Origin: Kaistella sp.
GTDB lineage: Bacteria; Bacteroidota; Bacteroidia; Flavobacteriales; Weeksellaceae
Length of the DNA stretch: 64,000 bases
Direction of reading: 5' to 3'
NCBI GenBank assembly: GCA_019459085.1
Contig: JAIBEW010000027.1
Coordinates: 124,001 to 188,000, forward strand
The notes beneath the pieces were generated by a model. It had not been told where the DNA came from and made no database searches. It saw nothing but the letters and a program-made list of their open reading frames with translations. The position numbers were made by a program, and so were the translations under genes. Positions 1 through 64,000 of this stretch are shown in pieces (positions within the stretch are counted from its first letter, which is position 1; every line of letters begins with the position of its first letter).

Positions 1-428
1 TCAGCAACATTCTAACGGTTGATTATATTCCGGCACCATCTAAAATCGATATGGCTATGGAATATATGATGGGTGTTTTCAAAAAGAAATCGCTCGTTTT
101 CCTTTTTTCGGATTTTGAAGATGAATATGATTCGAAAATGCTGCGCGTGGCTTCAAAAAAACATCAGGTTTTAGGAATGCGGATTTATGACGAAAAGGAC
201 AATGAAATCCCTAATGTCGGTTATACCTTATTCAGCGATGCTGAAACCGGCAAGCAGATCTGGGCAAATACTTCCAGCGCACGATGGCGGTACGATTTTG
301 CAGAAGCACAGAAACAGAAAGTGAAAAAAGTGGAGGAGGATTTCGAAAATTCTTCGGCCGGCTTTATGAATATGAATACCGGCGAAGACTATTCAAAATT
401 CCTTTACCAGTATTTCAGAAAAAAATGA
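1..428 (+). CDS. DUF58 domain protein, C-terminal part (5' end outside window)
   Basis: The frame is open from the left edge (codons in phase with position 3) to a TGA at 426-428, so this is the C-terminal part of a longer protein. The visible stretch has a beta-strand 'SLVFLFSDFED' followed by a helix and 'HQVLGMRIYDEKDNEIP', as expected for the end of the VWA-like fold of DUF58 proteins. DUF58 proteins normally sit between a MoxR-type AAA ATPase and the bat genes, and the downstream genes here are batA-batD. The stop overlaps the next start as ATGA, which indicates translational coupling. The function is inferred from context and is probably an accessory protein of the Bat/MoxR envelope system. 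The family call is fairly sure; the missing N-terminus prevents more. Confidence 0.8.
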   Translation, partial: SNILTVDYIPAPSKIDMAMEYMMGVFKKKSLVFLFSDFEDEYDSKMLRVASKKHQVLGMRIYDEKDNEIPNVGYTLFSDAETGKQIWANTSSARWRYDFAEAQKQKVKKVEEDFENSSAGFMNMNTGEDYSKFLYQYFRKK

Positions 429-1360
429 CAGCATGCATGATGATAAAAAATAACAGCAGAATTTTAAAAAATATTTTCCTTTTTACATTCATTTTCTTCA
501 GTGTTTTTTCCAATGCGCAGACACTGGGTTCCCGACTGGAAAAAAAGACGCTGGCTTTGGGAGAAGCAGTTTTATTTCGCGTCTATATTTCAGATCTTCA
601 AGGCGAAGAGGTTGTCTCCGCGCCGAAAAATGAGCTTTTGCCTTTTCATTTCGAGGAAGTAAAAGACAGCATCATTGTAAAACCTGAGTTTTACGAAAGA
701 ACGATTGAATTTGCGGTTTTCGAAGAGGGTATATTCACCCTTCCGGCTCTGGATTTTAAAATTGGCGGGGAACTTTACCAAACCATTCCATACGAAGTGG
801 AAGTGATCAATACCGCGCAGAAAGGCGACGTGATCAACGATATTATGAAAAACAAGGAGGTAAAACTCCAGGTTAAGGATTATTGGGAGCTTTACAAATG
901 GTATATTCTCGGCGTTCTTATTCTTTTAGCTTTAATATTTGTTATTTATCAGATCATCATATACGCGAAACGTAGGAAAGATTCTCCGGTTGTCATGACC
1001 AATCAGACCCTGAAGGATCTGGACCAGCTGCAAAAGAAAAAATACATCGAAAATGGCGATTACCGTTCATTTTATGTAGAACTCATCGATATTTCCAGGA
1101 ATTTTATCACGAAACAATATCGAATTCCTGCCGATGTTCTGCTCACCGACGACCTGATTGATGTGATGAAAACCAACAATACCATTTCTCAGGAAAATGA
1201 AAAAGTGGTGGAAGAGATTTTTCTCCGCGGCGACCTTGTTAAATTCGCCAAGACATTTCCGGATCAGGCTCTTATGGAAAATGATTTCGAGAATATAAGA
1301 AACTTTGTAAAAAGATCATCGAAGGATCTGGAATTTGAAAAACTGAGAAAAGATGTTTAG
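425..1360 (+). CDS. BatD-like / DUF4381-like membrane protein of the bat operon
   Basis: From the ATG at 425 this is 311 residues. ATGs at 437 and 440 are equally possible starts, because the signal peptide (hydrophobic run ending FSNAQ) begins only after them. A longer open frame to 284 overlaps the DUF58 gene and is not needed. The periplasmic part (about residues 33-158) has the extended beta-rich look of the BatD N-terminus. One membrane helix lies at about 160-181, followed by a charged cytoplasmic domain with 'YIENGDYRSFYVELIDISRNF', typical of the DUF4381-like tail of MoxR/Bat operons. The start overlaps the DUF58 stop (ATGA) and the end overlaps batA by 8 bases. It probably bridges the VWA proteins and the ATPase at the inner membrane. 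No enzymatic motif is seen. Confidence 0.75.
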   Translation: MTACMMIKNNSRILKNIFLFTFIFFSVFSNAQTLGSRLEKKTLALGEAVLFRVYISDLQGEEVVSAPKNELLPFHFEEVKDSIIVKPEFYERTIEFAVFEEGIFTLPALDFKIGGELYQTIPYEVEVINTAQKGDVINDIMKNKEVKLQVKDYWELYKWYILGVLILLALIFVIYQIIIYAKRRKDSPVVMTNQTLKDLDQLQKKKYIENGDYRSFYVELIDISRNFITKQYRIPADVLLTDDLIDVMKTNNTISQENEKVVEEIFLRGDLVKFAKTFPDQALMENDFENIRNFVKRSSKDLEFEKLRKDV

Positions 1361-2357
1361 TGCTTTCAACGACTTCGAATTTTACAGTCCGTGGTTTTTA
1401 CTGCTGTTCCTGCTGTTTATCCCTTTACTGATAAGAGATATCAGCACCAAAAAAAGACCAGGAATCAAAGTTCCGAGCACTGGCAAAATGAAGGAAAGTC
1501 AGGGAATTGTTTTTGTACTTTTTCTGCTGAAAATCTCAAAATATCTTATTCTTACCTGTCTTATCATTGCGATGGCAAGACCGCGGACTTTTTCTATTTC
1601 TGAGGATTATAATGCCAATAAAGGGATAGACATTATGCTCTCGGTAGATGTTTCCTTAAGCATGCTTGCCAAAGATCTGGAGCCGGACCGACTGACGGCA
1701 CTGAAAAAAATTGCACAAAAATTTGTGGAAAAAAGACCGGCAGACCGGATAGGACTGGTTACGTATTCAGGCGAAGCGTTTACAAAAGTTCCCGTCACTT
1801 CAGATCATTCAGTTTTGATAGAGGAACTTGAAAATCTCAACCCTTTGGAACTTCAACCAGGAACCGCGATCGGTGAAGGTCTTGCGGTTGCCGTAAGCCA
1901 TTTAAAAAACAGCAAGGCAAAATCCAAAATCATTATTTTGATGACGGACGGTGTGAATACAATCGAAAATGCAATGCCGCCACAGGTCGGTGCTGAACTG
2001 GCCCGAAGCAACAGTATTAAGGTGTATTCGATTGGAATTGGAACAAATGGCTATGCGTTAATGCCCACCGCTACGGATATTTTTGGTGATCTGGTCTTTA
2101 CTGAAGCAGAAGTGAAGATCGACGAGCCCGTTTTGAGGGAAATTGCCGAGACCACGGGTGGAAAATATTTCCGGGCAACTTCCAACCAAAGTCTGGAAGA
2201 AGTGTACGAAGAAATTAACCAGCTGGAAAAGACGGATGTAAAATCAGCTAAAATCTACCATTATCAGGAATATTTCCACATCCTGCTCTATATTGCACTG
2301 GCTCTGTTGATGATTGATGCCCTTTTGCGGTGGTCACTTTATAAATTTTTGAATTAA
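1353..2357 (+). CDS. batA: BatA, membrane VWA-domain protein
   Basis: 334 residues. An N-terminal membrane helix near residues 15-30 and a second near 53-73 precede a von Willebrand A domain with a complete MIDAS start DxSxS (Asp99, Ser101, Ser103) and the later 'LMTDGVN' Asp motif. A C-terminal helix lies near 310-328. This two-plus-one topology with a periplasmic or cytoplasmic VWA domain is the BatA/BatB pattern known from Bacteroides aerotolerance operons. It overlaps the preceding gene by 8 bases and the following batB by one base (TAATG), so the operon is tightly coupled. The metal site appears intact. The role in oxygen tolerance or envelope stress is family knowledge and cannot be read from the sequence. 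Confidence 0.93.
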   Translation: MFSAFNDFEFYSPWFLLLFLLFIPLLIRDISTKKRPGIKVPSTGKMKESQGIVFVLFLLKISKYLILTCLIIAMARPRTFSISEDYNANKGIDIMLSVDVSLSMLAKDLEPDRLTALKKIAQKFVEKRPADRIGLVTYSGEAFTKVPVTSDHSVLIEELENLNPLELQPGTAIGEGLAVAVSHLKNSKAKSKIIILMTDGVNTIENAMPPQVGAELARSNSIKVYSIGIGTNGYALMPTATDIFGDLVFTEAEVKIDEPVLREIAETTGGKYFRATSNQSLEEVYEEINQLEKTDVKSAKIYHYQEYFHILLYIALALLMIDALLRWSLYKFLN

Positions 2358-3367
2358 TGGATTGGTATATAGAAAATTACTGGCTCTTTTTGCTCCTGTT
2401 GCTTATTGCGGTGCTTATTTTCATTCTCAGTCGTTATAGAAAATGGAAGAACAAAACCCGTTTGCATTTTGCTGAGGAGATATTTCATGAGGGTCTTTAT
2501 GAAAACAAGTCCAAATTTTCGGCAGTTCTACCTGTCCTGTATCTGACGGCCGTTTTATTTCTAATTTTTTCGATCATTGATCTTTTAAAGGGTTCCGAGG
2601 AAGTGAAAACCATGCAGAAAATGAACAATGTTATTTTTGTTATGGATGTTTCCAATTCTATGAACGCCGAAGATATTCAACCCAACCGCTTAACAGAAGC
2701 TAAAAACATCATCATCGGAACGATGGATAAAATGACGAATGATAAAGTCGGGATTGTAGTTTTCGCCGGCGATGCAACTTCTGTAATGCCTTTAACCACT
2801 GATTATTCAACCGCCGAAACTTATATCGGAGGACTCGAAACCAATGTGATGAAAGTTCAGGGCACCGATTTCCTGAAAGGAATGAAAGCAGCTTCGGAGA
2901 AATTTAAAAATGTGGCAAAAGGATCACGCAAGATTGTTCTGGTGAGCGATGGTGAAGATAATGAGGGAAATGAAGATGAAGCCATAAAAGAAGCAAAAAG
3001 AGAAGGAATGATGGTCGTGACCGTAGGAATCGGCACCGATGAAGGAGCCCCCGTTCCGGAATATGCTTTCGGTCAGTTAATGGGTTATAAAACGGATCTG
3101 AACACGGGCGAAACCGTAATTTCTAAAAGACAGACTGAAGCGCTGAAAAAAATCGCTTCTTCTACTGACGGAACTTATATTGATGGTAATAATCTGGATC
3201 AGGCCTCCCAGGAAATCGTGGATGCACTTAACAGAAAAAATGCCTCTTCAGAAACACTCATAAAAACCCAAAATGCCATCCATTATTACCAGTATTTTCT
3301 GGCCGTTTCTCTTTTCCTTTTCTTTCTCATTTATTTGATCAATCCGAAAAGAGATCTCAATCTTTGA
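2357..3367 (+). CDS. batB: BatB, membrane VWA-domain protein
   Basis: 336 residues with the same architecture as the preceding BatA: membrane helices near residues 8-25 and 55-75, a VWA domain whose MIDAS begins with Asp97, Ser99 and Ser101, 'LVSDGEDNEG' as the later metal-site loop, and a C-terminal helix near 312-330. The ATG shares its A with the last base of the batA stop. BatA and BatB are paralogues expected to interact with each other and with BatC. After the TGA (3365-3367) there is a 96-base gap with a new promoter box before batC, so batC and batD may also be transcribed separately. Confidence 0.93.
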   Translation: MDWYIENYWLFLLLLLIAVLIFILSRYRKWKNKTRLHFAEEIFHEGLYENKSKFSAVLPVLYLTAVLFLIFSIIDLLKGSEEVKTMQKMNNVIFVMDVSNSMNAEDIQPNRLTEAKNIIIGTMDKMTNDKVGIVVFAGDATSVMPLTTDYSTAETYIGGLETNVMKVQGTDFLKGMKAASEKFKNVAKGSRKIVLVSDGEDNEGNEDEAIKEAKREGMMVVTVGIGTDEGAPVPEYAFGQLMGYKTDLNTGETVISKRQTEALKKIASSTDGTYIDGNNLDQASQEIVDALNRKNASSETLIKTQNAIHYYQYFLAVSLFLFFLIYLINPKRDLNL

Positions 3368-3451
3368 CGGTTCGGTGATTATAAGCCTTTAAATCCCTTT
3401 ATTTAACCCAACTTTAACATTTAAACGCCTGTTTCTTAACATATAAACAAA

Positions 3452-3459
3452 TAATTTTG
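3452..3459 (+). promoter_or_regulatory. -7 box TAATTTTG of batC promoter
   Basis: An exact match to the Bacteroidota -7 element TAnnTTTG, ending 4 bases before the batC ATG. At this spacing the transcription start would fall on or next to the start codon, giving a leaderless message. No clear TTG lies 19 bases upstream. Confidence 0.55.
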
Positions 3460-3463
3460 CAAC

Positions 3464-4195
3464 ATGCATAATAAAAATTCTTATCTAACGTTATTATTGA
3501 TTTTTTTTGCCGGTATTTTATCGGCACAGGAAAATTATAATACCCTCATATTTGAAGGCAATAACGATTTCGATAAAAAAAATTACGATGCAGCCGCTTC
3601 CAAATATCTGAAAGCCATCGGCGAGAATGACAAAGACTTTACTGCCCATTACAATTTGGGAAATGCATTGTATAAAAGTAAAAAGTTTGAAGAGGCGAAA
3701 GCAGAATTCGAAAAAGCACAGGAACTTTCTAAAAATCTTGCCGATAAAGCAGCCGCACTGCACAATCTTGGAAATGCGCATATGCAAACAAGTAATCCCG
3801 AAAAAGCCGCAGAATTTTATAAAAAATCCCTGAAACAGGATCCTTACAACGAATCAACACGTAAGAATTACGAAATCGCAAAACTGAAGGAAAAGGAAAA
3901 CCAACAGGATAAAAACAAAAATAAATCCGGGGGTGGCGGCGGTAAAGGAAATAAAAAAGACCAAGAGGGCGGAGACGGTGATAAGAAAAAGCAAAGCGGC
4001 GGAAGCGGTGATGCTCAGAAAGGAACCGGCGACGGAGAAGATCAGGACAAAAATCAGAATCCGAGCAACGGCATGCCGAAAGAACTTCAGGATGCTTTAC
4101 TGAACAGAGTTGCCAATAAAGAAAGGGAAACGGCAAAAAGAATTTTAAACAAAGGCTCCTATTCGGTGCCTGAAAGCAATGCGAAAGACTGGTAA
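3464..4195 (+). CDS. batC: BatC, secreted/periplasmic TPR protein
   Basis: 243 residues. A signal peptide (hydrophobic run ending ILSAQ near residue 21) precedes about three TPR units between residues 28 and 140, with the A-x-Y-N-L-G-N-A and P-x-x-A-x-x-x-Y patterns ('AHYNLGNALYKSKKFEEA', 'AALHNLGNAHMQ'). The region from about 148 to 200 is a low-complexity linker rich in Gly, Lys, Asp and Gln, and the last 40 residues are again ordered. This layout is typical of BatC. The start lies 4 bases after a TAATTTTG box. The stop overlaps the batD start (TAATG). TPRs suggest a scaffold for BatA/BatB/BatD. Confidence 0.92.
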   Translation: MHNKNSYLTLLLIFFAGILSAQENYNTLIFEGNNDFDKKNYDAAASKYLKAIGENDKDFTAHYNLGNALYKSKKFEEAKAEFEKAQELSKNLADKAAALHNLGNAHMQTSNPEKAAEFYKKSLKQDPYNESTRKNYEIAKLKEKENQQDKNKNKSGGGGGKGNKKDQEGGDGDKKKQSGGSGDAQKGTGDGEDQDKNQNPSNGMPKELQDALLNRVANKERETAKRILNKGSYSVPESNAKDW

Positions 4196-5937
4196 TGAAA
4201 CATAAAATCTTCTTTTTGTGTCTGAATTTTCTGGCTATAGTTTCTTACGGTCAGGTAACTTTAGTGCCTGTTCTAGAAGGAGAAGATTTCAAAGTCAACC
4301 AGCGTTTCAACCTGACGTATGTCCTGGAAATTAAAGGCAAAAACTACATTCAGGACACGCCACTGCAGCTTCCGGATTTTTCCAAATTTAATATGATCGG
4401 CACCGCATCTGATCAGATTACTTATGGTGATCCAAAAAAGAACTTCATCATCAACCAGATCATTTATCAGGTGGTTTTGGAGCCAAAGCAGTCCGGAACC
4501 CTGAAAATAGGTTCTGCGAGGGTGATTGTAAACGGTGAGATTTACCGAACTGAACCTTTTGATATCTATATTTCGCCGGTCGAAAAAACAGCAGTGGCTG
4601 CAACTAAACCCATGGATGATATCTATCTGAATCTGGAAATTGAAGATCGGTCAGTTTATAAAAACCAGCCTACCATTGCAGTTTTAAAGGCTTATTCCAA
4701 AAATCTCAACAATTTCCGGAAGGTAAAGAACATTCAGCTGCCGAAACAGAATAACCTGAATTTCAAAACGGTAAGCAACCGTAAATCAGAAATTGAAACG
4801 GAAGGAAATCTCTCCTCACAAGTGATTGCGGTATATATGATTTTTCCGAAAGAAAGCGGCACGGTTGCCGTTAAATCTGTTTCTGCGATGGTGAATCATC
4901 TCTCTTCAGAAAACAGGATCAAGTCTAACAGGGTAAATCTGAGTGTTAAAAATCTGCCGAAAGACGCGCCGGAAAGTTTTGAGAATGCCGTAGGAAATTT
5001 TGAAGTTCAGCTCATTAATCGGTCCGAAGGAAAGGCAGAAATGGATAAACCCATTAACGTGACCGTGAAACTTTCCGGAGAAGGAAATCTGGGAAATATT
5101 ACCCTTCCTGCCATCAACAAATCCGACGATTATGTCATATACCCTTCCAAAATCGTCAATAATGTGAAGACCGGGAAAACAGCAATGAAAGGTGAAGTGC
5201 TTGCGAATTACATCATTGTTCCAAAAAAACAGGGACCCATCATCATCAGCACCGAAGATTTCAGCTTTTTTGATCCGTCAGAAAAAAAATACGTTTCCAT
5301 ACCGCCGCAAACCATTGAAATCAGTGCTTTTACCCACGAACAGATTCTGGATGACCAAACAACGATCGAAAAGGTAAATAATTACACCAACACCGTTCTG
5401 GAGACGGTGAACAGTCCGGTTATTCATACTTCTAATCTGAAAGTACAAGAAAAAGCAGGCATCAACTGGAATGCTGTTCTTTTGAATATCGCAGTCTTTT
5501 TCGGTGTTGTACTTCTGGGTTTTCTTTTCCGGAGACATCAGCGGAAACAGAAAGCGCTGCTTTTGCAAAAAGCTTCAATGAAAGCTAAATCTACAGGAAG
5601 TGTTGCAGACAGGGAAAAAGAAATTCGTAACCAGCAGAAAGTGGAGTTGGTCGATTATTATATTTATCTGAAAAAACAGCTCGAAAACCGAGACTGGGAA
5701 GGTTTCTTTAGAACTTTTGAAGAAATGAATCTGGAAGTCACAAAAAGTTTTTCGGCGGAAAATGAGTCGGAGTTCAGGAACATTCTGGAAAAGGAGAGGG
5801 GACCAAAAATCACAGAGGATTACCGGAATCTTATTCAGAGAATTCAAATTGAAAGATTTGCGCCGATTCATCTTGAAGAAAATATCATTGAAATCTACGG
5901 TCAGATCGTTGAATTATACCCGCATATTAGCAAATAA
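4195..5937 (+). CDS. batD: BatD, oxygen-tolerance membrane protein
   Basis: 580 residues, a usual length for BatD. A signal peptide ends near residue 20 (...SYGQVT). Residues 20 to about 425 are a string of beta-rich Ig-like domains facing the periplasm, with repeated 'QSGTLKIGSARV'-type strands. One membrane helix lies at about 427-448 and is followed by a basic cytoplasmic tail with helices (about residues 465-580). It is the last gene of the run batA-batB-batC-batD, joined to batC by a one-base overlap. The family is linked to aerotolerance and envelope integrity in Bacteroides and other bacteria; the biochemical role is unknown. Confidence 0.92.
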   Translation: MKHKIFFLCLNFLAIVSYGQVTLVPVLEGEDFKVNQRFNLTYVLEIKGKNYIQDTPLQLPDFSKFNMIGTASDQITYGDPKKNFIINQIIYQVVLEPKQSGTLKIGSARVIVNGEIYRTEPFDIYISPVEKTAVAATKPMDDIYLNLEIEDRSVYKNQPTIAVLKAYSKNLNNFRKVKNIQLPKQNNLNFKTVSNRKSEIETEGNLSSQVIAVYMIFPKESGTVAVKSVSAMVNHLSSENRIKSNRVNLSVKNLPKDAPESFENAVGNFEVQLINRSEGKAEMDKPINVTVKLSGEGNLGNITLPAINKSDDYVIYPSKIVNNVKTGKTAMKGEVLANYIIVPKKQGPIIISTEDFSFFDPSEKKYVSIPPQTIEISAFTHEQILDDQTTIEKVNNYTNTVLETVNSPVIHTSNLKVQEKAGINWNAVLLNIAVFFGVVLLGFLFRRHQRKQKALLLQKASMKAKSTGSVADREKEIRNQQKVELVDYYIYLKKQLENRDWEGFFRTFEEMNLEVTKSFSAENESEFRNILEKERGPKITEDYRNLIQRIQIERFAPIHLEENIIEIYGQIVELYPHISK

Positions 5938-5951
5938 TCATTTTTTATTTA

Positions 5952-5959
5952 TAATTTTG
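5952..5959 (+). promoter_or_regulatory. -7 box TAATTTTG before the MarC-family gene
   Basis: Exact TAnnTTTG match, 18 bases before the ATG at 5978. It lies in the short gap after batD, so the MarC-family gene probably has its own promoter. No obvious -33 TTG. Confidence 0.5.
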
Positions 5960-5977
5960 CGGAATTAATAATCCCCA

Positions 5978-6574
5978 ATGTTTGAATTTTTCAGTTTAAA
6001 GGAAACGCTTACCACTACAATGGTGCTTTTTGCGGTGATTGACATCGTGGGATCGATCCCGATCATTGTAAGTCTGAAGCAGAAATTCGGAAAAATTGAA
6101 GCGGAACGCGCCACAATTGTTGCCTGCGTTTTGATGATTTCCTTCCTTTTTATCGGTAACAAAATTCTGAAATTTATTGGAGTAGATGTGAATTCCTTTG
6201 CGATTGCAGGTGCTTTTGTCATTTTTATTATTGCGGTTGAAATGATTTTGGGCATCGAAATTCAGAAAAACACCGAATCCAAGTCAGCATCGATCGTTCC
6301 CATTGCTTTTCCGCTGATCGCCGGAGCCGGAACCTTAACCACAACACTTTCCTTGCGGGCAGAATATCATGACATCAATATCATTGCAGGCATTATTCTG
6401 AACACAATTTTTGTATATTTGGTGCTGAAATCGGCCAACTGGCTTGAGCAGAAAATGGGCGACGGAACGCTGCAGGTTTTGCAGAAAGTTTTCGGAATTA
6501 TCCTTCTCGCAATTTCAATTAAATTGTTCACCGCCAATTTTGCACAGTTGTTTTCGACCTATGTTAACTTTTAA
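5978..6574 (+). CDS. MarC/UPF0056 family integral membrane protein
   Basis: 198 residues, about the usual MarC length, with roughly six hydrophobic helices. Recognisable family features are 'LFAVIDIVGSIPIIVSLKQKFG' at the N-terminus (the D-x-x-G-x-x-P pattern), a conserved 'FPLIAGAGTLTT' in the middle, and a C-terminal 'QKVFGIILLAISIKLF'. Despite the name, MarC proteins are not shown to confer multiple antibiotic resistance, and their transport substrate is unknown. A new promoter box precedes it. The small membrane-protein gene 11 bases downstream is probably co-transcribed. The family call is sure; function is not assigned. Confidence 0.9.
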   Translation: MFEFFSLKETLTTTMVLFAVIDIVGSIPIIVSLKQKFGKIEAERATIVACVLMISFLFIGNKILKFIGVDVNSFAIAGAFVIFIIAVEMILGIEIQKNTESKSASIVPIAFPLIAGAGTLTTTLSLRAEYHDINIIAGIILNTIFVYLVLKSANWLEQKMGDGTLQVLQKVFGIILLAISIKLFTANFAQLFSTYVNF

Positions 6575-6585
6575 AAATCTTAGTA

Positions 6586-6780
6586 ATGCAGACCTTTTAT
6601 AAAATATTTTTAGTGCTTTTCCTTATATTCATCGGTTTCAACCTTTATGTGATCGAGTGGGATCTTGGGATTATGCATGAAGAAAATTCTAAATTCATCT
6701 TATCGATATCCGCTGCGGTAATCGGTATTATTTTGCTTTTTGCGATGAATACCTGGAGCAAGCTGACCTTAAAAAAATAA
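6586..6780 (+). CDS. small two-helix membrane protein
   Basis: 64 residues, made of two hydrophobic segments (about residues 5-22 and 36-55) separated by an acidic loop 'EWDLGIMHEEN'. The ATG lies 11 bases after the MarC-family stop, so the two are likely one transcript. It is not recognised beyond its topology, which resembles small uncharacterised membrane proteins of Flavobacteriia. The codon pattern and lack of alternative frames support a real gene. It ends 3 bases before the convergent minus-strand stop at 6784, leaving no room for a terminator between them. Confidence 0.7.
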   Translation: MQTFYKIFLVLFLIFIGFNLYVIEWDLGIMHEENSKFILSISAAVIGIILLFAMNTWSKLTLKK

Positions 6781-6783
6781 ATT

Positions 6784-7758
6784 TCAGCGGTAAAAAGCTA
6801 AATTTTTAAGGATTGCCTCTGATTTCAGTTCAGTTTCCTGCCACTCTTTTTCAGTGGAACTTAGGGCAGTAATGCCGCCTCCAACGTGAATCAGCACCTC
6901 ACTTTTTCTGATTTCGGCGCATCTTAAATTCACGAAATACTGAATGTAGTCATCAGTTTCCACTTGAATGTAGCCCGCATACAGTCCGCGTGGATATTTT
7001 TCGAAATTTTCGATGGCATTTTTGCAGAATTCTTTTGGGATTCCACACACCGCTGGAGTGGGATGCAGTTCTGAAATAAGTTTTTCTAAATTTTCCTGAT
7101 CAATCTTCGCCTTGAAATCTGTTCGCAGATGTTTGATGTTTCCGGAAATGTGATCGTATGTTTCTGAAATTTCAGTGTGAGCGCTGTAATTTTCGAGCAC
7201 CATTTTAATGTAAGCAGAAACAGGTTTCTGCTCTTCTCTTTCTTTTTCGCTCCAGAATTCATTTACAGGAAGTGTTCCGGCCAGGCTCATCGTTTCGAAT
7301 CGAGAAGTTTTTTTACTGAATTTTCCCAAAACTTCAGAAAACGCGCCGATCCAGCATTTTCCTTCTTTCACAAAAACGTAAGCAAAAGCATTTGGATAAG
7401 ATTCGGTAAGATTCTGAAAGGTTGTAGCTAAATCAGGAGTTTGTGAATCTGATTTCAGAATCTTGATTCTCGAGATGACCAGTTTCGAAAGACTGTTCTC
7501 TTTTATAAAATCAATAACTTTCCTCAGTTTTGCTTCGTATTCAGTTTGACTTTCTTCTGCAAAATATTTAGCTTCATTTAACTGGAGATCAGCAGAACTC
7601 ATCATTCTACTGAATTCCATAAAGTCTGCTTCTTTTATTTTTCCTTTAAAGTCAAGCTGTTCCAAGTTGTCAAATGAAAAAAAACTGACGAAATTTCCGG
7701 GAGAATTTTCATCAGTTGTGTAAACATTTTCGCTAAAGGGAAATTTAAAGAAAAGCAT
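6784..7758 (-). CDS. chorismate-binding enzyme, isochorismate synthase type (MenF/EntC-like)
   Basis: 324 residues, shorter at the N-terminus than E. coli MenF (about 430), as is usual for Flavobacteriia. The C-terminal two thirds carry the chorismate-binding fold, with 'LHPTPAVCGIPKEF' (the P-A-V-x-G-x-P motif), 'YPRGLYAGYIQ' and the terminal glycine-rich 'HVGGGITALSSTEKEW' plus 'ETELKSEAIL', which supply Mg and substrate ligands. It should convert chorismate to isochorismate, the entry to menaquinone, the usual respiratory quinone of this group. It is the last gene of a minus-strand run after an acyltransferase and a hotdog thioesterase (24-base gap). The thioesterase could serve the same pathway. 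Isochorismate synthase is more likely than anthranilate or aminodeoxychorismate synthase, because the motif set is of the MenF type. Confidence 0.85.
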   Translation of the reverse strand: MLFFKFPFSENVYTTDENSPGNFVSFFSFDNLEQLDFKGKIKEADFMEFSRMMSSADLQLNEAKYFAEESQTEYEAKLRKVIDFIKENSLSKLVISRIKILKSDSQTPDLATTFQNLTESYPNAFAYVFVKEGKCWIGAFSEVLGKFSKKTSRFETMSLAGTLPVNEFWSEKEREEQKPVSAYIKMVLENYSAHTEISETYDHISGNIKHLRTDFKAKIDQENLEKLISELHPTPAVCGIPKEFCKNAIENFEKYPRGLYAGYIQVETDDYIQYFVNLRCAEIRKSEVLIHVGGGITALSSTEKEWQETELKSEAILKNLAFYR

Positions 7759-7782
7759 CGTTTTTTTTTTATTCCTGAAAGA

Positions 7783-8211
7783 TTATTTAGGCCGTGGAAT
7801 AATATTATTCGTCATCGTCGTATGGTTAATCAGACCACCTTTTTCGTCTCGGATTTCTATTTCGGAAACGTGCATCGTATTTCCTCTTCTGATGAATCTT
7901 GCTGTTCCGGTCACCATCCCTTCGCGTTTGCTTTTCAGGTGGTTCGAGTTGATGTTTGTTCCTACAGGAACCACTTTTTCAGAATCCACGCTGATATAGG
8001 AAAGGCATGAACCCAAAGTTTCGGCCAAAACACAGCTGGCTCCGCCGTGCAGAATTCCGTAAGGCTGATGAACTTTCGGCGTTACAGGCATGGTTGCCGT
8101 CAGCGTTTCCTCCGTAACATCAGTAAAAATGATTTCGAGCGTTTTTCCGAGGGTTTCTTCGCCCCAGTTATTCAGCATGTCAAGAATTTCTCTTTTTTTT
8201 GAATTATCCAT
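7783..8211 (-). CDS. PaaI-family hotdog-fold acyl-CoA thioesterase
   Basis: 142 residues. Single hotdog domain with the hallmark 'QPYGILHGGASCVLAETLGS' (HGG motif and the following acidic Glu) and 'VGTNINSNHLKS', as in PaaI/MenI/YdiI thioesterases. It sits 18 bases after the acyltransferase and 24 bases before the isochorismate-synthase-type gene. A role as 1,4-dihydroxy-2-naphthoyl-CoA hydrolase in menaquinone synthesis (MenI-like) is an attractive inference from that neighbour. The sequence alone supports only a thioesterase acting on an aromatic or other acyl-CoA. Confidence 0.85.
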   Translation of the reverse strand: MDNSKKREILDMLNNWGEETLGKTLEIIFTDVTEETLTATMPVTPKVHQPYGILHGGASCVLAETLGSCLSYISVDSEKVVPVGTNINSNHLKSKREGMVTGTARFIRRGNTMHVSEIEIRDEKGGLINHTTMTNNIIPRPK

Positions 8212-8229
8212 TATAGTCCGACTGTATAT

Positions 8230-8796
8230 TTAATAAATTTTAGGATTCCAGTTTTCAGGATTTTTTGGGGTAATTTTTTTGTAATATTCCTGCATTTCCT
8301 CCATAATACTTTCAAAACTGCGGGTTTCCAGATCGTGAACGGTGATGATTTTGCCCAAATAAATGATTTTGTGTTTAAAGTCCCCGGCAGCGACCACAAT
8401 CGGGACTTTTGCTGCCAAAGCCATATGATAGAAACCTTTCCGCCATTTCGGAACCCAGCTTCTTGTACCTTCAGGAGTAATTACCAGACTGAAACTGTCT
8501 TTTTTGAATTCATCTGCAACAAATTTAACAAGGTCATTTTTCTGACTTCTGTCGATGCCGATGCCGCCTAAAGCTTTGACGACCGGACCATACCACGCTT
8601 TGGTGTGTTCATCTTTTATAATGATCTTCAACGGTTTATCCAGTGCCCAGTACGCCAGATTTCCCAGGAGATATTCCTGATTAGAGGTGTGCGGTGCCAC
8701 GACCAGAATACAGCGGTCCAGATTATTCACATCGCCCTCCAGTACAATCTTCCAGCCGACAATCCACATCATCAATTTCCCGATCAGTTTCTTCAT
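8230..8796 (-). CDS. 1-acylglycerol-3-phosphate acyltransferase-like protein (PlsC family)
   Basis: 188 residues, a compact LPLAT domain. Motif I reads 'APHTSNQEYL', with His and Glu in an H-x4-E variant of the usual H-x4-D. The later 'VITPEGTRSWVPKWRKGFY' contains the EGTR motif III. One N-terminal hydrophobic segment anchors it in the membrane. Members of this short subfamily are annotated as acyltransferases or glycerol acyltransferases of phospholipid or lipid A remodelling. It is the first long gene of the acyltransferase-thioesterase-isochorismate-synthase run. The 22 bases between its ATG and the upstream hairpin at 8819-8845 leave little room for a promoter, so its transcription may depend on read-through of that hairpin. 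Confidence 0.85.
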   Translation of the reverse strand: MKKLIGKLMMWIVGWKIVLEGDVNNLDRCILVVAPHTSNQEYLLGNLAYWALDKPLKIIIKDEHTKAWYGPVVKALGGIGIDRSQKNDLVKFVADEFKKDSFSLVITPEGTRSWVPKWRKGFYHMALAAKVPIVVAAGDFKHKIIYLGKIITVHDLETRSFESIMEEMQEYYKKITPKNPENWNPKIY

Positions 8797-8813
8797 TTTT
8801 TTTAATTTTTAAA

Positions 8814-8845
8814 CAAAAAAGTATAACCAAAGTTTGGTTATACTT
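8814..8845 (-). terminator. rho-independent terminator of the micro-ORF transcript
   Basis: A perfect inverted repeat (AAGTATAACCAAA, one base, TTTGGTTATACTT) at 8819-8845. Read on the minus strand it folds into at least ten base pairs followed directly by a run of six T, the classic intrinsic terminator. There is no T-run on the plus side. It lies between the 20-codon ORF and the acyltransferase gene, so it either ends a short transcript or acts as an attenuator. Confidence 0.8.
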
Positions 8846-8872
8846 ACAAATATATCGAATTAATAATTGTTC

Positions 8873-8935
8873 TTAAAATAAACTGCTTACGAAATCAATG
8901 ACTTTTATTGCGATTTCAAATACAAACTGTACCAT
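8873..8935 (-). CDS. candidate 20-residue amphipathic peptide
   Basis: ATG at 8935 (minus) to TAA at 8873-8875, encoding MVQFVFEIAIKVIDFVSSLF. Polar residues fall at positions 3, 7, 11, 14, 17 and 18, with hydrophobic residues between, so a helix would have a narrow polar stripe on a greasy body (net charge about -1). A -7-like TAATTTG lies 36 bases upstream on the same strand and a strong terminator begins 27 bases after the stop, giving a predicted transcript of roughly 150 bases. The unit sits in a 328-base gap between pspC and the acyltransferase gene. Nothing known was recognised. The options are a type I toxin-like or membrane-active peptide, or a leader peptide of the downstream operon. 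Translation is not proven. Confidence 0.5.
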   Translation of the reverse strand: MVQFVFEIAIKVIDFVSSLF

Positions 8936-8971
8936 GATTTTTTTGTTTTAAGGGTTAATTTATTAAATTTT

Positions 8972-8978
8972 CAAATTA
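8972..8978 (-). promoter_or_regulatory. -7-like box TAATTTG before the micro-ORF
   Basis: Reads TTAATTTG on the minus strand, one mismatch from TAnnTTTG and the same as the box before mvaD. The predicted start of transcription is near 8966, about 30 bases before the micro-ORF ATG. No TTG at the ideal 19-base spacing. Confidence 0.4.
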
Positions 8979-9067
8979 ACAGTACGAAATTAACAATAAT
9001 TTTCAATATAACCGCGAAGCTTATGTTAATTTTTATGTAAAGTTTAGTTTTCAATGAGGAACAAGCG

Positions 9068-9107
9068 AAAAGCGAAATTTTTTATTTGATCAAAAGCATT
9101 CGCTTTT
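9068..9107 (-). terminator. hairpin downstream of the PspC gene
   Basis: Arms AAAAGCGAA (9068-9076) and TTCGCTTTT (9099-9107) separated by 22 bases, 18 bases after the pspC stop. The long loop and poor T-tail on the minus strand make it a weak terminator candidate. Confidence 0.35.
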
Positions 9108-9124
9108 ACACTTATCCACTCTCA

Positions 9125-10822
9125 TTATTTGGTTTTAATGGAAATTTCTTTTTTACCGTTTTTAATGGAGATGTCTACATCCTGAAGTTTGTCGAAATCT
9201 AGATCCATTGAATCAATCACTTTGTCGGCGGCCGCTTTCGGCATTTTCTTACCGTTGATGATCACACTGTCTTTGTCATTGGAGTTGTACTGAATAGTGG
9301 AACCGTTGATCTTGATCTTATCATTTTCGATTACTACATCGTTGCTGGCATCCTCGTCGTCTGTTCCGTCTCCGTTTAAATCTCCTTCAAGCTGAAGTCC
9401 ATGTTCTTTGACTTTAAAAACTTTTGTGTCCTGAGGAACTACGAGTTCGTAAGTCACATTGTAATCACGGAAACGCTGCTGATAAGGATATTTCACGAAA
9501 TTTGGAAGCAGGATTTTATTATCCTGAATTTCTACCGGAACGGTGAGCTGAACAGGAACATTATATCCTTTTCCTTCTTTTTTAACAATAAGGTAAGGAG
9601 CAGTGATATCCGCTTTTCTCGTTACTTCCACGTAAGGATAGTCTTCCTCGTACACCATTTTTTTGTCGGAGAAAATATCATCGTCATAAGCCGTAAAGTT
9701 CTGCGGAATGTTAATCTGTTTCACATCAACATACAAACTATCTGACGTCGTATTGATAGCAATATTTTCTGTTTCTTCTTTGTCACCTTTGTAAATCATG
9801 TCTTTTTTAGCCATGTTGATTCCGAAATAAGTAGCAAAAGCCAACAGAATAAGAAAAAGAGCTCCTACAACATATCCAACATTTCTCAGCTGTGTTTTCG
9901 GCGAAATTAGTTTTATGGCCAGCAGACTGAAAAGCAGGGCAGGTATTAAAGTGCCGATCAACATCATGGCGTAGAGAACGTTATTCATTCCGTCATCTTC
10001 AAAAAGGAAATTGAATTCATTCATTCCCGGGAAATCAGGATTTCCGAAAAGTCCGAAGATAAAGAATGCTCCAATAATGCTTCCCAAAGCCATTAAGGCA
10101 AAAATACTTCCTAAGACATAACGAATTACATTCCAGATTCCGCTTCCTGCATTGTTGATATAGGGTTTGTTTTCTGTATAAATTTCTCCGACTCTTTGCG
10201 TGGATTCATTCGCAAACTGAACCAGTTTGTTGGATTCACTTTTTAAATTGTCGAAATTCATGGGCTTTCCCTTCATTTTCAGAAAATCTGTGGCCGTTTC
10301 TGCCTTAGGCAGAACGATCCACAGAATAATATAAATGAGAACGATCAGCGAAGTGGAGATGGCGGCGGTAAAAATGCCCAAAACTGCTATTCCAAGCCAA
10401 ATGGCACGCATTGCGGTAATGTCCATTCCAGTATAATGCGCTAAACCAGCACAAACTCCGGCGATTTTCTGTCTTTCCGGATCGCGGAAGAGCTGTTTGG
10501 CGCCGCTGTAGTTTGCGGAAGTACGTCCGTTTTTTGTATTTTTTTCGGAAAAATAAGCTTCTTCCTGTTCTTCAATCACTTCGGGTTTCCCGATCTGGGC
10601 AATAACTCTTTCCACATCGATATCGTTGATGACTTCACGTTTTCCTAAAGTATCCTTGAAGATTTCAACCATTCTGATCTCGATATCGTGCATCACTTCA
10701 TCCGCTTCTGAAGCATCCAGAGAGCTTCTGAGTGCAGCAAGATAATCGCTTAACTTGATATATGCATGTTCCTCAATCGTGAAGGAGAAACCGGCAAGTC
10801 CTATTGAGAGTGTTTTGTTCAT
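9125..10822 (-). CDS. PspC domain membrane protein with long C-terminal stress-sensor-like region
   Basis: 565 residues. Residues 1-75 form a short helical domain with an acidic 'SEADEVMHDIEIRMVEIFKDTLG'. The PspC domain follows at about residues 106-172 ('LFRDPERQKIAGVCAGLAHYTGMD' plus a hydrophobic helix). Further membrane helices lie near 235-262, 285-305 and 318-340, and the C-terminal 220 residues are extracytoplasmic and beta-rich, with an acidic Asp-rich loop. The start follows the padR stop by 5 bases, so padR and this gene form an operon. PspC proteins respond to envelope stress. The fusion of the PspC domain to a large C-terminal region is common in Bacteroidota. The PadR neighbour is the likely regulator. 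Confidence 0.88.
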   Translation of the reverse strand: MNKTLSIGLAGFSFTIEEHAYIKLSDYLAALRSSLDASEADEVMHDIEIRMVEIFKDTLGKREVINDIDVERVIAQIGKPEVIEEQEEAYFSEKNTKNGRTSANYSGAKQLFRDPERQKIAGVCAGLAHYTGMDITAMRAIWLGIAVLGIFTAAISTSLIVLIYIILWIVLPKAETATDFLKMKGKPMNFDNLKSESNKLVQFANESTQRVGEIYTENKPYINNAGSGIWNVIRYVLGSIFALMALGSIIGAFFIFGLFGNPDFPGMNEFNFLFEDDGMNNVLYAMMLIGTLIPALLFSLLAIKLISPKTQLRNVGYVVGALFLILLAFATYFGINMAKKDMIYKGDKEETENIAINTTSDSLYVDVKQINIPQNFTAYDDDIFSDKKMVYEEDYPYVEVTRKADITAPYLIVKKEGKGYNVPVQLTVPVEIQDNKILLPNFVKYPYQQRFRDYNVTYELVVPQDTKVFKVKEHGLQLEGDLNGDGTDDEDASNDVVIENDKIKINGSTIQYNSNDKDSVIINGKKMPKAAADKVIDSMDLDFDKLQDVDISIKNGKKEISIKTK

Positions 10823-10827
10823 TGTAT

Positions 10828-11163
10828 TTAGTTTATAGTTTTTAGAGTAATTTGATTCACGGAATCGGTAAGATCGTTCCAGGTGTTCAGAAGTTCGGTG
10901 AGAAACAGTTTACCTTTTTCGGTGATCTGGTAATATTTTCTCGGTGGGCCTCCTGTGGATTCTTCCCATCGGTAGGAAAGAAATTCGCCGTTTTTCAATC
11001 TGGTGAGGAGCGGGTAGAGCGTTCCTTCCACCACATCCAGTTTTCCTTTTTTCAGTTCGTCGATCAAATCAGAAACATACATTTCTCTTTTGTCAATCAG
11101 ACTCAAAATACAGAATTCCAGAATTCCTTTTCGCATTTGCGCTTTGGTGTTTTCTGTGTTCAT
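10828..11163 (-). CDS. PadR-family transcriptional regulator
   Basis: 111 residues, the size of the short PadR-s1 subfamily. The winged helix-turn-helix shows 'KGILEFCILSLIDKREMYVSDLIDELKKGKLDVVEGTLYPLLTRLKNGEFLSYRWEESTGGPPRKYYQITEKGK', which carries the conserved 'GTLYPLL.RL' and 'GPPRKYY..T..G' signatures. A short dimerisation helix follows. It lies 5 bases upstream of the PspC gene, a recurrent pairing in Bacteroidota, and is presumably an autoregulating repressor of this operon. The inverted repeat at 11210-11229, just downstream of the predicted transcription start, is a candidate operator. Confidence 0.93.
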   Translation of the reverse strand: MNTENTKAQMRKGILEFCILSLIDKREMYVSDLIDELKKGKLDVVEGTLYPLLTRLKNGEFLSYRWEESTGGPPRKYYQITEKGKLFLTELLNTWNDLTDSVNQITLKTIN

Positions 11164-11209
11164 TTTGTGAGGTTATTATTTGGTTTTAAAATTGGTGTTT
11201 ATTACGTTA

Positions 11210-11229
11210 AAAGTTATACCCTTAACTTT
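11210..11229. promoter_or_regulatory. inverted repeat, candidate PadR operator
   Basis: Arms AAAGTTA and TAACTTT (7 bp, perfect) separated by 6 bases. It overlaps the predicted start of the padR-pspC transcript, which is where an autorepressor would bind. The link to PadR is inferred from position. Confidence 0.4.
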
Positions 11230-11235
11230 ACATGG

Positions 11236-11267
11236 CAAAGATATGTAAATAAATTAGTATTATGCAA
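11236..11267 (-). promoter_or_regulatory. padR-pspC promoter
   Basis: Minus-strand -7 box TATCTTTG (11236-11243, exact TAnnTTTG) and a TTG (11265-11267) 21 bases upstream, close to the usual spacing of about 19. The predicted leader is about 65 bases. Confidence 0.6.
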
Positions 11268-11442
11268 TACAAAGTAGTGAAATAATTGCAATAAAAGATT
11301 TAAATTACTGATTTTCAATAGTATTAATTTATCATGTCATTTCTATAACTGACTTATTCTTCAATTTTTTTCAAAATTATAAAACAATTTAGATTTCGTG
11401 TCTTAAGTATAATTTCTTATATTAGAGATAAACGCACATAAT

Positions 11443-11829
11443 ATGGAAAAATATTTTGATGGGATATTAAGCTTACAGCATTCATTTCAAATATGTAAAC
11501 CTCACACTGAAGAAGACCAATTGTATAACAATGCCGTAGAATACCTATATAGTGAAGGTCTTATAGAAAGATTTGCCGATACGAAAAATAAAACTAAATA
11601 TAGAGTAGGTGCAGCAGGGATTAAAGCCCGAATAATCGGTTTTAAAAAATGGCAAAGCGCTGAATCTCGAAATGCTTCGAACCACACTATTATTACCAAT
11701 AATGTATTCATCGGTAATAAAAACAATCAGTATTGTCAAGCACATGGAAAGACTGAGAAAATAGGAATCTTTGCCAACATTCTTTCAATTATTTCAAGCA
11801 TCGCTGGAACGATAGGACTAAAATTTTAA
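11443..11829 (+). CDS. orphan protein with winged-helix-like N-terminus and C-terminal hydrophobic helix
   Basis: 128 residues, no family recognised. Residues 20-70 ('DQLYNNAVEYLYSEGLIERFADTKNKTKYRVGAAGIKAR') look like the recognition helix and wing of a winged helix-turn-helix. A polar stretch rich in Asn, with 'NHTIITNNVFIGNKNNQ', follows, and the last 22 residues form a hydrophobic segment that could anchor the protein in a membrane. The DNA is visibly more AT-rich than neighbouring genes and the upstream 279 bases are also very AT-rich, which hints at a transferred or fast-evolving gene. The stop overlaps the convergent mutS2 stop by 4 bases. The function is unknown; small membrane-linked effectors of defence systems have similar shapes, but no partner gene is present. 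Confidence 0.65.
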   Translation: MEKYFDGILSLQHSFQICKPHTEEDQLYNNAVEYLYSEGLIERFADTKNKTKYRVGAAGIKARIIGFKKWQSAESRNASNHTIITNNVFIGNKNNQYCQAHGKTEKIGIFANILSIISSIAGTIGLKF

Positions 11830-13976
11830 ATCCGCTCCAGTTCCTCCGCCGAAATCTGTGTTTTAAACATGCCGTAATTCACGGTGACCTTCTGGTTTTT
11901 GTCGATTTTTTCAATCGTTCCGACTGAAGTGGAGCCTGAAATCCTAACCCTCTGTCCGATTTTCATCCAAACCGCTCGCTCTTTTACCCTTTTGTCTTCG
12001 AGTTTTTCGTTGGTTTCGGCTATTTTTTCAATGACATCGGTTTTTTTCAGCTGCTGCGTGATTTTCCGTTTTACGATCTGCAGTTTTTTGGTTTCATCTT
12101 TATCGGAGCCGAGTTTCCTGAATTTTTCCTGTTCCAGGATTTTTACAAAATCTTTTACAACGTCTTTCCGCGATTTTCCTTTCACATAAGAATCAATAAA
12201 CCCTTCAATCTTGTTCCCGAACTGCAGTTTGCGGTGTTCTTCCTCATACAGTTTCTGGAAATTAAAGAGTTTCTGCTGCAGCTGCTCGTTCAGTTTTTCG
12301 AGATTTTCCTTTTTATTCTGGGTAGAATCACGTTTTTCTGTAAGATCGGTCTTCAGTTTTTCGACCTCAAATTTTTCCTGCTGAAGCTTTACAATGGTTT
12401 TGTCGAGGTTAATGATATCATGTTCCACCTTTTTCTTGGCAGCATCGATTATGTATCGCGGAATTTTGTTTTTTTCGGCCACTTCAAAAGTAAACGAGCT
12501 TCCGGCCTGTCCGACTTCCAGTTTGTAAAGCGGCTCCAGTGAATGTTCATCAAAAAGCATAGCTGCATTCTGCGCGTTCGGGAGCTGTTCTACCACCAGT
12601 TTAATGTTCGTGTAATGTGTCGTGATAATTGCAAAACTTTTATTATCGTAAAAAAATTCCAGAAAAGCTTCAGCCAGAGCACCGCCGAGTTCCGGATCGG
12701 ACCCGGTCCCGAATTCATCAATGAGCAAAAGGGTCTCCGCATCTGATTCGCGGATGATTTCCGCCATTTTTTTCAGACGCGAAGAGTAAGTGGAAAGATG
12801 GTTTTCAATGGACTGGTTATCACCAATGTCCGTCATGATTTTATCAAAGAAAAACATTTCGGATTTCGGATGTACTGGCACCAGAATTCCGCTCTGGATC
12901 ATGAGTTGCAGCAACCCGACGGTTTTCAGCGTGATAGATTTTCCGCCAGCATTCGGTCCCGAAATACACAGAATCCTGTTATGCTCCGTCAACGTAAGCG
13001 ACTGAGGGAAAATTTCCTTTTTTTCGACCTGATTTCTGAGATAAAGCAGCGGATGAAAGGCATTGACGAGGCGCAACGTTTTATGACGGTTAATTTTCGG
13101 CAGAATTCCTTTTATTTTTTCTGAAAATTTGGCTTTTGCCCTCGTCAGATCCAGATCAAAAATATAGGCCTGGTATTCGGAAAGCTGAGGCTGAAATTCT
13201 GAAATTTCAGCGGTGAGCTTTCTTAAAATTTTGTCCACTTCTTTTTTCTCTTCCTCAATATCTTCCCGAAGTTTGAAATGGTGTTTCACCACTGTATCTG
13301 GCTGCATAAAAGTGATGGAACCCGTTTTGGAAACACCCAGAACCCTTCCGTTCACGCGTTTTTTATAACCCGATTTCACCGCCAAAACCCTTTGGTCATC
13401 AATAATGCTTTCACGGATATCGTCCAGGTAATCGGTGGAAGAAAGTGCGGTAAGCGTTTTATTGAAATTCTCCTGAATGGTTTTTCTGGCGTGGGAAATT
13501 TCGGCTCTTAAGACTTTCAGAATCGGGGAGGCTTCACTTTTTACTTCACCGAAACGGTTGAATACCTTGTCGATTTTCTCAATAATTTCTTTGCGGAATT
13601 CCAGAATTCTTACATCGTTGTTCAGATGTTCAAAAACACCTTCGAAAGCAGGATAAAATTTCTGAAGTTTCCCGATTTGCTCCGTAAGGCTTTTAATTTT
13701 GATGAAAGCAGGATTGTCGAGCCTGAAATTTTCAATAAGCATGAGCTTGAGTTCCTCTTCAATATCATCATATTCATTGAAAGGGATGGCATTGTCGCTT
13801 TCAAAACTCGTAAGAAATTCTGAGGTTTTTTTTAATGAAATGATGGCTTCATCCAATGGAAGAGGCTTCAGATTCTGAATTTTTTCTGCGGTTTTATGGG
13901 AATAGGCGAACGGTGAAATTTCCGAAAGCAGTTCAGGAAATTCAAGTTCTTCTAATTGGTCTTTTGTAATATGCAC
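11826..13976 (-). CDS. mutS2: MutS2-type ATPase
   Basis: 716 residues starting at a GTG (13976), which lies 4 bases after an exact TAAATTTG box. No upstream ATG is in frame. The MutS core and clamp domains come first (about residues 1-325), then the ATPase with Walker A 'SGPNAGGKSITLKT' near residue 340, Walker B 'LLLIDEFGTGSDPELGGAL' and the signature His-rich 'IITTHYTNIK'. A long coiled coil (about residues 510-650, very rich in Lys, Glu and Leu) and a small beta-barrel ending 'MFKTQISAEELERI' follow. MutS2 proteins act on stalled or collided ribosomes or suppress recombination. No C-terminal Smr nuclease motif is visible, so this copy probably lacks that domain. Confidence 0.93.
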   Translation of the reverse strand: MHITKDQLEELEFPELLSEISPFAYSHKTAEKIQNLKPLPLDEAIISLKKTSEFLTSFESDNAIPFNEYDDIEEELKLMLIENFRLDNPAFIKIKSLTEQIGKLQKFYPAFEGVFEHLNNDVRILEFRKEIIEKIDKVFNRFGEVKSEASPILKVLRAEISHARKTIQENFNKTLTALSSTDYLDDIRESIIDDQRVLAVKSGYKKRVNGRVLGVSKTGSITFMQPDTVVKHHFKLREDIEEEKKEVDKILRKLTAEISEFQPQLSEYQAYIFDLDLTRAKAKFSEKIKGILPKINRHKTLRLVNAFHPLLYLRNQVEKKEIFPQSLTLTEHNRILCISGPNAGGKSITLKTVGLLQLMIQSGILVPVHPKSEMFFFDKIMTDIGDNQSIENHLSTYSSRLKKMAEIIRESDAETLLLIDEFGTGSDPELGGALAEAFLEFFYDNKSFAIITTHYTNIKLVVEQLPNAQNAAMLFDEHSLEPLYKLEVGQAGSSFTFEVAEKNKIPRYIIDAAKKKVEHDIINLDKTIVKLQQEKFEVEKLKTDLTEKRDSTQNKKENLEKLNEQLQQKLFNFQKLYEEEHRKLQFGNKIEGFIDSYVKGKSRKDVVKDFVKILEQEKFRKLGSDKDETKKLQIVKRKITQQLKKTDVIEKIAETNEKLEDKRVKERAVWMKIGQRVRISGSTSVGTIEKIDKNQKVTVNYGMFKTQISAEELERI

Positions 13977-13980
13977 GAAG

Positions 13981-13988
13981 CAAATTTA
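13981..13988 (-). promoter_or_regulatory. -7 box TAAATTTG of mutS2
   Basis: Exact TAnnTTTG match on the minus strand, 4 bases before the GTG start at 13976, so the message is probably leaderless. It lies back to back with the ung promoter. Confidence 0.55.
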
Positions 13989-14024
13989 ATGATTATTTGA
14001 GAATGAGCACACACGTAATTTTTG

Positions 14025-14032
14025 TAAATTTG
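14025..14032 (+). promoter_or_regulatory. -7 box TAAATTTG of ung
   Basis: Exact TAnnTTTG match, 34 bases before the ung ATG. Together with the mutS2 box it makes the 90-base gap a divergent promoter region. Confidence 0.5.
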
Positions 14033-14066
14033 GTGGCCATTAAATACAACATTCAGGCTTGAAAAT

Positions 14067-14708
14067 ATGGATTGGAAAACTGTTTTAGAACCCATCAAAA
14101 GTTCAGATTATTTCGAAACGCTGTGGAAAAAAGTGAAGGAAGAATATGCTACAGCAAAATGTTTTCCTCCAAAAAACCAGATTTTCAGGGCGCTAGAACT
14201 CACACCGTTTGACGAGGTTAAAGTCGTGATCATCGGTCAGGATCCTTATCATAATGATTTTCAGGCGAACGGACTTTGCTTTTCGGTCTCCGAAAATGTC
14301 GCTACACCGCCTTCACTTAAAAACATTTTTACAGAACTTCAGGATGATCTGGGAATTATACGAACAAAAAAAGAGTTGGACGATTGGGCTGAACAGGGCG
14401 TTTTGTTATTGAATGCAACACTTTCTGTGAAAGCACATTCGCCCAATTCGCACAAAGATCTGGGCTGGGAAAAGTTTACAGATTTTATTATCAAGGAAAT
14501 TTCAGATAAAAAAGAAAATGTGGTATTCGTTTTATGGGGCGCTTTTGCACAAAAAAAGGAGGAACTTATAGAGTCCTCCAGACATTTTATCATTAAATCA
14601 CCGCACCCATCTCCGTTTTCGGTGTACCGTGGGTTTTACGGAAGCAAGCCCTTTTCAAAAATCAACGATTTTTTAAAATCAAGGAAGTTGGAAGCTATTT
14701 CCTGGTAG
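14067..14708 (+). CDS. ung: uracil-DNA glycosylase, family 1
   Basis: 213 residues, slightly under the usual 220-230. The catalytic water-activating motif 'GQDPYHNDFQANGLCFSV' is complete (Asp and His). 'LLLNATLSVKAHSPNSH' forms the uracil pocket. The DNA-intercalation loop reads 'HPSPFSVYRGFYG' instead of the common HPSPLSxxRGFFG, keeping the catalytic His and the Arg. It removes uracil from DNA to begin base-excision repair. It is divergent from mutS2 and convergent with the lipoprotein gene that ends at 14721. The function is assigned with high certainty. Confidence 0.97.
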   Translation: MDWKTVLEPIKSSDYFETLWKKVKEEYATAKCFPPKNQIFRALELTPFDEVKVVIIGQDPYHNDFQANGLCFSVSENVATPPSLKNIFTELQDDLGIIRTKKELDDWAEQGVLLLNATLSVKAHSPNSHKDLGWEKFTDFIIKEISDKKENVVFVLWGAFAQKKEELIESSRHFIIKSPHPSPFSVYRGFYGSKPFSKINDFLKSRKLEAISW

Positions 14709-14720
14709 GGATTGCTGTTT

Positions 14721-15368
14721 TCAGTACTCTTTCACAATGGTGATCCCAATTTTGTAATTTCCGGAAAGGCTTTTAAATCCTTTTGATTGGGTCGGATATG
14801 GTTCTACGCTTACTAAAGTGATTCTGTACCCATTAAAAACCGTTGATTTCGAATAACCTTTTGCTGGCATATCAAGCGTCGATAATTTTACAGTTTGTGG
14901 TCTTGTATAAGTTCCCATTAATAGAATGTCAGCAGTCGCAACACCCTGCCAAATGCAGTTTACTCTTGTCGGACAACGGCTGTCTTCCGCCATTTTTTTG
15001 AAAGTCACATTCATTTCATACTCACTCAGAAAACGGTTTTCTCCTTCCTTAAAGAAAATGGCTGCTCTTTTTCCGGTTTGTACAGAGTTGGTAGAGGATT
15101 TTGCGGATGCATTTTGATTTGAAACGGACGAAGAGTTTCCGGTAGGCTGAACAGGAGCAGTCTGACTGTTCTCTTTTGTAGTTTTCACTTTCGGTACTGC
15201 ATCAGTTTCTGTAACTGCGTTCTTTTCATTGGAGTCAGCGGAAATGACGGCATCTGCTCTCGAATCCTCGGTTTTGTTGACAACCTCCGATTGTTTTTCC
15301 ATATTTTTTGTGCTGCACATTGCTAAAGTAAGCAGAGAAACGCCTGTTAATAAGAGTTTGTGTACCAT
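14721..15368 (-). CDS. lipoprotein with Cys-containing C-terminal domain
   Basis: 215 residues. The lipobox ends at Cys18 (LTLAMC). Residues 25-105 are a low-complexity linker rich in Ser, Thr, Ala and Asn. The C-terminal domain starts with 'FKEGENRFLSEYEMNVTFKKM' and contains two cysteines in 'CPTRVNCIWQGVATADI', a sequence pattern I recognise only as recurrent in secreted flavobacterial proteins. It probably sits on the outer or inner membrane facing the periplasm. The start lies 4 bases after the stop of the DUF456 gene, so the two are one operon. Function unknown. Confidence 0.8.
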   Translation of the reverse strand: MVHKLLLTGVSLLTLAMCSTKNMEKQSEVVNKTEDSRADAVISADSNEKNAVTETDAVPKVKTTKENSQTAPVQPTGNSSSVSNQNASAKSSTNSVQTGKRAAIFFKEGENRFLSEYEMNVTFKKMAEDSRCPTRVNCIWQGVATADILLMGTYTRPQTVKLSTLDMPAKGYSKSTVFNGYRITLVSVEPYPTQSKGFKSLSGNYKIGITIVKEY

Positions 15369-15372
15369 TGTT

Positions 15373-15864
15373 TTAATTCTTAATTATATCAAACACAACA
15401 ACCAAAAACATTGCCAAACCAACAATGAAGTTAAAGGCGGTTCCGTAGAGAAAACCGATAAAAGCACCTTTTGTAGAGTTCCAGGCCTTCTTTTTATCGC
15501 TGACGTCATGAAGAAGTTCCCCGATAAAAACGCCGGCAAACATTCCGATTAAAAATCCGAACGGAAGCGGTATAAAAAACATTCCCACCAAAGTTCCGAT
15601 CACAGAACCAATGCTTCCCCAACGCGTGCCGCCGTATTTTCGGTTTGTTTTTGCAGGAATTACATAATTCAGCACGACCGAAACTGCCGTCAGAAACGCA
15701 AAAATCCAGATATAAACCATTGAAAGTGGAGTATCGGTCCCGAATTTGTAAATCAGTAAACCGCATAAACTCAAGAGTAAACCGGGAAGTACGGGAAGAA
15801 AAGTTCCAAGAATCCCAAGAATAAGCAGAATAATACTCGCTGTTTGAATAAGGCCGCTGTCCAT
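15373..15864 (-). CDS. DUF456 integral membrane protein
   Basis: 163 residues, with four to five hydrophobic segments and glycine-rich turns ('GSIGSVIGTLVGMFFIPLPFGFLIGMFAGVFIGELLHD') typical of DUF456. It starts with an ATG at 15864 and is divergent from the channel gene at 15933. It is co-directional and nearly contiguous with the lipoprotein gene downstream. The family is widespread and has no established function. Confidence 0.88.
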   Translation of the reverse strand: MDSGLIQTASIILLILGILGTFLPVLPGLLLSLCGLLIYKFGTDTPLSMVYIWIFAFLTAVSVVLNYVIPAKTNRKYGGTRWGSIGSVIGTLVGMFFIPLPFGFLIGMFAGVFIGELLHDVSDKKKAWNSTKGAFIGFLYGTAFNFIVGLAMFLVVVFDIIKN

Positions 15865-15919
15865 ATGTTTTTATTTTGTTAAAAATACTTATTAATAAAT
15901 GAATCACAAACAGTTTTCT

Positions 15920-15927
15920 TATTTTTG
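15920..15927 (+). promoter_or_regulatory. -7 box TATTTTTG of the MscS-family gene
   Basis: Exact TAnnTTTG match ending 5 bases before the ATG at 15933, so transcription would begin at or next to the start codon. Confidence 0.5.
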
Positions 15928-15932
15928 CATTG

Positions 15933-17195
15933 ATGAAAGACGAATTACAACAGACCAAAGATTTAATCACGGAAATCAGCGATGCTGTTCATTATTTTGT
16001 GGTGGATAATATCTCCGATGAGTGGATGGTTTTAGTCAGTGTAAAAGTATTGCTGCTTACCGCTTTTATTTTTTTTATCGATTTTTTTCTGAAATTTCTG
16101 GTTCGCATATTTCTCGCTACGTTTAAAGACGAGGAGAAACATCCTGTTTTTAAAGCTTTGTACACTTCGAAGGTCATCAATTCGATGGCACATCTCGTGG
16201 CAATGATGATCGGCCGGTTTGCGCTGTATTCTGTTTTTTCAAGACGCCATCCTGAAAGTTTTGCCGTTCTGGACAGGCTTATGGAAGTTGCCGTGGTTTT
16301 AATTGTCGGTGGAATGGCCCTTCGTGCAATCAAAGCGGTCGAAAATTATTATTTCTACAAAAAAGATTATTACAGGATTGTGGCGTTGCGTGCGATTTCG
16401 CAGACCTTGCGGATTTTTGGAACCTTCATCCTTTCAGTCATCATCATCAGTATGGTATTCGGAATCAGTGGGGCGACCATTTTAGGAAGTCTCGGAGCGA
16501 TTACTGCGGTTTTGGTTTTGGTTTTTCGGGACACGATTCTGGGTTTCGTAACCGGAATTCATGTTGCAACATCACAAAATATGAAAGTGGGTGACTGGAT
16601 TGGCATTCCGAAATACAACCTGGAAGGAAATATTCTCGACATTAACCTGCTTACGACAAAAATCCAGAATTTCGACAAAACCATTTCCACGATTCCAACC
16701 TACGATTTACTCGCGACGGAGATTAAAAATCTTCAGGTGATGGCTGAAAGCAATACCCGGAGAATCAAGCGATCTATTATTTTCAATATCAATTCCTTTA
16801 CATTTCTGAACCGCGAAACGATTGAGAAACTTGAGAAAATTAATCTCATTACCGATTATCTGGAACAGAAAAAAACCGAAATGATCGCAGAAAGGGAATC
16901 CATCGCCAATCCCGAACTGCTCATCAACGGAAGGCAGCTCACCAACATCGGCGTCTTCAGGGAATATGTGTTCAACTACCTAAAGAGAAGCCAACATATC
17001 GATCAGGAAGGAACAGTTCTGGTCAGACAGCTCGAAAATACACCTGAGGGAATGCCTCTGGAAATTTACTGTTTCACCAATAATTCCGAGTGGTCTGAAT
17101 ACGAACAAATTATGGCAGATATTTTCGATCATTTACTCGTGGCTTCCAAGGAATTTAATCTTGAAGTGGTTCAGTTCTCAAAAATTGCAGATTAA
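15933..17195 (+). CDS. MscS-family mechanosensitive channel, YbdG-like
   Basis: 420 residues from the ATG at 15933. A TTG one codon earlier is also in frame but overlaps the promoter box spacing. Four to five membrane helices occupy residues 28-190. The pore-lining TM3 is the Gly/Ala-rich 'GISGATILGSLGAITAVLVLVFRDTILGFVTGIHV', and the beta domain follows with 'VGDWIGIPKYNLEGNILDINLLTTKIQNFDKTISTIPTYDLL'. The insertion in the beta domain and the length fit the YbdG branch, which opens under hypo-osmotic stress. It runs directly into pdxJ with a single base between stop and start. Confidence 0.9.
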   Translation: MKDELQQTKDLITEISDAVHYFVVDNISDEWMVLVSVKVLLLTAFIFFIDFFLKFLVRIFLATFKDEEKHPVFKALYTSKVINSMAHLVAMMIGRFALYSVFSRRHPESFAVLDRLMEVAVVLIVGGMALRAIKAVENYYFYKKDYYRIVALRAISQTLRIFGTFILSVIIISMVFGISGATILGSLGAITAVLVLVFRDTILGFVTGIHVATSQNMKVGDWIGIPKYNLEGNILDINLLTTKIQNFDKTISTIPTYDLLATEIKNLQVMAESNTRRIKRSIIFNINSFTFLNRETIEKLEKINLITDYLEQKKTEMIAERESIANPELLINGRQLTNIGVFREYVFNYLKRSQHIDQEGTVLVRQLENTPEGMPLEIYCFTNNSEWSEYEQIMADIFDHLLVASKEFNLEVVQFSKIAD

Positions 17196-17196
17196 A

Positions 17197-17916
17197 ATGA
17201 CAAAACTCAGTGTAAATATTAATAAAATCGCCACCCTTAGAAATGCAAGAGGCGGCGAATTCCCGAGTGTAACGGAAGCTGCGGTAAAACTGCAGGAATT
17301 CGGCGCACACGGAATTACCATTCATCCGCGTCCGGACGAGAGGCACATCACGAGAAAAGATGTGTGCGATCTGAAACCGCTGGTTCATACCGAGTTTAAT
17401 ATTGAAGGAAATCCGCACCGGTCTTTTATTGATATGGTACTTGAAGTTAAACCCGAACAGGTCACTTTGGTTCCTGACGCTGACGACGCCATTACTTCGA
17501 ACGCCGGTTGGGACTGTGAAAAACATGCAGGTTTTTTAAAAAATGTTATCGCTGAATTTAAAAATGCCGGGATCAGAACTTCAATTTTCCTAGATCCAAA
17601 TCCGGAAATGGTGAAATTTGCCGCAGAAACCGGTGCTGACCGGATTGAACTCTACACCGAGGCTTACGCTAAAAATTATTCGGAAAATAAAGAAGAGGCG
17701 ATTAAACTTTATATTGAAACGGCGGAAGAAGCTCAGAAATATGGGCTCGGAGTAAATGCAGGGCACGATTTAAGCCTCGAAAATCTGAAATATTTTGCAG
17801 ACAATATCCCGAATCTGCTTGAAGTTTCCATCGGTCACGCGCTGATCTCGGAATCTTTGTACATGGGAATGGAAAATACCGTTCAGGCTTATCTTAAAAG
17901 GCTGGCAAAATGGTAA
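17197..17916 (+). CDS. pdxJ: pyridoxine 5'-phosphate synthase
   Basis: 239 residues, the usual PdxJ length, starting at the ATG at 17197. An in-frame TTG 36 bases earlier lies inside the channel gene and was rejected. Conserved features are 'LSVNINKIATLRNARGG' at the N-terminus, 'GITIHPRPDERHI' (catalytic His), 'FNIEGNP' and the terminal 'GHALISESLYMGMENTV'. It condenses 1-deoxyxylulose 5-phosphate with 3-amino-2-oxopropyl phosphate in the DXP-dependent vitamin B6 route. It is translationally close to the channel gene, with no obvious functional link. Confidence 0.97.
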   Translation: MTKLSVNINKIATLRNARGGEFPSVTEAAVKLQEFGAHGITIHPRPDERHITRKDVCDLKPLVHTEFNIEGNPHRSFIDMVLEVKPEQVTLVPDADDAITSNAGWDCEKHAGFLKNVIAEFKNAGIRTSIFLDPNPEMVKFAAETGADRIELYTEAYAKNYSENKEEAIKLYIETAEEAQKYGLGVNAGHDLSLENLKYFADNIPNLLEVSIGHALISESLYMGMENTVQAYLKRLAKW

Positions 17917-17951
17917 ACCTCAATTTTTTGTTGACCTTAAAAACTGATTAA

Positions 17952-18740
17952 ATGGAAATTCTGCATTCAAAAATTTACGGAGAGGAGAAATCCGGAACAC
18001 CGCTGCTTGTTTTTCACGGACTTTTCGGAATGCTCGATAACTGGGGCAGTTTCGGGAAAGAAATGGGGGAATTTTTTCCGGTCCATTTAATTGATCTAAG
18101 GAATCACGGCAAAAGTTTTCATTCCGAAGAAATGTCGCACGACGATCTGGCGCACGATATTTCACATTATATGGAAGCCCACAACTTACAGAAAGTCAAT
18201 TTGTTGGGTCACTCATTGGGCGGGAAAGCCGTGATGCAGTTTGCCATCAAATATCCGATTAAGGTCGGAAAACTTATTGTGGTAGATATTGCTCCGAAAG
18301 CATATCCGCCGCATCATCAAGGAATTATTAAAGCGCTTGAAAGCGTTGATTTTCAAAAACTCACGACCCGTCAACAAGTGGAGGAGTCTTTAAAACAATA
18401 CATTCCGGAAAAATCCGTCATCCAGTTTTTAGCGAAAAACCTTTACTGGACCGATGATAAAAAACTGGCGTGGCGTTTCAACCTCACCACACTTTCTGAA
18501 AAATATGATCAGTTTGTTTCCAACACCATAAAATTCGGCGTTTTTACCGGCGAAACACTGTTTATCGGCGGAGAAAAATCCAATTATATTCTGCCTCAGG
18601 ACGAATTTCAGATCAAGCAGCAGTTTCCACATTCGTCGGTGGTCACGATTAAAAATGCCGGACATTGGGTGCAGGCAGAAAATCCCACCGATTTCAATGA
18701 AGTGGTAAAAGATTTTCTTTCAGAAAACAGAATCGATTAA
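17952..18740 (+). CDS. alpha/beta hydrolase, YbfF-like esterase
   Basis: 262 residues, single alpha/beta hydrolase domain. The oxyanion segment 'FHGLFGMLDNWGSFG' and 'DLRNHGKSFH' precede the nucleophile elbow 'GHSLGGKAVMQFA' (Ser near residue 83), and the catalytic His is in 'NAGHWVQAENP' near the end. This arrangement is that of small acyl-CoA or carboxyl esterases such as YbfF. It begins a plus-strand run of four lipid-type genes (hydrolase, reductase, acyl-CoA ligase, mevalonate decarboxylase) with gaps of 8-40 bases. The substrate is unknown. Confidence 0.88.
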   Translation: MEILHSKIYGEEKSGTPLLVFHGLFGMLDNWGSFGKEMGEFFPVHLIDLRNHGKSFHSEEMSHDDLAHDISHYMEAHNLQKVNLLGHSLGGKAVMQFAIKYPIKVGKLIVVDIAPKAYPPHHQGIIKALESVDFQKLTTRQQVEESLKQYIPEKSVIQFLAKNLYWTDDKKLAWRFNLTTLSEKYDQFVSNTIKFGVFTGETLFIGGEKSNYILPQDEFQIKQQFPHSSVVTIKNAGHWVQAENPTDFNEVVKDFLSENRID

Positions 18741-18754
18741 TTTATTTACCGCTC

Positions 18755-19762
18755 ATGATTTTAGTTACCGGTGCAACAGGAATTCTCGGAAGAGTGATCG
18801 TTTTGGAATTGCTGAAGCGCGGGAAAGCCGTTCGCGCCACGAAACGGAAATCAAGCGATCTTGAAGAAGTCAGAAACTCCTTTAAATTCTATACCGATAA
18901 TCCGGACGAATTTTTCAGTAAAATTGAATGGACTGAGGTGAATTTCGACGACCTTGAGTCTCTCCAAAACGCCTTAAAAGGCGTTGAGGAAGTCTATCAC
19001 TGTGCGGCAAAAGTCAGTTTTCATCCCGGTTCACGGAAAGAAATGTACGAAACCAATATTGTGGGAACCAAAAACCTGCTTTATGCATGCGAAAATTCTT
19101 CCGTCAAAAAATTCTGTTTTGTGAGTTCTGTTGCTGTTCTAGATGGTGTTAATGAAGCCGGAAAACTGGATGAAAGCTCTGATTTCAATTCTAAACTGGA
19201 TCACTCGGCTTATGCCAAATCAAAGCATTTTGCCGAGATGGAGGTTTGGCGGGCTTCTGCAGAAGGCCTCAACACGGTTATTGTGAATCCGGGAGTCATT
19301 CTTGGAAGCGGAAATTGGAACTCAAGCAGTGGCGAAATTTTCGGAACTTTCGAAAAATATCCGTACACGATGAGCGGAACCACGTCTTATGTTGATGTGC
19401 GCGATGTGGCCAAAATCTGTGTTGATTTAATGGAGAAAAATATTTTCGGGGAAAGATTTATTCTGATTTCAGAAAACCGAAAATATGCGGATATTGCGAA
19501 TGCAGTCCGGGGAAAATTGGGAAAATCAAAAGCAAAAATACTTTCCGAATCTGTATTGAATTTCGGATATGTTCTAAACATTCTTTTCGGTTGGCTTTTT
19601 CCAAAACTCCGGATGATGAACAAACAGAATCTGGAAACCGTCACTTCAGAAACGGTGGTTTCCAATGAAAAAATAATTAAAAAATTGAATTTTCAGTTCA
19701 TTCCGGTTTCGGAAAGTATTGATTTTCATGTCCATAACTATATTTCCGATAAAAAATTATAA
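18755..19762 (+). CDS. NAD(P)-dependent epimerase/reductase of the extended SDR family
   Basis: 335 residues. The N-terminal Rossmann motif is 'VTGATGILGRVIVLELL' (G-x-x-G-x-x-G), followed by 'YHCAAKVSFHPG'. The catalytic Tyr-x3-Lys is 'YAKSKHFAE', preceded by a Ser in 'FVSSVAVLDG'. This is the pattern of extended SDRs such as dihydroflavonol-4-reductase-like proteins. It sits 14 bases after the hydrolase and 8 bases before the acyl-CoA ligase. The sequence does not identify a substrate. Confidence 0.87.
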   Translation: MILVTGATGILGRVIVLELLKRGKAVRATKRKSSDLEEVRNSFKFYTDNPDEFFSKIEWTEVNFDDLESLQNALKGVEEVYHCAAKVSFHPGSRKEMYETNIVGTKNLLYACENSSVKKFCFVSSVAVLDGVNEAGKLDESSDFNSKLDHSAYAKSKHFAEMEVWRASAEGLNTVIVNPGVILGSGNWNSSSGEIFGTFEKYPYTMSGTTSYVDVRDVAKICVDLMEKNIFGERFILISENRKYADIANAVRGKLGKSKAKILSESVLNFGYVLNILFGWLFPKLRMMNKQNLETVTSETVVSNEKIIKKLNFQFIPVSESIDFHVHNYISDKKL

Positions 19763-19770
19763 AAGAACTG

Positions 19771-21534
19771 ATGAATATTGCTGAATTCCTGAATGTTAAT
19801 GCCGAAAAACATGCCCTTAAACCCGCCATTGGATTTAAATCAAAGGAAAAATGGAAGGAACTGAGCTGGAAGAAGTTCAGAAATATGGTTTTCAAAACGG
19901 CAAATGCGCTGAAAGAAGCCGGAATTCAGGAAGGTGACCGTGTTGCCATTTATTCTGACAATTCTGCGGAATGGATTACGTTTGACCTTGCGGTGCTTTC
20001 TATCGGAGCTATCACGGTTCCCGTTTATTCCACCAACAATCAAGAGCAGGCTGCCTATATTTTGGAAGATTCCGAATCTAAAATAGTATTGGCCGGAAAT
20101 CAGGAACAGTACAATTCCTGCTACGAAATATCACAGAAAAGTGATTTCCTAAAAAAGATCATCGTGGCAAAAAAAACGGTCTGGAGTATCAATGAAGGCA
20201 GTTCTTATTTCGAAGATTTCATCAGCAAAAGTTCAGATGTGTTTGAAATCTGTCCAAAAAACGACGACGATCTTGCGACGCTCATTTACACTTCCGGAAC
20301 AACGGGCATTCCCAAGGGTGTGATGCTTACGCACGGCAATTTTAAAAACTCTTTTAATGCTCATTTCGATTTTTTCAATTTTAAAAACTTCGAAAATGAA
20401 CATTCGCTTGCTTTTCTGCCATTAAGCCACGTTTTCGAACGCAGCTGGACGTTGCTCTCTCTGTACGGCGGCGCAAAAGTTTCTTTTTTGGAAAACACTA
20501 AGCTCATTGCGAGTACTTTAACGGAAATTAAACCGACGATGATGTGCGCTGTGCCCAGATTTTACCAGAAAATTTATTCCGGAGTGAATGAAATGGTAAA
20601 AGAAGGATCCGGAACCAAAAAGAAAATTTTCAGCTGGGCCATGAATGTAGGAAGTGAAGTTGCAGAACTGAAAAGAACCGGTGAAAAAATTCCGTTTGGT
20701 CTGAATCTTAAAAATTCTGTTGCAAATACGCTGGTTTTTCAGAAAATTAAAAATAAAATGGGCGGAAACCTTTGGTTTATGCCTTGCGGAGGCGCTTCAA
20801 TTTCACCGGAAGTGACGCGTTTTTTTGATGCGATGGGTATTCACCTGACCGTTGGATACGGCTTAACGGAAACGACTGCAACTTTAACCGCATTTCCTTT
20901 TACAAAATATAAACACGGCAGCGCCGGAATCGCTTTGGGTGATACTCAGATGAAAATCGGGGAAAACAGCGAAATCCTGGCCAAAGGCAGCGGCATTATG
21001 AAAGGCTATTATAAAAAACCGCAGGAAACCACTGAAGTTTTTACGGAAGACGGCTGGTTTAAAACGGGAGATGCCGGAGAATTTGACGAAAACGGAAATC
21101 TTACGATTACCGACAGGATCAAGGATCTGATGAAAACATCAAACGGAAAATATATCGCGCCACAGCCTATAGAAAATATGCTTTCCAACAACAGCCTGAT
21201 CGAGCAGGTGATGGTCGTTGCGGAAGGAAAACCATTTGTTACGGCTTTGATTGTACCCAATTTTGAGTTTTTAAAACTTCAGCTGGAGAAACTCAATATT
21301 CCTTTTACTTCATGGAAGGAAATCGTAAATCTGCAACAGATTAAAGAGCTTTATCATCAGCAGATTGAACAGATCCAGAGCCATTTATCCGGTTTTGAAA
21401 AAGTGAAAAAGTTTGCGCTGATGTCATCAGAATTTGAAATCAGCAGCGGCGAAATCACCCCGACTTTAAAGATCAAAAGAAATATAGTGCTCAAGAAATA
21501 TGGCGAAATAATTGATAAAATGTACGCGAAATAA
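19771..21534 (+). CDS. long-chain acyl-CoA synthetase (AMP-forming)
   Basis: 587 residues, typical for the FadD15/FACL group. The AMP-binding P-loop is 'YTSGTTGIPKGVMLTHGN', followed by 'GYGLTETTATLTAFP' and the C-terminal 'DGWFKTGDAGEFDENGNLTITDRIKDLMKTSNGKYIAPQ', which holds the conserved Asp and the hinge. The C-terminal catalytic Lys is expected in 'TPTLKIKRN'. The enzyme activates fatty acids with ATP and CoA at the inner membrane, for beta-oxidation or lipid synthesis. It is co-directional with the reductase 8 bases upstream. Confidence 0.94.
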   Translation: MNIAEFLNVNAEKHALKPAIGFKSKEKWKELSWKKFRNMVFKTANALKEAGIQEGDRVAIYSDNSAEWITFDLAVLSIGAITVPVYSTNNQEQAAYILEDSESKIVLAGNQEQYNSCYEISQKSDFLKKIIVAKKTVWSINEGSSYFEDFISKSSDVFEICPKNDDDLATLIYTSGTTGIPKGVMLTHGNFKNSFNAHFDFFNFKNFENEHSLAFLPLSHVFERSWTLLSLYGGAKVSFLENTKLIASTLTEIKPTMMCAVPRFYQKIYSGVNEMVKEGSGTKKKIFSWAMNVGSEVAELKRTGEKIPFGLNLKNSVANTLVFQKIKNKMGGNLWFMPCGGASISPEVTRFFDAMGIHLTVGYGLTETTATLTAFPFTKYKHGSAGIALGDTQMKIGENSEILAKGSGIMKGYYKKPQETTEVFTEDGWFKTGDAGEFDENGNLTITDRIKDLMKTSNGKYIAPQPIENMLSNNSLIEQVMVVAEGKPFVTALIVPNFEFLKLQLEKLNIPFTSWKEIVNLQQIKELYHQQIEQIQSHLSGFEKVKKFALMSSEFEISSGEITPTLKIKRNIVLKKYGEIIDKMYAK

Positions 21535-21574
21535 TTTTTAGTTAATTTGAACTTTTCTGCACTTAAATAATAAT

Positions 21575-22630
21575 ATGGAAAACGAATTTTTAGGAAATAA
21601 TATATTTGAGGTCTCCAGCCAAACCGTTTCAACAAGCTGTCCTTCCAACATTGCTTTAATCAAATATTGGGGGAAATATGCCGATCAGATTCCGGCGAAT
21701 CCCAGCATCAGTTATACGCTGAACAATTGTAAAACCAACACTTCAATTGAATTTCTCGCAGGAAAAAAATTTTCGGTACAGACTTTTTTAGCCGGAAATG
21801 AAGAGCTGAAATTTGCTGAAAAAATAGAGAAATATTTCAAAAATATTGAAATATATCTTCCCTGGATTCTGAAAGGAAAGTACATCATCAACACCGAAAA
21901 TACTTTTCCTCACAGTTCAGGGATTGCCAGTTCGGCTTCCGGTTTTGGAGCGATTGCAAAATGTTTAATGGAACTTGATGCCTATTTTTCCGGAAAACAG
22001 GCAGAGGATTTCATCCTTAAAAAAGCTAGTTTTCTCGCACGATTGGGCAGCGGAAGCGCCTGCAGAAGTCTTTACAACGGTTTAGTGGTTTGGGGAAAAA
22101 CCGAAGAGGTCGAACAGAGTTCAGATCTTTTTGCAGTTCCGTATCCGGAGAAAGAAATTCATTCTCTTTTTAAAAATTTCAACGACTGGGTGCTGCTTAT
22201 TCACGAAGGGGAAAAATCGGTGAGTTCTACAGTGGGTCACGGTCTGATGAATACGAATCCATACGCCGAAAGGAGGTTTCAGGAAGCGCATGAAAACTTT
22301 ACGGTTTTAAAGGAAATCCTGAGAACAGGCGATCTGATAAACTTTATCAAACTCGTAGAGCACGAAGCATTAACGCTCCACGCGATGATGATGATGAGCG
22401 ATCCGGCCTTTATTCTGATGAAATCAGGCACGCTTGAAGTCATCAATAAGATTTGGGAATTCAGAAAGAACACCGATTTACCTTTATTTTTCACTTTAGA
22501 TGCCGGAGCAAATGTTCATTTGTTGTTTCCGGGAGATAAAAATGAGGACAACATCAAGGAATTCATTGTGGAAGAGCTGCTACAACATACGCAGAACAAT
22601 GGGGTAGTAAAGGATGTGATGAGATTCTAG
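21575..22630 (+). CDS. mvaD: diphosphomevalonate decarboxylase
   Basis: 351 residues. The N-terminal 'TSCPSNIALIKYWGKYADQIPANPSISYTL' carries the substrate Lys-Tyr-Trp-Gly-Lys signature. The GHMP-kinase glycine/serine loop is 'HSSGIASSASGFGAIAKCL', and 'FFTLDAGANVHLLFPG' closes the active site. It converts mevalonate 5-diphosphate to isopentenyl diphosphate, showing that this organism makes isoprenoids through mevalonate, as many Flavobacteriia do. It is the only mevalonate gene in the window. A TTAATTTG box lies about 30 bases upstream, so it may have its own promoter. Confidence 0.96.
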   Translation: MENEFLGNNIFEVSSQTVSTSCPSNIALIKYWGKYADQIPANPSISYTLNNCKTNTSIEFLAGKKFSVQTFLAGNEELKFAEKIEKYFKNIEIYLPWILKGKYIINTENTFPHSSGIASSASGFGAIAKCLMELDAYFSGKQAEDFILKKASFLARLGSGSACRSLYNGLVVWGKTEEVEQSSDLFAVPYPEKEIHSLFKNFNDWVLLIHEGEKSVSSTVGHGLMNTNPYAERRFQEAHENFTVLKEILRTGDLINFIKLVEHEALTLHAMMMMSDPAFILMKSGTLEVINKIWEFRKNTDLPLFFTLDAGANVHLLFPGDKNEDNIKEFIVEELLQHTQNNGVVKDVMRF

Positions 22631-22679
22631 TAATTTCTTTGCTAAAAAGCGGAAAAATCAGAAAAAATTCTTCTCAAAA

Positions 22680-23057
22680 ATGAAAATCCACCACATTGCC
22701 ATTATCTGTTCTGATTATGAAGTTTCTAAGAAATTTTACACTGAAATTTTGGGACTTAAAATTCTGCGCGAGGTGTACCGTGCGGGACGGCAGTCTTACA
22801 AACTCGATTTAGGCATTGGAAACGATTATGTCATCGAACTTTTTTCATTTCCAAACCCGCCGGAAAGGCCTTCTAAGCCTGAAAGTTGTGGACTAAGACA
22901 TCTTGCTTTTTCCGTAGAAAATGTTGAACAGAAAAGGAAAGAACTGTTGAATAAAGGTGTAATTTGTGAAGAAATCCGCGTAGATGAATTTACGGGCAAA
23001 AAGTTCTTTTTTACTCAGGATCCCGATCGTCTGCCACTGGAATTTTACGAATCGTAA
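22680..23057 (+). CDS. VOC-family (glyoxalase I-like) protein, SMU1112c/YaeR-like
   Basis: 125 residues, one vicinal-oxygen-chelate domain with paired beta-alpha-beta-beta-beta modules. The first metal ligand His is in 'MKIHHIAIICSDYEVSKKFY', the second in 'LRHLAFSVENVEQ' and the final acidic ligand in 'PLEFYES'. This set matches the SMU1112c/YaeR branch of glyoxalase-like proteins. It probably binds a divalent metal. The substrate is unknown. Confidence 0.87.
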   Translation: MKIHHIAIICSDYEVSKKFYTEILGLKILREVYRAGRQSYKLDLGIGNDYVIELFSFPNPPERPSKPESCGLRHLAFSVENVEQKRKELLNKGVICEEIRVDEFTGKKFFFTQDPDRLPLEFYES

Positions 23058-23072
23058 AGAAAATTCTTTATT

Positions 23073-23450
23073 TTAATGGGCAAATCCCATCATGAAACTG
23101 AAGACCATAATTCCCAAAACGATCAGCGAAACCACGACGTACGTGTAATCTTTCTCCTTAAGATATCCAATTAAGGCAAAAATAATCCTCATGAGCGGGG
23201 TGAAAATAAGGATGAGAATACCGAGCTGAATAATCGCCATTCCCTCGAATTTTCCCAAAGAAATCCAGAAATCATGCAGAACGTTACCACCACTGTTTGC
23301 AAGAGTTTCATAATTTTCCGGCATCTTGAATCCTTCCAGAAAAAGTTTGATAAAACCAAACAGGGAGACCGTTACCGATATCAAAACTCCCAACCGGAGT
23401 AAATTTCCGATTGATCTGTTCAAATCAAAATCTGTAAAATGCCGTTTCAT
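23073..23450 (-). CDS. DUF1634 membrane protein
   Basis: 125 residues with three hydrophobic helices (about residues 17-37, 70-90 and 98-120). DUF1634 proteins are repeatedly encoded next to TauE/SafE transporters, and here the ATG follows the transporter's TAA without a spacer. A structural or accessory role in the same transport unit is the natural inference. No catalytic residues are visible. Confidence 0.85.
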   Translation of the reverse strand: MKRHFTDFDLNRSIGNLLRLGVLISVTVSLFGFIKLFLEGFKMPENYETLANSGGNVLHDFWISLGKFEGMAIIQLGILILIFTPLMRIIFALIGYLKEKDYTYVVVSLIVLGIMVFSFMMGFAH

Positions 23451-24281
23451 TTATTTAAAATTATGGCTGATCCCGTTATACATCATATAAATGGAAAGGA
23501 TGGTCACGACAATCGCAAAAACCACCTTCAGTTTTTTGGTTTTGGAAACCATCAGTGTTTTGGAGCCAATATAACTTCCCACAACCACACCGATCAGCAC
23601 TGGTGCTACAATTACAGGAATAATTTCGCCGCGCTGAAAATAAATCAGTGAGCTGGCCACCGCAGTAACTCCAATCATAAAATTGCTTGTTGTTGTGGAA
23701 ACTTTAAACGGAAGTTTCATGATATTGTCCATTCCCAACACTTTTAAAGCACCAGAACCGATGCCCAGAAGTCCTGACATCACTCCGGCGAAAGCCATCA
23801 TGAGAAATCCTGAAACGGTATTGCGTGCAGAATAACTTTTCATCACCCCTTTGTCAGGAAAACTGCCGTAAAGTTTTAGTCTTTCCTCTAAACTTCCTCT
23901 GATCAAAGGCTCTTGATGATCGGGTTTTTTCTTTAAACTTAAAATTACCGTAACAATCAGAATGCTCGCAAAAATAATTCCAATCGTATTGGGATTGAGG
24001 TATCCGGAAATCAAAGCACCGACAATCGCTCCAGAAGTTGTAGCGATTTCCAGAAACATTCCGATTCTCATATTCGTAAATCCTTCTTTAACGAAAGCTA
24101 CAGCAGAACCGGAAGAAGTTCCGATAACCGAAATCAGCGACGCACCAATTGCATAATGCATCGGAACCCCGAAACCAAGTGTTAATAAAGGAATAATGAT
24201 GACGCCACCGCCCAGTCCCGTCAGGGAGCCGAGCAAACCGGCTGAGACCGCTCCGAAAAAAAGAATTAAAATTTCCGACAT
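23451..24281 (-). CDS. TauE/SafE-family anion (sulfite/sulfoacetate-type) exporter
   Basis: 276 residues with about eight membrane helices and the family repeat 'GLLGSLTGLGGGVIIIPLLTLGFGVPMHYAIGASLISV', mirrored by 'MSGLLGIGSGALKVLGMDNIMKLPFKVSTTTSNFMIG'. TauE/SafE proteins move small organosulfur or sulfite anions. It abuts DUF1634 downstream. A role in sulfur handling is possible given the cysteate-type genes about 8 kb away, but that link is speculative. Confidence 0.9.
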   Translation of the reverse strand: MSEILILFFGAVSAGLLGSLTGLGGGVIIIPLLTLGFGVPMHYAIGASLISVIGTSSGSAVAFVKEGFTNMRIGMFLEIATTSGAIVGALISGYLNPNTIGIIFASILIVTVILSLKKKPDHQEPLIRGSLEERLKLYGSFPDKGVMKSYSARNTVSGFLMMAFAGVMSGLLGIGSGALKVLGMDNIMKLPFKVSTTTSNFMIGVTAVASSLIYFQRGEIIPVIVAPVLIGVVVGSYIGSKTLMVSKTKKLKVVFAIVVTILSIYMMYNGISHNFK

Positions 24282-24365
24282 TTTACAAAGCTATGAATTA
24301 TTAAAGTTTAAGGGGATTTATGGTATTAAAAAAAGTGGTGACAGGCTCATTCCTGAGAAAACTTT

Positions 24366-25433
24366 CTAGCGGTTATCCGATTCTTCTTTTTTTCCTTCTT
24401 CAATCAGTTCCTGTACTTCTGCAGCCTCTTCCGCCTCCAGTGTTTTAACGTCTTTTTCCTGCTCTTTGTTCCTGTGATTGACCTGGAATTCACAAAGGAT
24501 CGGAAAATGATCTGAACCGATGTATCCGAGTCTATCAAGTTTTACGACGAAAATTTCCGGGCTGTGGAAAAGGAGATCCAGCGGAACGCGGAAAAACCAG
24601 TATTTCGCATGAAAAGTTGCCAAAATTCCCCGTCCTACACGCGCATCAATTAATTTGCTCGTTTTACGGAAGAGAATAGAAGTATTTGACCATGCAACAG
24701 TATTGAAATCGCCGATCACCATGGAAGGAAGGTTGTTTTTCTGGATCTTTTTAGCCACGCATAGCAAATCCCCGTCTCGTTCCTTCGATGTTTTTTCTTC
24801 GGTAGGACTTGGCGGCGGCGGATGCACCGCAAACAGAACAAATTCGAATCCGTCGGATGTTTGAAGATGCACTTCGATACTCGGTAAATCATCTGCAACA
24901 AAAAAATGAATTTCTGCTTTCAAAAACGGAATCTTTGAGTATAAATGCATGCCGTACGTATTGTCAAGCGTCATTTTCTGGGTATGCGGATACTCTTTTT
25001 CCAGGATCCGGTTCGCCTTTTCCCAGGCAGAATTGCTTTCCATGGTGATGAAAACATCCGGCCTCTGCTCCAAAATAAGATTCTGGAACTTTTCAAAATC
25101 TTTATTGAACTGATAGACATTCGCTGAAATTACTTTTACAGTAACAGAAGATGAAGATTTTTCAACAACGCGTTTCCGCCGGTAAAATTTCGTGTACCTG
25201 ATCAGAATATAGAGATGGTAAACAATGAGTGCTGACTGTATGGTGTTGATAATCCAAAACCAGAGTGTTTTTTCAATAAAAAAAATACTAAGACCTAAAG
25301 CCGCTACCTGAAGCACGAGCAGCTGGATTTTCATAAATTCCGGCACCCGAAAGATCCAGTGCTGGTTTTTGGAAAAGGGAAGGATACTCAGAATGATGAG
25401 TACTCCCGACAAAATGATTAAGAAAAGTTCCAT
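24366..25433 (-). CDS. endonuclease/exonuclease/phosphatase (EEP) family membrane protein
   Basis: 355 residues from the ATG at 25433. An in-frame TTG at 25478 was rejected because a TTACTTTG box (25444-25451) lies between the two. Two to three N-terminal membrane helices (residues 1-80) precede the EEP fold, recognised by 'ISANVYQFNKDFEKF', 'RPDVFITMESN', 'MVIGDFNTVAWS' (catalytic Asp-Asn) and 'GYIGSDHFPILCEF' (Asp-His). The C-terminal 40 residues are Glu/Lys-rich and probably disordered. Substrate (nucleic acid, phosphoinositide or sphingolipid-type) is not identifiable. Confidence 0.88.
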   Translation of the reverse strand: MELFLIILSGVLIILSILPFSKNQHWIFRVPEFMKIQLLVLQVAALGLSIFFIEKTLWFWIINTIQSALIVYHLYILIRYTKFYRRKRVVEKSSSSVTVKVISANVYQFNKDFEKFQNLILEQRPDVFITMESNSAWEKANRILEKEYPHTQKMTLDNTYGMHLYSKIPFLKAEIHFFVADDLPSIEVHLQTSDGFEFVLFAVHPPPPSPTEEKTSKERDGDLLCVAKKIQKNNLPSMVIGDFNTVAWSNTSILFRKTSKLIDARVGRGILATFHAKYWFFRVPLDLLFHSPEIFVVKLDRLGYIGSDHFPILCEFQVNHRNKEQEKDVKTLEAEEAAEVQELIEEGKKEESDNR

Positions 25434-25443
25434 AGTTATAATG

Positions 25444-25451
25444 CAAAGTAA
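25444..25451 (-). promoter_or_regulatory. -7-like box TTACTTTG before the EEP gene
   Basis: One mismatch from TAnnTTTG on the minus strand, 10 bases before the ATG at 25433. It argues that translation starts at this ATG and not at the upstream TTG. Confidence 0.45.
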
Positions 25452-25510
25452 AAATAAAAAAACTTTACTTGTACACAATTGCTAAAAATCTTAAAAAAAA
25501 CAAGGCATTT

Positions 25511-25541
25511 TTGTGCCTTAAAGTTTGCTTTTGTAGTTTTG
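25511..25541 (+). promoter_or_regulatory. purK promoter (TTG-N20-TAGTTTTG)
   Basis: TTG at 25511-25513 and an exact -7 box TAGTTTTG at 25534-25541, 20 bases apart, one of the best promoters in the window. The predicted leader to the ATG at 25612 is about 65 bases. Confidence 0.7.
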
Positions 25542-25611
25542 CGCAGGCAGAAAATTCGGTTGTTCTGAAAATACTGATATTAAAAAACTTCTGCAATTAA
25601 AATCAAAGATT

Positions 25612-26721
25612 ATGAAAATCGGAATTCTCGGAGGCGGACAGTTGGGTAGAATGCTTATACAGGATGCATTGAAATATGATGACGAATGGTTTACTCTGGA
25701 TCCTGCAAAAGATGCGCCCTGTAGCGGAATCTCCAATTTTACCGAAGGTAATTTCAATGATTACGACACCGTTTTTAATTTCGGTAAAGGAAAAGACGTT
25801 GTTACTATCGAAATCGAGCATGTGAATGTAGATGCCCTCATGGAACTGGAGGAATGCGGAATTAAAGTAATTCCAAGTCCGCAAATCATCCAAACCATTC
25901 AGCAGAAAATTTTACAGAAAAAGTTTTACCTCGCCAATAATATTCCCAGTCCGGCATTTCAGGCAATTCAGCATAAATCAGAAGCGAATTTTCCTTTGCC
26001 TTTTGTTCAGAAAATGAACACCGGCGGCTACGACGGAAAAGGAGTTCAGGTCATCCAGACTGAAGCGGATCTGCAGAAATTGTGGGATGTACCTTCTGTT
26101 TTGGAAAGTTTGGTGGATATTGAAAAAGAACTCTCGATCATTATCGCCATCACTGAAAATGGGGAAACCCGGACTTTTCCGGTTACGGAAATGGTTGCAG
26201 ATCCGAAGCTTAATCTCCTCGATTTCAATATTTGTCCGGCCCAAATTAGTGAAGATACCGAAAATCAAATTCTGCAAATTGCAGAAAAATTTGTTGAAGC
26301 CGCTCAATCGCCTGGACTTTTCGCCATTGAACTTTTTCTTGACAAAAAAGGCAAGGTTTGGGTGAATGAAACCGCTCCAAGACTTCACAACTCAGGCCAT
26401 CAAACGCAGGAAGGAAACTCCAATTCTCAGTTTGAACAGCTGTACCGGGTTCTTAAAAATCTTCCGCTAGCAGATACCGCCAGTGTAGGTTTTTCAGGAA
26501 TGCTCAATTTGGTGGGCGAAGAAAAATTTTCAGGTAAAGTACAATATGAAGGATTGAATGAAGTGCTGAAATTACCAAAAACCTATGTTCATCTTTACGG
26601 AAAAACCGAGACAAAACCCGGCCGGAAGATGGGTCACATAAATGTTCTGGCCGATTCGCGGCACGAACTGATGGAAAAATTGGGACAGATAAAATCGATG
26701 GTGAAAGTTATTTCTTCTTAA
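25612..26721 (+). CDS. purK: 5-(carboxyamino)imidazole ribonucleotide synthase
   Basis: 369 residues, ATP-grasp enzyme. The N-terminus 'IGILGGGQLGRMLIQDALKY' is the PurK signature. 'KMNTGGYDGKGVQ' is the glycine-rich ATP loop, and 'NETAPRLHNSGHQTQEGN' plus 'KMGHINVL' complete it. It carboxylates 5-aminoimidazole ribonucleotide using ATP and bicarbonate. Its partner purE lies 980 bases downstream, interrupted by the minus-strand EamA gene. The 3' end overlaps the convergent EamA stop by 14 bases. Confidence 0.97.
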   Translation: MKIGILGGGQLGRMLIQDALKYDDEWFTLDPAKDAPCSGISNFTEGNFNDYDTVFNFGKGKDVVTIEIEHVNVDALMELEECGIKVIPSPQIIQTIQQKILQKKFYLANNIPSPAFQAIQHKSEANFPLPFVQKMNTGGYDGKGVQVIQTEADLQKLWDVPSVLESLVDIEKELSIIIAITENGETRTFPVTEMVADPKLNLLDFNICPAQISEDTENQILQIAEKFVEAAQSPGLFAIELFLDKKGKVWVNETAPRLHNSGHQTQEGNSNSQFEQLYRVLKNLPLADTASVGFSGMLNLVGEEKFSGKVQYEGLNEVLKLPKTYVHLYGKTETKPGRKMGHINVLADSRHELMEKLGQIKSMVKVISS

Positions 26722-27613
26722 ACATCGTTTTTCTGTAGTTCATGATGAAAACCCCGCTGATGATCAGCAGTGCAGCCAGGATGAATTTTACAGTGATTTC
26801 TTCATTCAATACCAGCCAGCCCAGAAATATTGCAATGACGGTATTCACGTAAGAAAGCATAGAAACCTGTGTCGGCAACAGTTTTTTCAGTGCATAATTG
26901 AAGGCGAAATATGCGGCTACCGAACCAAAAAGTGCAAGATACAGCGTCGCCAGAATACTTCGCGTCGACCATTTTTCAAAACTGTAATTGTCAGAAAATA
27001 CGAAAGCAAAAATAAGCTGTACAATTCCCGCAAAAGCAAACTGATAAAACAGGTTCAGAAAAAGATTTTCATTGCGATACTGTATTTTTTTTGTGTAAAT
27101 CATTCCGCCTGCCCAGCCGCAGATTGCCAAGAAAAGCAGGAATATTCCGGACAGATAATCCGGGTTCGCGAGATCTGAAATTCCGTTCCAGAAAATAAAC
27201 ACCACTCCTGTAAAACCAAATAAAATTCCGATCACAGAACGGTAAGAAAATTTCTCGAGACCGAAAACCACACTTCCAATCAACACCATTATCGGTGACA
27301 TGGAACTCACTAGCGACGCCAGACTGCTGGAAATATGTGCTTCCGCAACAGTGGTGAGACCATTTGCGATAATCAGCATCAGAGAGGAGAGGGTGATCTG
27401 TACCAGAAAATTCTTCTTTCCGATCCATTTCAGATCTTTGCGGGAAATCAGGAAAACCATGAGCAAAAGAGCCGCCAAAAACTGCCGGATTCCGGCTACA
27501 AACCAGGGCGGAATGGTTTCCACCCCAATTTTGATGCCGAGAAATGTAGTTCCCCAAACAAGCGCCACCGTTAAAACCGCTAAAACCAGCTTTAGATCTT
27601 TCGAAAAATTCAC
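26708..27613 (-). CDS. EamA/DMT-superfamily transporter
   Basis: 301 residues starting with GTG at 27613, which lies 4 bases after an exact TAATTTTG box. The first membrane helix ('LVLAVLTVALVWGTTFLGIKIG') begins 9 residues later, so no downstream start fits. Ten membrane helices and two EamA repeats are visible, the second near 'ILFGFTGVVFIFWNG' and 'GSVAAYFAFNYALKKL'. These drug/metabolite transporters export amino acids or metabolites. The substrate is unknown. It lies on the opposite strand inside the purK-purE interval and is not obviously linked to purines. Confidence 0.88.
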   Translation of the reverse strand: MNFSKDLKLVLAVLTVALVWGTTFLGIKIGVETIPPWFVAGIRQFLAALLLMVFLISRKDLKWIGKKNFLVQITLSSLMLIIANGLTTVAEAHISSSLASLVSSMSPIMVLIGSVVFGLEKFSYRSVIGILFGFTGVVFIFWNGISDLANPDYLSGIFLLFLAICGWAGGMIYTKKIQYRNENLFLNLFYQFAFAGIVQLIFAFVFSDNYSFEKWSTRSILATLYLALFGSVAAYFAFNYALKKLLPTQVSMLSYVNTVIAIFLGWLVLNEEITVKFILAALLIISGVFIMNYRKTMFKKK

Positions 27614-27617
27614 GCTG

Positions 27618-27625
27618 CAAAATTA
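27618..27625 (-). promoter_or_regulatory. -7 box TAATTTTG of the EamA gene
   Basis: Exact TAnnTTTG match on the minus strand, 4 bases before the GTG start, predicting a leaderless mRNA. Confidence 0.55.
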
Positions 27626-27702
27626 GCTTTTTCATGCGTGAAGCAGGCCGATTTTATTAAATTTTCATAACTTTAAAAATTCAATTTAAACTTCAGTTAA
27701 AA

Positions 27703-28203
27703 ATGGTCGGAATAATTATGGGCAGCCAGAGCGATCTGGCGGTAATGCAACAGGCAGCGGATTTCCTGAAATCTTTGGAAATTCCTTATGAATTAACCGT
27801 TATTTCGGCGCACCGCACTCCGGAAAGAATGTTCGATTATGCAAAAACAGCCAAAAATCGCGGACTGAAAGTAATTGTTGCGGGAGCTGGCGGCGCGGCG
27901 CATCTTCCGGGAATGGTGGCAAGCTGTACAACGCTTCCCGTAATCGGGGTTCCAATTTTATCTTCAAATTCAATTGACGGTTGGGATTCCATCCTGTCGA
28001 TTCTGCAGATGCCGTCCGGAATTCCTGTGGCAACAGTTGCGTTAAACGGCGCCATGAATGCGGGAATTTTAGCTGCGAAAATCATCGGAAGTTCAGATAC
28101 TGAAGTTTCAGAAAAACTCGAATTCTACCAGAATTCACTTAAAGAAAAAGTGTTGGGAACGGTAGAAGAAATCAGGAAAACCCATCCGAATCAGTACGAT
28201 TAG
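27703..28203 (+). CDS. purE: N5-carboxyaminoimidazole ribonucleotide mutase
   Basis: 166 residues, class I PurE. 'IIMGSQSDLAVMQQ' binds the nucleotide phosphate, 'SAHRTPERMFDYA' contains the catalytic His, and 'AGAGGAAHLPGMVAS' is the third conserved loop. It shifts the carboxylate of N5-CAIR to C4, acting right after PurK. purK and purE are separated by the EamA gene on the other strand, so they are probably transcribed separately. Confidence 0.97.
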   Translation: MVGIIMGSQSDLAVMQQAADFLKSLEIPYELTVISAHRTPERMFDYAKTAKNRGLKVIVAGAGGAAHLPGMVASCTTLPVIGVPILSSNSIDGWDSILSILQMPSGIPVATVALNGAMNAGILAAKIIGSSDTEVSEKLEFYQNSLKEKVLGTVEEIRKTHPNQYD

Positions 28204-28236
28204 GACCAAAACTTAAAAAATTCTCGCTTTCAAAGA

Positions 28237-28875
28237 TTATTTTAAAAGGAATTCCATGAGATCCATATAATTTTTCTGGTTCACGCTGTGCCCGCTCATG
28301 TATTCCCGAAAACTGAAATAGCAGCTTAAATCGTAAAGCATTTCCGCAGCTTTTCTTCCTTCCTCCAATGGAATAACAACATCATCGGTGCCGTGAGATA
28401 CAAAGAAACGGAGTTTTTCGAGCTTTTTCTTATCCTTTACAATATTTTCCAGCAGTCTTTCTTCCGCATAGCAGCTCATGCAGGCGACTTTTGAAAAGAG
28501 GTCAGGATTTTCAAGCGCCAAAGCATAACTTAGAATACCGCCCTGGGAAAAACCACACAAATGGGTTTCGTTATCCGACAGTCCGTATTGGTTGGTGATT
28601 CTTAAAATCGTTTCCAGAATTCCTTTCATCGATTCTTTCGCCTGCGGAACATCTACGCGGTTTTCCAGATCATTGAAATCAATGTCGTACCAGGAAAAAC
28701 CTTCAAAATCCGTAGAAAGCGGCGCGCGGAAACTCACGACGAGCCAGTCTGCAGGCAGGGTAGGAACGAATGAGAATAAGTCTTCTTCATTACTGCCGTA
28801 GCCGTGAAGCAGAATTAAAAGTGGTGTGGAAGAGGTGATGGTTTCAGGTTCGCGAATGAGGTATTTTAAGTCCAT
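28237..28875 (-). CDS. alpha/beta hydrolase, YpfH-type esterase
   Basis: 212 residues. The nucleophile elbow is 'CGFSQGGILSYALA' (Ser near residue 110), the acid is in 'HGTDDVVIP' and the His in 'MSGHSVNQ'. The oxyanion region 'LLHGYGSNEEDLFSF' matches the YpfH/phospholipase-carboxylesterase group. The ATG lies 4 bases after an exact TATCTTTG box, predicting a leaderless message. The substrate is unknown. Confidence 0.88.
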   Translation of the reverse strand: MDLKYLIREPETITSSTPLLILLHGYGSNEEDLFSFVPTLPADWLVVSFRAPLSTDFEGFSWYDIDFNDLENRVDVPQAKESMKGILETILRITNQYGLSDNETHLCGFSQGGILSYALALENPDLFSKVACMSCYAEERLLENIVKDKKKLEKLRFFVSHGTDDVVIPLEEGRKAAEMLYDLSCYFSFREYMSGHSVNQKNYMDLMEFLLK

Positions 28876-28879
28876 GCCG

Positions 28880-28887
28880 CAAAGATA
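28880..28887 (-). promoter_or_regulatory. -7 box TATCTTTG of the YpfH-type gene
   Basis: Exact TAnnTTTG match ending 4 bases before the ATG at 28875. Confidence 0.55.
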
Positions 28888-28963
28888 AACTTTCCGTGAT
28901 TGCCGAAAAAGGATGAATGTGCAGTTTTTTCAAAAAAACTCACTTCATTTTGAAGAAAAAAAC

Positions 28964-28971
28964 TATATTTG
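28964..28971 (+). promoter_or_regulatory. -7 box TATATTTG before the lipoprotein gene
   Basis: Exact TAnnTTTG match, 23 bases before the ATG at 28995. It supports that start over an upstream in-frame ATG at 28917. Confidence 0.55.
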
Positions 28972-28994
28972 AAAGATTAAAATCAATTTTAAAG

Positions 28995-29414
28995 ATGAAA
29001 AATATTTACAGATCAAAGAGTTTACTGAAATTCGGCTTTTCAATGATTTTACTGTCTTCTGTATTAGGCGTGGTTTCTTCATGCAAAAAGGATGATGAAG
29101 ATGAATTCACATCGCACAATGTACAGTTTAGGGTAGAATCTACAACCGGTGTAATGATTAAAGCAATCGTAACGCAGGTTGGAACAGTTCAGACGTCAAA
29201 TTACGTGGTGACATCAAATAACTGGACGAGTGACAACATCAGTGTAAATTCAAGTCAGCGTTCTGTAAATATCGCTTCAACTGCAGACGGACTTAATGCC
29301 GACTCAGAACTTATTGTTAAAATTTTGGTAGACGGAGAATTAAAAAAGACAGATACTGCTAAAGGTCTTGATCTGAAAGCAATGACCACCTACAGTTTCT
29401 ACAAACAGTTTTAA
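28995..29414 (+). CDS. surface-type lipoprotein, unknown function
   Basis: 139 residues from the ATG at 28995. An upstream ATG at 28917 is in frame but lies before the promoter box. The lipobox ends at Cys30, and the following 'KKDDEDE' resembles the acidic lipoprotein export signal that sends Bacteroidota lipoproteins to the cell surface. The mature part is about 100 residues of predicted beta structure ('VQFRVESTTGVMIKAIVTQVGTVQ') that could be a single Ig-like or lipocalin-like domain. It ends with a strong bidirectional terminator. No family was recognised. Confidence 0.75.
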   Translation: MKNIYRSKSLLKFGFSMILLSSVLGVVSSCKKDDEDEFTSHNVQFRVESTTGVMIKAIVTQVGTVQTSNYVVTSNNWTSDNISVNSSQRSVNIASTADGLNADSELIVKILVDGELKKTDTAKGLDLKAMTTYSFYKQF

Positions 29415-29446
29415 ATTCAATTCGGGATCGTCCGAAAGCAACATAA

Positions 29447-29484
29447 AAAAATGCTAAAATCAGAAATCTGGTTTTAGCATTTTT
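29447..29484. terminator. bidirectional terminator
   Basis: Arms AAAAATGCTAAAA and TTTTAGCATTTTT (13 bp, perfect) with a loop that can extend the stem by CAGA/TCTG. A T-run follows on the plus side, and the A-rich left arm gives a T-run on the minus side. It separates the lipoprotein gene (+) from the desaturase gene (-). Confidence 0.85.
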
Positions 29485-29506
29485 GTTTTTTGATGTGTTA
29501 TCGGAT

Positions 29507-30259
29507 TTAGATTTCTCTTTTTACGGGTGCAACAGGATTCAGTCGGATGAGCTTCATTTTATCGAGCAGAACCATAATGCAGTAGGTGATATCGATTTCA
29601 TGCCATCTTACCCCGCCGAAATTGGCTCTTCCACCAAATTTATGATGATTATTATGATAACCTTCTCCCATCATCAGCCAGTCGAAACGGAAAAGGTTTT
29701 TAGAAGTATCGGAAACCTTAAAATTTACATAACCGTAAATATGGGCAAACCAGTTGATGATGACTCCGTGAATTGGCGCCATAAAATAAGCCACAGGCAG
29801 AAAAAGCCACTGCCACCAAGCGGTTGCGAAAAAATAGAAGAAAGCAGTGTAAGCAACTGCCCAACCGATTCTGGAACCCCATGAGCTCGCAAACCGGTCG
29901 AAACTTTCCCACTGAGGAACATTTTTAGTGAATTTCTCCTCTATTTTCAGTTTTTGCTGATTGATCTCGGTGTATATTTTCTTTGTACGCCACATCATTG
30001 TAAAAAGATTGTGGTCATATTTCGGGGAATGCGGGTCTTTTTCGGTATCGGCATAAGCATGATGCATTCTGTGCATCACTCCGTATCCGTATGCGGAAAG
30101 ATAGTTGGATCCCTGTGTAAACCAAGTTAAAACAAAGCAGAGTTTTTCGCCGAACTTCGACATTTTAAAAGTCTGATGCGCCGCGTAGCGGTGAAGAAAA
30201 AAGGTCTGAAAAAAAAGTCCTGAATACCACAGAACTGCAATAAATAGTAGAATTCCCAT
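29507..30259 (-). CDS. membrane fatty-acid desaturase
   Basis: 250 residues from the ATG at 30259. An in-frame ATG at 30313 was rejected because an exact TAATTTTG promoter box (30278-30285) lies between the two. The three histidine clusters of membrane di-iron desaturases are present: 'HRYAAHQ', 'HRMHHAYAD' and 'GYHNNHHKFGG'. Four hydrophobic helices flank them. The protein is of the short delta-9 acyl-CoA/acyl-lipid desaturase type and would introduce a double bond into membrane fatty acids. It is monocistronic. Confidence 0.9.
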   Translation of the reverse strand: MGILLFIAVLWYSGLFFQTFFLHRYAAHQTFKMSKFGEKLCFVLTWFTQGSNYLSAYGYGVMHRMHHAYADTEKDPHSPKYDHNLFTMMWRTKKIYTEINQQKLKIEEKFTKNVPQWESFDRFASSWGSRIGWAVAYTAFFYFFATAWWQWLFLPVAYFMAPIHGVIINWFAHIYGYVNFKVSDTSKNLFRFDWLMMGEGYHNNHHKFGGRANFGGVRWHEIDITYCIMVLLDKMKLIRLNPVAPVKREI

Positions 30260-30277
30260 TAAAATTAAATTATGCTG

Positions 30278-30285
30278 CAAAATTA
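30278..30285 (-). promoter_or_regulatory. -7 box TAATTTTG of the desaturase gene
   Basis: Exact TAnnTTTG match, 18 bases before the chosen ATG at 30259 and downstream of the alternative start at 30313, so it decides the start. Confidence 0.6.
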
Positions 30286-30340
30286 CACGGATTTCAGCAA
30301 TTTTCAGCAACATTGCTGGTTTACGTTATGCACAAAATAG

Positions 30341-30362
30341 AAGACCGGAAAATTCCGGTCTT
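30341..30362 (-). terminator. hairpin after tyrS
   Basis: Perfect 10-bp arms AAGACCGGAA and TTCCGGTCTT around a two-base centre, followed on the minus strand by a moderately T-rich stretch. It lies 28 bases after the tyrS stop. Confidence 0.6.
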
Positions 30363-30390
30363 ACTTTATAATTTCGATCAAAAATAAATG

Positions 30391-31686
30391 TTACACTGCT
30401 TTCACAATGAAATAATTCTTTTTTCCTTTCTGCAAAAGCAGGAAATTACCGTCGATAAGATCTTTTTCAGTCACTTCAAAAGTATCGCTTACTTTTTCTT
30501 TATTAATGGAAATCGCATTGCCCTGCAGTTCTCTTTTCGCTTCACCTTTAGATTTCAGGAAACCTGATTTTTCGGAAATCAAATCAATGATGTTTTGGCC
30601 CACAACTTCGCTTTTTGAAATTTCTTTCTGCGGAACCCCATCAAAAACTTCCAGGAATGTGGCTTCATCCAGATTTACCAGATCTTCTGCAGTGGAGCGC
30701 CCGAAAAGAATTTCAGAAGCTTTCTGGGCTTTTTCGAATTCCTCGCTGCTGTGCACCCAAACCGTCACTTCTTCAGCCAGTTTTTTCTGCAGTTTTCTTT
30801 CGTGCGGTGCGGTTTTATGATCTTCGATAAGATTTTCAATCTCCGTTTTGCTCAGAAAAGTATAGAATTTTATAAATCTTTCAGCGTCTTCATCGGTGGC
30901 ATTCACCCAAAACTGGTAGAATTTATATGGTGAGGTTCTTTTGGGGTCGAGCCAGAAATTTTCGCCGCTTTCTGATTTTCCGAATTTGGATCCGTCTGAT
31001 TTCGTGATCAGCGAAACCGTTAAAGCAAAGGCATCGCCCTGCACTTTTTTGCGGATGAGTTCGGTTCCTGTGGTAATATTTCCCCACTGATCCGAGCCGC
31101 CCATCTGCATTTTTACGTTTTTATTTTTATAAAGGTGCAGGAAATCATAGCCTTGTAAAAGCTGATAGGTAAATTCCGTAAAGCTCATTCCCTCGGCGCC
31201 GTTTTCACCTGTAATTCTTTTTTTAACAGACTCTTTCGCCATCATGTAATTCACGGTGATGTTTTTACCTACATCGCGCACAAATTCGAGGAAAGAAAAC
31301 TCCTTCATCCAGTCATAATTGTTCACCAGTTCCGCTTTGTTATCTTCAGTTCCATCGAATTTCAGGAATTTGGAAAGCTGGTTTTTAATACAGTCTACAT
31401 AATGATTCAGGGTGGCTTCATCCAAAAGATTCCGCTCGCTTGATTTACCGGAAGGATCACCGATCATTCCCGTTGCACCGCCGACCAAAGCGATCGGTTT
31501 ATGGCCGTGCTCCTGAAAATGAGCCAGTATTTTGATCTGAATTAAACTTCCGATGTGGAGAGAATCCGCGGTAGGATCAAAGCCGATGTAGGCGGTTGTT
31601 ATTTCTTTGTTGAGCTGTTCCTCGGTTCCGGGCGTCATGTCAGCAAATAGTCCGCGCCACTTCAGTTCTTCAATAAAAGGATTCAT
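30391..31686 (-). CDS. tyrS: tyrosyl-tRNA synthetase
   Basis: 431 residues from the ATG at 31686. A longer in-frame start at 31767 was rejected because an exact TATATTTG box (31708-31715) lies between. The class I signature appears as '[11 protein letters not shown]' (HIGH) and '[11 protein letters not shown]' (KFGKS, the bacterial form of KMSKS). '[16 protein letters not shown]' binds tyrosine, and the last 70 residues are an S4-like RNA-binding domain. It charges tRNA-Tyr. Confidence 0.97.
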
Positions 31687-31707
31687 TTTCTTAAAAATTT
31701 TCAGTCG

Positions 31708-31715
31708 CAAATATA
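31708..31715 (-). promoter_or_regulatory. -7 box TATATTTG of tyrS
   Basis: Exact TAnnTTTG match on the minus strand, 21 bases before the tyrS ATG. No clear -33 TTG. Confidence 0.55.
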
Positions 31716-31754
31716 GGGATTTAAGCAGGAAGTTTTTGTTAAGAAAATGCACGG

Positions 31755-31772
31755 TTTTATTGTACAATAAAA
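31755..31772. repeat. 18-bp perfect palindrome upstream of tyrS
   Basis: TTTTATTGTACAATAAAA is its own reverse complement. It lies about 40 bases upstream of the tyrS -7 box and overlaps the T-tail of the preceding terminator. It could be a regulator site or simply the terminator tail. Confidence 0.3.
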
Positions 31773-31773
31773 A

Positions 31774-31798
31774 AACCGCCTGAATTCTCCAGACGGTT
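31774..31798 (-). terminator. terminator after the cysteate-acyltransferase-like gene
   Basis: Arms AACCG and CGGTT, extended by CTG/CAG with one mismatch, followed by seven T on the minus strand. It lies 20 bases after the stop at 31819. Confidence 0.7.
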
Positions 31799-31818
31799 GA
31801 TATAAAATGTAAAAATCA

Positions 31819-33093
31819 TTAACTGGATTTAAAGGACAAACCTTTTTCCTCTAATAATTTCTGTTCCTGTTCTTTATAGACTCCTGAAATCAGTTTTTCG
31901 TGAATCGCATCAAATGCGTCCAAGGTAGCATTGATTTCAGAATCGGTATGCGAAGCGGTAGGAATCAGTCTCAGCAAAATCATTCCTTTTGGAATTACCG
32001 GATAAATGACCACTGAAGTAAAGATGCCGAAATTTTCGCGCAGATCTTTTACCAAAAGGGTAGCTTCTACTGTTGAACCCTGCATCATGACAGGAGTTAC
32101 GCAGGTATTTGTATTCCCGATGTTGAAGCCACGTTCTGTTAAACCATTCTGCAGTTTCATCACATTTTCCCATAGTCTTTCTTTGATTTCCGGCTGTGAA
32201 CGCAGCAAATCAAGTCTTTTTAAACCACCAATTACCATCGGCATTGTTAAAGATTTTGCAAAAACCTGAGAGCGGAGGTTGTATTTCAGAATTCTGATGA
32301 TTTCCTGATCTCCTGCTATGAAAGCGCCGAAACCCGCCATTGATTTGGCAAAAGTCGAAAAATAAATATCAATCTGATCCTGACAGCCCTGTTCTTCACC
32401 GGCGCCGGCTCCTGTTTTTCCTAAAGTTCCGAAACCGTGAGCATCATCCACCAAAAGTCTGAAGTTGAATTTGGATTTCAATTCGCAAATTTCTTTGATT
32501 TTCCCCTGCATTCCGCGCATTCCGAAAACACCTTCAGTAATCACTAAAATACCGCCGCCGTTTTCTTCAGCTACTTTGGTTGCACGCGCAAGATTTTTTT
32601 CGAGACTCGCCATATCATTATGTTTAAAAGTAAAACTTTTACCCATATGAAGGCGTACTCCGTCAACGATGCATGCATGTGAATCGGCATCATAGACAAT
32701 AACATCGTGTCTTGAAACCAGCGCATCGATTGTAGAAACCATTCCCTGATAACCAAAATTCAAAAGATAAGCAGCTTCTTTTTCAACAAATGCAGCCAGT
32801 TCTCTTTCGAGCTGCTGATGCTGGTCAGTTTCTCCCGACATTGCTCTGGCGCCCATTGGATAGAACATTCCGTATTCTGCGGCAGCTTTTGCATCGGCTT
32901 CCAAAACTTCCGGATGGTTGCAAAGTCCAAGATAATCGTTCGCGCTCCAGAAAATCACTTCTCTTCCCTGAAATATCATTCGGGGACCAATAGGTCCTTC
33001 AAGTTTCGGAAAAACAAAATATCCCTCTGCATAATCTGCGAACTGCCCAAGAGGTCCCGGATTCTGCTTGATTCTATCGAAAATATCTACCAT
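31819..33093 (-). CDS. PLP-dependent acyltransferase of the alpha-oxoamine synthase family; likely cysteate-fatty acyltransferase
   Basis: 424 residues. Fold type I PLP enzyme of the KBL/AONS/serine-palmitoyltransferase family: His139 in 'DADSHACIVDG' stacks on PLP, 'LVDDAHGFGTLG' (Asp216-His219) holds the pyridine nitrogen, and the Schiff-base Lys is Lys250 in 'STFAKSMAGFG'. It has an N-terminal extension 'GYFVFPKLEGPIGPRM' that is typical of the flavobacterial branch. Members of this branch have been linked to sulfonolipid (capnine) synthesis by condensing cysteate with an acyl thioester, and the neighbouring gene encodes a cysteine/cysteate-synthase-like enzyme. The alternatives are serine palmitoyltransferase or 2-amino-3-ketobutyrate ligase. 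The family is certain, the substrate is inferred. Confidence 0.8.
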   Translation of the reverse strand: MVDIFDRIKQNPGPLGQFADYAEGYFVFPKLEGPIGPRMIFQGREVIFWSANDYLGLCNHPEVLEADAKAAAEYGMFYPMGARAMSGETDQHQQLERELAAFVEKEAAYLLNFGYQGMVSTIDALVSRHDVIVYDADSHACIVDGVRLHMGKSFTFKHNDMASLEKNLARATKVAEENGGGILVITEGVFGMRGMQGKIKEICELKSKFNFRLLVDDAHGFGTLGKTGAGAGEEQGCQDQIDIYFSTFAKSMAGFGAFIAGDQEIIRILKYNLRSQVFAKSLTMPMVIGGLKRLDLLRSQPEIKERLWENVMKLQNGLTERGFNIGNTNTCVTPVMMQGSTVEATLLVKDLRENFGIFTSVVIYPVIPKGMILLRLIPTASHTDSEINATLDAFDAIHEKLISGVYKEQEQKLLEEKGLSFKSS

Positions 33094-33127
33094 TATTGCT
33101 GTATTAATTTTTAAAAATGTAAGTGCG

Positions 33128-33135
33128 CAAAGTTA
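33128..33135 (-). promoter_or_regulatory. -7 box TAACTTTG of the acyltransferase gene
   Basis: Exact TAnnTTTG match on the minus strand, 34 bases before the ATG at 33093. It shows the gene has its own promoter despite its neighbour being co-directional. Confidence 0.55.
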
Positions 33136-33153
33136 ATTAAATTTAACTGAAAA

Positions 33154-33185
33154 AAAAGCCTTTCATCATTTACGAAAAGGCTTTT
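33154..33185 (-). terminator. terminator between the two PLP-enzyme genes
   Basis: Arms AAAAGCCTTT and AAAGGCTTTT (10 bp) with a 12-base loop, followed by eight T on the minus strand. It lies 21 bases after the stop of the upstream cysteine-synthase-like gene. Confidence 0.8.
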
Positions 33186-33206
33186 GGCTTTAGTTTTACT
33201 GAATAT

Positions 33207-34244
33207 TTATTTGATGTATTCGGTTTTAAAAACTTCGTCATAATTATGAACGCAGTTGTTGATGAAACCCTGCTCTTCCATCCATTCGTCGCTGTACACT
33301 TTGGTAATATACCGTGAACCGTGGTCTGGGAAAATGGCAACAACCAAATCATCCTTAGAAAATGTATTGCTGTTTGCATACTGCAGAAGTCCCTGAACAA
33401 CGGCGCCTGTTGTATAGCCGCCCATAATAGCTTCCTTCAGGGCAATTTCACGGGTTCTGTACGCCGACATTTCGTCGTTAACTCTTACAAATTCATCAAT
33501 TTTATCAAATAGCAGGGCAGAAGGAATTAAATTCTTTCCCATTCCTTCGATTTGGTAAGGATGAATATCATCACTGTTAATTTTTCCGGTTTCATGAAAA
33601 CCTTTCAGTATTGAGCCTGAAGCATCAACACCAATTACCTTGATGTCCGGATTTTTTTCCTTTAAAAATTTTGCAGATCCTGAAAGCGTTCCGCCAGTGC
33701 CTGTACAGGCAAAAAGATGGGTAATTTTACCGTCGGTCTGCTCCCAGATTTCAGGTCCGGTTGTCCGGAAATGAGCATCAATATTAAGTTGGTTGAAGTA
33801 CTGATTGATGTAGATCGCATCCGGAGTTTCAGCGGCAATCTTTTTTGCGACTTCGTAATACGAACGCGGATCGTCGGCCGGAACATTTGCCGGACACACA
33901 TAAACCGTAGCTCCTAAAGCTTTTAAATAAGCAATTTTTTCCTTTTTGGTTTTATTGCTGACCGCAAGAATGCACTTGTAACCTTTGATAATGGAAACCA
34001 TGGCAATAGAAAAACCTGTATTGCCGGAAGTGGTTTCCACAATCGTAGAACCGGGTTTTAAAAGCCCGTTTTTTTCTGCAGCTTCAATAATATGGAATGC
34101 AATTCTATCTTTTGTAGAATGCCCCGGATTATGGGATTCTAACTTGGCGTATACGGTTGCTGGGATCTCCTTTGTAACGTTATTAAGTTTTACAAGTGGA
34201 GTATTCCCTATTAAACCAAGTATGTTGTCGTAAACATTAGTCAT
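33207..34244 (-). CDS. PLP-dependent beta-substitution enzyme; cysteine synthase family, possible cysteate synthase
   Basis: 345 residues, fold type II. PLP is held by Lys45 in 'NPGHSTKDRIAFH' and the phosphate loop 'TSGNTGFS' (73-77) follows. 'GTGGTLSGSAKFL' is the second glycine loop. Compared with ordinary cysteine synthases, His replaces the Gly and Thr the Val in the usual NPGGSVKDR, and a 30-residue C-terminal extension is present. It should exchange the beta-substituent of O-phospho- or O-acetylserine for a sulfur nucleophile; sulfite as nucleophile would give cysteate. The adjacent acyltransferase makes that the preferred guess. It ends in its own terminator, so the pair is adjacent but separately transcribed. 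The alternatives are cysteine synthase B or cystathionine synthase. Confidence 0.78.
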   Translation of the reverse strand: MTNVYDNILGLIGNTPLVKLNNVTKEIPATVYAKLESHNPGHSTKDRIAFHIIEAAEKNGLLKPGSTIVETTSGNTGFSIAMVSIIKGYKCILAVSNKTKKEKIAYLKALGATVYVCPANVPADDPRSYYEVAKKIAAETPDAIYINQYFNQLNIDAHFRTTGPEIWEQTDGKITHLFACTGTGGTLSGSAKFLKEKNPDIKVIGVDASGSILKGFHETGKINSDDIHPYQIEGMGKNLIPSALLFDKIDEFVRVNDEMSAYRTREIALKEAIMGGYTTGAVVQGLLQYANSNTFSKDDLVVAIFPDHGSRYITKVYSDEWMEEQGFINNCVHNYDEVFKTEYIK

Positions 34245-34462
34245 TGTTCATCAATTTCTCTAAAAAACTATCTGCGAAATTACTAAAAAAATAATTATTA
34301 ACAATATTTAACTTTTTTAATCTATATAAGATCGAAAAAAATAAATATTCCGAAATTCTAATTTCTGTGATTTTCAATTACTGAGCCAAATTCTGTAATT
34401 TTTAGAAAAAATCAAAATAATTATGAATGAAAAACCTTAATTTCGCAACAATTCACAATTTT

Positions 34463-37400
34463 ATGAAAAAATGGTCTTTTAAACTGTGGAATACCGTTCT
34501 GGGATGGGTGGTTTTCATCATTGCTTTTTTAACGTATTTATCAACGATCGAGCCGAATTTCAGTTTCTGGGACTGTGCCGAATACATTTCCTCGGCGGTA
34601 AAACTTGAGGTGACCCACGCGCCGGGAGCTGCACTTTTTCAGCTTGTTGGTGCGGTAGCTGCAATGTTGGCGTTCGGAAACGGTGATGATTATTCGGTGG
34701 TAATCAATGGCATGTCGGCACTTTTCAGTGCTTTAACAATTCTATTCCTGTTCTGGACCATTACTCATTTGGTGAGAAGACTTCTGGATAAAGATTTTGA
34801 GGATATCACTGTCCATCAGGAAATTTCTATTCTGTTTGCAGGTTTGGTAGGAGCTTTGGCATTTACCTTTTCAGATACATTTTGGTTTTCGGCAGTAGAA
34901 GGAGAAGTATACTCGATGGCCACCATGTTTATTGCGCTTTTGGTGTGGCTCGTAACCAAATGGGAAAATGAATACCACGATGCCGACAATGAAAGATGGA
35001 TTATTTTAATCTTCTTCATAATCGGCCTTTCTGTTGGGGTCCATATGATGTGTATGCTGGCTCTGCCTGCAGTTTGCTTCATTTATTACGCAAGAAATTA
35101 CGAGTTTACATGGAAGAGTTTTATCTGGGCAAATCTTATCACTTTAGTAATACTGGCGATTGTTTTTAAAGGAATTTTTCCTTTGATCATGACCCTTTTC
35201 GGAAAAATGGAAATTTTTGCAGTCAATGGAATCGGTCTCCCTTTTCATTCCGGAACTGTGATTTCCTTTATTATTTTGGTGGCTTTATGTTATTTCGGCA
35301 TCCGTTACGCAAAAAAAGCCAGGAAAAATATTTATCAAACCATTGCCCTGTCGGTCGTGTACATGATCATCGGTTTTTCATGCTGGATGGTGATTCCGAT
35401 CCGTGCCAATGCAAATCCTCCGATGAACCTTAACAATCCGGACAATGCAATTGGAATGCTGGATTATTACAACCGGGAACAGTACGGCGACTGGCCAACC
35501 TCTTACGGACAGAATTATACGGCCTATCTGGACTGGGACGGAATTCAGAAAAATGAAGACGGAAGTTTCAAGACCGATAAAACCGGTGATGTTTACGAAA
35601 AAGATGAAAAAACAGGAACTTACCTAAAAGTGGGTGAGCGTTTTAATTACGTTTTCAGCCTGAACCACGTGAGTCTGATGCCACGAATGTTCAACGAAGA
35701 TAAAGAGGTGATGGCCAATTACATGTCGATGTATGGAGCCCCGGATTTCTCCTATAATTATGATAACGAAGAAATTGCCGACAACCCGAAAGCCAAAGAG
35801 ATTTTTGAGGATCTTCGAAGAAAATATGAAGACGGAAGCATTAAAGTGCAGGATTATCTTGAATTTAAACCCTACCGTCTCATCAATATCCAAAGGCCAT
35901 CTCTTGGTCAGAATTTAAATTACTTTTTCGAGTTCCAGAACGGCTATTATTTTGCCCGTTACCTGATGTGGAACTTTGTCGGGAAACAGAACGACCTGGA
36001 AGGCAGCTGGGAAAATACAAAAGGCAACTGGATTTCCGGAATTTCGTTTATTGATAACGCGAGATTGGGAGATCAGAGTAAAATGCCGGAAAAATTCAGA
36101 AATGAAAGTACCGTCGCGTTCTTTTTCCTGCCTTTTCTTTTAGGACTCATCGGGTTTTTCTTCCAGCTGAATAAAGATTTCGGACGTTTCTATGCCATTC
36201 TTTCTCTGTTTGTGATCACCAGTGTGGGTATTATATTTTACACCGGAGTCAAACCTTTTGAACCCCGGGAGAGAGATTATGCGATGGTGGGCTCTTTTTA
36301 TGCCTTTTCCATTTGGATTGGTCTCGGCGCTGCAGCTATTTTGTGGTATCTGCAGACGAAAATAAAATCCAATGCCGTAAATATCGGTGCCGGTTTAATT
36401 TTGCTCGGTATTCCACTGATGATGGGCTTTAAAAATTACAATGTTCATGACAGAAGCGAAAGATATACGGCGTATGATTATGCCCATTCGGTGCTGAAAT
36501 CGCTTCCAACAGATGGTATTCTGTTTGTTTATGGCGACAATGATACGTATCCGGTTTGGGGCATGCAGGAAACTTCAGGTCTTCGCGATGATGTGAAAGT
36601 GGTGAATTTCACGCTTCTTTCAACACCGTGGAATATTGACCAGGTGAAAAGAAGAACCTACAACTCGAGACCGGTTCCCAGTTCCTTGACGCACGACGAA
36701 TACCGCGACGGAACCAATGATCAGGTGTATCTGATGAGCAAAGAAGACTGGGAAAATGTTTTTTCCAATTTAAAAGAACAGGGCGCTCCCGATGATGCGA
36801 TGGCCGAATTCCAGAAATACCTTACAAAAGATTCCATGACCATGAAGGAAGCGGTGAATTTTTTAAGATATAAATCGGAATCGAAAGATGAGATCCTTAA
36901 AATGCTTTTCGGTGAAGAGCGTTACGCGAAAAACAATATTCTACCGGTAAGCAAATTCGTATTGCCCGTGAATAAAGCAAATGCAGTAAAATCCGGAATT
37001 ATCAAAGCCTCAGATCTGGGAAGTACCGTGGATCATATTGTGATTGATTATAAAGGAAATACCATGTTCAAGAACAATCTCATGATGCTGGATATTTTAG
37101 CCCATTTCGACTGGAAAAGGCCTATTAATTTCTCTACCGGAGGAATTTACGACAGCGAAAATATTTTTTATCTGGATGATTACCTTCAGTACGACGGATT
37201 CAGTTACCGACTAGTGCCTATTAAAACCGAACCGACGGAAGACGGAGAAATGGGTCGCGTAGATGGAAATTCTCTTTACAATATTGTAAAAAATTATAAA
37301 TGGGGCAATTTCAAGGATCTGGATGTTCATTTTGATGAAACGGCAACCTCGAATATTGTGAGTTACCGCAGTTCGGCGAGCAGAGCGGCAGAAGCGCTGG

Positions 37401-37948
37401 CTTTATCCGGTCAGAAACAGAAAGCCATTGAAATCCTGGATCTTGCCAACCGCGAAATTCCGATTTCAAAATTCAACGATGCCCGTTCTTTAAGTTCGAT
37501 TGTTTACGGTTACATTGTTGCCGGTCAGGAACAGAAAGGACTTCAGCTTGCTGAAAAACTTAAAAAAGACATTTTCGAAGAGTACGATTACTACAGCAGT
37601 CTGCCGCCTGAAGATCAGTCAAATGTTTCCAGAGTCATGCGAACCAAGCCCTTTGAATATTCATTGATTGTCGGCGCGGTTTCAAATGCGTACAAGAAAA
37701 TCGGACAGAATGATAAAGGATACACCTACCTGGTAAAATCCATTGAGCCTGTGGACAAAAGATTCAATAACTTTATCAAAGACCTCGAAATCATGGGCAG
37801 CGAAAAAGCTTACAAAGAATCGGAAAATGTGCAGAAAATCACTCCGTTCTATCAGTATCTTTTTGAAGTGATGAAGCCTTACGACACCACCTATGCAAAA
37901 GAAAAGGAGCATCAGATTACCACTTCAATTATGAAGGCTACGCAATAG
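34463..37948 (+). CDS. DUF2723 / TMEM260-like GT-C membrane glycosyltransferase (O-mannosyltransferase family)
   Basis: 1161 residues from the ATG at 34463 (an ATG 36 bases upstream is in frame; the second start begins right before the first helix). The N-terminal half has about 12 membrane helices and the family signature 'TYLSTIEPNFSFWDCAEYISSAVKLEVTHAPGAALFQL', with the acidic Asp-Cys-Ala-Glu motif typical of GT-C catalytic loops. The soluble C-terminal 450 residues include 'FVYGDNDTYPVWGMQE' and TPR-like helices. The family is proposed to mannosylate Ser/Thr of exported proteins, matching known O-glycosylation in Bacteroidota. It ends in a strong terminator. The family call is sure; donor and acceptor are not shown. 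Confidence 0.88.
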   Translation: MKKWSFKLWNTVLGWVVFIIAFLTYLSTIEPNFSFWDCAEYISSAVKLEVTHAPGAALFQLVGAVAAMLAFGNGDDYSVVINGMSALFSALTILFLFWTITHLVRRLLDKDFEDITVHQEISILFAGLVGALAFTFSDTFWFSAVEGEVYSMATMFIALLVWLVTKWENEYHDADNERWIILIFFIIGLSVGVHMMCMLALPAVCFIYYARNYEFTWKSFIWANLITLVILAIVFKGIFPLIMTLFGKMEIFAVNGIGLPFHSGTVISFIILVALCYFGIRYAKKARKNIYQTIALSVVYMIIGFSCWMVIPIRANANPPMNLNNPDNAIGMLDYYNREQYGDWPTSYGQNYTAYLDWDGIQKNEDGSFKTDKTGDVYEKDEKTGTYLKVGERFNYVFSLNHVSLMPRMFNEDKEVMANYMSMYGAPDFSYNYDNEEIADNPKAKEIFEDLRRKYEDGSIKVQDYLEFKPYRLINIQRPSLGQNLNYFFEFQNGYYFARYLMWNFVGKQNDLEGSWENTKGNWISGISFIDNARLGDQSKMPEKFRNESTVAFFFLPFLLGLIGFFFQLNKDFGRFYAILSLFVITSVGIIFYTGVKPFEPRERDYAMVGSFYAFSIWIGLGAAAILWYLQTKIKSNAVNIGAGLILLGIPLMMGFKNYNVHDRSERYTAYDYAHSVLKSLPTDGILFVYGDNDTYPVWGMQETSGLRDDVKVVNFTLLSTPWNIDQVKRRTYNSRPVPSSLTHDEYRDGTNDQVYLMSKEDWENVFSNLKEQGAPDDAMAEFQKYLTKDSMTMKEAVNFLRYKSESKDEILKMLFGEERYAKNNILPVSKFVLPVNKANAVKSGIIKASDLGSTVDHIVIDYKGNTMFKNNLMMLDILAHFDWKRPINFSTGGIYDSENIFYLDDYLQYDGFSYRLVPIKTEPTEDGEMGRVDGNSLYNIVKNYKWGNFKDLDVHFDETATSNIVSYRSSASRAAEALALSGQKQKAIEILDLANREIPISKFNDARSLSSIVYGYIVAGQEQKGLQLAEKLKKDIFEEYDYYSSLPPEDQSNVSRVMRTKPFEYSLIVGAVSNAYKKIGQNDKGYTYLVKSIEPVDKRFNNFIKDLEIMGSEKAYKESENVQKITPFYQYLFEVMKPYDTTYAKEKEHQITTSIMKATQ

Positions 37949-37971
37949 CATTCAAACCTTAAAAATCATAT

Positions 37972-37997
37972 AAAAACGGGCAGATTGTCCGTTTTTT
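37972..37997 (+). terminator. terminator of the DUF2723 gene
   Basis: Arms AAAAACGGGCA and TGTCCGTTTTT with a 3-base loop and one G-T wobble, followed by more T. It lies 24 bases after the stop. Confidence 0.75.
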
Positions 37998-38002
37998 TGT
38001 CA

Positions 38003-38010
38003 TATTTTTG
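38003..38010 (+). promoter_or_regulatory. -7 box TATTTTTG before the DUF1697 gene
   Basis: Exact TAnnTTTG match directly after the previous terminator, 48 bases before the ATG at 38059. Confidence 0.5.
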
Positions 38011-38058
38011 GGAGAGAAAATGAAAAGTAAAGCCTTCTTAAGAAATAATTAAACTGAA

Positions 38059-38589
38059 ATGATGAAATATTGTGCATTTCTGCGTGGAGTGAATGTCAAC
38101 GGAACTTCCATGAAAATGGCAGAAGTTTGCAAAGTATTTACGGATGCAGGTTTGAGTAATGTTTCCTCAGTTCTCGCGACCGGCAATATCCTTTTTTCCT
38201 CTTCCGAAAAAGTTCAGGAACTGAAGAAAACTCTGGAAAAAGCGATGTCGGAGTATTTTAACTACGACGCATTTCTTTTCATCAAATCCGAAAATGAAGT
38301 AGCGCAAATGACGGAAGGCAATCCTTTTGAAAAATCCGAAAATCACCACATTTATATTTTTACAGGAACAGAAGGCATTGAAAAAATCCTGCTGGATGAA
38401 TTTCTGATTGCTGCAAAAACGGAATCGGAAAAAGGGGAAGTGGTTGGAGAAACTTTTTACTGGCAGGTCCCGAAAGGCGACACGCTGGGTTCTTCTTTCG
38501 GAAAAATCTTGGGAAAAAAATCCCTGAAAGATAAAATGACCAGCCGCAACCTCAATACGATTGAAAAAATACTCAAAAAATTTCAGTAA
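38059..38589 (+). CDS. DUF1697 protein
   Basis: 176 residues. The N-terminus 'YCAFLRGVNVNGTSMKMAEVCKVFTDAGLSNVSSVLATGNILFSS' is the DUF1697 signature, and the C-terminal 'LKDKMTSRNLNTIEKILKKF' is also conserved. It is a small soluble alpha/beta protein with no known function. ATGs at 38059 and 38062 are adjacent and equivalent. Confidence 0.9.
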   Translation: MMKYCAFLRGVNVNGTSMKMAEVCKVFTDAGLSNVSSVLATGNILFSSSEKVQELKKTLEKAMSEYFNYDAFLFIKSENEVAQMTEGNPFEKSENHHIYIFTGTEGIEKILLDEFLIAAKTESEKGEVVGETFYWQVPKGDTLGSSFGKILGKKSLKDKMTSRNLNTIEKILKKFQ

Positions 38590-38642
38590 ATTCATCTCTT
38601 CAAAAAGACAATCTGTACTCAAAATAATAGCCAAAAAATCAA

Positions 38643-39452
38643 ATGATTCAGTATTTAGACAACATCCACCACAAGAATTCCAGAAACTTTTTCCTCATTG
38701 CCGGTCCCTGCATTATTGAAGGGGAGGACATGGCTTTGAAAATTGCCGAAAAAATTATTGAAATCACCAATAAATATGAAATTCCGTACATTTTTAAAGG
38801 GAGTTTCAAGAAAGCAAACCGCAGCCGAGTGGACAGTTTCACAACGATTGGCGAAGAAAAATCGCTTGAAATTCTGAAAAAAGTTGGGGAAACATTCAAT
38901 ATTCCTACGACAACCGATATTCATGAAAATGATCACGCTGCCTTGGCTGCAAATTATGTTGATGTGCTTCAGATTCCGGCTTTTTTGGTTCGTCAGACCG
39001 ATCTTTTGGTCGCAGCTGCCAAAACAGGAAAATGTGTGACCCTGAAAAAGGGCCAGTTTCTTTCTCCCGAATCGATGAAGTTTGCTGTTGAAAAAGTCCA
39101 TGATTCCGGAAATATAAAAACTGCGATTATTGAACGCGGAAATTCCTTCGGTTATACCGATTTGGTTGTGGATTTCAGAGGAATCCCAACGATGCGGAAT
39201 TACGCTCCGGTTATTTTGGATGTTACGCATTCGCTGCAGCAGCCCAACCAAAATTCCGGCGTGACAGGCGGGCGACCGGAACTCATTGAAACCATTGCCA
39301 AAGCCGGAATTGCGGTAGGAGCAGACGGACTTTTCATTGAAACCCATCCGGATCCAAGCTGCGCGCTTTCAGACGGGGCAAACATGCTGCAGCTGGATAA
39401 ACTCGAAGATCTGCTCCAGAAACTGACCAGAATCCGCGAAGCGATTTTATAA
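38643..39452 (+). CDS. kdsA: 3-deoxy-D-manno-octulosonate 8-phosphate synthase
   Basis: 269 residues. 'FLIAGPCIIEGEDMALKIAEKI' at the N-terminus, 'GSFKKANRSRVDSF', 'TTTDIHENDHA', 'GQFLSPESMKFAVEKV' and 'FIETHPDPSCALSDGANML' are the conserved KDO8P-synthase segments. It condenses arabinose 5-phosphate with phosphoenolpyruvate to give KDO-8-phosphate for lipopolysaccharide core synthesis. No other KDO gene is present in the window. Confidence 0.97.
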   Translation: MIQYLDNIHHKNSRNFFLIAGPCIIEGEDMALKIAEKIIEITNKYEIPYIFKGSFKKANRSRVDSFTTIGEEKSLEILKKVGETFNIPTTTDIHENDHAALAANYVDVLQIPAFLVRQTDLLVAAAKTGKCVTLKKGQFLSPESMKFAVEKVHDSGNIKTAIIERGNSFGYTDLVVDFRGIPTMRNYAPVILDVTHSLQQPNQNSGVTGGRPELIETIAKAGIAVGADGLFIETHPDPSCALSDGANMLQLDKLEDLLQKLTRIREAIL

Positions 39453-39490
39453 TCCAAAATTTTCTTACATTTAGCTCTAAAATTTTCAGG

Positions 39491-41686
39491 TTGAAAAAAT
39501 TTATATATTTTCCGGCTTTATTACTTCCGGCCATGCTATTCTCCCAAAATGATTCGGTGAGAACTTCAGACATCCAGGAAGTGGTGTTTCAGAAAAAAGG
39601 CAGCCCACGCAGCAACGATCTTACTGCGGTAAGCATTTCGGCAAAAGACGCCAAAAATGTTGCATCGCTTTCGGGGGGAATTGAAGGGCTTATTAAAACT
39701 TTGCCTTCGGTGAATTCCAATACCGAACTTTCTTCCCAATATATGGTTCGCGGCGGAAATTATGATGAAAACCTGATTTACATCAACGATATTGAGATTT
39801 ACCGGCCATTTCTGATCAGAAATTCCATGCAGGAAGGGATGAGCATCATCAATCCCGATATGGTTTCTACGGTGAATTTTTCAGCCGGTGGTTTCGAAGC
39901 CAAATACGGAGACAAAATGTCTTCAGCACTGAATATTTATTACCGTCAACCAGAAAAATTTGAACTTTCAGGCGAAGCCAGTTTAATAGGAGGGAGGCTG
40001 ACAGCGGGTTTTGGCACCGACAATAAGAAAGTAAATGCGCTTTTTTCGGCACGCTACCGGAATACTAATCTCGTTTTAAACACGCTGAAAGAGGATACTG
40101 ACTTTAATCCAAAGTATATGGATTTTCAGTCCTATATCAATTATCACATTACACCGAAATTCTCTCTGTCATTCATTGGCTATTACTCGGACAACGCGTA
40201 TGATATGATTCCGAAACAGAAGGAAGTTGATTTCGGTTCACTGCTTACGCCGCTTACACTGACTGTTTATTACGACGGAAAGGAGGAAGACAAGTACAAA
40301 AACATGATGGGAACCTTCTCCATGAACTATAAACCGAGTGATAAATGGAGGTTTACGCTGGACAGTTTCGCGTATCAGAACCGTGAACGAGAATATTATT
40401 CCATTGCTTCCGCATATCTTCTGCAGACTTTTGATCCGATCACCGGTGATCCGATTACGTCTTATGATGTTGGCGGACAGATTGAACACGCCAGAAACGA
40501 TTTACAGGTAAAAACCTATGGCGCACAGTTTAAAACCCGATTTTCGCCGAATATTAATACCGATATTGAGGTTGGCTTCAAATATGAAAAAGAAAATCTA
40601 CAGGATTTCACCAACGAATGGAAGCTCGTAGATTCCATCGGTTACAGTACACCGAGAGATTTTGTGAATCCGGGAACGCTTGATCCTTCGGCGCTGGATC
40701 TTTATTATTCCATTTCCGGGAAAAATCATATTGAACCCACCAGAATTTCTGCATACGCACAATATTCAACAAAATTTTTCCTCGGAACTACCAAAGCTTT
40801 TGTAAATGCAGGAGCACGGGTTTCGCACTGGGATTTTAATGATGAAACCATTTTTTCTCCGCGTGCGCAGTTCGCACTGAAACCTGACTGGAAGGCAGAC
40901 ATGCTGTTCCGTTTGTCCGGCGGAGTTTATTATCAGGCACCTTTCTACAAGGAAATTAAAGATCTCGACGGGAATTTTAACCCAAATATTATTTCTCAGC
41001 GTTCAATTCAGATGATTCTGGCCAATGATTATGAATTTTTCATGTATGACAGGCCGTTTAAACTGACTACCGAAGCGTATTATAAAAAGATGGATCATCT
41101 GATTCCTTATTATATGGATAATGTAAGAGTCCGTTATACAGGAAAAAACAATTCAGAAGGTTATGCATACGGTATTGACACCAGACTTTTCGGAGAATTT
41201 GTTCCGGGAATTGATTCATGGCTTTCAGCGAGTTATGCTCGAGTTTTTGAAAACATTGACGGCCGAGGAGAACTTCCTCGTCCGACTGACCAACGCTTCA
41301 GGTTTGCCCTTTTTTACCAGGATTATATGCCAAGATTCCCGAAAATGCGGGTAAATCTTACAGGAACTTACGGAATGGGATTACCGAACGGAGCACCAAT
41401 TTTCAGTGATCCATATGAATTCCGCAGAAATCTGCCTTCTTATAAAAGAGTTGATCTCGGACTCTCTTATGTATTCATCGATCCGAAAGAAAAAAATCAG
41501 GCCTGGGGTTTCTGGGAAAGTTTTGAGGAACTTACTTTAGGCGTTCAGGTTTTCAATGCGTTCAACATCAACAATACGGTCGCTAACCAATGGATCACCG
41601 ATGTGAACACGAATTACATTTATCCGGTTCCGGTGCGTTTAACAGGCAGATTCTTCAATGTGAAACTGGAATTTAAGATAAAATAG
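39491..41686 (+). CDS. TonB-dependent outer-membrane receptor
   Basis: 731 residues starting at TTG (39491). The signal peptide 'KKFIYFPALLLPAMLFSQ' begins right after it, and no upstream ATG is in frame. The plug domain occupies about residues 28-150 ('DIQEVVFQKK', 'SSQYMVRGGNYDENLIYINDIEIYRPF'), and the rest is a 22-strand-type beta barrel with alternating hydrophobic strands. The N-terminal carboxypeptidase-like domain seen in many Bacteroidota receptors is absent. No SusD partner follows, so it is probably a siderophore, vitamin or metal receptor and not a polysaccharide SusC. The substrate is unknown. Confidence 0.9.
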   Translation: MKKFIYFPALLLPAMLFSQNDSVRTSDIQEVVFQKKGSPRSNDLTAVSISAKDAKNVASLSGGIEGLIKTLPSVNSNTELSSQYMVRGGNYDENLIYINDIEIYRPFLIRNSMQEGMSIINPDMVSTVNFSAGGFEAKYGDKMSSALNIYYRQPEKFELSGEASLIGGRLTAGFGTDNKKVNALFSARYRNTNLVLNTLKEDTDFNPKYMDFQSYINYHITPKFSLSFIGYYSDNAYDMIPKQKEVDFGSLLTPLTLTVYYDGKEEDKYKNMMGTFSMNYKPSDKWRFTLDSFAYQNREREYYSIASAYLLQTFDPITGDPITSYDVGGQIEHARNDLQVKTYGAQFKTRFSPNINTDIEVGFKYEKENLQDFTNEWKLVDSIGYSTPRDFVNPGTLDPSALDLYYSISGKNHIEPTRISAYAQYSTKFFLGTTKAFVNAGARVSHWDFNDETIFSPRAQFALKPDWKADMLFRLSGGVYYQAPFYKEIKDLDGNFNPNIISQRSIQMILANDYEFFMYDRPFKLTTEAYYKKMDHLIPYYMDNVRVRYTGKNNSEGYAYGIDTRLFGEFVPGIDSWLSASYARVFENIDGRGELPRPTDQRFRFALFYQDYMPRFPKMRVNLTGTYGMGLPNGAPIFSDPYEFRRNLPSYKRVDLGLSYVFIDPKEKNQAWGFWESFEELTLGVQVFNAFNINNTVANQWITDVNTNYIYPVPVRLTGRFFNVKLEFKIK

Positions 41687-42318
41687 ATTCCGGTTTCGGC
41701 AATGAAAATGTATTAGAATAATCTCAAATATCCAGTTTGATTGCTTTTATCGACATTGGAGGTTTAATTCAATTAAAGAAAGCTGAAATATTTTCAATTT
41801 AACATAATATAAATTATAGGACATTTTAAAGTATTGGTATTAGCGTTAATTGTATATTCTTCACGCCCGAAATATCGTAATCAATGCTCCTTAAACGGTT
41901 GTTAATTCTATACCTTTTCTTCAAAGAAAATCCTGGGGCCGATTCTCAGCGATTAGAAATTCAGAAAAGCGTTTACCTTCGTTAAAAACTTCTTGAAGTT
42001 TACTATAATTAAAAATTTTGATTTATTATTAAGTTTCTGTTGAAGCTCAGCAAAAATTTCTGCTCAAAATATCTACACAGTTTAATTAAAGTCAGTTGAA
42101 CTCAACGCAAAATATTTAAGTAATCGTCAGGAAAACTTTGCCTTGCAACCCTCAGAAAAATCAACTGTAAAAACAATTATTGAAAATTGAAATGTTGGCA
42201 GATCTCAATGCAAAAGTTCTCAGCAATAAAATCCATGGCAATATTTAAACTTAACATAATAACCGCCTTTCAATGGTTCGATAATTTTTTAATATCTTTA
42301 AATACTAAATTTTTACCT
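41687..42318. other. 632-base spacer without a supported gene
   Basis: AT-rich stretch between the TonB receptor and a lipoprotein gene. An open frame reads through 42187-42318 in phase with the lipoprotein, but its residues do not form a signal peptide and the lipoprotein's own start at 42319 is clear. No tRNA, long repeat, terminator or intact promoter was seen. On the minus strand a 31-codon open stretch (about 41837-41929) resembles nothing convincing. It may be a decayed gene or hold a small RNA. Confidence 0.5.
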
Positions 42319-42834
42319 ATGAAGAATTATATTGTTGCAGCCGCGCTTTTAATGGCAACCCTTGCGTGTGAAAAAAAATCTACGGAAAAGATCAATACAG
42401 CTACCACTCCACCCGACTCTGTTGTGGTGCCGGAAACCAATGAACCGATGGAGTCTTCAACCCGTCAATCCTGTTATGTGAGTGCCGTTGGTAAGGATTC
42501 TGTATTTCTGTCGATCGATGATAATCTGGGAACAATCACCGGTAAATTGAGGTATAAAAACTTTGAAAAAGACAGTTCATTTGGCGATGTTGCCGGAAGT
42601 CAGAACGGTGATACCCTTAAGTTATTTTACACCTTTCAATCTGAAGGAATGACTTCCAACCGGGAGATTTATTTCCTGCGAAAAGATGGTAATCTGCTGG
42701 AAGGAATCGGTGATCAGAAAACGGAAGGCAACGATGCGGTTTACAGTAATCCTTCGACAATAAAATATGAAAACGGTCATACGCTGAAAGCTACAGACTG
42801 TGCAGATTTCGAGAAAAAGTTTGTCAATAGATAA
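42319..42834 (+). CDS. lipoprotein of unknown function
   Basis: 171 residues. Lipobox ending at Cys17 (MATLAC). A Thr/Glu/Pro-rich linker (residues 18-50) leads to a compact domain 'CYVSAVGKDSVFLSIDDNLGTITGKLRYKNFEKDSSFGDVAGSQNGDTLKLFYTFQSEG', a beta-rich fold I recognise as recurrent in flavobacterial lipoproteins without known function. A terminator follows. Start chosen at the signal peptide. Confidence 0.8.
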   Translation: MKNYIVAAALLMATLACEKKSTEKINTATTPPDSVVVPETNEPMESSTRQSCYVSAVGKDSVFLSIDDNLGTITGKLRYKNFEKDSSFGDVAGSQNGDTLKLFYTFQSEGMTSNREIYFLRKDGNLLEGIGDQKTEGNDAVYSNPSTIKYENGHTLKATDCADFEKKFVNR

Positions 42835-42853
42835 CTTCGGTTAACCATAAAAA

Positions 42854-42880
42854 AAAGAGCATCCCAAAAGGATGCTCTTT
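42854..42880. terminator. bidirectional terminator
   Basis: Arms AAAGAGCATCC and GGATGCTCTTT (11 bp, perfect) around CAAAA, with an A-run on the left and a T-rich right side. It separates the converging lipoprotein (+) and secreted-protein (-) genes. Confidence 0.88.
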
Positions 42881-42901
42881 CTGTATTAAAATCAGAATTT
42901 A

Positions 42902-43453
42902 TCAGTCGAATTTCGCGGTATAAGTCATCAAATCACGATAAAGCGGATCGGATGAAGTATAAAAAAGCCGGATTAAATTCCGTAAATCATCTGAATTGCT
43001 GTAATTGGTGGGAAATACTTTGGCATAATCCACGTCGCTTTTTGCCATTTCTGTATGGTCGGCTTGGTAGCCTCTTACAAAACTTTCATTGCTCACATCA
43101 TAATAAAGGATAAAATTATCCGGTGTATAGCCGCCGGTTCCCTTTAGAATTTTGGCAGTTGCTGCGGCATCGAAATAAGCAATCATAATATCTTCATCGG
43201 TTTTGTCACGTTCCCACCTCAGAGTAGCATCAAAACTAACAATCTTGTAGGAAACCCCACCGTCGGTAGAATACCGAACCCTAATCACTGCAGGATTTTT
43301 TGTCGCTGCACTTTGTTCCGCAGCCACCATAAATTCATAATAAATGCCGTCATTGGCAGTCCAGTGATAAAAATCTACAATTTCTATATTTTTTAACTGC
43401 GCCTGAAACGGTGTTAAAAAGAGAAACAAAACAAGACTTAGAAGTGTTTTCAT
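42902..43453 (-). CDS. secreted protein of unknown function
   Basis: 183 residues. A signal peptide (hydrophobic run ending FQAQ near residue 19) precedes a beta-rich domain with 'EIVDFYHWTANDGIYYEFMVAAEQSAATKNPAVIRVRYSTDGGVSYKIVSFDATLRWERDKTDEDIMIAYFDAAA'. The regular strand pattern suggests an Ig-like or beta-sandwich domain. No family was recognised. It is monocistronic, divergent from the DtxR-family gene. Confidence 0.7.
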   Translation of the reverse strand: MKTLLSLVLFLFLTPFQAQLKNIEIVDFYHWTANDGIYYEFMVAAEQSAATKNPAVIRVRYSTDGGVSYKIVSFDATLRWERDKTDEDIMIAYFDAAATAKILKGTGGYTPDNFILYYDVSNESFVRGYQADHTEMAKSDVDYAKVFPTNYSNSDDLRNLIRLFYTSSDPLYRDLMTYTAKFD

Positions 43454-43548
43454 GGATTTGTTTTTTTATTTAACCAAATTTAACATTTTATTTACTATAA
43501 AATGAGCCGAACATTAAAAATTTACTTTTTTTTAAAGACAGAAAATTT

Positions 43549-43576
43549 GTTAGATTTGCAGTAAATACAATCTAAC
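43549..43576 (+). promoter_or_regulatory. promoter with perfect inverted repeat, candidate DtxR-family operator
   Basis: GTTAGATT and AATCTAAC form perfect 8-bp arms 12 bases apart. The left arm overlaps the exact -7 box TAGATTTG (43551-43558), so a bound repressor would block the promoter of the metalloregulator gene. That the regulator binds its own promoter is inferred. Confidence 0.55.
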
Positions 43577-43578
43577 TC

Positions 43579-44229
43579 ATGATTTCTCTCACTGAAGAAA
43601 ACTATCTGAAGGCCATTTTTCATCTAACTGATGAAGAAAATCTAGTGACCATCAATGATCTGAGCAAGTTTTTAAATGTTAAAATGCCCAGTGTAAACAG
43701 CATGATGAAGAAATTTGCAGAAAAAAAATGGATCGTCTATGAGAGTTACAAACCTCTTAAAATTACCGATACAGGAATGAAAGAAGCAGCATTGGTGGTT
43801 AGAAAACACCGCCTTACGGAAATGTTTCTGGTGGAAAAGATGAATTTCGGTTGGGAAAACGTTCACGAAATCGCGGAACAGCTCGAACATTTACAGTCTG
43901 AAATATTTTTTGATAAAATGGATGAGATCCTGAATTATCCAAAGCTCGATCCGCATGGGGAGCCTATTCCCGACAAAGACGGCTGCATAATTGCACAGGA
44001 TCTGCAGAAACTCAGCGCCTGCAAAACCGGTGAAAGGGTTACATTTGCATCGGTCACCATTTCAAGTCACGATTTCCTGAACTATCTGAATGATAAAAAT
44101 CTGGTCTTGGGAACGGCTATCGAAGTTTTGAATATTGAAAAATTTGATCAGTCGATGAGTGTAAGAATCAACAAGAAAAAGGAAATTTTGAGTAAGATGG
44201 TGTGCGAAAAACTACTGGTGAATAAATAA
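43579..44229 (+). CDS. DtxR/MntR-family metal-dependent repressor
   Basis: 216 residues. The N-terminal winged helix is 'EENYLKAIFHLTDEENLVTINDLSKFLNVKMPSVNSMMKKFAEKKWIVYESYKPLKITDTGMKEA', and the dimerisation/metal domain follows with 'RKHRLTEMFLVEKMNFGWENVHEIAEQLEH', whose His and Glu residues are the usual ligands. The C-terminal FeoA/SH3-like domain runs from about residue 140. It should sense Mn or Fe and repress uptake genes. No transporter gene is adjacent. Confidence 0.92.
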   Translation: MISLTEENYLKAIFHLTDEENLVTINDLSKFLNVKMPSVNSMMKKFAEKKWIVYESYKPLKITDTGMKEAALVVRKHRLTEMFLVEKMNFGWENVHEIAEQLEHLQSEIFFDKMDEILNYPKLDPHGEPIPDKDGCIIAQDLQKLSACKTGERVTFASVTISSHDFLNYLNDKNLVLGTAIEVLNIEKFDQSMSVRINKKKEILSKMVCEKLLVNK

Positions 44230-44230
44230 A

Positions 44231-44254
44231 AAAGCAGGACTAACGCCCTGCTTT
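44231..44254 (-). terminator. terminator of the TPR gene
   Basis: Arms AAAGCAGG and CCTGCTTT with an 8-base loop, followed by six T and more T-rich sequence on the minus strand. It lies in the gap of the convergent pair dtxR/TPR. Confidence 0.75.
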
Positions 44255-44274
44255 GATAATGACAGTCAATGAGT

Positions 44275-45651
44275 TTATTTTCCTGAAGCTTTCATAGCGT
44301 CTTCTTTTGCTTTAAACTCCTGGAATTTAGCATCATTTTTAGTTGACAGGTAAAGGCCCTTCAGTAATGTTACCGCATCAATATTAGGATCATATTGATA
44401 CCATTTTTCTGCATATGGCAAACTTTCGGCAAATCTTTTTCTCCTCGCATCCAAGATCTTGTTGGCAAGGTCTATTTTACCGCTTTTCTTTGCAGCATTA
44501 TATTCCTCAATTGCTTTTGTATCATCCCCTAGTACCAAATAAGTAAGATTCTGGTAGGCCTGTGCAAAATCCGGCTTGAGTTCTATGGCTTTTTTATAAG
44601 AATTTACAGCATCTGAAACAGATGAAGGATCCTTACTCTGTAGAACCCCCAGATTATACCAATTTGTAGCATCATTGGGTTTTTTTGCCAGTTGTCCCTT
44701 TAAATTGTTTACAAATTCATTGGTTTTCCCGGATTTAAAATAGGCATTCCCCTGAAGTTCCGCAAGTTTTGAATTTGAAGGGAATTTTTGCAATCCTTTG
44801 TCAAGCAAAGTCAAAGCTTCCTCCACTCTGCCTGCTTCAATTAGAAGTGCAGCATTGGTTTCATAAAGTTCCGCTTCTATGCTTGGGGTAGTTTCTGTTT
44901 TGAAATCGGAGTAATCAGCACTTTTCTTGAGTAATTCCCAACTGGATTTATCTAAAGTTTCTGACTCACCGGTTTTTTTGTTCTTTGCAATATAAGAAGT
45001 CATGACTCCATTATATCCGGAGCCGATGAGCTGATTATAAATCTCGATCGCTTCTGGTTTTTGCTCCGCCAATGCATAATTTAACCCGGCGTAATAAAGA
45101 TATTGGTCATTATTCTGTCCGCTGGCTTTAAGCAGATTATACACTTCCAAAAATTTCGGTGCGGCCGCAGAATAGTTTTTAGCGGTGTAAAAATCCATGG
45201 CACTTTTGTTGCCCGATTGAAGCAAGGGATTAATGACAGCGCCAATTTTTCCCAAAAGTGTTGGAACATAGACTTCTTCTTTAAGTCCTTGAATTCCAGA
45301 TTGATCCGCAGCTGCTTTTCCTACGAAATACACTTTGCTTTTATCACTGTCTTTACCAGTATAAATTTTGGATTTTCCCAAATCAGTCATTTTGGCCAAA
45401 TATGCTGCGCCTTCTGTATTTTTTCCGGATTTTATCAATGATAATCCTTTAGCATAATAATACTGTTCCAGAACCGCTGGCTCCAAAAGCTGGGTTTTAC
45501 CTCCCAATGCAGACTCCGCTGCCGAAATCTGCGAAGTTGCAGTGCTCATGTCACCGGTTTCGATGGCTTTGACAGCTGCTGCGATTTCTTTTTTCTGTGC
45601 AAATGCAAAGGTTACTGAAACCATTGCCATGCTTAAAAATATTTTTTTCAT
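44275..45651 (-). CDS. secreted TPR-repeat protein
   Basis: 458 residues. A signal peptide (ending FAFAQ near residue 19) is followed by at least seven TPR-like helical pairs, clear examples being 'NSKLAELQGNAYFKSGKTNEFV', 'ATNWYNLGVLQSKDPSSVSDAVNSYKKAIELKPDFAQAYQNL' and 'DQYLYYAGLNYALAEQKPEAIEIYNQLI'. The gene begins 27 bases after the gyrA stop and is probably transcribed with it, an arrangement I believe is common in this group. It is likely a periplasmic or outer-membrane scaffold. Its partner is unknown. Confidence 0.85.
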   Translation of the reverse strand: MKKIFLSMAMVSVTFAFAQKKEIAAAVKAIETGDMSTATSQISAAESALGGKTQLLEPAVLEQYYYAKGLSLIKSGKNTEGAAYLAKMTDLGKSKIYTGKDSDKSKVYFVGKAAADQSGIQGLKEEVYVPTLLGKIGAVINPLLQSGNKSAMDFYTAKNYSAAAPKFLEVYNLLKASGQNNDQYLYYAGLNYALAEQKPEAIEIYNQLIGSGYNGVMTSYIAKNKKTGESETLDKSSWELLKKSADYSDFKTETTPSIEAELYETNAALLIEAGRVEEALTLLDKGLQKFPSNSKLAELQGNAYFKSGKTNEFVNNLKGQLAKKPNDATNWYNLGVLQSKDPSSVSDAVNSYKKAIELKPDFAQAYQNLTYLVLGDDTKAIEEYNAAKKSGKIDLANKILDARRKRFAESLPYAEKWYQYDPNIDAVTLLKGLYLSTKNDAKFQEFKAKEDAMKASGK

Positions 45652-45678
45652 AATATTTAAACTTTAATTTGATTAAAA

Positions 45679-48333
45679 TTATTCTTCAGAGTCTTCTTCT
45701 TCCTCTGATTTTTTATTTTCTTTGGCTTCTTCGTCCTCAATTTTTTTCAAAACTTCAGAATCGCCCATATTGCTTATTGCATTATCACCGGTTTGCGGTG
45801 TGCTTTCGAATTCTGGAACTGCTAAATCTACGGCGCCGGGAAGTTCTGCAGATTCATCATCAAACTCTTCTTCAACAACATCTTTATCCATTTCCACTTT
45901 GGCAATGGCTGCAATGGAATCATTGTTTTTAAGGTTGATGACCTTTACGCCCTGAGTATTTCTGCCCATCACTCGCATTTCATTCATTCCCATTCTGATG
46001 GCCACTCCCGATTTGTTAATGATCATAAGACCGTCTTCATCGGTTACATTCTGAATGGCAATAAGATTTCCGGTTTTTTCGGTAATATTTAATGTAATTA
46101 CCCCTTTTCCACCACGATTGGTAACGCGGTAATCCTCTACAGCGGTACGTTTTCCATAACCTCTTTCAGAAACCACCAAAACGGTTTCATTCTCCACATC
46201 GTTCACAACAATCATTCCAATTACTTCATCGCTGTCTTCCAGAGAAATTCCGCGAACTCCAATAGAGCCTCTTCCGACCGCTCTTGCTTTTTCTTCCGGG
46301 AAACGGATACATTTTCCGTTTTTGGTAGCGATCATGATCTCGGAATCTCCGCTGGTTAATCTGGCGCCTAAAAGCTGGTCATTATCTCTGATTTCGATGG
46401 CATTCACCCCGTTTGTTCTCGGTCTTGAATATGCCTCAAGTGAAGTTTTCTTGATGGTCCCGTTCTTGGTGATCATCACCACGTTCATCTTATTAATATA
46501 TTCAGTATCCTTTAAATCATTGGTTCTGATATACGCCTTGATTTTATCATCCGGCTCAATATTGATCAGGTTCTGAACCGCTCTTCCTTTTGAAGTTTTG
46601 GAACCTTCAGGAATTTCAAATACCCTCAGCCAGAAACATTTCCCTTTTTCTGTAAAAAAGAGCATGTACTGGTGGTTGGTTGCAGCAACGATATATTCGA
46701 GGAAATCTTCGTCCCTCGTAGTTGCGGCGCGGTTTCCTACTCCACCTCTGCTCTGAACTTTGTATTCTGAAAGCGATGTTCTTTTGATATAACCGGCGTG
46801 GGAAATTGTAAGCACCACTTTTTCATCCGGAATTAAGTCTTCGATAGACATTTCTCCTCCTGAATAGTCAATTTCAGAACGTCTTTCGTCACCGTATCTT
46901 TCCTTTACTTCAAGAAGTTCGGTTTTAATGATCTCATATCTTCTTCCTTCATTGGAAAGGATGTCTTCCATGTCTTTAATGAAATTCATGATTTCCTCGT
47001 ACTCAGCACGGATCTTATCCAACTCCATTCCGGTCAGTCGGGCAAGTCTCAGATCCAAAATCGCCTGCGCCTGAATGTCGGAAAGTTCGAATTCCTTCAT
47101 CAAACCTTCTTTAGCTTCTGCAGGATTGGCGCTGTGACGGATGATGTAAATGGCTTTATCAAGATCATCCTGCGTGCCGATCACTTTCATGAAACCTTCC
47201 AGAATATGGGCTCTTTCCTTGGCTTTTTTAAGCTCGTATTCGGTTCTTCTGATGATCACTTCATGACGGTGATCTACAAAATGATGGATTAGATCCTTCA
47301 GATTCAGCTGTTGCGGCCTTCCTTTTACCAGTGCAATGTTGTTAACGCTGAAAGAAGTCTGAAGCGAAGTATATTTGTACAGCATGTTCAGGACAACATT
47401 CGGGATCGCGTCGTTTTTGAGTTCATAAACGATTCTCAGACCCTGACGGTCAGATTCATCACGGATTTCATAGATGCCCGGGATTTTTTCGTCTTTTACG
47501 AGTTCTGCAGTACGGGCGATCATTTCCGCCTTGTTTACCTGATACGGAATTTCCGTAATAATGATGGCATTTCTGTTGCCGATTTCCTCGAAGTTTACTT
47601 TTGCACGAAGTACGATTCTTCCTCTTCCTGTGTGGAAGGCGTCGCGAACTCCGTCGTAACCATAAATAATTCCTCCTGTCGGGAAATCTGGCGCAATGAT
47701 GTACTTCATCAGCTCATCAATCGTGATTTCCTTATTTTCTACATATGCCACAATGGCATCAATGCTCTCAGAAAGATTGTGAGGAGCCATATTCGTCGCC
47801 ATACCAACTGCGATTCCGGATGTTCCGTTCACAAGGAGATTCGGGATTTTTGTAGGCATTACGGATGGCTCCGTCATGGAATCATCAAAGTTATTCTGAA
47901 AATCTACGGTGTCTTTATCAAGGTCAGAAAGAATTTCATCAGAAATCTTTTTAAGTCTTGCTTCGGTGTAACGCATTGCTGCAGGCGGATCGCCATCCAT
48001 GGAACCGAAGTTACCCTGCCCGTCAACCAAAGGATAACGCAAACTCCACGGCTGTGCCATACGCACCATTGCATCGTAAACGGATGAATCGCCGTGTGGG
48101 TGATATTTACCGAGAACGTCACCGACAATTCTCGCGGATTTTAAATGTTTTCTGTTTGAAAATACGTTCAGGTTGTACATTCCGTAAAGAACTCTTCTGT
48201 GAACGGGTTTCAAACCATCTCTTACATCAGGCAATGCTCTGGAAACAATAACCGACATCGAATAATCGATATAAGAGCTTTTCATTTCATCAACAATGTT
48301 GATAGGGATTAACCTTTCTCCTTCTTTTTGCAT
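45679..48333 (-). CDS. gyrA: DNA gyrase subunit A
   Basis: 884 residues. The winged-helix core carries the catalytic Tyr122 in '[10 protein letters not shown]'. The quinolone-resistance region reads '[16 protein letters not shown]' with Ser83 and Asp87, the susceptible-type residues, and the numbering matches E. coli exactly. The C-terminal beta-pinwheel shows the glycine-rich 'SRGGVGNRA' and 'TNRGGKGVI' strands, the second standing in for the GyrA-box. The last 60 residues are a strongly acidic tail (Glu/Asp/Lys). Together with GyrB it introduces negative supercoils. The TPR gene follows 27 bases downstream. Confidence 0.98.
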
Positions 48334-48484
48334 AAATATTTTTTAATAAAATGAAAATCAGACAGTTAATTTACGGCCTGTATTATCTTTAATTTCCAAT
48401 CTTAATAACGGGCTAATTTACAAAAAAAATACCGATTTTTGCCCCTCCATTTATCCACAATAATCATAAAAAACAGTACAGAAA

Positions 48485-48799
48485 ATGAAAGTTTTAAGCC
48501 TCACATTTCACTCTACATCAAACATAGGGACGGAATGGGAAAATTTTGTGCAAAATGACATGGTACGGATGGCAGAAAGCCTTCCCGATGTAAAAAAATA
48601 TCTGCTTTCGGAAGTGGAAACCGATATGATTTCGGAAGGCAGGAACACCAATCTTCTTCTTGTCTTTGGTGAAGATGAAAATCGTAGAAATTTCCTTGAA
48701 AATGACCTTAAAAATATTGCTGAAGAATTGGACGCGAAATTCGGCGGCGATGTACTCATTTTTGATACCCTGCTGAATCCCATTAACTCCAATTTTTAA
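48485..48799 (+). CDS. DUF4286-like small protein
   Basis: 104 residues. 'EWENFVQNDMVRMAESLPDVKKYLLSEVETDMISEG' and the ferredoxin-like beta-alpha-beta pattern match small DUF4286 proteins, which are dimeric and of unknown function. It is divergent from gyrA and is followed by a strong terminator. The family call is from pattern memory and moderately sure. Confidence 0.75.
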   Translation: MKVLSLTFHSTSNIGTEWENFVQNDMVRMAESLPDVKKYLLSEVETDMISEGRNTNLLLVFGEDENRRNFLENDLKNIAEELDAKFGGDVLIFDTLLNPINSNF

Positions 48800-48808
48800 A
48801 ATAAAAAA

Positions 48809-48827
48809 GGCGGAAAAATTTTCCGCC
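48809..48827. terminator. bidirectional terminator
   Basis: Arms GGCGGAAAA and TTTTCCGCC around one A, preceded by six A (giving a T-run on the minus strand) and followed by a T-rich stretch on the plus. It separates the DUF4286 (+) and lipoprotein (-) genes. Confidence 0.88.
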
Positions 48828-48833
48828 CTTCAA

Positions 48834-49238
48834 TTATTTTTTGTGTTTTTTTGATTTGTGTTTTTTATCGTGTTCGTGTCTGTCATCATCATCGTGATCA
48901 CGATGCTTTTTCATCTGTCCGGGCGCATAATCTTTCGCTCTTCCGCCGTATACTTTTTTAGCCTGTCCCGGAGGAAGTCTTCTGGCATTATCGTTTCTTC
49001 CATAGACGCCTGAAGTCTGAGTTCTGATCATCCGGCCATTCTGGTAAACATTTCCGTTACGGTCTGTATAAACGTCGCCCTGCCTGTAAACCGTTCCATC
49101 CGGAGATCTGTAAACTGTTCCGTTATTGGTCGGATACTGATTGGAATTATTGTTTCCGTAAGCATCATTCACCGCGCCACATGATATCATTGTAACGGCC
49201 AAACCCGCTCCCAAGAATATTTTTTTTAAGTTTTTCAT
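48834..49238 (-). CDS. small basic lipoprotein with His/Lys/Asp-rich tail
   Basis: 134 residues. Lipobox ends at Cys20 (VTMISC). The mature protein has repeated short units of the type 'DGTVYRQGDVYTDRNGNVYQNG', then 'RRLPPGQAKKVYGG', and ends in a tail of about 30 residues made almost only of His, Lys and Asp ('HRDHDDDDRHEHDKKHKSKKHKK' in part). The tail could bind divalent metals or nucleic acid or surface polymers. No family was recognised with certainty. Confidence 0.75.
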   Translation of the reverse strand: MKNLKKIFLGAGLAVTMISCGAVNDAYGNNNSNQYPTNNGTVYRSPDGTVYRQGDVYTDRNGNVYQNGRMIRTQTSGVYGRNDNARRLPPGQAKKVYGGRAKDYAPGQMKKHRDHDDDDRHEHDKKHKSKKHKK

Positions 49239-49310
49239 TTTTTCAAATTTAAAGATTGACTTCAGTCATCTCAATCTTGATGCCAAACCTGAAAAAAGAA
49301 ATTCACCAAC

Positions 49311-49808
49311 TTAAATTCCAACCACTGTGCTCCGTCTTTCCAGCAATACCACATCGCGCCAGATTCCTTTCATCTGTGCGAATTTTTCACGGTTCCCGAC
49401 CACACGGAAACCAAGTTTTTTATGTACCGCAATACTCGGCTGATTTTCCGGAAAAATTCCTGCTTGCAGGGTCCAGAATCCATGTTCTTCGCTGGCCAAG
49501 ATCAATTTCTGAAGCAGCATTGAACCCAGGCCTTTTCCCTGCGCCGAATCGGCCAAATAAATGCTTACTTCTGCAACGCCTTTGAAGCACTCCCGTTTAC
49601 TGACGGGCTGCAGAGCGGCCCAACCTACAATTTCCTCATCTTCAGTCTCAAGTACAAAGCGGCAGATATTGAAAAATTTCTGATCCCAGGATTCCCAACT
49701 CGGTGCATCTTTATCGAAGGTGGCATTCCCACCGGCAATTCCCTGTTCAAAGATTTCAATGACTTTTTCGCCGTCGGCCGGAAGCATTTCACGGATTTCG
49801 TAATTCAT
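49311..49808 (-). CDS. GNAT-family N-acetyltransferase (phosphinothricin-acetyltransferase type)
   Basis: 165 residues. The N-terminus 'YEIREMLPADGEKVIEIFEQGIAGGNATFD' and the later 'IVGWAALQPVSKRECFKGVAEVSIYLADSAQGKGLGSMLLQKLILASEEHGFWTLQAGIFPEN' carry the acetyl-CoA pyrophosphate loop (Q/G-x-G-x-G/A). It resembles the Pat/YncA group that acetylates small amines such as phosphinothricin or methionine derivatives. Substrate not certain. Confidence 0.88.
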   Translation of the reverse strand: MNYEIREMLPADGEKVIEIFEQGIAGGNATFDKDAPSWESWDQKFFNICRFVLETEDEEIVGWAALQPVSKRECFKGVAEVSIYLADSAQGKGLGSMLLQKLILASEEHGFWTLQAGIFPENQPSIAVHKKLGFRVVGNREKFAQMKGIWRDVVLLERRSTVVGI

Positions 49809-49842
49809 TTTTGGTGATATTTATATGACATGTTCCTGAAAA

Positions 49843-52677
49843 CTATACTTCCAGTTCTCTTTTCAGATATTTTGCAGTCAGCGATTTTTTTGATCTCGCA
49901 ACTTCTTCCGGAGTTCCTTTTGCGATGATTTCCCCACCCTTGTTCCCGCCTTCCATACCGACATCAATAATATGATCTGCCAGTTTGATGACGTCGAGAT
50001 TATGTTCAATAATAATGAAAGAATTTCCCAAATCAACGAGTTTGTTGATGGCATCCATTAAAATCTTGACATCCTCAAAGTGCAATCCCGTCGTGGGCTC
50101 ATCCAGAATATACAAAGTATTTCCGGTTTGTCTTTTTGCCAATTCCGAAGCCAGTTTTATGCGCTGCGCCTCGCCGCCCGAAAGCGTTGTAGACTGCTGC
50201 CCCATTGTTATGTAACCTAAACCGACATCCTGAAGGGTTTTTACTTTCGCAAAAATCTTCGGAATCGGCTGGAAAAATTCCGTAGCTTCATCAATCGTCA
50301 TTTCCAGAACATCAGAAATTGATTTTCCTTTATAACGCACTTCCAGGGTTTCGCGGTTGAAACGTTTCCCGTTGCAGGTTTCGCAGTGTACATAAACATC
50401 AGGAAGGAAATTCATTTCAATCACTTTCAAACCACCTCCCTGACAGGTTTCGCATCTGCCGCCTTTAACATTGAAAGAAAATCTTCCGGCTTTGTAACCA
50501 CGGATTTTTGATTCAGGAAGTTCGGCGAATAGATTCCGGATGTCAGTAAACATTCCCGTGTAAGTCGCAGGATTGGAACGTGGAGTTCTGCCGATTGGAG
50601 TCTGATCTACATCCACAATTTTGTCGATATTATCGATTCCCTCAATTTTTTTATACGGTAATGGATCCTGAACGCTTCGGTAAAAATGACGGTTCAGAAT
50701 CGGGTATAACGTACCGTTGATGAGCGAAGATTTTCCGCTTCCCGAAATTCCGGTTACGACCACAAGTTTCCCAAGCGGGATTTCAACATTTACATTTTTG
50801 AGGTTATTACCGGTAGCGCCTTTCAGTAAAATAGATTTTCCGTTGCCTTCGCGTCTTTTTTCCGGGATTTCGATTCTTCTTTTGCCCGTCATATAATCTG
50901 CGGTTACCGTATCCGCTTTCAAAAGGTCTTCCGGTTTACCCTGCCAAAGGATTTCGCCACCGAATTTTCCGGCCCGCGGCCCGATATCGATCACTTCATC
51001 GGCTTCCAGAATCATGTCTTTATCGTGTTCAACCACAATAACAGAATTCCCGATGTCGCGCAAATTTTTCAACGATTTTATAAGTCTTTCGTTGTCTCTT
51101 TGATGCAGCCCGATGGATGGCTCATCTAAAATATACAGCACATTCACGAGTTGCGATCCGATCTGAGTCGCCAGACGGATCCGCTGAGATTCACCCCCTG
51201 AAAGGGTGCGCGAACTTCTGCTTAAACTCAGGTAATCGAGGCCGACATCAAGCAGGAACTGAAGTCGTGTCTTGATTTCCTTCAGGATTTCGTGAGCGAT
51301 AATTTTGTTTTTTTCGCTGAATGTATCTTCCACATCATTCAGCCAGTCCATTAGATCCAGCAACGGCAATGCATTGATTTCCGCAATATTTTTACCGTCG
51401 ATTTTGAAACTTAAACTTGAGGACTGCAGCCGCGTTCCTTTACATTCGGGGCAGGTTTCTTCGGTCGTAAAATGTCTTTCGAGCAGAATAGCGTCGTAAC
51501 TCTCTTTATCGTCGATCATTTCATTGATAATCGGCACCAATCCATCGAAGTTGACTTTGATTTTCTTCGTAATACCGGCGTACTTTAAATCTTTATTGAA
51601 TTCTTTATGACAGCCGTTGTAAATATAATCGAGTGCTTCAGCGGGGATTTCCTTAAAAGCAGTGGTCAGTCCGAGGCCAAAAATCTCCAGAATATTCTTG
51701 ATCTGGCCCAAAATCCATTTGTTGGATTTAATGTCTTCCAAAGGCAGTAAACCGCCCTGGTTAATGGAAAGTTTAGGATTCTCGACAAAGTAATCGGTAT
51801 TCACTTTTTTGATGGTTCCGAGACCTTTACAGTGCGGGCAGCTTCCTTTCGGTGAATTGAAGGAAAAAGTGTTCGGTTCAGGCAAAGCGAGGGAATGACC
51901 GCTTTCGGCATCCATGAGATTTTTAGAAAAATATTCAATACTGTCGCTTCCCAGTTTCTGGATTCCAACCGTTCCCTCGCCCATCTGCATGGCGGTGTGG
52001 AGCGATTTTTCCATCCGGGTTTCCGAGGCGTTTTCACCAATAATCCAGCGGTCGATTACGATATCGATATCATGGGTTTTGTAGCGGTCGAGTTTCAGGT
52101 CGTATTCAATATCCTGCAGTTCACCGTCGATTCTCGCCTGACCGTAGCCTTTTTTGGCCATCTGAATAAAAAGTTCGTGGTAATGGCCTTTCCGTGAACG
52201 GATAACAGGAGCCATCAGCATGACTTTTTCGCCTCTGTAATTTTCTTTGATCACGTTGATGATCTGATCTTCAGTATAACTGACGAGTTTTTTTCCGGAA
52301 CTGAATGAATATGCATCAGAAACCCGCGCAAATAGCAAACGAAGGTAATCATACAGCTCAGTCACCGTACCTACCGTGGAACGCGGATTTTTGTTGGTGG
52401 TTTTCTGTTCGATGGCGATAACGGGAGAAAGTCCGTCGATTTTATCGACATCCGGCCTTTCGAGTCCGCCTAAAAACTGTCTTGCATAAGCCGAAAAAGT
52501 TTCAATGTACCTTCTTTGCCCTTCCGCAAAAATGGTATCGAAAGCGAGGGAAGATTTTCCGCTGCCCGACAGTCCGGTGATGACCACCAGCTCATTTCGG
52601 GGGATTTTTACGTTAATATTCTTAAGGTTATGCTCTCGCGCGCCGTAAATTTCTATATATTCTTTGTCGTTGTTCAT
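49843..52677 (-). CDS. uvrA: excinuclease ABC subunit A
   Basis: 944 residues. Two ABC ATPase modules are present, with Walker A '[14 protein letters not shown]' near residue 33 and '[14 protein letters not shown]' near 640, and ABC signatures '[15 protein letters not shown]' and '[15 protein letters not shown]'. Zinc fingers are visible as 'CPHCKGLG', 'CPECKGTRL', 'CETCQGGG' and 'CETCNGKRF'. It recognises damaged DNA and loads UvrB in nucleotide-excision repair. A TAATTTTG box lies 34 bases upstream of the ATG. Confidence 0.98.
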
Positions 52678-52711
52678 TTTAATTTTCCTGAAATCAGTTT
52701 TCAGAATTTTG

Positions 52712-52719
52712 CAAAATTA
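52712..52719 (-). promoter_or_regulatory. -7 box TAATTTTG of uvrA
   Basis: Exact TAnnTTTG match on the minus strand, 34 bases before the uvrA ATG; the flanking TTTGC repeats are symmetrical. Confidence 0.5.
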
Positions 52720-52803
52720 CGCAAATTTTTTACTCAAACGTGAAGCGTATCAGGATTAACTTCAGTGAAGTTTGACAACTGATGTGCGTATTATTCAAAC
52801 AAA

Positions 52804-52829
52804 AAAAAGCCTCAATCTGAGGCCTTTTT
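52804..52829 (-). terminator. terminator of the glutathione-peroxidase gene
   Basis: Stem AAAAAGCCTCA/TGAGGCCTTTTT around ATC; on the minus strand a run of eight T follows. It directly abuts the stop at 52830. Confidence 0.82.
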
Positions 52830-53405
52830 CTATTTTAAATATTTGGTGATGGATTCGCTCGTAGGTTTCGTTGTGCTGACAAATGAATCGATGAGGCGGC
52901 CGTTTTCATCAAGAAGGAATTTGGTGAAATTCCACATGATCGAAGTGTTTTTAACGCCGTTCTGTTCTTTTTCTGTCAGAAATTTAAAAATCGGCGCGGT
53001 ATCATCTCCTTTAACAGAGACTTTCGCTGCCATCGGAAAAGTAACGCCGAAGTTTTTCTGGCAGAAAGCTCCGATTTCCTCGTTTGTTCCGGGTTCCTGA
53101 CCGCCAAAATTATTGGCAGGAAAACCAACGACTACCAATTTATCTTTATATTCTTTTGAAAGCTGCTCCAGATCGGCATACTGCGGCGTGAAGCCACACT
53201 CGGAAGCGGTGTTTACAATGAGAATTTTTTTGCCTTTGAAATCGGCGAAATTGATCTCTTTGCCATCCAGACCTTCAAATTTGAAACTGTAAATGTTTCT
53301 TTCCATAGGATTTTGGGTTTTTGACTGTGGAACTTCACTTTTTTGATTCGTGCAGCTCTGAAATAAAATTCCGGCTGAAACGAGGAGTATGAATAATTTT
53401 TGCAT
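52830..53405 (-). CDS. lipid-anchored glutathione-peroxidase-family thiol peroxidase
   Basis: 191 residues. The lipobox ends at Cys18 (FQSC), unlike cytosolic members, so this copy is anchored in the envelope. The peroxidatic Cys is in 'TASECGFTPQYADLEQL', and the rest of the tetrad is the Gln of 'GFPANNFGGQEPG' and the Trp-Asn of 'MWNFTKFLL'. A second Cys in 'EIGAFCQKNFGV' is the likely resolving residue, making it a thioredoxin-dependent peroxidase that detoxifies hydroperoxides. Confidence 0.92.
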   Translation of the reverse strand: MQKLFILLVSAGILFQSCTNQKSEVPQSKTQNPMERNIYSFKFEGLDGKEINFADFKGKKILIVNTASECGFTPQYADLEQLSKEYKDKLVVVGFPANNFGGQEPGTNEEIGAFCQKNFGVTFPMAAKVSVKGDDTAPIFKFLTEKEQNGVKNTSIMWNFTKFLLDENGRLIDSFVSTTKPTSESITKYLK

Positions 53406-53455
53406 TTTAATGTTTTTAAAATAATTGAAAAATGGTGTTTCAGAAGCGCATTTTT

Positions 53456-54319
53456 TTAATGAATATGTTTCTCTGCGTGATAAGAACTTCTGACAAGCGG
53501 TGAACTTTCTACATGTCTGAAGCCCAAACTTCTGGCAAAATCTCCAAATTCATCAAATTCTTCCGGCGTAATGAATTTCTTTACCGGCAAATGCTTTTTG
53601 GTGGGCTGAAGGTACTGCCCGATCGTGATCACATCTACATTCGCATTTCTGATATCTTCGATGGTCTGGAAAACTTCATCTCTTTCTTCTCCCAATCCGA
53701 GCATCAGTCCTGTTTTTGTACGGTTTTGCCCAGCTTCTTTCATGTATCTTAATACTTCCAGGCTTCTTTCGTATTTCGCCTGAATTCTCACTTCCCGCGT
53801 CAATCGTTTCACTGTTTCCATATTGTGGGAAATCACTTCCGGCGAAACCTGAATAAGCCGGTCGATGTGTTTCGTTATTCCCTGAAAATCCGGAATCAGC
53901 GTTTCCATGGTTGTTCCCGGAGAAATTCTACGAACGGCATTCACGGTTTCAGCCCAAAGAATCGAGCCCATATCTTTCAGGTCATCCCGGTCAACAGAAG
54001 TCAGAACCGCGTGTTTAATTTTCATTAATTTTATGGAACGGGCCACTTTTTCGGGTTCATCCCAGTTAACATCGAGCGGTTTTCCGGTTTTTACGCCACA
54101 AAAACCACAGCTCCGGGTACAGATGTTCCCCAAAATCATGAACGTTGCCGTTCCTTCACCCCAACATTCGCCCATATTCGGGCAGCTGCCGCTTTGGCAG
54201 ATCGTGTTGAGTTTATATTTATCCACCAAAGTGCGGAGTTCGCGGTAATTTTTCCCAGTAGGAAGTTTCACGCGGATCCATTTCGGTTTTTGGATGGTGG
54301 TGTTGGTTAAATTTTCCAT
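53456..54319 (-). CDS. lipA: lipoyl synthase
   Basis: 287 residues from the ATG at 54319; an upstream in-frame TTG was rejected. Two iron-sulfur clusters are fully present: the auxiliary cluster at Cys41, Cys46 and Cys52 ('CQSGSCPNMGEC') and the radical-SAM cluster at Cys67, Cys71 and Cys74 ('CTRSCGFC'). A terminal 'SSPLVRSSYHAE' supplies the conserved Ser ligand. It inserts sulfur at C6 and C8 of octanoyl groups. A TATTTTTG box lies 58 bases upstream. Confidence 0.97.
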   Translation of the reverse strand: MENLTNTTIQKPKWIRVKLPTGKNYRELRTLVDKYKLNTICQSGSCPNMGECWGEGTATFMILGNICTRSCGFCGVKTGKPLDVNWDEPEKVARSIKLMKIKHAVLTSVDRDDLKDMGSILWAETVNAVRRISPGTTMETLIPDFQGITKHIDRLIQVSPEVISHNMETVKRLTREVRIQAKYERSLEVLRYMKEAGQNRTKTGLMLGLGEERDEVFQTIEDIRNANVDVITIGQYLQPTKKHLPVKKFITPEEFDEFGDFARSLGFRHVESSPLVRSSYHAEKHIH

Positions 54320-54377
54320 TTTATTAAAAAGCAAGGTCTGAGTTAAAATTTCTTCAAAAATTCAAGAAATTCAACCT

Positions 54378-54385
54378 CAAAAATA
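54378..54385 (-). promoter_or_regulatory. -7 box TATTTTTG of lipA
   Basis: Exact TAnnTTTG match on the minus strand, 58 bases before the lipA ATG. Confidence 0.45.
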
Positions 54386-54461
54386 CGAATAAGATTGTTA
54401 GTGACCATAACGGTTATTTAGTTTTTAAAAAACCTGAAGATCGATAAAATGAATTGAGCGT

Positions 54462-55019
54462 TTACTCATCAAAATCATTGTGCTTAAGCAGCTCTGCAAG
54501 TACTTTTTTGGCGCGCATGATCCTCACTTTCGTGTTGGCAACGGAAATATGCAGTTCTTCGGCAATTTCTTTGATGCTTTTTTCCTCGAAAAAGCGCAGA
54601 CGCAGGATATCCTGATAATTGGTGTCGAGACTTTCGATAACGGTGATGATCTGCTTCTGGTCTTCTTCTGAAATCAAAAGTTCTTCAGGAGAGCGGGCAA
54701 ACTGATTTTTAAAATTGTCAAAGTTATCGGTTGAATCTTCATTCTGCCGGGATTTTTTCCGCCAGTAATCGATGACGGAATTCTGTGCAATCGTCAAAAT
54801 CCAGGTTTTAAACTGAAAATTAGGATCGAAAAGGTCAAGTTTTGCAAGGACTTTCGAAAACACCGAAACGGTAATTTCATCGGCTGCATTTTCATCCTGA
54901 ACTTTTTTCAGCACAAAGCTGAACACCTCTACCCAAAAGGAATTGATGAGCTTGGTCTGGGCTTTCTGGTCCTTGTTTTTAGCCAGATCAATGAGCAGTA
55001 AAATGTCCTCTTTATTCAT
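54462..55019 (-). CDS. ECF-type RNA polymerase sigma factor
   Basis: 185 residues. Region 2 shows 'FVLKKVQDENAADEITVSVFSKVLAKLDLFDPNFQFKTWILTIAQNSVIDYWRKK'. Region 4 shows 'TVIESLDTNYQDILRLRFFEEKSIKEIAEELHISVANTKVRIMRAKKVLAELL', which is the usual helix-turn-helix. An anti-sigma factor is not adjacent. It probably responds to an envelope or stress signal. Confidence 0.93.
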   Translation of the reverse strand: MNKEDILLLIDLAKNKDQKAQTKLINSFWVEVFSFVLKKVQDENAADEITVSVFSKVLAKLDLFDPNFQFKTWILTIAQNSVIDYWRKKSRQNEDSTDNFDNFKNQFARSPEELLISEEDQKQIITVIESLDTNYQDILRLRFFEEKSIKEIAEELHISVANTKVRIMRAKKVLAELLKHNDFDE

Positions 55020-55077
55020 TCAGAAAGCAAAGGTAAGTTTTTTGAAAGAGATTAAAATTGCGGGCGAATTTGTAATG

Positions 55078-55112
55078 AAAAATCCTGCCTTTTATGCAAA
55101 GACAGGATTTTT
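55078..55112 (-). terminator. terminator of the atpDC transcript
   Basis: Perfect 10-bp arms AAAAATCCTG and CAGGATTTTT with a 15-base loop, 17 bases after the atpC stop on the minus strand. Confidence 0.75.
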
Positions 55113-55128
55113 ATGATGTTAAAAGTCT

Positions 55129-55410
55129 TTATTCTGCGAGAATAATTCCTTTATTGTTATTGAATTCAATCACTCCGCTTTTCACGGCGAAAGAAAATAC
55201 GCTTTCTTTTTCGTTTTCTTTCGTGAAATGTTTTGCATAGTTCTCTCCAATCTCATTTGTAAAAACTCTTACGTTTCCACCAATCAGCGAAGCCACTATT
55301 GCGGCGTGGTCTTTCATGATATGGAAATCACCGTTTTTTCCGGGAAGCAGTACTGATTTTACTTCACCTTCAAAAACCACAAATTCCGGAGTTAAAATTT
55401 TTATATTCAT
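55129..55410 (-). CDS. atpC: ATP synthase F1 subunit epsilon
   Basis: 93 residues from the ATG at 55410; an in-frame TTG 30 bases upstream was rejected. 'MNIKILTPEFVVFEGEVKSVLLPGKNGDFHIMKDHAAIVASL' is the beta-sandwich of epsilon. The C-terminal helical hairpin is missing, as is usual for the short Bacteroidota epsilon. It follows atpD with a 77-base gap and belongs to the F1 stalk. The remaining atp genes are elsewhere. Confidence 0.95.
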   Translation of the reverse strand: MNIKILTPEFVVFEGEVKSVLLPGKNGDFHIMKDHAAIVASLIGGNVRVFTNEIGENYAKHFTKENEKESVFSFAVKSGVIEFNNNKGIILAE

Positions 55411-55487
55411 TTTTTTAGATTTAAAGATGTCCGATTTCAAATTTCAGACATTCAAGTCCTGTCTGAACTCTTCTACCTTGTGTCTAA

Positions 55488-57078
<1,591 letters not shown>

Positions 57079-57097
57079 CACCACAAAATTTCTTCTC

Positions 57098-58018
57098 TTG
57101 AAAATCATCCAGAATTTCACCGATTACCACGAAAAAACACCTTTGGCATTATCCATCGGAATGTTCGACGGCGTTCATCTTGGGCATCAGAGTATCATCC
57201 GGAAGCTGAATGCCATTTCGGAAAAGAAAAATCTGGAATCCGCGGTACTCACCTTCTGGCCGCACCCGAGAACGATTTTCAATCCGAATGATGATCTGAA
57301 ATTGCTCAACACGCTGGACGAAAAAACCTATCTGCTCCAAAAAAACGGCATCCGTCACTTATTCTTAAAGGAATTTGATGAAGCTTTCAGAAACCTGAAC
57401 GGTGAAGAATTTGTACGACAGATTCTGGTAAAAAAACTGAATGTGAAACATCTTATTGTTGGTTACGACCACACTTTCGGGAAAAACAAGAGCGGTGATT
57501 TCAGTTTATTACAAAAAATGTCGTCAGAATATGGTTTTGACGTGGAACAGGTTGAAGCAGTGGATTTTCAGGATAAACACATCAGTTCCACCCAAATCAG
57601 GAATGCTTTGGCAGTTGGAATTGTTAAAGAAGCCAACGAAATGCTGGGCTATATTTATTCGGTGTCCGGAAGGGTGATTGACGGAAAAAAAATCGGCAGA
57701 ACCATTGGCTATCCAACCGCCAATATTACCCCGGATCCGCTGAAGCTTTTGCCGAAAAAAGGCGCTTATATTGTAGAGGTTTTTGTAAAAAACCGGAAAT
57801 ACAAAGGCATGCTGAGCATCGGGACAAATCCCACTGTAGACGGAGATTCACTTTCTACAGAAGTTTATATTCTGGATTTTAATGATGACATTTACGGAGA
57901 GGAAATATCTGTGAACTTCAGGGATTTCCTTCACGACGAAATCAAATTCGAAAGTCTTGAAAAGCTCATTGAAAGACTGAACGAGGATAAAAGTCTTACA
58001 GAAAATTATTCTTTCTGA
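57098..58018 (+). CDS. ribF: bifunctional riboflavin kinase / FAD synthetase
   Basis: 306 residues starting at TTG (57098). The first in-frame ATG lies inside the conserved 'IGMFDGVHLGHQ', so the TTG must be used. The FAD-synthetase half carries that motif plus 'VGYDHTFGKNKSGD', 'STQIRNAL' is the interdomain region, and the flavokinase half shows 'GRTIGYPTANITPD' and 'YKGMLSIGTNPTV'. It makes FMN and then FAD from riboflavin. The 3' end overlaps the convergent tetR stop by 13 bases and is repeated in damaged form at 59939-60033. Confidence 0.97.
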   Translation: MKIIQNFTDYHEKTPLALSIGMFDGVHLGHQSIIRKLNAISEKKNLESAVLTFWPHPRTIFNPNDDLKLLNTLDEKTYLLQKNGIRHLFLKEFDEAFRNLNGEEFVRQILVKKLNVKHLIVGYDHTFGKNKSGDFSLLQKMSSEYGFDVEQVEAVDFQDKHISSTQIRNALAVGIVKEANEMLGYIYSVSGRVIDGKKIGRTIGYPTANITPDPLKLLPKKGAYIVEVFVKNRKYKGMLSIGTNPTVDGDSLSTEVYILDFNDDIYGEEISVNFRDFLHDEIKFESLEKLIERLNEDKSLTENYSF

Positions 58019-58686
58019 TTCAACGCTGCGAACAGAAGGTTTTCCAGGAAATTAAGAACATATTTTTGATCTTCTTTTTTAGTACTGTCTGTTAAATTTG
58101 GCAGATGAATTTTAAAAAACTGCTGATCGTGAGCCGTTTCAATTACTGTACTTGCCAGTGATTTGGGAAATTTATAATGAGGGGCGTATTCCAAAATAAT
58201 TTTGGCCACGTAACCACACAGATCTTTATATGGCTTAAAAACCTTTTCTCTGTTAATTTGGTCTACATCCTTTACCAAATACACTTTGCTGCTTTCACTC
58301 ACAACAATGGCATACAATTTATTAAGGTCATAAACATTTGGGGCAGTCTCTTCGCGATAGTTATCGGTGATTAATTTCAATATCATTTTAATTTTTTCCT
58401 CCGGTTCGGCAATACCGGTCAGATAAATCTGTGACAGATAGTATACATAATTCCAATACCAATTCAGGATATACAGAAGCATTTTGTGCTTGTTTGAAAA
58501 ATATCTGTAAACGGTAGCTTCTGTAGAATTAATGCGCTCTGAAAGTTTTTTGAATGTAAAATTTTCATAGCCTATTTCGTACAGGAGTTCAATAGAATTC
58601 GTAATGATAGATTTCCCTATTTCAGAGGTTTCCGGATCTTTTAAAAAAAGGGATTCATTCACCTTAAAACTTATCTGCACTTCCAT
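58006..58686 (-). CDS. TetR-family transcriptional regulator
   Basis: 226 residues. The helix-turn-helix is 'SIELLYEIGYENFTFKKLSERINSTEATVYRYFSNKHKMLLYIL', close to residues 28-70. The rest is the variable ligand-binding domain. It is divergent from terC across a 150-base gap that holds a 15-base palindrome, so it may repress terC and itself. It is also part of the segment flanked by ribF 3'-end sequence. Confidence 0.9.
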   Translation of the reverse strand: MEVQISFKVNESLFLKDPETSEIGKSIITNSIELLYEIGYENFTFKKLSERINSTEATVYRYFSNKHKMLLYILNWYWNYVYYLSQIYLTGIAEPEEKIKMILKLITDNYREETAPNVYDLNKLYAIVVSESSKVYLVKDVDQINREKVFKPYKDLCGYVAKIILEYAPHYKFPKSLASTVIETAHDQQFFKIHLPNLTDSTKKEDQKYVLNFLENLLFAALNQKE

Positions 58687-58772
58687 AAAATTAAATTAAT
58701 AGCGCATAAATATAGTAAATCTATTTAAATATTGGATTCAGAATTAATTTTTATAGGTTAATACATATAAAT

Positions 58773-58787
58773 AATAGTATTACTATT
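58773..58787. promoter_or_regulatory. 15-base palindrome between tetR and terC
   Basis: AATAGTA, one base, TACTATT. The sequence lies just upstream of the terC -7-like box (TAGTATTTG, 58796-58804) and is a candidate TetR-type operator. The assignment is by position only. Confidence 0.4.
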
Positions 58788-58837
58788 GTTTGGCGTAGTA
58801 TTTGATTCAGTGTAAACATTAATTCAAAATAACGACA

Positions 58838-59845
58838 ATGATCCTTTTCCCATTTAGCGAATATTGGTGGTTTTATGTAGGATTTACCGCATTCATACTC
58901 TTGGTTCTTGCTTTAGATTTAGGAGTATTTCACAAAAAATCGCACGAAGTCAGTTTTAAAGAGGCATCTGTCTGGACAAGCGTTTGGATAAGTTTGGCGC
59001 TGATCTTCAACTTTCTGTTTTATTTGTATGCACGCTACCGGTTTTCAACCGACGAACAGTATCTATCAATTCCGGGTTTCGATCCCGATGCGCAGGCAAA
59101 AACTTCTGCATTTGAATTCTTAACCGGTTTCGTAGTAGAAAAGTCGCTTGCTATAGATAATATATTTGTGTTTGCAGTGGTTTTTGCTTATTTCGGAATT
59201 CCCAAAATTTATCAGCATCGGGTGCTTTTTTGGGGAATTCTGGGTGCTTTGGTGTTTCGGATGATTTTTATTGCATTGGGCTCTGTTTTATTGCAGTATG
59301 AATGGATTGTAATCTTCTTTGGTGTATTACTTCTATTTACCGGAATCAAAATGTTTTTTGCCGGAACAGGGAGTCAAAATCTCGAAAATAACTTCGTTAT
59401 AAAATTACTGAAAAAAGTGTTCAGGGTTCATCCTACGATCGAAGGCGATAAATTCTTCATAAAAAAAGAGGGTCTTACGTATGTAACGCCTTTATTTTTA
59501 GCACTCATTTTTCTTGAATTAAGCGATATTATTTTTGCGGTAGATTCGGTACCAGCAATTTTTGCATTAACTAAGGAGCCACTGATCGTTTTCACGTCAA
59601 ATGTTTTTGCAATTTTAGGCCTGCGGTCAATGTACTTTATGCTGTCGGGAGTAATGGACAAATTCAGATTTATCAAATACGGACTTGCTTCGGTATTAAT
59701 ATTCGTCGGCCTCAAAATGGTATGGCTCAATGAGGCGTTTGGCGGAAAATTCCCTATTCTCTGGTCACTCGGAATTATAATTGGAATAATCAGTCTATCA
59801 GTTATTGCTTCCATTCTGTTTAAGAAGAAAGATGATATTTCCTGA
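58838..59845 (+). CDS. TerC/Alx-family integral membrane protein
   Basis: 335 residues with nine or so membrane helices. The family signature 'GFVVEKSLAIDNIFVFAVVFAYFGIP' and 'ALIFLELSDIIFAVDSVPAIFALTKEPLIVFTSNVFAILGLRSMYFML' is complete, including the acidic residues in the membrane that are thought to handle Mn or other ions. Members are linked to tellurite resistance (TerC), to alkaline response (Alx) and to manganese export. The operon-like neighbour tetR is divergent. No other ter genes are present. Confidence 0.93.
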   Translation: MILFPFSEYWWFYVGFTAFILLVLALDLGVFHKKSHEVSFKEASVWTSVWISLALIFNFLFYLYARYRFSTDEQYLSIPGFDPDAQAKTSAFEFLTGFVVEKSLAIDNIFVFAVVFAYFGIPKIYQHRVLFWGILGALVFRMIFIALGSVLLQYEWIVIFFGVLLLFTGIKMFFAGTGSQNLENNFVIKLLKKVFRVHPTIEGDKFFIKKEGLTYVTPLFLALIFLELSDIIFAVDSVPAIFALTKEPLIVFTSNVFAILGLRSMYFMLSGVMDKFRFIKYGLASVLIFVGLKMVWLNEAFGGKFPILWSLGIIIGIISLSVIASILFKKKDDIS

Positions 59846-59938
59846 AGTGTATTTGAATAACAGCCGACGCATCGAATACGAGCGAAGTATTCTCTATTGA
59901 AGGCCGACGAAATGAATATTTAGGGTGAAGGGATTTTG

Positions 59939-60033
59939 GTGAACTTCCGGGATTTTCTTCCGGGAGAAATTAATTTGAAACTCTTGAAAAACTGGATGAG
60001 GATAAAAGACTCACAGAAAATTTCATTTTTTAA
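59939..60033 (+). pseudogene. ribF: degraded second copy of the ribF 3' end
   Basis: The stretch is clearly related to the last 36 codons of ribF (57911-58018): 'VNFRDFL', then after a one-base deletion 'ETLEKL', an in-frame loss of five codons, and 'DEDKRLTENFIF' with a TAA stop, against ribF 'VNFRDFL...SLEKLIERLNEDKSLTENYSF'. The similarity fades upstream at about 59920. No upstream part of ribF is present. It ends where the convergent YjbR-family gene ends (60030). It marks the other side of the tetR-terC segment. Confidence 0.85.
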
Positions 60034-60383
60034 GAATTCACGAGCTCTTCCCTTTTTTTCTTCGTGAGAGAATTGAAGATCGATTCGTAAGACTGGTCGA
60101 TCAACTTAAAAATCAATTCACGTTTCAACCCTTCACACACCACCGAATTCCAGTGCGTTTTGTTCATGTGATAAGCTCCCGTGATTTGAGGATGCTTTGC
60201 GCGCAGTTCTTCACTCCATTCCGGATCGGTTTTCACGGCAATCGTTAATGGATGATTTTCAAGCGGAATCAGCAAAAACATTTTTCCGCCGACTTTCAGA
60301 ACAAGCGTTTCCTTATCGAAGGGAAAAGTCTCTTCAACTGCTTTTTTTGTATGGCAATATTCTAAAATTTCGTTCGCATCCAT
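60030..60383 (-). CDS. MmcQ/YjbR-family protein
   Basis: 117 residues, single CyaY-like fold. 'YCHTKKAVEETFPFDKETLVLKVGGKMFLLIPLENHPLTIAVKTDPEWSEELRAKHPQITGAYHMNKTHWNSVVCEG' is the YjbR signature, including the terminal 'HMNKTHW'. The family is a double-wing DNA-binding or protein-binding domain with no clear function. Its stop overlaps the stop of the ribF remnant on the other strand. Confidence 0.92.
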   Translation of the reverse strand: MDANEILEYCHTKKAVEETFPFDKETLVLKVGGKMFLLIPLENHPLTIAVKTDPEWSEELRAKHPQITGAYHMNKTHWNSVVCEGLKRELIFKLIDQSYESIFNSLTKKKREELVNS

Positions 60384-60472
60384 AATGTACAGGCAATTTT
60401 TTCAACTCTCAGACAAATGTAGTAATTTTATAAAAAAATGAATGGCTTATTTCATTTCTAAAACTCTCAATT

Positions 60473-61129
60473 ATGAAAGCTCTCGTCATCGGCGCAACCG
60501 GCGCCACCGGAAAAGATTTGGTTGCACAGCTTCTGAAAGACCCTGATTTTGAGGAAGTGGATGTTTTCGTCCGCAAGCCTTTGAATATCACCAATCCAAA
60601 ACTGAAAACTCATATTGTAAATTTTGAAAAACCGGATGAGTGGAAAAATCTGATAAAAGGGGATGTTGCCTTTTCGTGTCTCGGAACAACATTAAAAGAC
60701 GCCGGAAGCAAGGAAGCCCAGCGAAAAGTGGATTTTGAATATCAGCTGAATTTTGCAAAAGCAGCGAAGGAAAATGACGTGGAAGATTATGTGCTTGTTT
60801 CGGCATATGGTGCAAGTCCCGATTCCAAAATTTTCTATTCGAGGATGAAAGGCGAACTCGAACAGGCTGTAAAAGAGCTCCGTTTTAAAAAAATTACGAT
60901 TTTCAGTCCCGGAATGCTGGAAAGAAACGACTCCGAAAGAACCGGCGAGGTTTTGGGCGGAAAAATTATCAAATTTGCGAACAGATTGGGTCTGCTCGAG
61001 CATCAGAAGCCTTTACCTACATACGTTCTGGCAAAAGCCATGGTGAATTCCTCAAAAATAAAATCCTACGGCTATTCCAAAATAAAACTCGGCAATATTT
61101 TCAGTTTTGCAGAAAAAGGTGAGAATTAA
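60473..61129 (+). CDS. NAD(P)-binding Rossmann protein (NmrA/HTATIP2-like)
   Basis: 218 residues. The Rossmann motif is 'VIGATGATGKDLVAQLL' and the following 'DVAFSCLGTTLKDAGSKEAQRKVDFEYQLNFAKAAKENDVEDYVLVSAYGASPDSKIFYSRMKGELEQAVKEL' is the usual pattern for atypical SDRs of the HTATIP2 or YwnB type, with Ser and a Tyr-x3-Lys-like 'YSRMKGE'. Function unknown, probably an oxidoreductase or redox-sensing protein. Confidence 0.88.
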   Translation: MKALVIGATGATGKDLVAQLLKDPDFEEVDVFVRKPLNITNPKLKTHIVNFEKPDEWKNLIKGDVAFSCLGTTLKDAGSKEAQRKVDFEYQLNFAKAAKENDVEDYVLVSAYGASPDSKIFYSRMKGELEQAVKELRFKKITIFSPGMLERNDSERTGEVLGGKIIKFANRLGLLEHQKPLPTYVLAKAMVNSSKIKSYGYSKIKLGNIFSFAEKGEN

Positions 61130-61214
61130 TCTTTTAAAAAGAAAACTTTGTAACCTTTTACCGTTTACTGTCGTATAATATAATGCAGTCCTTTAAAGCG
61201 GGCTAATTTCTTAC

Positions 61215-62081
61215 ATGAGACAGTTAAAAATTACCAAGCAGGTTACCAACAGGGAAACCGCATCATTAGACAAATATTTGCAGGAAATCGGGAAAGTGGA
61301 TTTGATTACCGCTGACGAAGAAGTAGATTTGGCGCAAAAAATCCGTGCCGGCGACCGTGTCGCGCTGGAAAAACTGATTAAAGCCAACCTCCGTTTCGTG
61401 GTTTCTGTTTCCAAACAGTACCAGAATCAGGGACTTTCATTGCCCGATCTCATCAACGAAGGAAATCTTGGGCTGATGAAAGCCGCGAAAAGATACGATG
61501 AAACCAGAGGTTTTAAGTTTATTTCTTATGCTGTTTGGTGGATCCGTCAGTCGATTTTACAGGCTTTGGCAGAACAGTCCAGAATTGTTAGACTTCCGCT
61601 GAATAAAATCGGTTCCATTAATAAAATCAACAAAGCTTACGCTCACCTCGAGCAGGAAAACGAAAGACCGCCTTCTCCGGAAGAGCTGGCCGAAGTTCTG
61701 GACATGAGCGAAGAAGATATTAAAGAATCAATGAAAAATTCCGGGCGACATTTATCGATGGATGCGCCGCTTGTGGAAGGTGAAGATTCTAATTTATACG
61801 ACGTTCTGCGTTCCGGAGAATCACCGAGTCCAGATAAAGATCTGATGCTGGAATCCCTACAGATCGAAATTGAAAGAGCTTTACAGACGCTGACGCCAAG
61901 AGAAGCTGATTTGGTTCGCCTTTATTTCGGACTGAACGGAAAACATCCGATGACGCTGGAAGAAATCGGTGAAACTTTTGACCTGACCAGAGAAAGGGTT
62001 CGCCAGATCAAGGAAAAAGCGATTAAAAGATTGAAACACAATACCCGAAGCAAGATTCTGAAATCTTATTTAGGCAAGTAA
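61215..62081 (+). CDS. rpoD: primary RNA polymerase sigma factor (sigma-70 family)
   Basis: 288 residues, much shorter than E. coli sigma-70 because region 1.1 and the non-conserved insert are absent, the usual form in Bacteroidota. Region 2 reads '[56 protein letters not shown]', region 3 follows and region 4 is '[50 protein letters not shown]'. This sigma type reads the TTG-N19-TAnnTTTG promoters seen throughout the window. A strong terminator follows 15 bases after the stop. Confidence 0.97.
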
Positions 62082-62096
62082 TTTAGGTTAAACAGA

Positions 62097-62127
62097 AAGG
62101 AACTCAATTGAGTTCCTTTTTTTATGA
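62097..62127 (+). terminator. terminator of rpoD
   Basis: AAAGGAACTC and GAGTTCCTTT (10 bp, perfect) around AATT, followed by a T-run on the plus strand. It overlaps the last codons of the convergent Crp-family gene. Confidence 0.85.
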
Positions 62128-62712
62128 AGTCTGGAAATTCTTTCGCGCCAGTTCTTTTCGCACACGGCTTAAACTTTCCGGCGTAATTCCGAGATACGAC
62201 GCTACCATCCATTGCGGGACGCGCTGCATAATTTCAGGATACATTTTTATAAAATTCATATACCTTTCCTCAGCCGTTTCGGCCAGAAGGGAATTGAGGC
62301 GGTTCTGCAGATTTCTGATGTGCTTCTGCAAAAGCAGATCGTTGTTTCCGGCAGTTTGAGGAAATTCCACCGCCAAATTCTTGAAAAAATCATTTTTCAG
62401 TAAAAGAATCTCCGAATCTTCTACTGCTTCAATATAATATTTTGAGTTTTCGTTAAAATAAAGGGAGCTGCGGTCAGAAATCAGCCATTTTTCGGGCGCA
62501 AACTGAATGATGTGTTCTTTCCCGTTTTTATCGATGGAATACATTCTCAGCAAGCCTTTTTCCACAAAATAGGTTTCTTTGCAAACCTCGCCTTCACGCA
62601 AGAGAAATTCATTCTTTGAAACTTTTTTCGGGACATAAAAATTACCGCACGCAGCTACCGCTGCTTTTGGGATCTCGAGAATTTCAGATAAATAAGTTTC
62701 AATATTTTCCAT
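62122..62712 (-). CDS. Crp/Fnr-family transcriptional regulator
   Basis: 196 residues from the ATG at 62712; a TTG one codon upstream was rejected. The cyclic-nucleotide-binding-like domain covers residues 1-120 ('FLLREGEVCKETYFVEKGLLRMYSIDKNGKEHIIQFAPEKWLIS'). The DNA-binding helix-turn-helix is 'VPQWMVASYLGITPESLSRVRKELAR' at the C-terminus. No iron-sulfur cysteines of Fnr are present. It starts 6 bases after the ytxJ stop and is the last gene of the minus-strand cluster. Confidence 0.92.
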   Translation of the reverse strand: MENIETYLSEILEIPKAAVAACGNFYVPKKVSKNEFLLREGEVCKETYFVEKGLLRMYSIDKNGKEHIIQFAPEKWLISDRSSLYFNENSKYYIEAVEDSEILLLKNDFFKNLAVEFPQTAGNNDLLLQKHIRNLQNRLNSLLAETAEERYMNFIKMYPEIMQRVPQWMVASYLGITPESLSRVRKELARKNFQTS

Positions 62713-62718
62713 CAAATC

Positions 62719-63093
62719 CTACATTAAACCGAGAGAAATACTTTGATGCGAAGCGTTATTTATGGCTTTCCCGTTTTCAAGAACGATAAGCTGCGGACTT
62801 TGATGCACAACATCGAGTTCATCTGCAATTCTGTCCGACAAATCGCGGTTCGCAATTAAATCCAGAAAATAATAAGAATAGGGCTGATGCGAGTTTTCCA
62901 TTTCTTTTTCAAAATTTTTCAGAACCGTTTTACTGATGAAGCATCTCGTGGAATGCTTGAAAATAGCGACTTTTCTTTCAAAAGACTCTTTAACTGCGGT
63001 GTTCAAATCTTCCTCAGAATGCAGTTTTTTCCAAAAGGTTACTGAGGGTTCTTTAACCTCTGAACTGCCGAATATTTTATCTAAAAAGCTCAT
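62719..63093 (-). CDS. ytxJ: YtxJ-family bacillithiol-system protein
   Basis: 124 residues, thioredoxin-like fold. A single Cys sits in 'IFKHSTRCFISKTVLKNFEKE', where the usual CxxC becomes T-R-C-x-I, as in YtxJ/DUF2847 monothiol proteins associated with bacillithiol redox. 'LDLIANRDLSDRIADELDVVHQSPQLIVLENGKAI' completes the thioredoxin-like half. The ATG overlaps the stop of the upstream DUF1569 gene (ATGA). A bacillithiol-transferase-like gene lies further upstream. Confidence 0.92.
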   Translation of the reverse strand: MSFLDKIFGSSEVKEPSVTFWKKLHSEEDLNTAVKESFERKVAIFKHSTRCFISKTVLKNFEKEMENSHQPYSYYFLDLIANRDLSDRIADELDVVHQSPQLIVLENGKAINNASHQSISLGLM

Positions 63094-63548
63094 ACTCCAA
63101 ATTGTTTTAAATGATGGTTAAGGTGTTTGTACTGCAGGAAGCCCCATTCTTCAACGGTCATTTTACCGAAAAGCGCGTGCTCGTAAAGCAGACCGTTTTT
63201 TTCAGAATTTTCAATAAATTCATCGATCGTGAAAAGCAGTTCCTGTTTTGATTTTTCAAAATTACACTTTTCTGTAACGGTAACCTCCGTGAAAGTCGGC
63301 ATATTTGGCGGAATGTCGTTGTTAAATACATGCATTTCCTTTTTTGTTGCGACACCAATCCATTTTACCAAAGGATTTATTTTCGGTAATATTATTTTGC
63401 CGAGTGCGATCTGTAGAATTTTATCGCAGTGTCTGAACATTTGGGCAGGCTCCATCTTTCCCCATTTCGGCACTGAATTTTCTGCAATTTTATTAATTCT
63501 TTCTTTTATTTCTTCCAGATCCTCCGGATGAAAAAGCGATTTTCTCAT
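63090..63548 (-). CDS. DUF1569 protein (DinB-like four-helix fold)
   Basis: 152 residues. 'PKWGKMEPAQMFRHCDKILQIALG', with the metal-site His-Cys, and the C-terminal 'HALFGKMTVEEWGFLQYKHLNHHLKQFG' carrying the His pair are the conserved DUF1569 segments. The fold is related to DinB, so a metal-dependent thiol-transferase type function is possible. It is joined to ytxJ by a 4-base overlap and follows the YfiT-like gene by 19 bases. Confidence 0.88.
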   Translation of the reverse strand: MRKSLFHPEDLEEIKERINKIAENSVPKWGKMEPAQMFRHCDKILQIALGKIILPKINPLVKWIGVATKKEMHVFNNDIPPNMPTFTEVTVTEKCNFEKSKQELLFTIDEFIENSEKNGLLYEHALFGKMTVEEWGFLQYKHLNHHLKQFGV

Positions 63549-63567
63549 TTCCAGCCTTTCTCTTTTT

Positions 63568-64000
63568 TTAGATTTTCAATATGCGCAAATGATGGTCACA
63601 ATGCCAGGCAAAGAAGGTGAGATATTCTTTCAAAATGACAGTTTTATCCTGCTCGGGATGAAAGAAGGTCCTATCAAACTCTTTATTAGTCAAAGTTTTC
63701 AAAAGATGGAACCAGCGGTAGTGCAATCCGGTCAGGAGATAAAGTGCGGGTTTCACCGGAATATTGATGCTGTCCTGAAGTTCAGCCCATTTCGCTTCAT
63801 CATACGTTTTTATGGTAGGATTATCTTCAGTTAAAGCCAGTTTAAAACGGGAAAAACTCTGCATATGGCTGTCGGAAAGGTGATTGATGAGCTGCCGCAC
63901 GGTCCAACCTTTTTCGCGGTATTGGGTATCCAGCATTTCATCCGTCCAGTTTTCTATAAGATTTTTCAGCTTTGACGGAAAATTTTTAATAACGCTGATG
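63568..64000 (-). CDS. YfiT-family bacillithiol transferase-like (DinB) protein, N-terminus outside window
   Basis: At least 143 residues; the frame is open to the right edge and continues upstream of the first in-window Met (63936) with 'NLIENWTDEMLDTQYREKGWTVRQ'. The three metal-site His are visible in 'RQLINHLSDSHMQSF' and 'FAWHCDHHLRIL'. YfiT/BstA proteins transfer bacillithiol to electrophiles or act as metal-dependent hydrolases. It is the first visible gene of a co-directional cluster (YfiT, DUF1569, ytxJ, Crp). Confidence 0.9.
   Translation of the reverse strand, partial: ISVIKNFPSKLKNLIENWTDEMLDTQYREKGWTVRQLINHLSDSHMQSFSRFKLALTEDNPTIKTYDEAKWAELQDSINIPVKPALYLLTGLHYRWFHLLKTLTNKEFDRTFFHPEQDKTVILKEYLTFFAWHCDHHLRILKI

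Follow-up and report, generated by a model that had tools for sequence, protein, structure and literature searches.

Between a pspC gene and the first gene of an acyltransferase operon, the minus strand of the stretch of DNA analysed here (the window, 64,000 nucleotides of Kaistella sp., a genus assigned to Weeksellaceae by NCBI) carries an open reading frame of 20 codons. A 20-residue peptide lies below the usual length limit of gene finders. We asked whether this frame is a gene and, if so, which of its neighbours its product might serve. An earlier note on this DNA had proposed either a membrane-active peptide of the type I toxin kind or a leader peptide controlling the operon downstream. 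The features to which we refer are as follows, in the order of the minus strand.

11257..11270, strand not given: palindrome in the padR promoter, likely the PadR operator (GTATTGCATAATAC in padR promoters of the genus)
10828..11163, minus: padR-family regulator (Pfam PF03551)
9125..10822, minus: pspC, with a PspC domain and LiaI-LiaF-TM_PspC by Pfam, and HAAS and Toastrack matches below the cut-off
8985..8992, minus: -7-like promoter box TAATTTCG of the predicted peptide transcript (TAnnTT[TC]G throughout the aligned rows)
8873..8935, minus: 20-codon peptide gene, MVQFVFEIAIKVIDFVSSLF plus stop (frame kept in the genus, low pN/pS, profile matches)
8847..8854, minus: TATATTTG, predicted -7 box of the acyltransferase operon, directly 5' of the hairpin (box, stem and T-run upstream of acyltransferases)
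8819..8845, minus: inverted repeat and T-run, predicted intrinsic terminator of the peptide transcript (paired changes in the stems of relatives)
8230..8796, minus: PlsC-like acyltransferase, first gene of the downstream operon (Pfam PF01553)
7783..8211, minus: 4HBT thioesterase (Pfam PF03061)
6784..7758, minus: isochorismate-synthase-like chorismate-binding enzyme (Pfam PF00425; best NCBIfam match isochor_syn, below its cut-off)

A 20-codon gene conserved across the genus

The frame opens with an ATG at 8935-8933 and its stop ends at 8873, as the earlier note had read it, which places it between pspC and the acyltransferase gene. A DNA search of 60 genomes matched all 36 genomes of the genus and none of the other 24; the match in G004 was weak and at another place, and its frame was found intact on separate reading. 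The 20-codon frame is unbroken in all 36 (35 aligned rows plus G004), and frameshifts and disrupted stops, looked for in the same genomes, were not found. The bias toward synonymous change that the earlier note had suggested looking for is present, with a pN/pS of 0.19 over the 30 distinct coding sequences from the 35 rows. When 14 of the 30 distinct sequences were used for a column-shuffle control, their pN/pS was 0.197 against a shuffle mean of 0.85, and none of 300 shuffles was equally low. Across the 30 sequences, variable sites numbered 13, 5, and 18 at the first, second, and third codon positions, respectively (20 sites each). Within the genus alignment the peptide frame is conserved at the DNA level above the start of the adjacent enzyme gene, with a mean pairwise identity of 0.83 versus 0.75 over the initial 60 bases of the acyltransferase gene. 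Because the frame is kept and is under purifying selection across the genus, it is, judged by this conservation, a protein-coding micro-gene.

An A occupies position -3 relative to the ATG in 29 of 35 rows and position -11 in every row, and an A at -3 favours initiation in F. johnsoniae (PMC6847099); the peptide would be translated from this A-rich start. Searches of the peptide against Pfam, NCBIfam, PADLOC, and PDB sequences returned no match above threshold and a single sub-threshold Pfam hit (E 0.5), and the four Rfam matches each fell far under their gathering scores. Among open-licence papers on small proteins, sRNAs, PspC in this group, and Bacteroidetes type I toxins, the titles and abstract openings listed make no mention of the peptide.

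Promoter-like boxes and a terminator-like hairpin

Upstream of the peptide, the TAATTTG that had been named as its promoter box (8978-8972) is not the conserved element, which is instead TAATTTCG (8992-8985). All 35 aligned genus rows contain a TAnnTT[TC]G box that ends 46-50 bases 5' of the ATG in 34 of them and 31 bases in the other, with a mean pairwise identity of 0.96 versus 0.55 for the remainder of the 5' leader. The consensus TAnnTTTG is quoted in PMC7366714, and a TTG at -33 is not consistently present in the genus rows. The peptide in this window would be transcribed alone, as an RNA of approximately 165 bases running from near 8980 to near 8814.

The inverted repeat begins 27 bases after the peptide stop and spans 8845-8819, with 13 and 13 bases around a single base, corresponding as RNA to at most 12 pairs and a 3-base loop; after its T-run, 22 bases remain to the acyltransferase ATG at 8796. 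All of these elements are present as first described, and the hairpin has a mean pairwise identity of 0.87 in the genus alignment. Its conservation among relatives was likewise borne out, as each of the first ten pairs shows changes on both sides among 19 stems, which were hand-picked from 49 distinct stems and aligned by the outermost pair. Such paired changes on both sides of the stem identify RNA pairing as the conserved feature. A role for the hairpin as a DNA operator was rejected, given that G-U pairs and wholly different stems still pair as RNA.

Between the peptide stop and the hairpin lies a second perfect TAnnTTTG box, TATATTTG, which the earlier note did not mention. Upstream of acyltransferase genes, such a box together with a fully paired stem and a T-run was found in 132 of 167 stretches (79 distinct, with repeated loci of the same genomes counted in), while 35 fell below the criterion; the stem begins 0-1 base after the box in 124 of the 132. 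Since the hairpin abuts the box, the predicted start of the acyltransferase mRNA falls within the stem. This placement of a terminator-like hairpin 0-1 base past a TAnnTTTG box (8854-8819 in the window) was seen in most of the family loci read. Reading by eye identified the hairpin without the peptide in G075 and G091 (loci L137 and L147), the peptide without the hairpin in G072 (L146), and the box without the hairpin in L138 and L141; peptide, hairpin, and box are therefore three separable parts. Most simply, the hairpin would terminate the upstream transcript while overlapping the acyltransferase promoter at its start region. The possibility that the hairpin is an essential part of that promoter was rejected on account of the loci with the box alone.

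These observations bear on the proposal that the frame encodes a leader peptide and that its hairpin lets phenylalanine attenuate the acyltransferase-thioesterase-isochorismate-synthase operon. Although its position, the hairpin with its T-run, and the four Phe of this species' peptide would suit such a leader, the Phe count varies from 0 to 6 across 45 members of the peptide family, the operon has a TAnnTTTG box of its own, and hairpin and peptide occur without each other. Moreover, the peptide sequence is itself conserved with the polar stripe described below, and six genomes carry the peptide at pspC with the acyltransferase elsewhere or further off. The variable Phe count and the separate promoter-like box led us to reject attenuation by Phe codons, which we regard as scarcely credible.

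A predicted amphipathic helix and its spread in Weeksellaceae

We then considered the peptide itself, for which polar residues 3, 7, 11, 14, and 18 had been predicted to line one face of a helix. This stripe is kept across the 45 members, with a polar residue at position 3 in 98%, position 7 in 93%, position 11 in 84%, position 14 in 93%, and position 18 in 100%; position 17 is polar in 67%, and the remaining positions are nearly always hydrophobic. The window's peptide fills the stripe with Q3, E7, K11, D14, and S18, and the same stripe recurs in members only 20-40% identical to it. Because these polar positions recur in diverged members, the peptide is likely an amphipathic helix whose polar stripe is narrow and whose hydrophobic face is wide. 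The hydrophobic moment has a permutation rank below 0.05 in 45/45 members, and the net charge lies between -2 and 0 in all of them. Composition and periodicity together place the peptide, by prediction, on the cell (inner) membrane. A secreted or signalling peptide released from the cell would likewise be short and conserved, but no export signal or processing site was seen by eye and the amphipathic pattern suits a membrane surface, making this reading very improbable.

To describe how widely the peptide occurs we used three profiles. Profile A3, which includes diverged members chosen by synteny, gave matches at E<=0.01 in 214 of 246 Weeksellaceae genomes, representing 26 of 33 genera; its E-values are partly circular for g2, g22, g23, g29, g34, g36, g41, g45, and g47 because A3 contains members from diverged genera. 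The profile missed g38 even though two g38 frames are in it, and a similar frame stands at the pspC end in both g38 genomes examined. A weak candidate, MMQMLFKMVLEAMNIVFDIFS (G074), was excluded from A3, and MIYTILEILSRWIDWCWSLF (G036) was included though weak. Profile A1, restricted to the genus, Halpernia, and one paralogue, reached 225/246 at the loose cut of E<=1, chance hits included. Beyond the family, a search of 395 genomes of the order (family members among them) with profile A2 gave only three weak partial matches outside Weeksellaceae (E 0.03-0.05), and the three matches among 295 genomes of the class all lie within Weeksellaceae. Most genomes carry one match, with two or more in 12 of the 214.

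Paralogues also occur. Of the four loci read for a second group (MVTLIIEIAVKIIDFITQFFA and like), two (G107 and G110) place it 3' of a DUF218/SanA-like envelope gene, the SanA model match for this DUF218 gene being below cut-off. Members of this group (L088, L167, L168, and L170) carry Thr as residue 3 and are closely preceded by a TAnnTTTG-like box, and the genes 3' of them differ, encoding a small membrane protein, a histidine kinase, or a short soluble protein. Separately, one genome carries four copies of the peptide (G229:C1 and G229:C2; L090, L091, and L092), three of them on a 27.8-kb contig; the three stretches compared are 99.98-100% identical, so the copies reflect either a recent duplication event or an artefact of assembly.

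Type I toxins such as Ibs and TisB are short hydrophobic peptides made from a small transcript of their own. The earlier note's suggestion of such a toxin, or of another self-acting membrane peptide whose excess would depolarise the membrane and which RNA structure or an antisense RNA would hold in check, fits the length, hydrophobicity, and amphipathicity of the peptide, its promoter-like box and terminator-like hairpin, which would yield a similarly small transcript, and the existence of paralogues. It fits poorly, however, with a peptide that is mostly present as a single match per genome and is syntenic among the loci listed. The search for an antisense RNA that the earlier note had recommended found a -7 box (CAAAnnTA) on the opposite strand in only 3 of 35 rows, a search that covered this promoter type alone and found no conserved antisense promoter. 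Plasmid and phage collections gave no match, which is a weak test with a 20-residue query, and the net charge of -2 to 0 also speaks against a toxin. We consider a toxin quite unlikely.

Linkage to pspC and a candidate role in envelope stress

Most of the loci listed share the order padR-pspC-peptide-acyltransferase-thioesterase-isochorismate synthase, and as the peptide sits between both neighbours, linkage to pspC and linkage to the acyltransferase are indistinguishable there. The position next to the acyltransferase allows that the peptide is a small subunit or membrane anchor of that enzyme and not of PspC. Evidence that separates the two comes from nine genomes in which pspC and the acyltransferase lie apart: six keep the peptide beside pspC alone, two have it beside each gene, and one has it beside the acyltransferase alone, so that linkage to pspC is seen independently of the other neighbours. 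The six with the peptide at pspC and none seen at the acyltransferase (none within 420 bases 5' of the gene) are G060, where approximately 520 kb separate the two genes, G061, G111, G076, and G099, where they are on different contigs, and G117, where the separation is only about 0.65 kb. In G005 and G008, which have the peptide at both places, the pspC-side paralogue has a different hairpin, no TATATTTG box, and no acyltransferase in the stretch fetched.

Other genomes favour the acyltransferase as the partner. G072 has a peptide-like frame 7 bases 5' of the acyltransferase with no hairpin, and its pspC lies elsewhere with no peptide seen there; in the g28 loci read, the peptide remains next to the acyltransferase, with one or two genes intervening between it and pspC. 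At least eight genomes carry pspC with no peptide seen there (G086, G106, G120 (g48), G091, G075, G090, G073, and G072), absence meaning that a 14-40-codon frame with a matching start was not seen between -200 and +900 bases, and none was found at the pspC fragment of the incomplete genome G063. In G074, which gave no match to pspC, the acyltransferase is accompanied by a weak candidate. Against these stand the six genomes above, the two pspC-side paralogues, and the peptide's own terminator-like hairpin together with the separate box of the acyltransferase, and we judge a partnership with the acyltransferase unlikely.

In several genera the peptide is joined to pspC more closely. In the genomes read from g29, g41, and g47, and in one g38 genome of two, the peptide's ATG is embedded in the 3' end of pspC in a different frame (pspC ending in ...KDDTDSININYRNN over peptide MIQILLTLTTEIIKTIVDFFI, for example), and in the other g38 genome the peptide begins 1 base past the pspC stop. 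Where the two overlap, the padR-pspC transcript would also carry the peptide. Such an overlap is a case in which a tiny open reading frame is superimposed on a longer gene in another frame.

We also assessed whether the regulator itself could link the peptide to this system. The palindrome GTATTGCATAATAC occurs in 15 of 20 padR promoters of the genus, three of these having lost the first one or two bases to the extraction window, and variants of one or two bases occur in the other five. Within the window it is found at padR only and not 5' of the peptide, and PadR co-regulation of the peptide is therefore not supported here. A near copy of the whole padR promoter (G000:C18:55812-55828; L228, ~1495-1560) lies approximately 160 bases 5' of an outer-membrane beta-barrel gene (PF14905), suggesting that the PadR regulon likely includes an outer-membrane protein.

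HAAS-PadR systems of theme (i) place padR beside a PspC/Toastrack-type HAAS protein (PMC11237479). The window's padR-pspC pair matches this architecture, with padR next to a multidomain transmembrane protein that has PspC, LiaI-LiaF-TM, and sub-cut-off HAAS and Toastrack matches. Those systems are described as having two components, HAAS and PadR, and the terms small peptide, small protein, and micropeptide do not occur in the main text of that paper. Our preferred, though tentative, reading, to which we give slightly less than an even chance, is that the peptide is an undescribed membrane micropeptide and the predicted third component of a PadR/HAAS-PspC envelope-stress module, acting on PspC signalling or on the strained membrane. 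The earlier note's interpretation thus stands as regards an amphipathic or hydrophobic micropeptide with a promoter-like box and a terminator-like hairpin, whereas the leader does not, and the link to padR-pspC had been missed.

On the preferred reading, the helix would lie on the cytoplasmic leaflet of the inner membrane via its broad hydrophobic face, while the polar stripe might contact PspC or other copies of the peptide, partner binding being guesswork. There it could tune signalling from PspC to PadR or stabilise strained membrane, much as the amphipathic helix of PspA does elsewhere. In distant genera, where the peptide is at or over the 3' end of pspC, it would be made together with PspC, and in Chryseobacterium-like genera it has a promoter-like box of its own. 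The N-terminal amphipathic helix of PspA is alike in being a helix tied to PspC-type envelope stress; here, in contrast, the predicted helix is a free peptide with no coiled coil, and PspA (PF04012) was found in 1 of 19 genomes of the genus and not in the other 18, while a control search detected it in 9 of 14 well-known genomes. Micropeptides of the membrane surface such as SpoVM are stand-alone short amphipathic helices encoded by their own small genes, which the present peptide resembles, although they belong to another phylum and have a different role.

A broader proposal, which we hold to be rather unlikely as a whole, is that in Weeksellaceae a free 20-residue amphipathic helix replaces PspA, acting as sensor or effector of membrane strain in a PadR/PspC system that lacks it, having originated as an out-of-frame overlap on the pspC tail, later acquired its own promoter, and then been copied beside a SanA-like envelope gene. 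The peptide family reaches most of the searched genomes of a family that includes Chryseobacterium. If the peptide serves PspC, it would show how envelope stress is controlled in bacteria that lack PspA, and a single start-codon mutation would open the little-studied HAAS-PspC/PadR module to testing.
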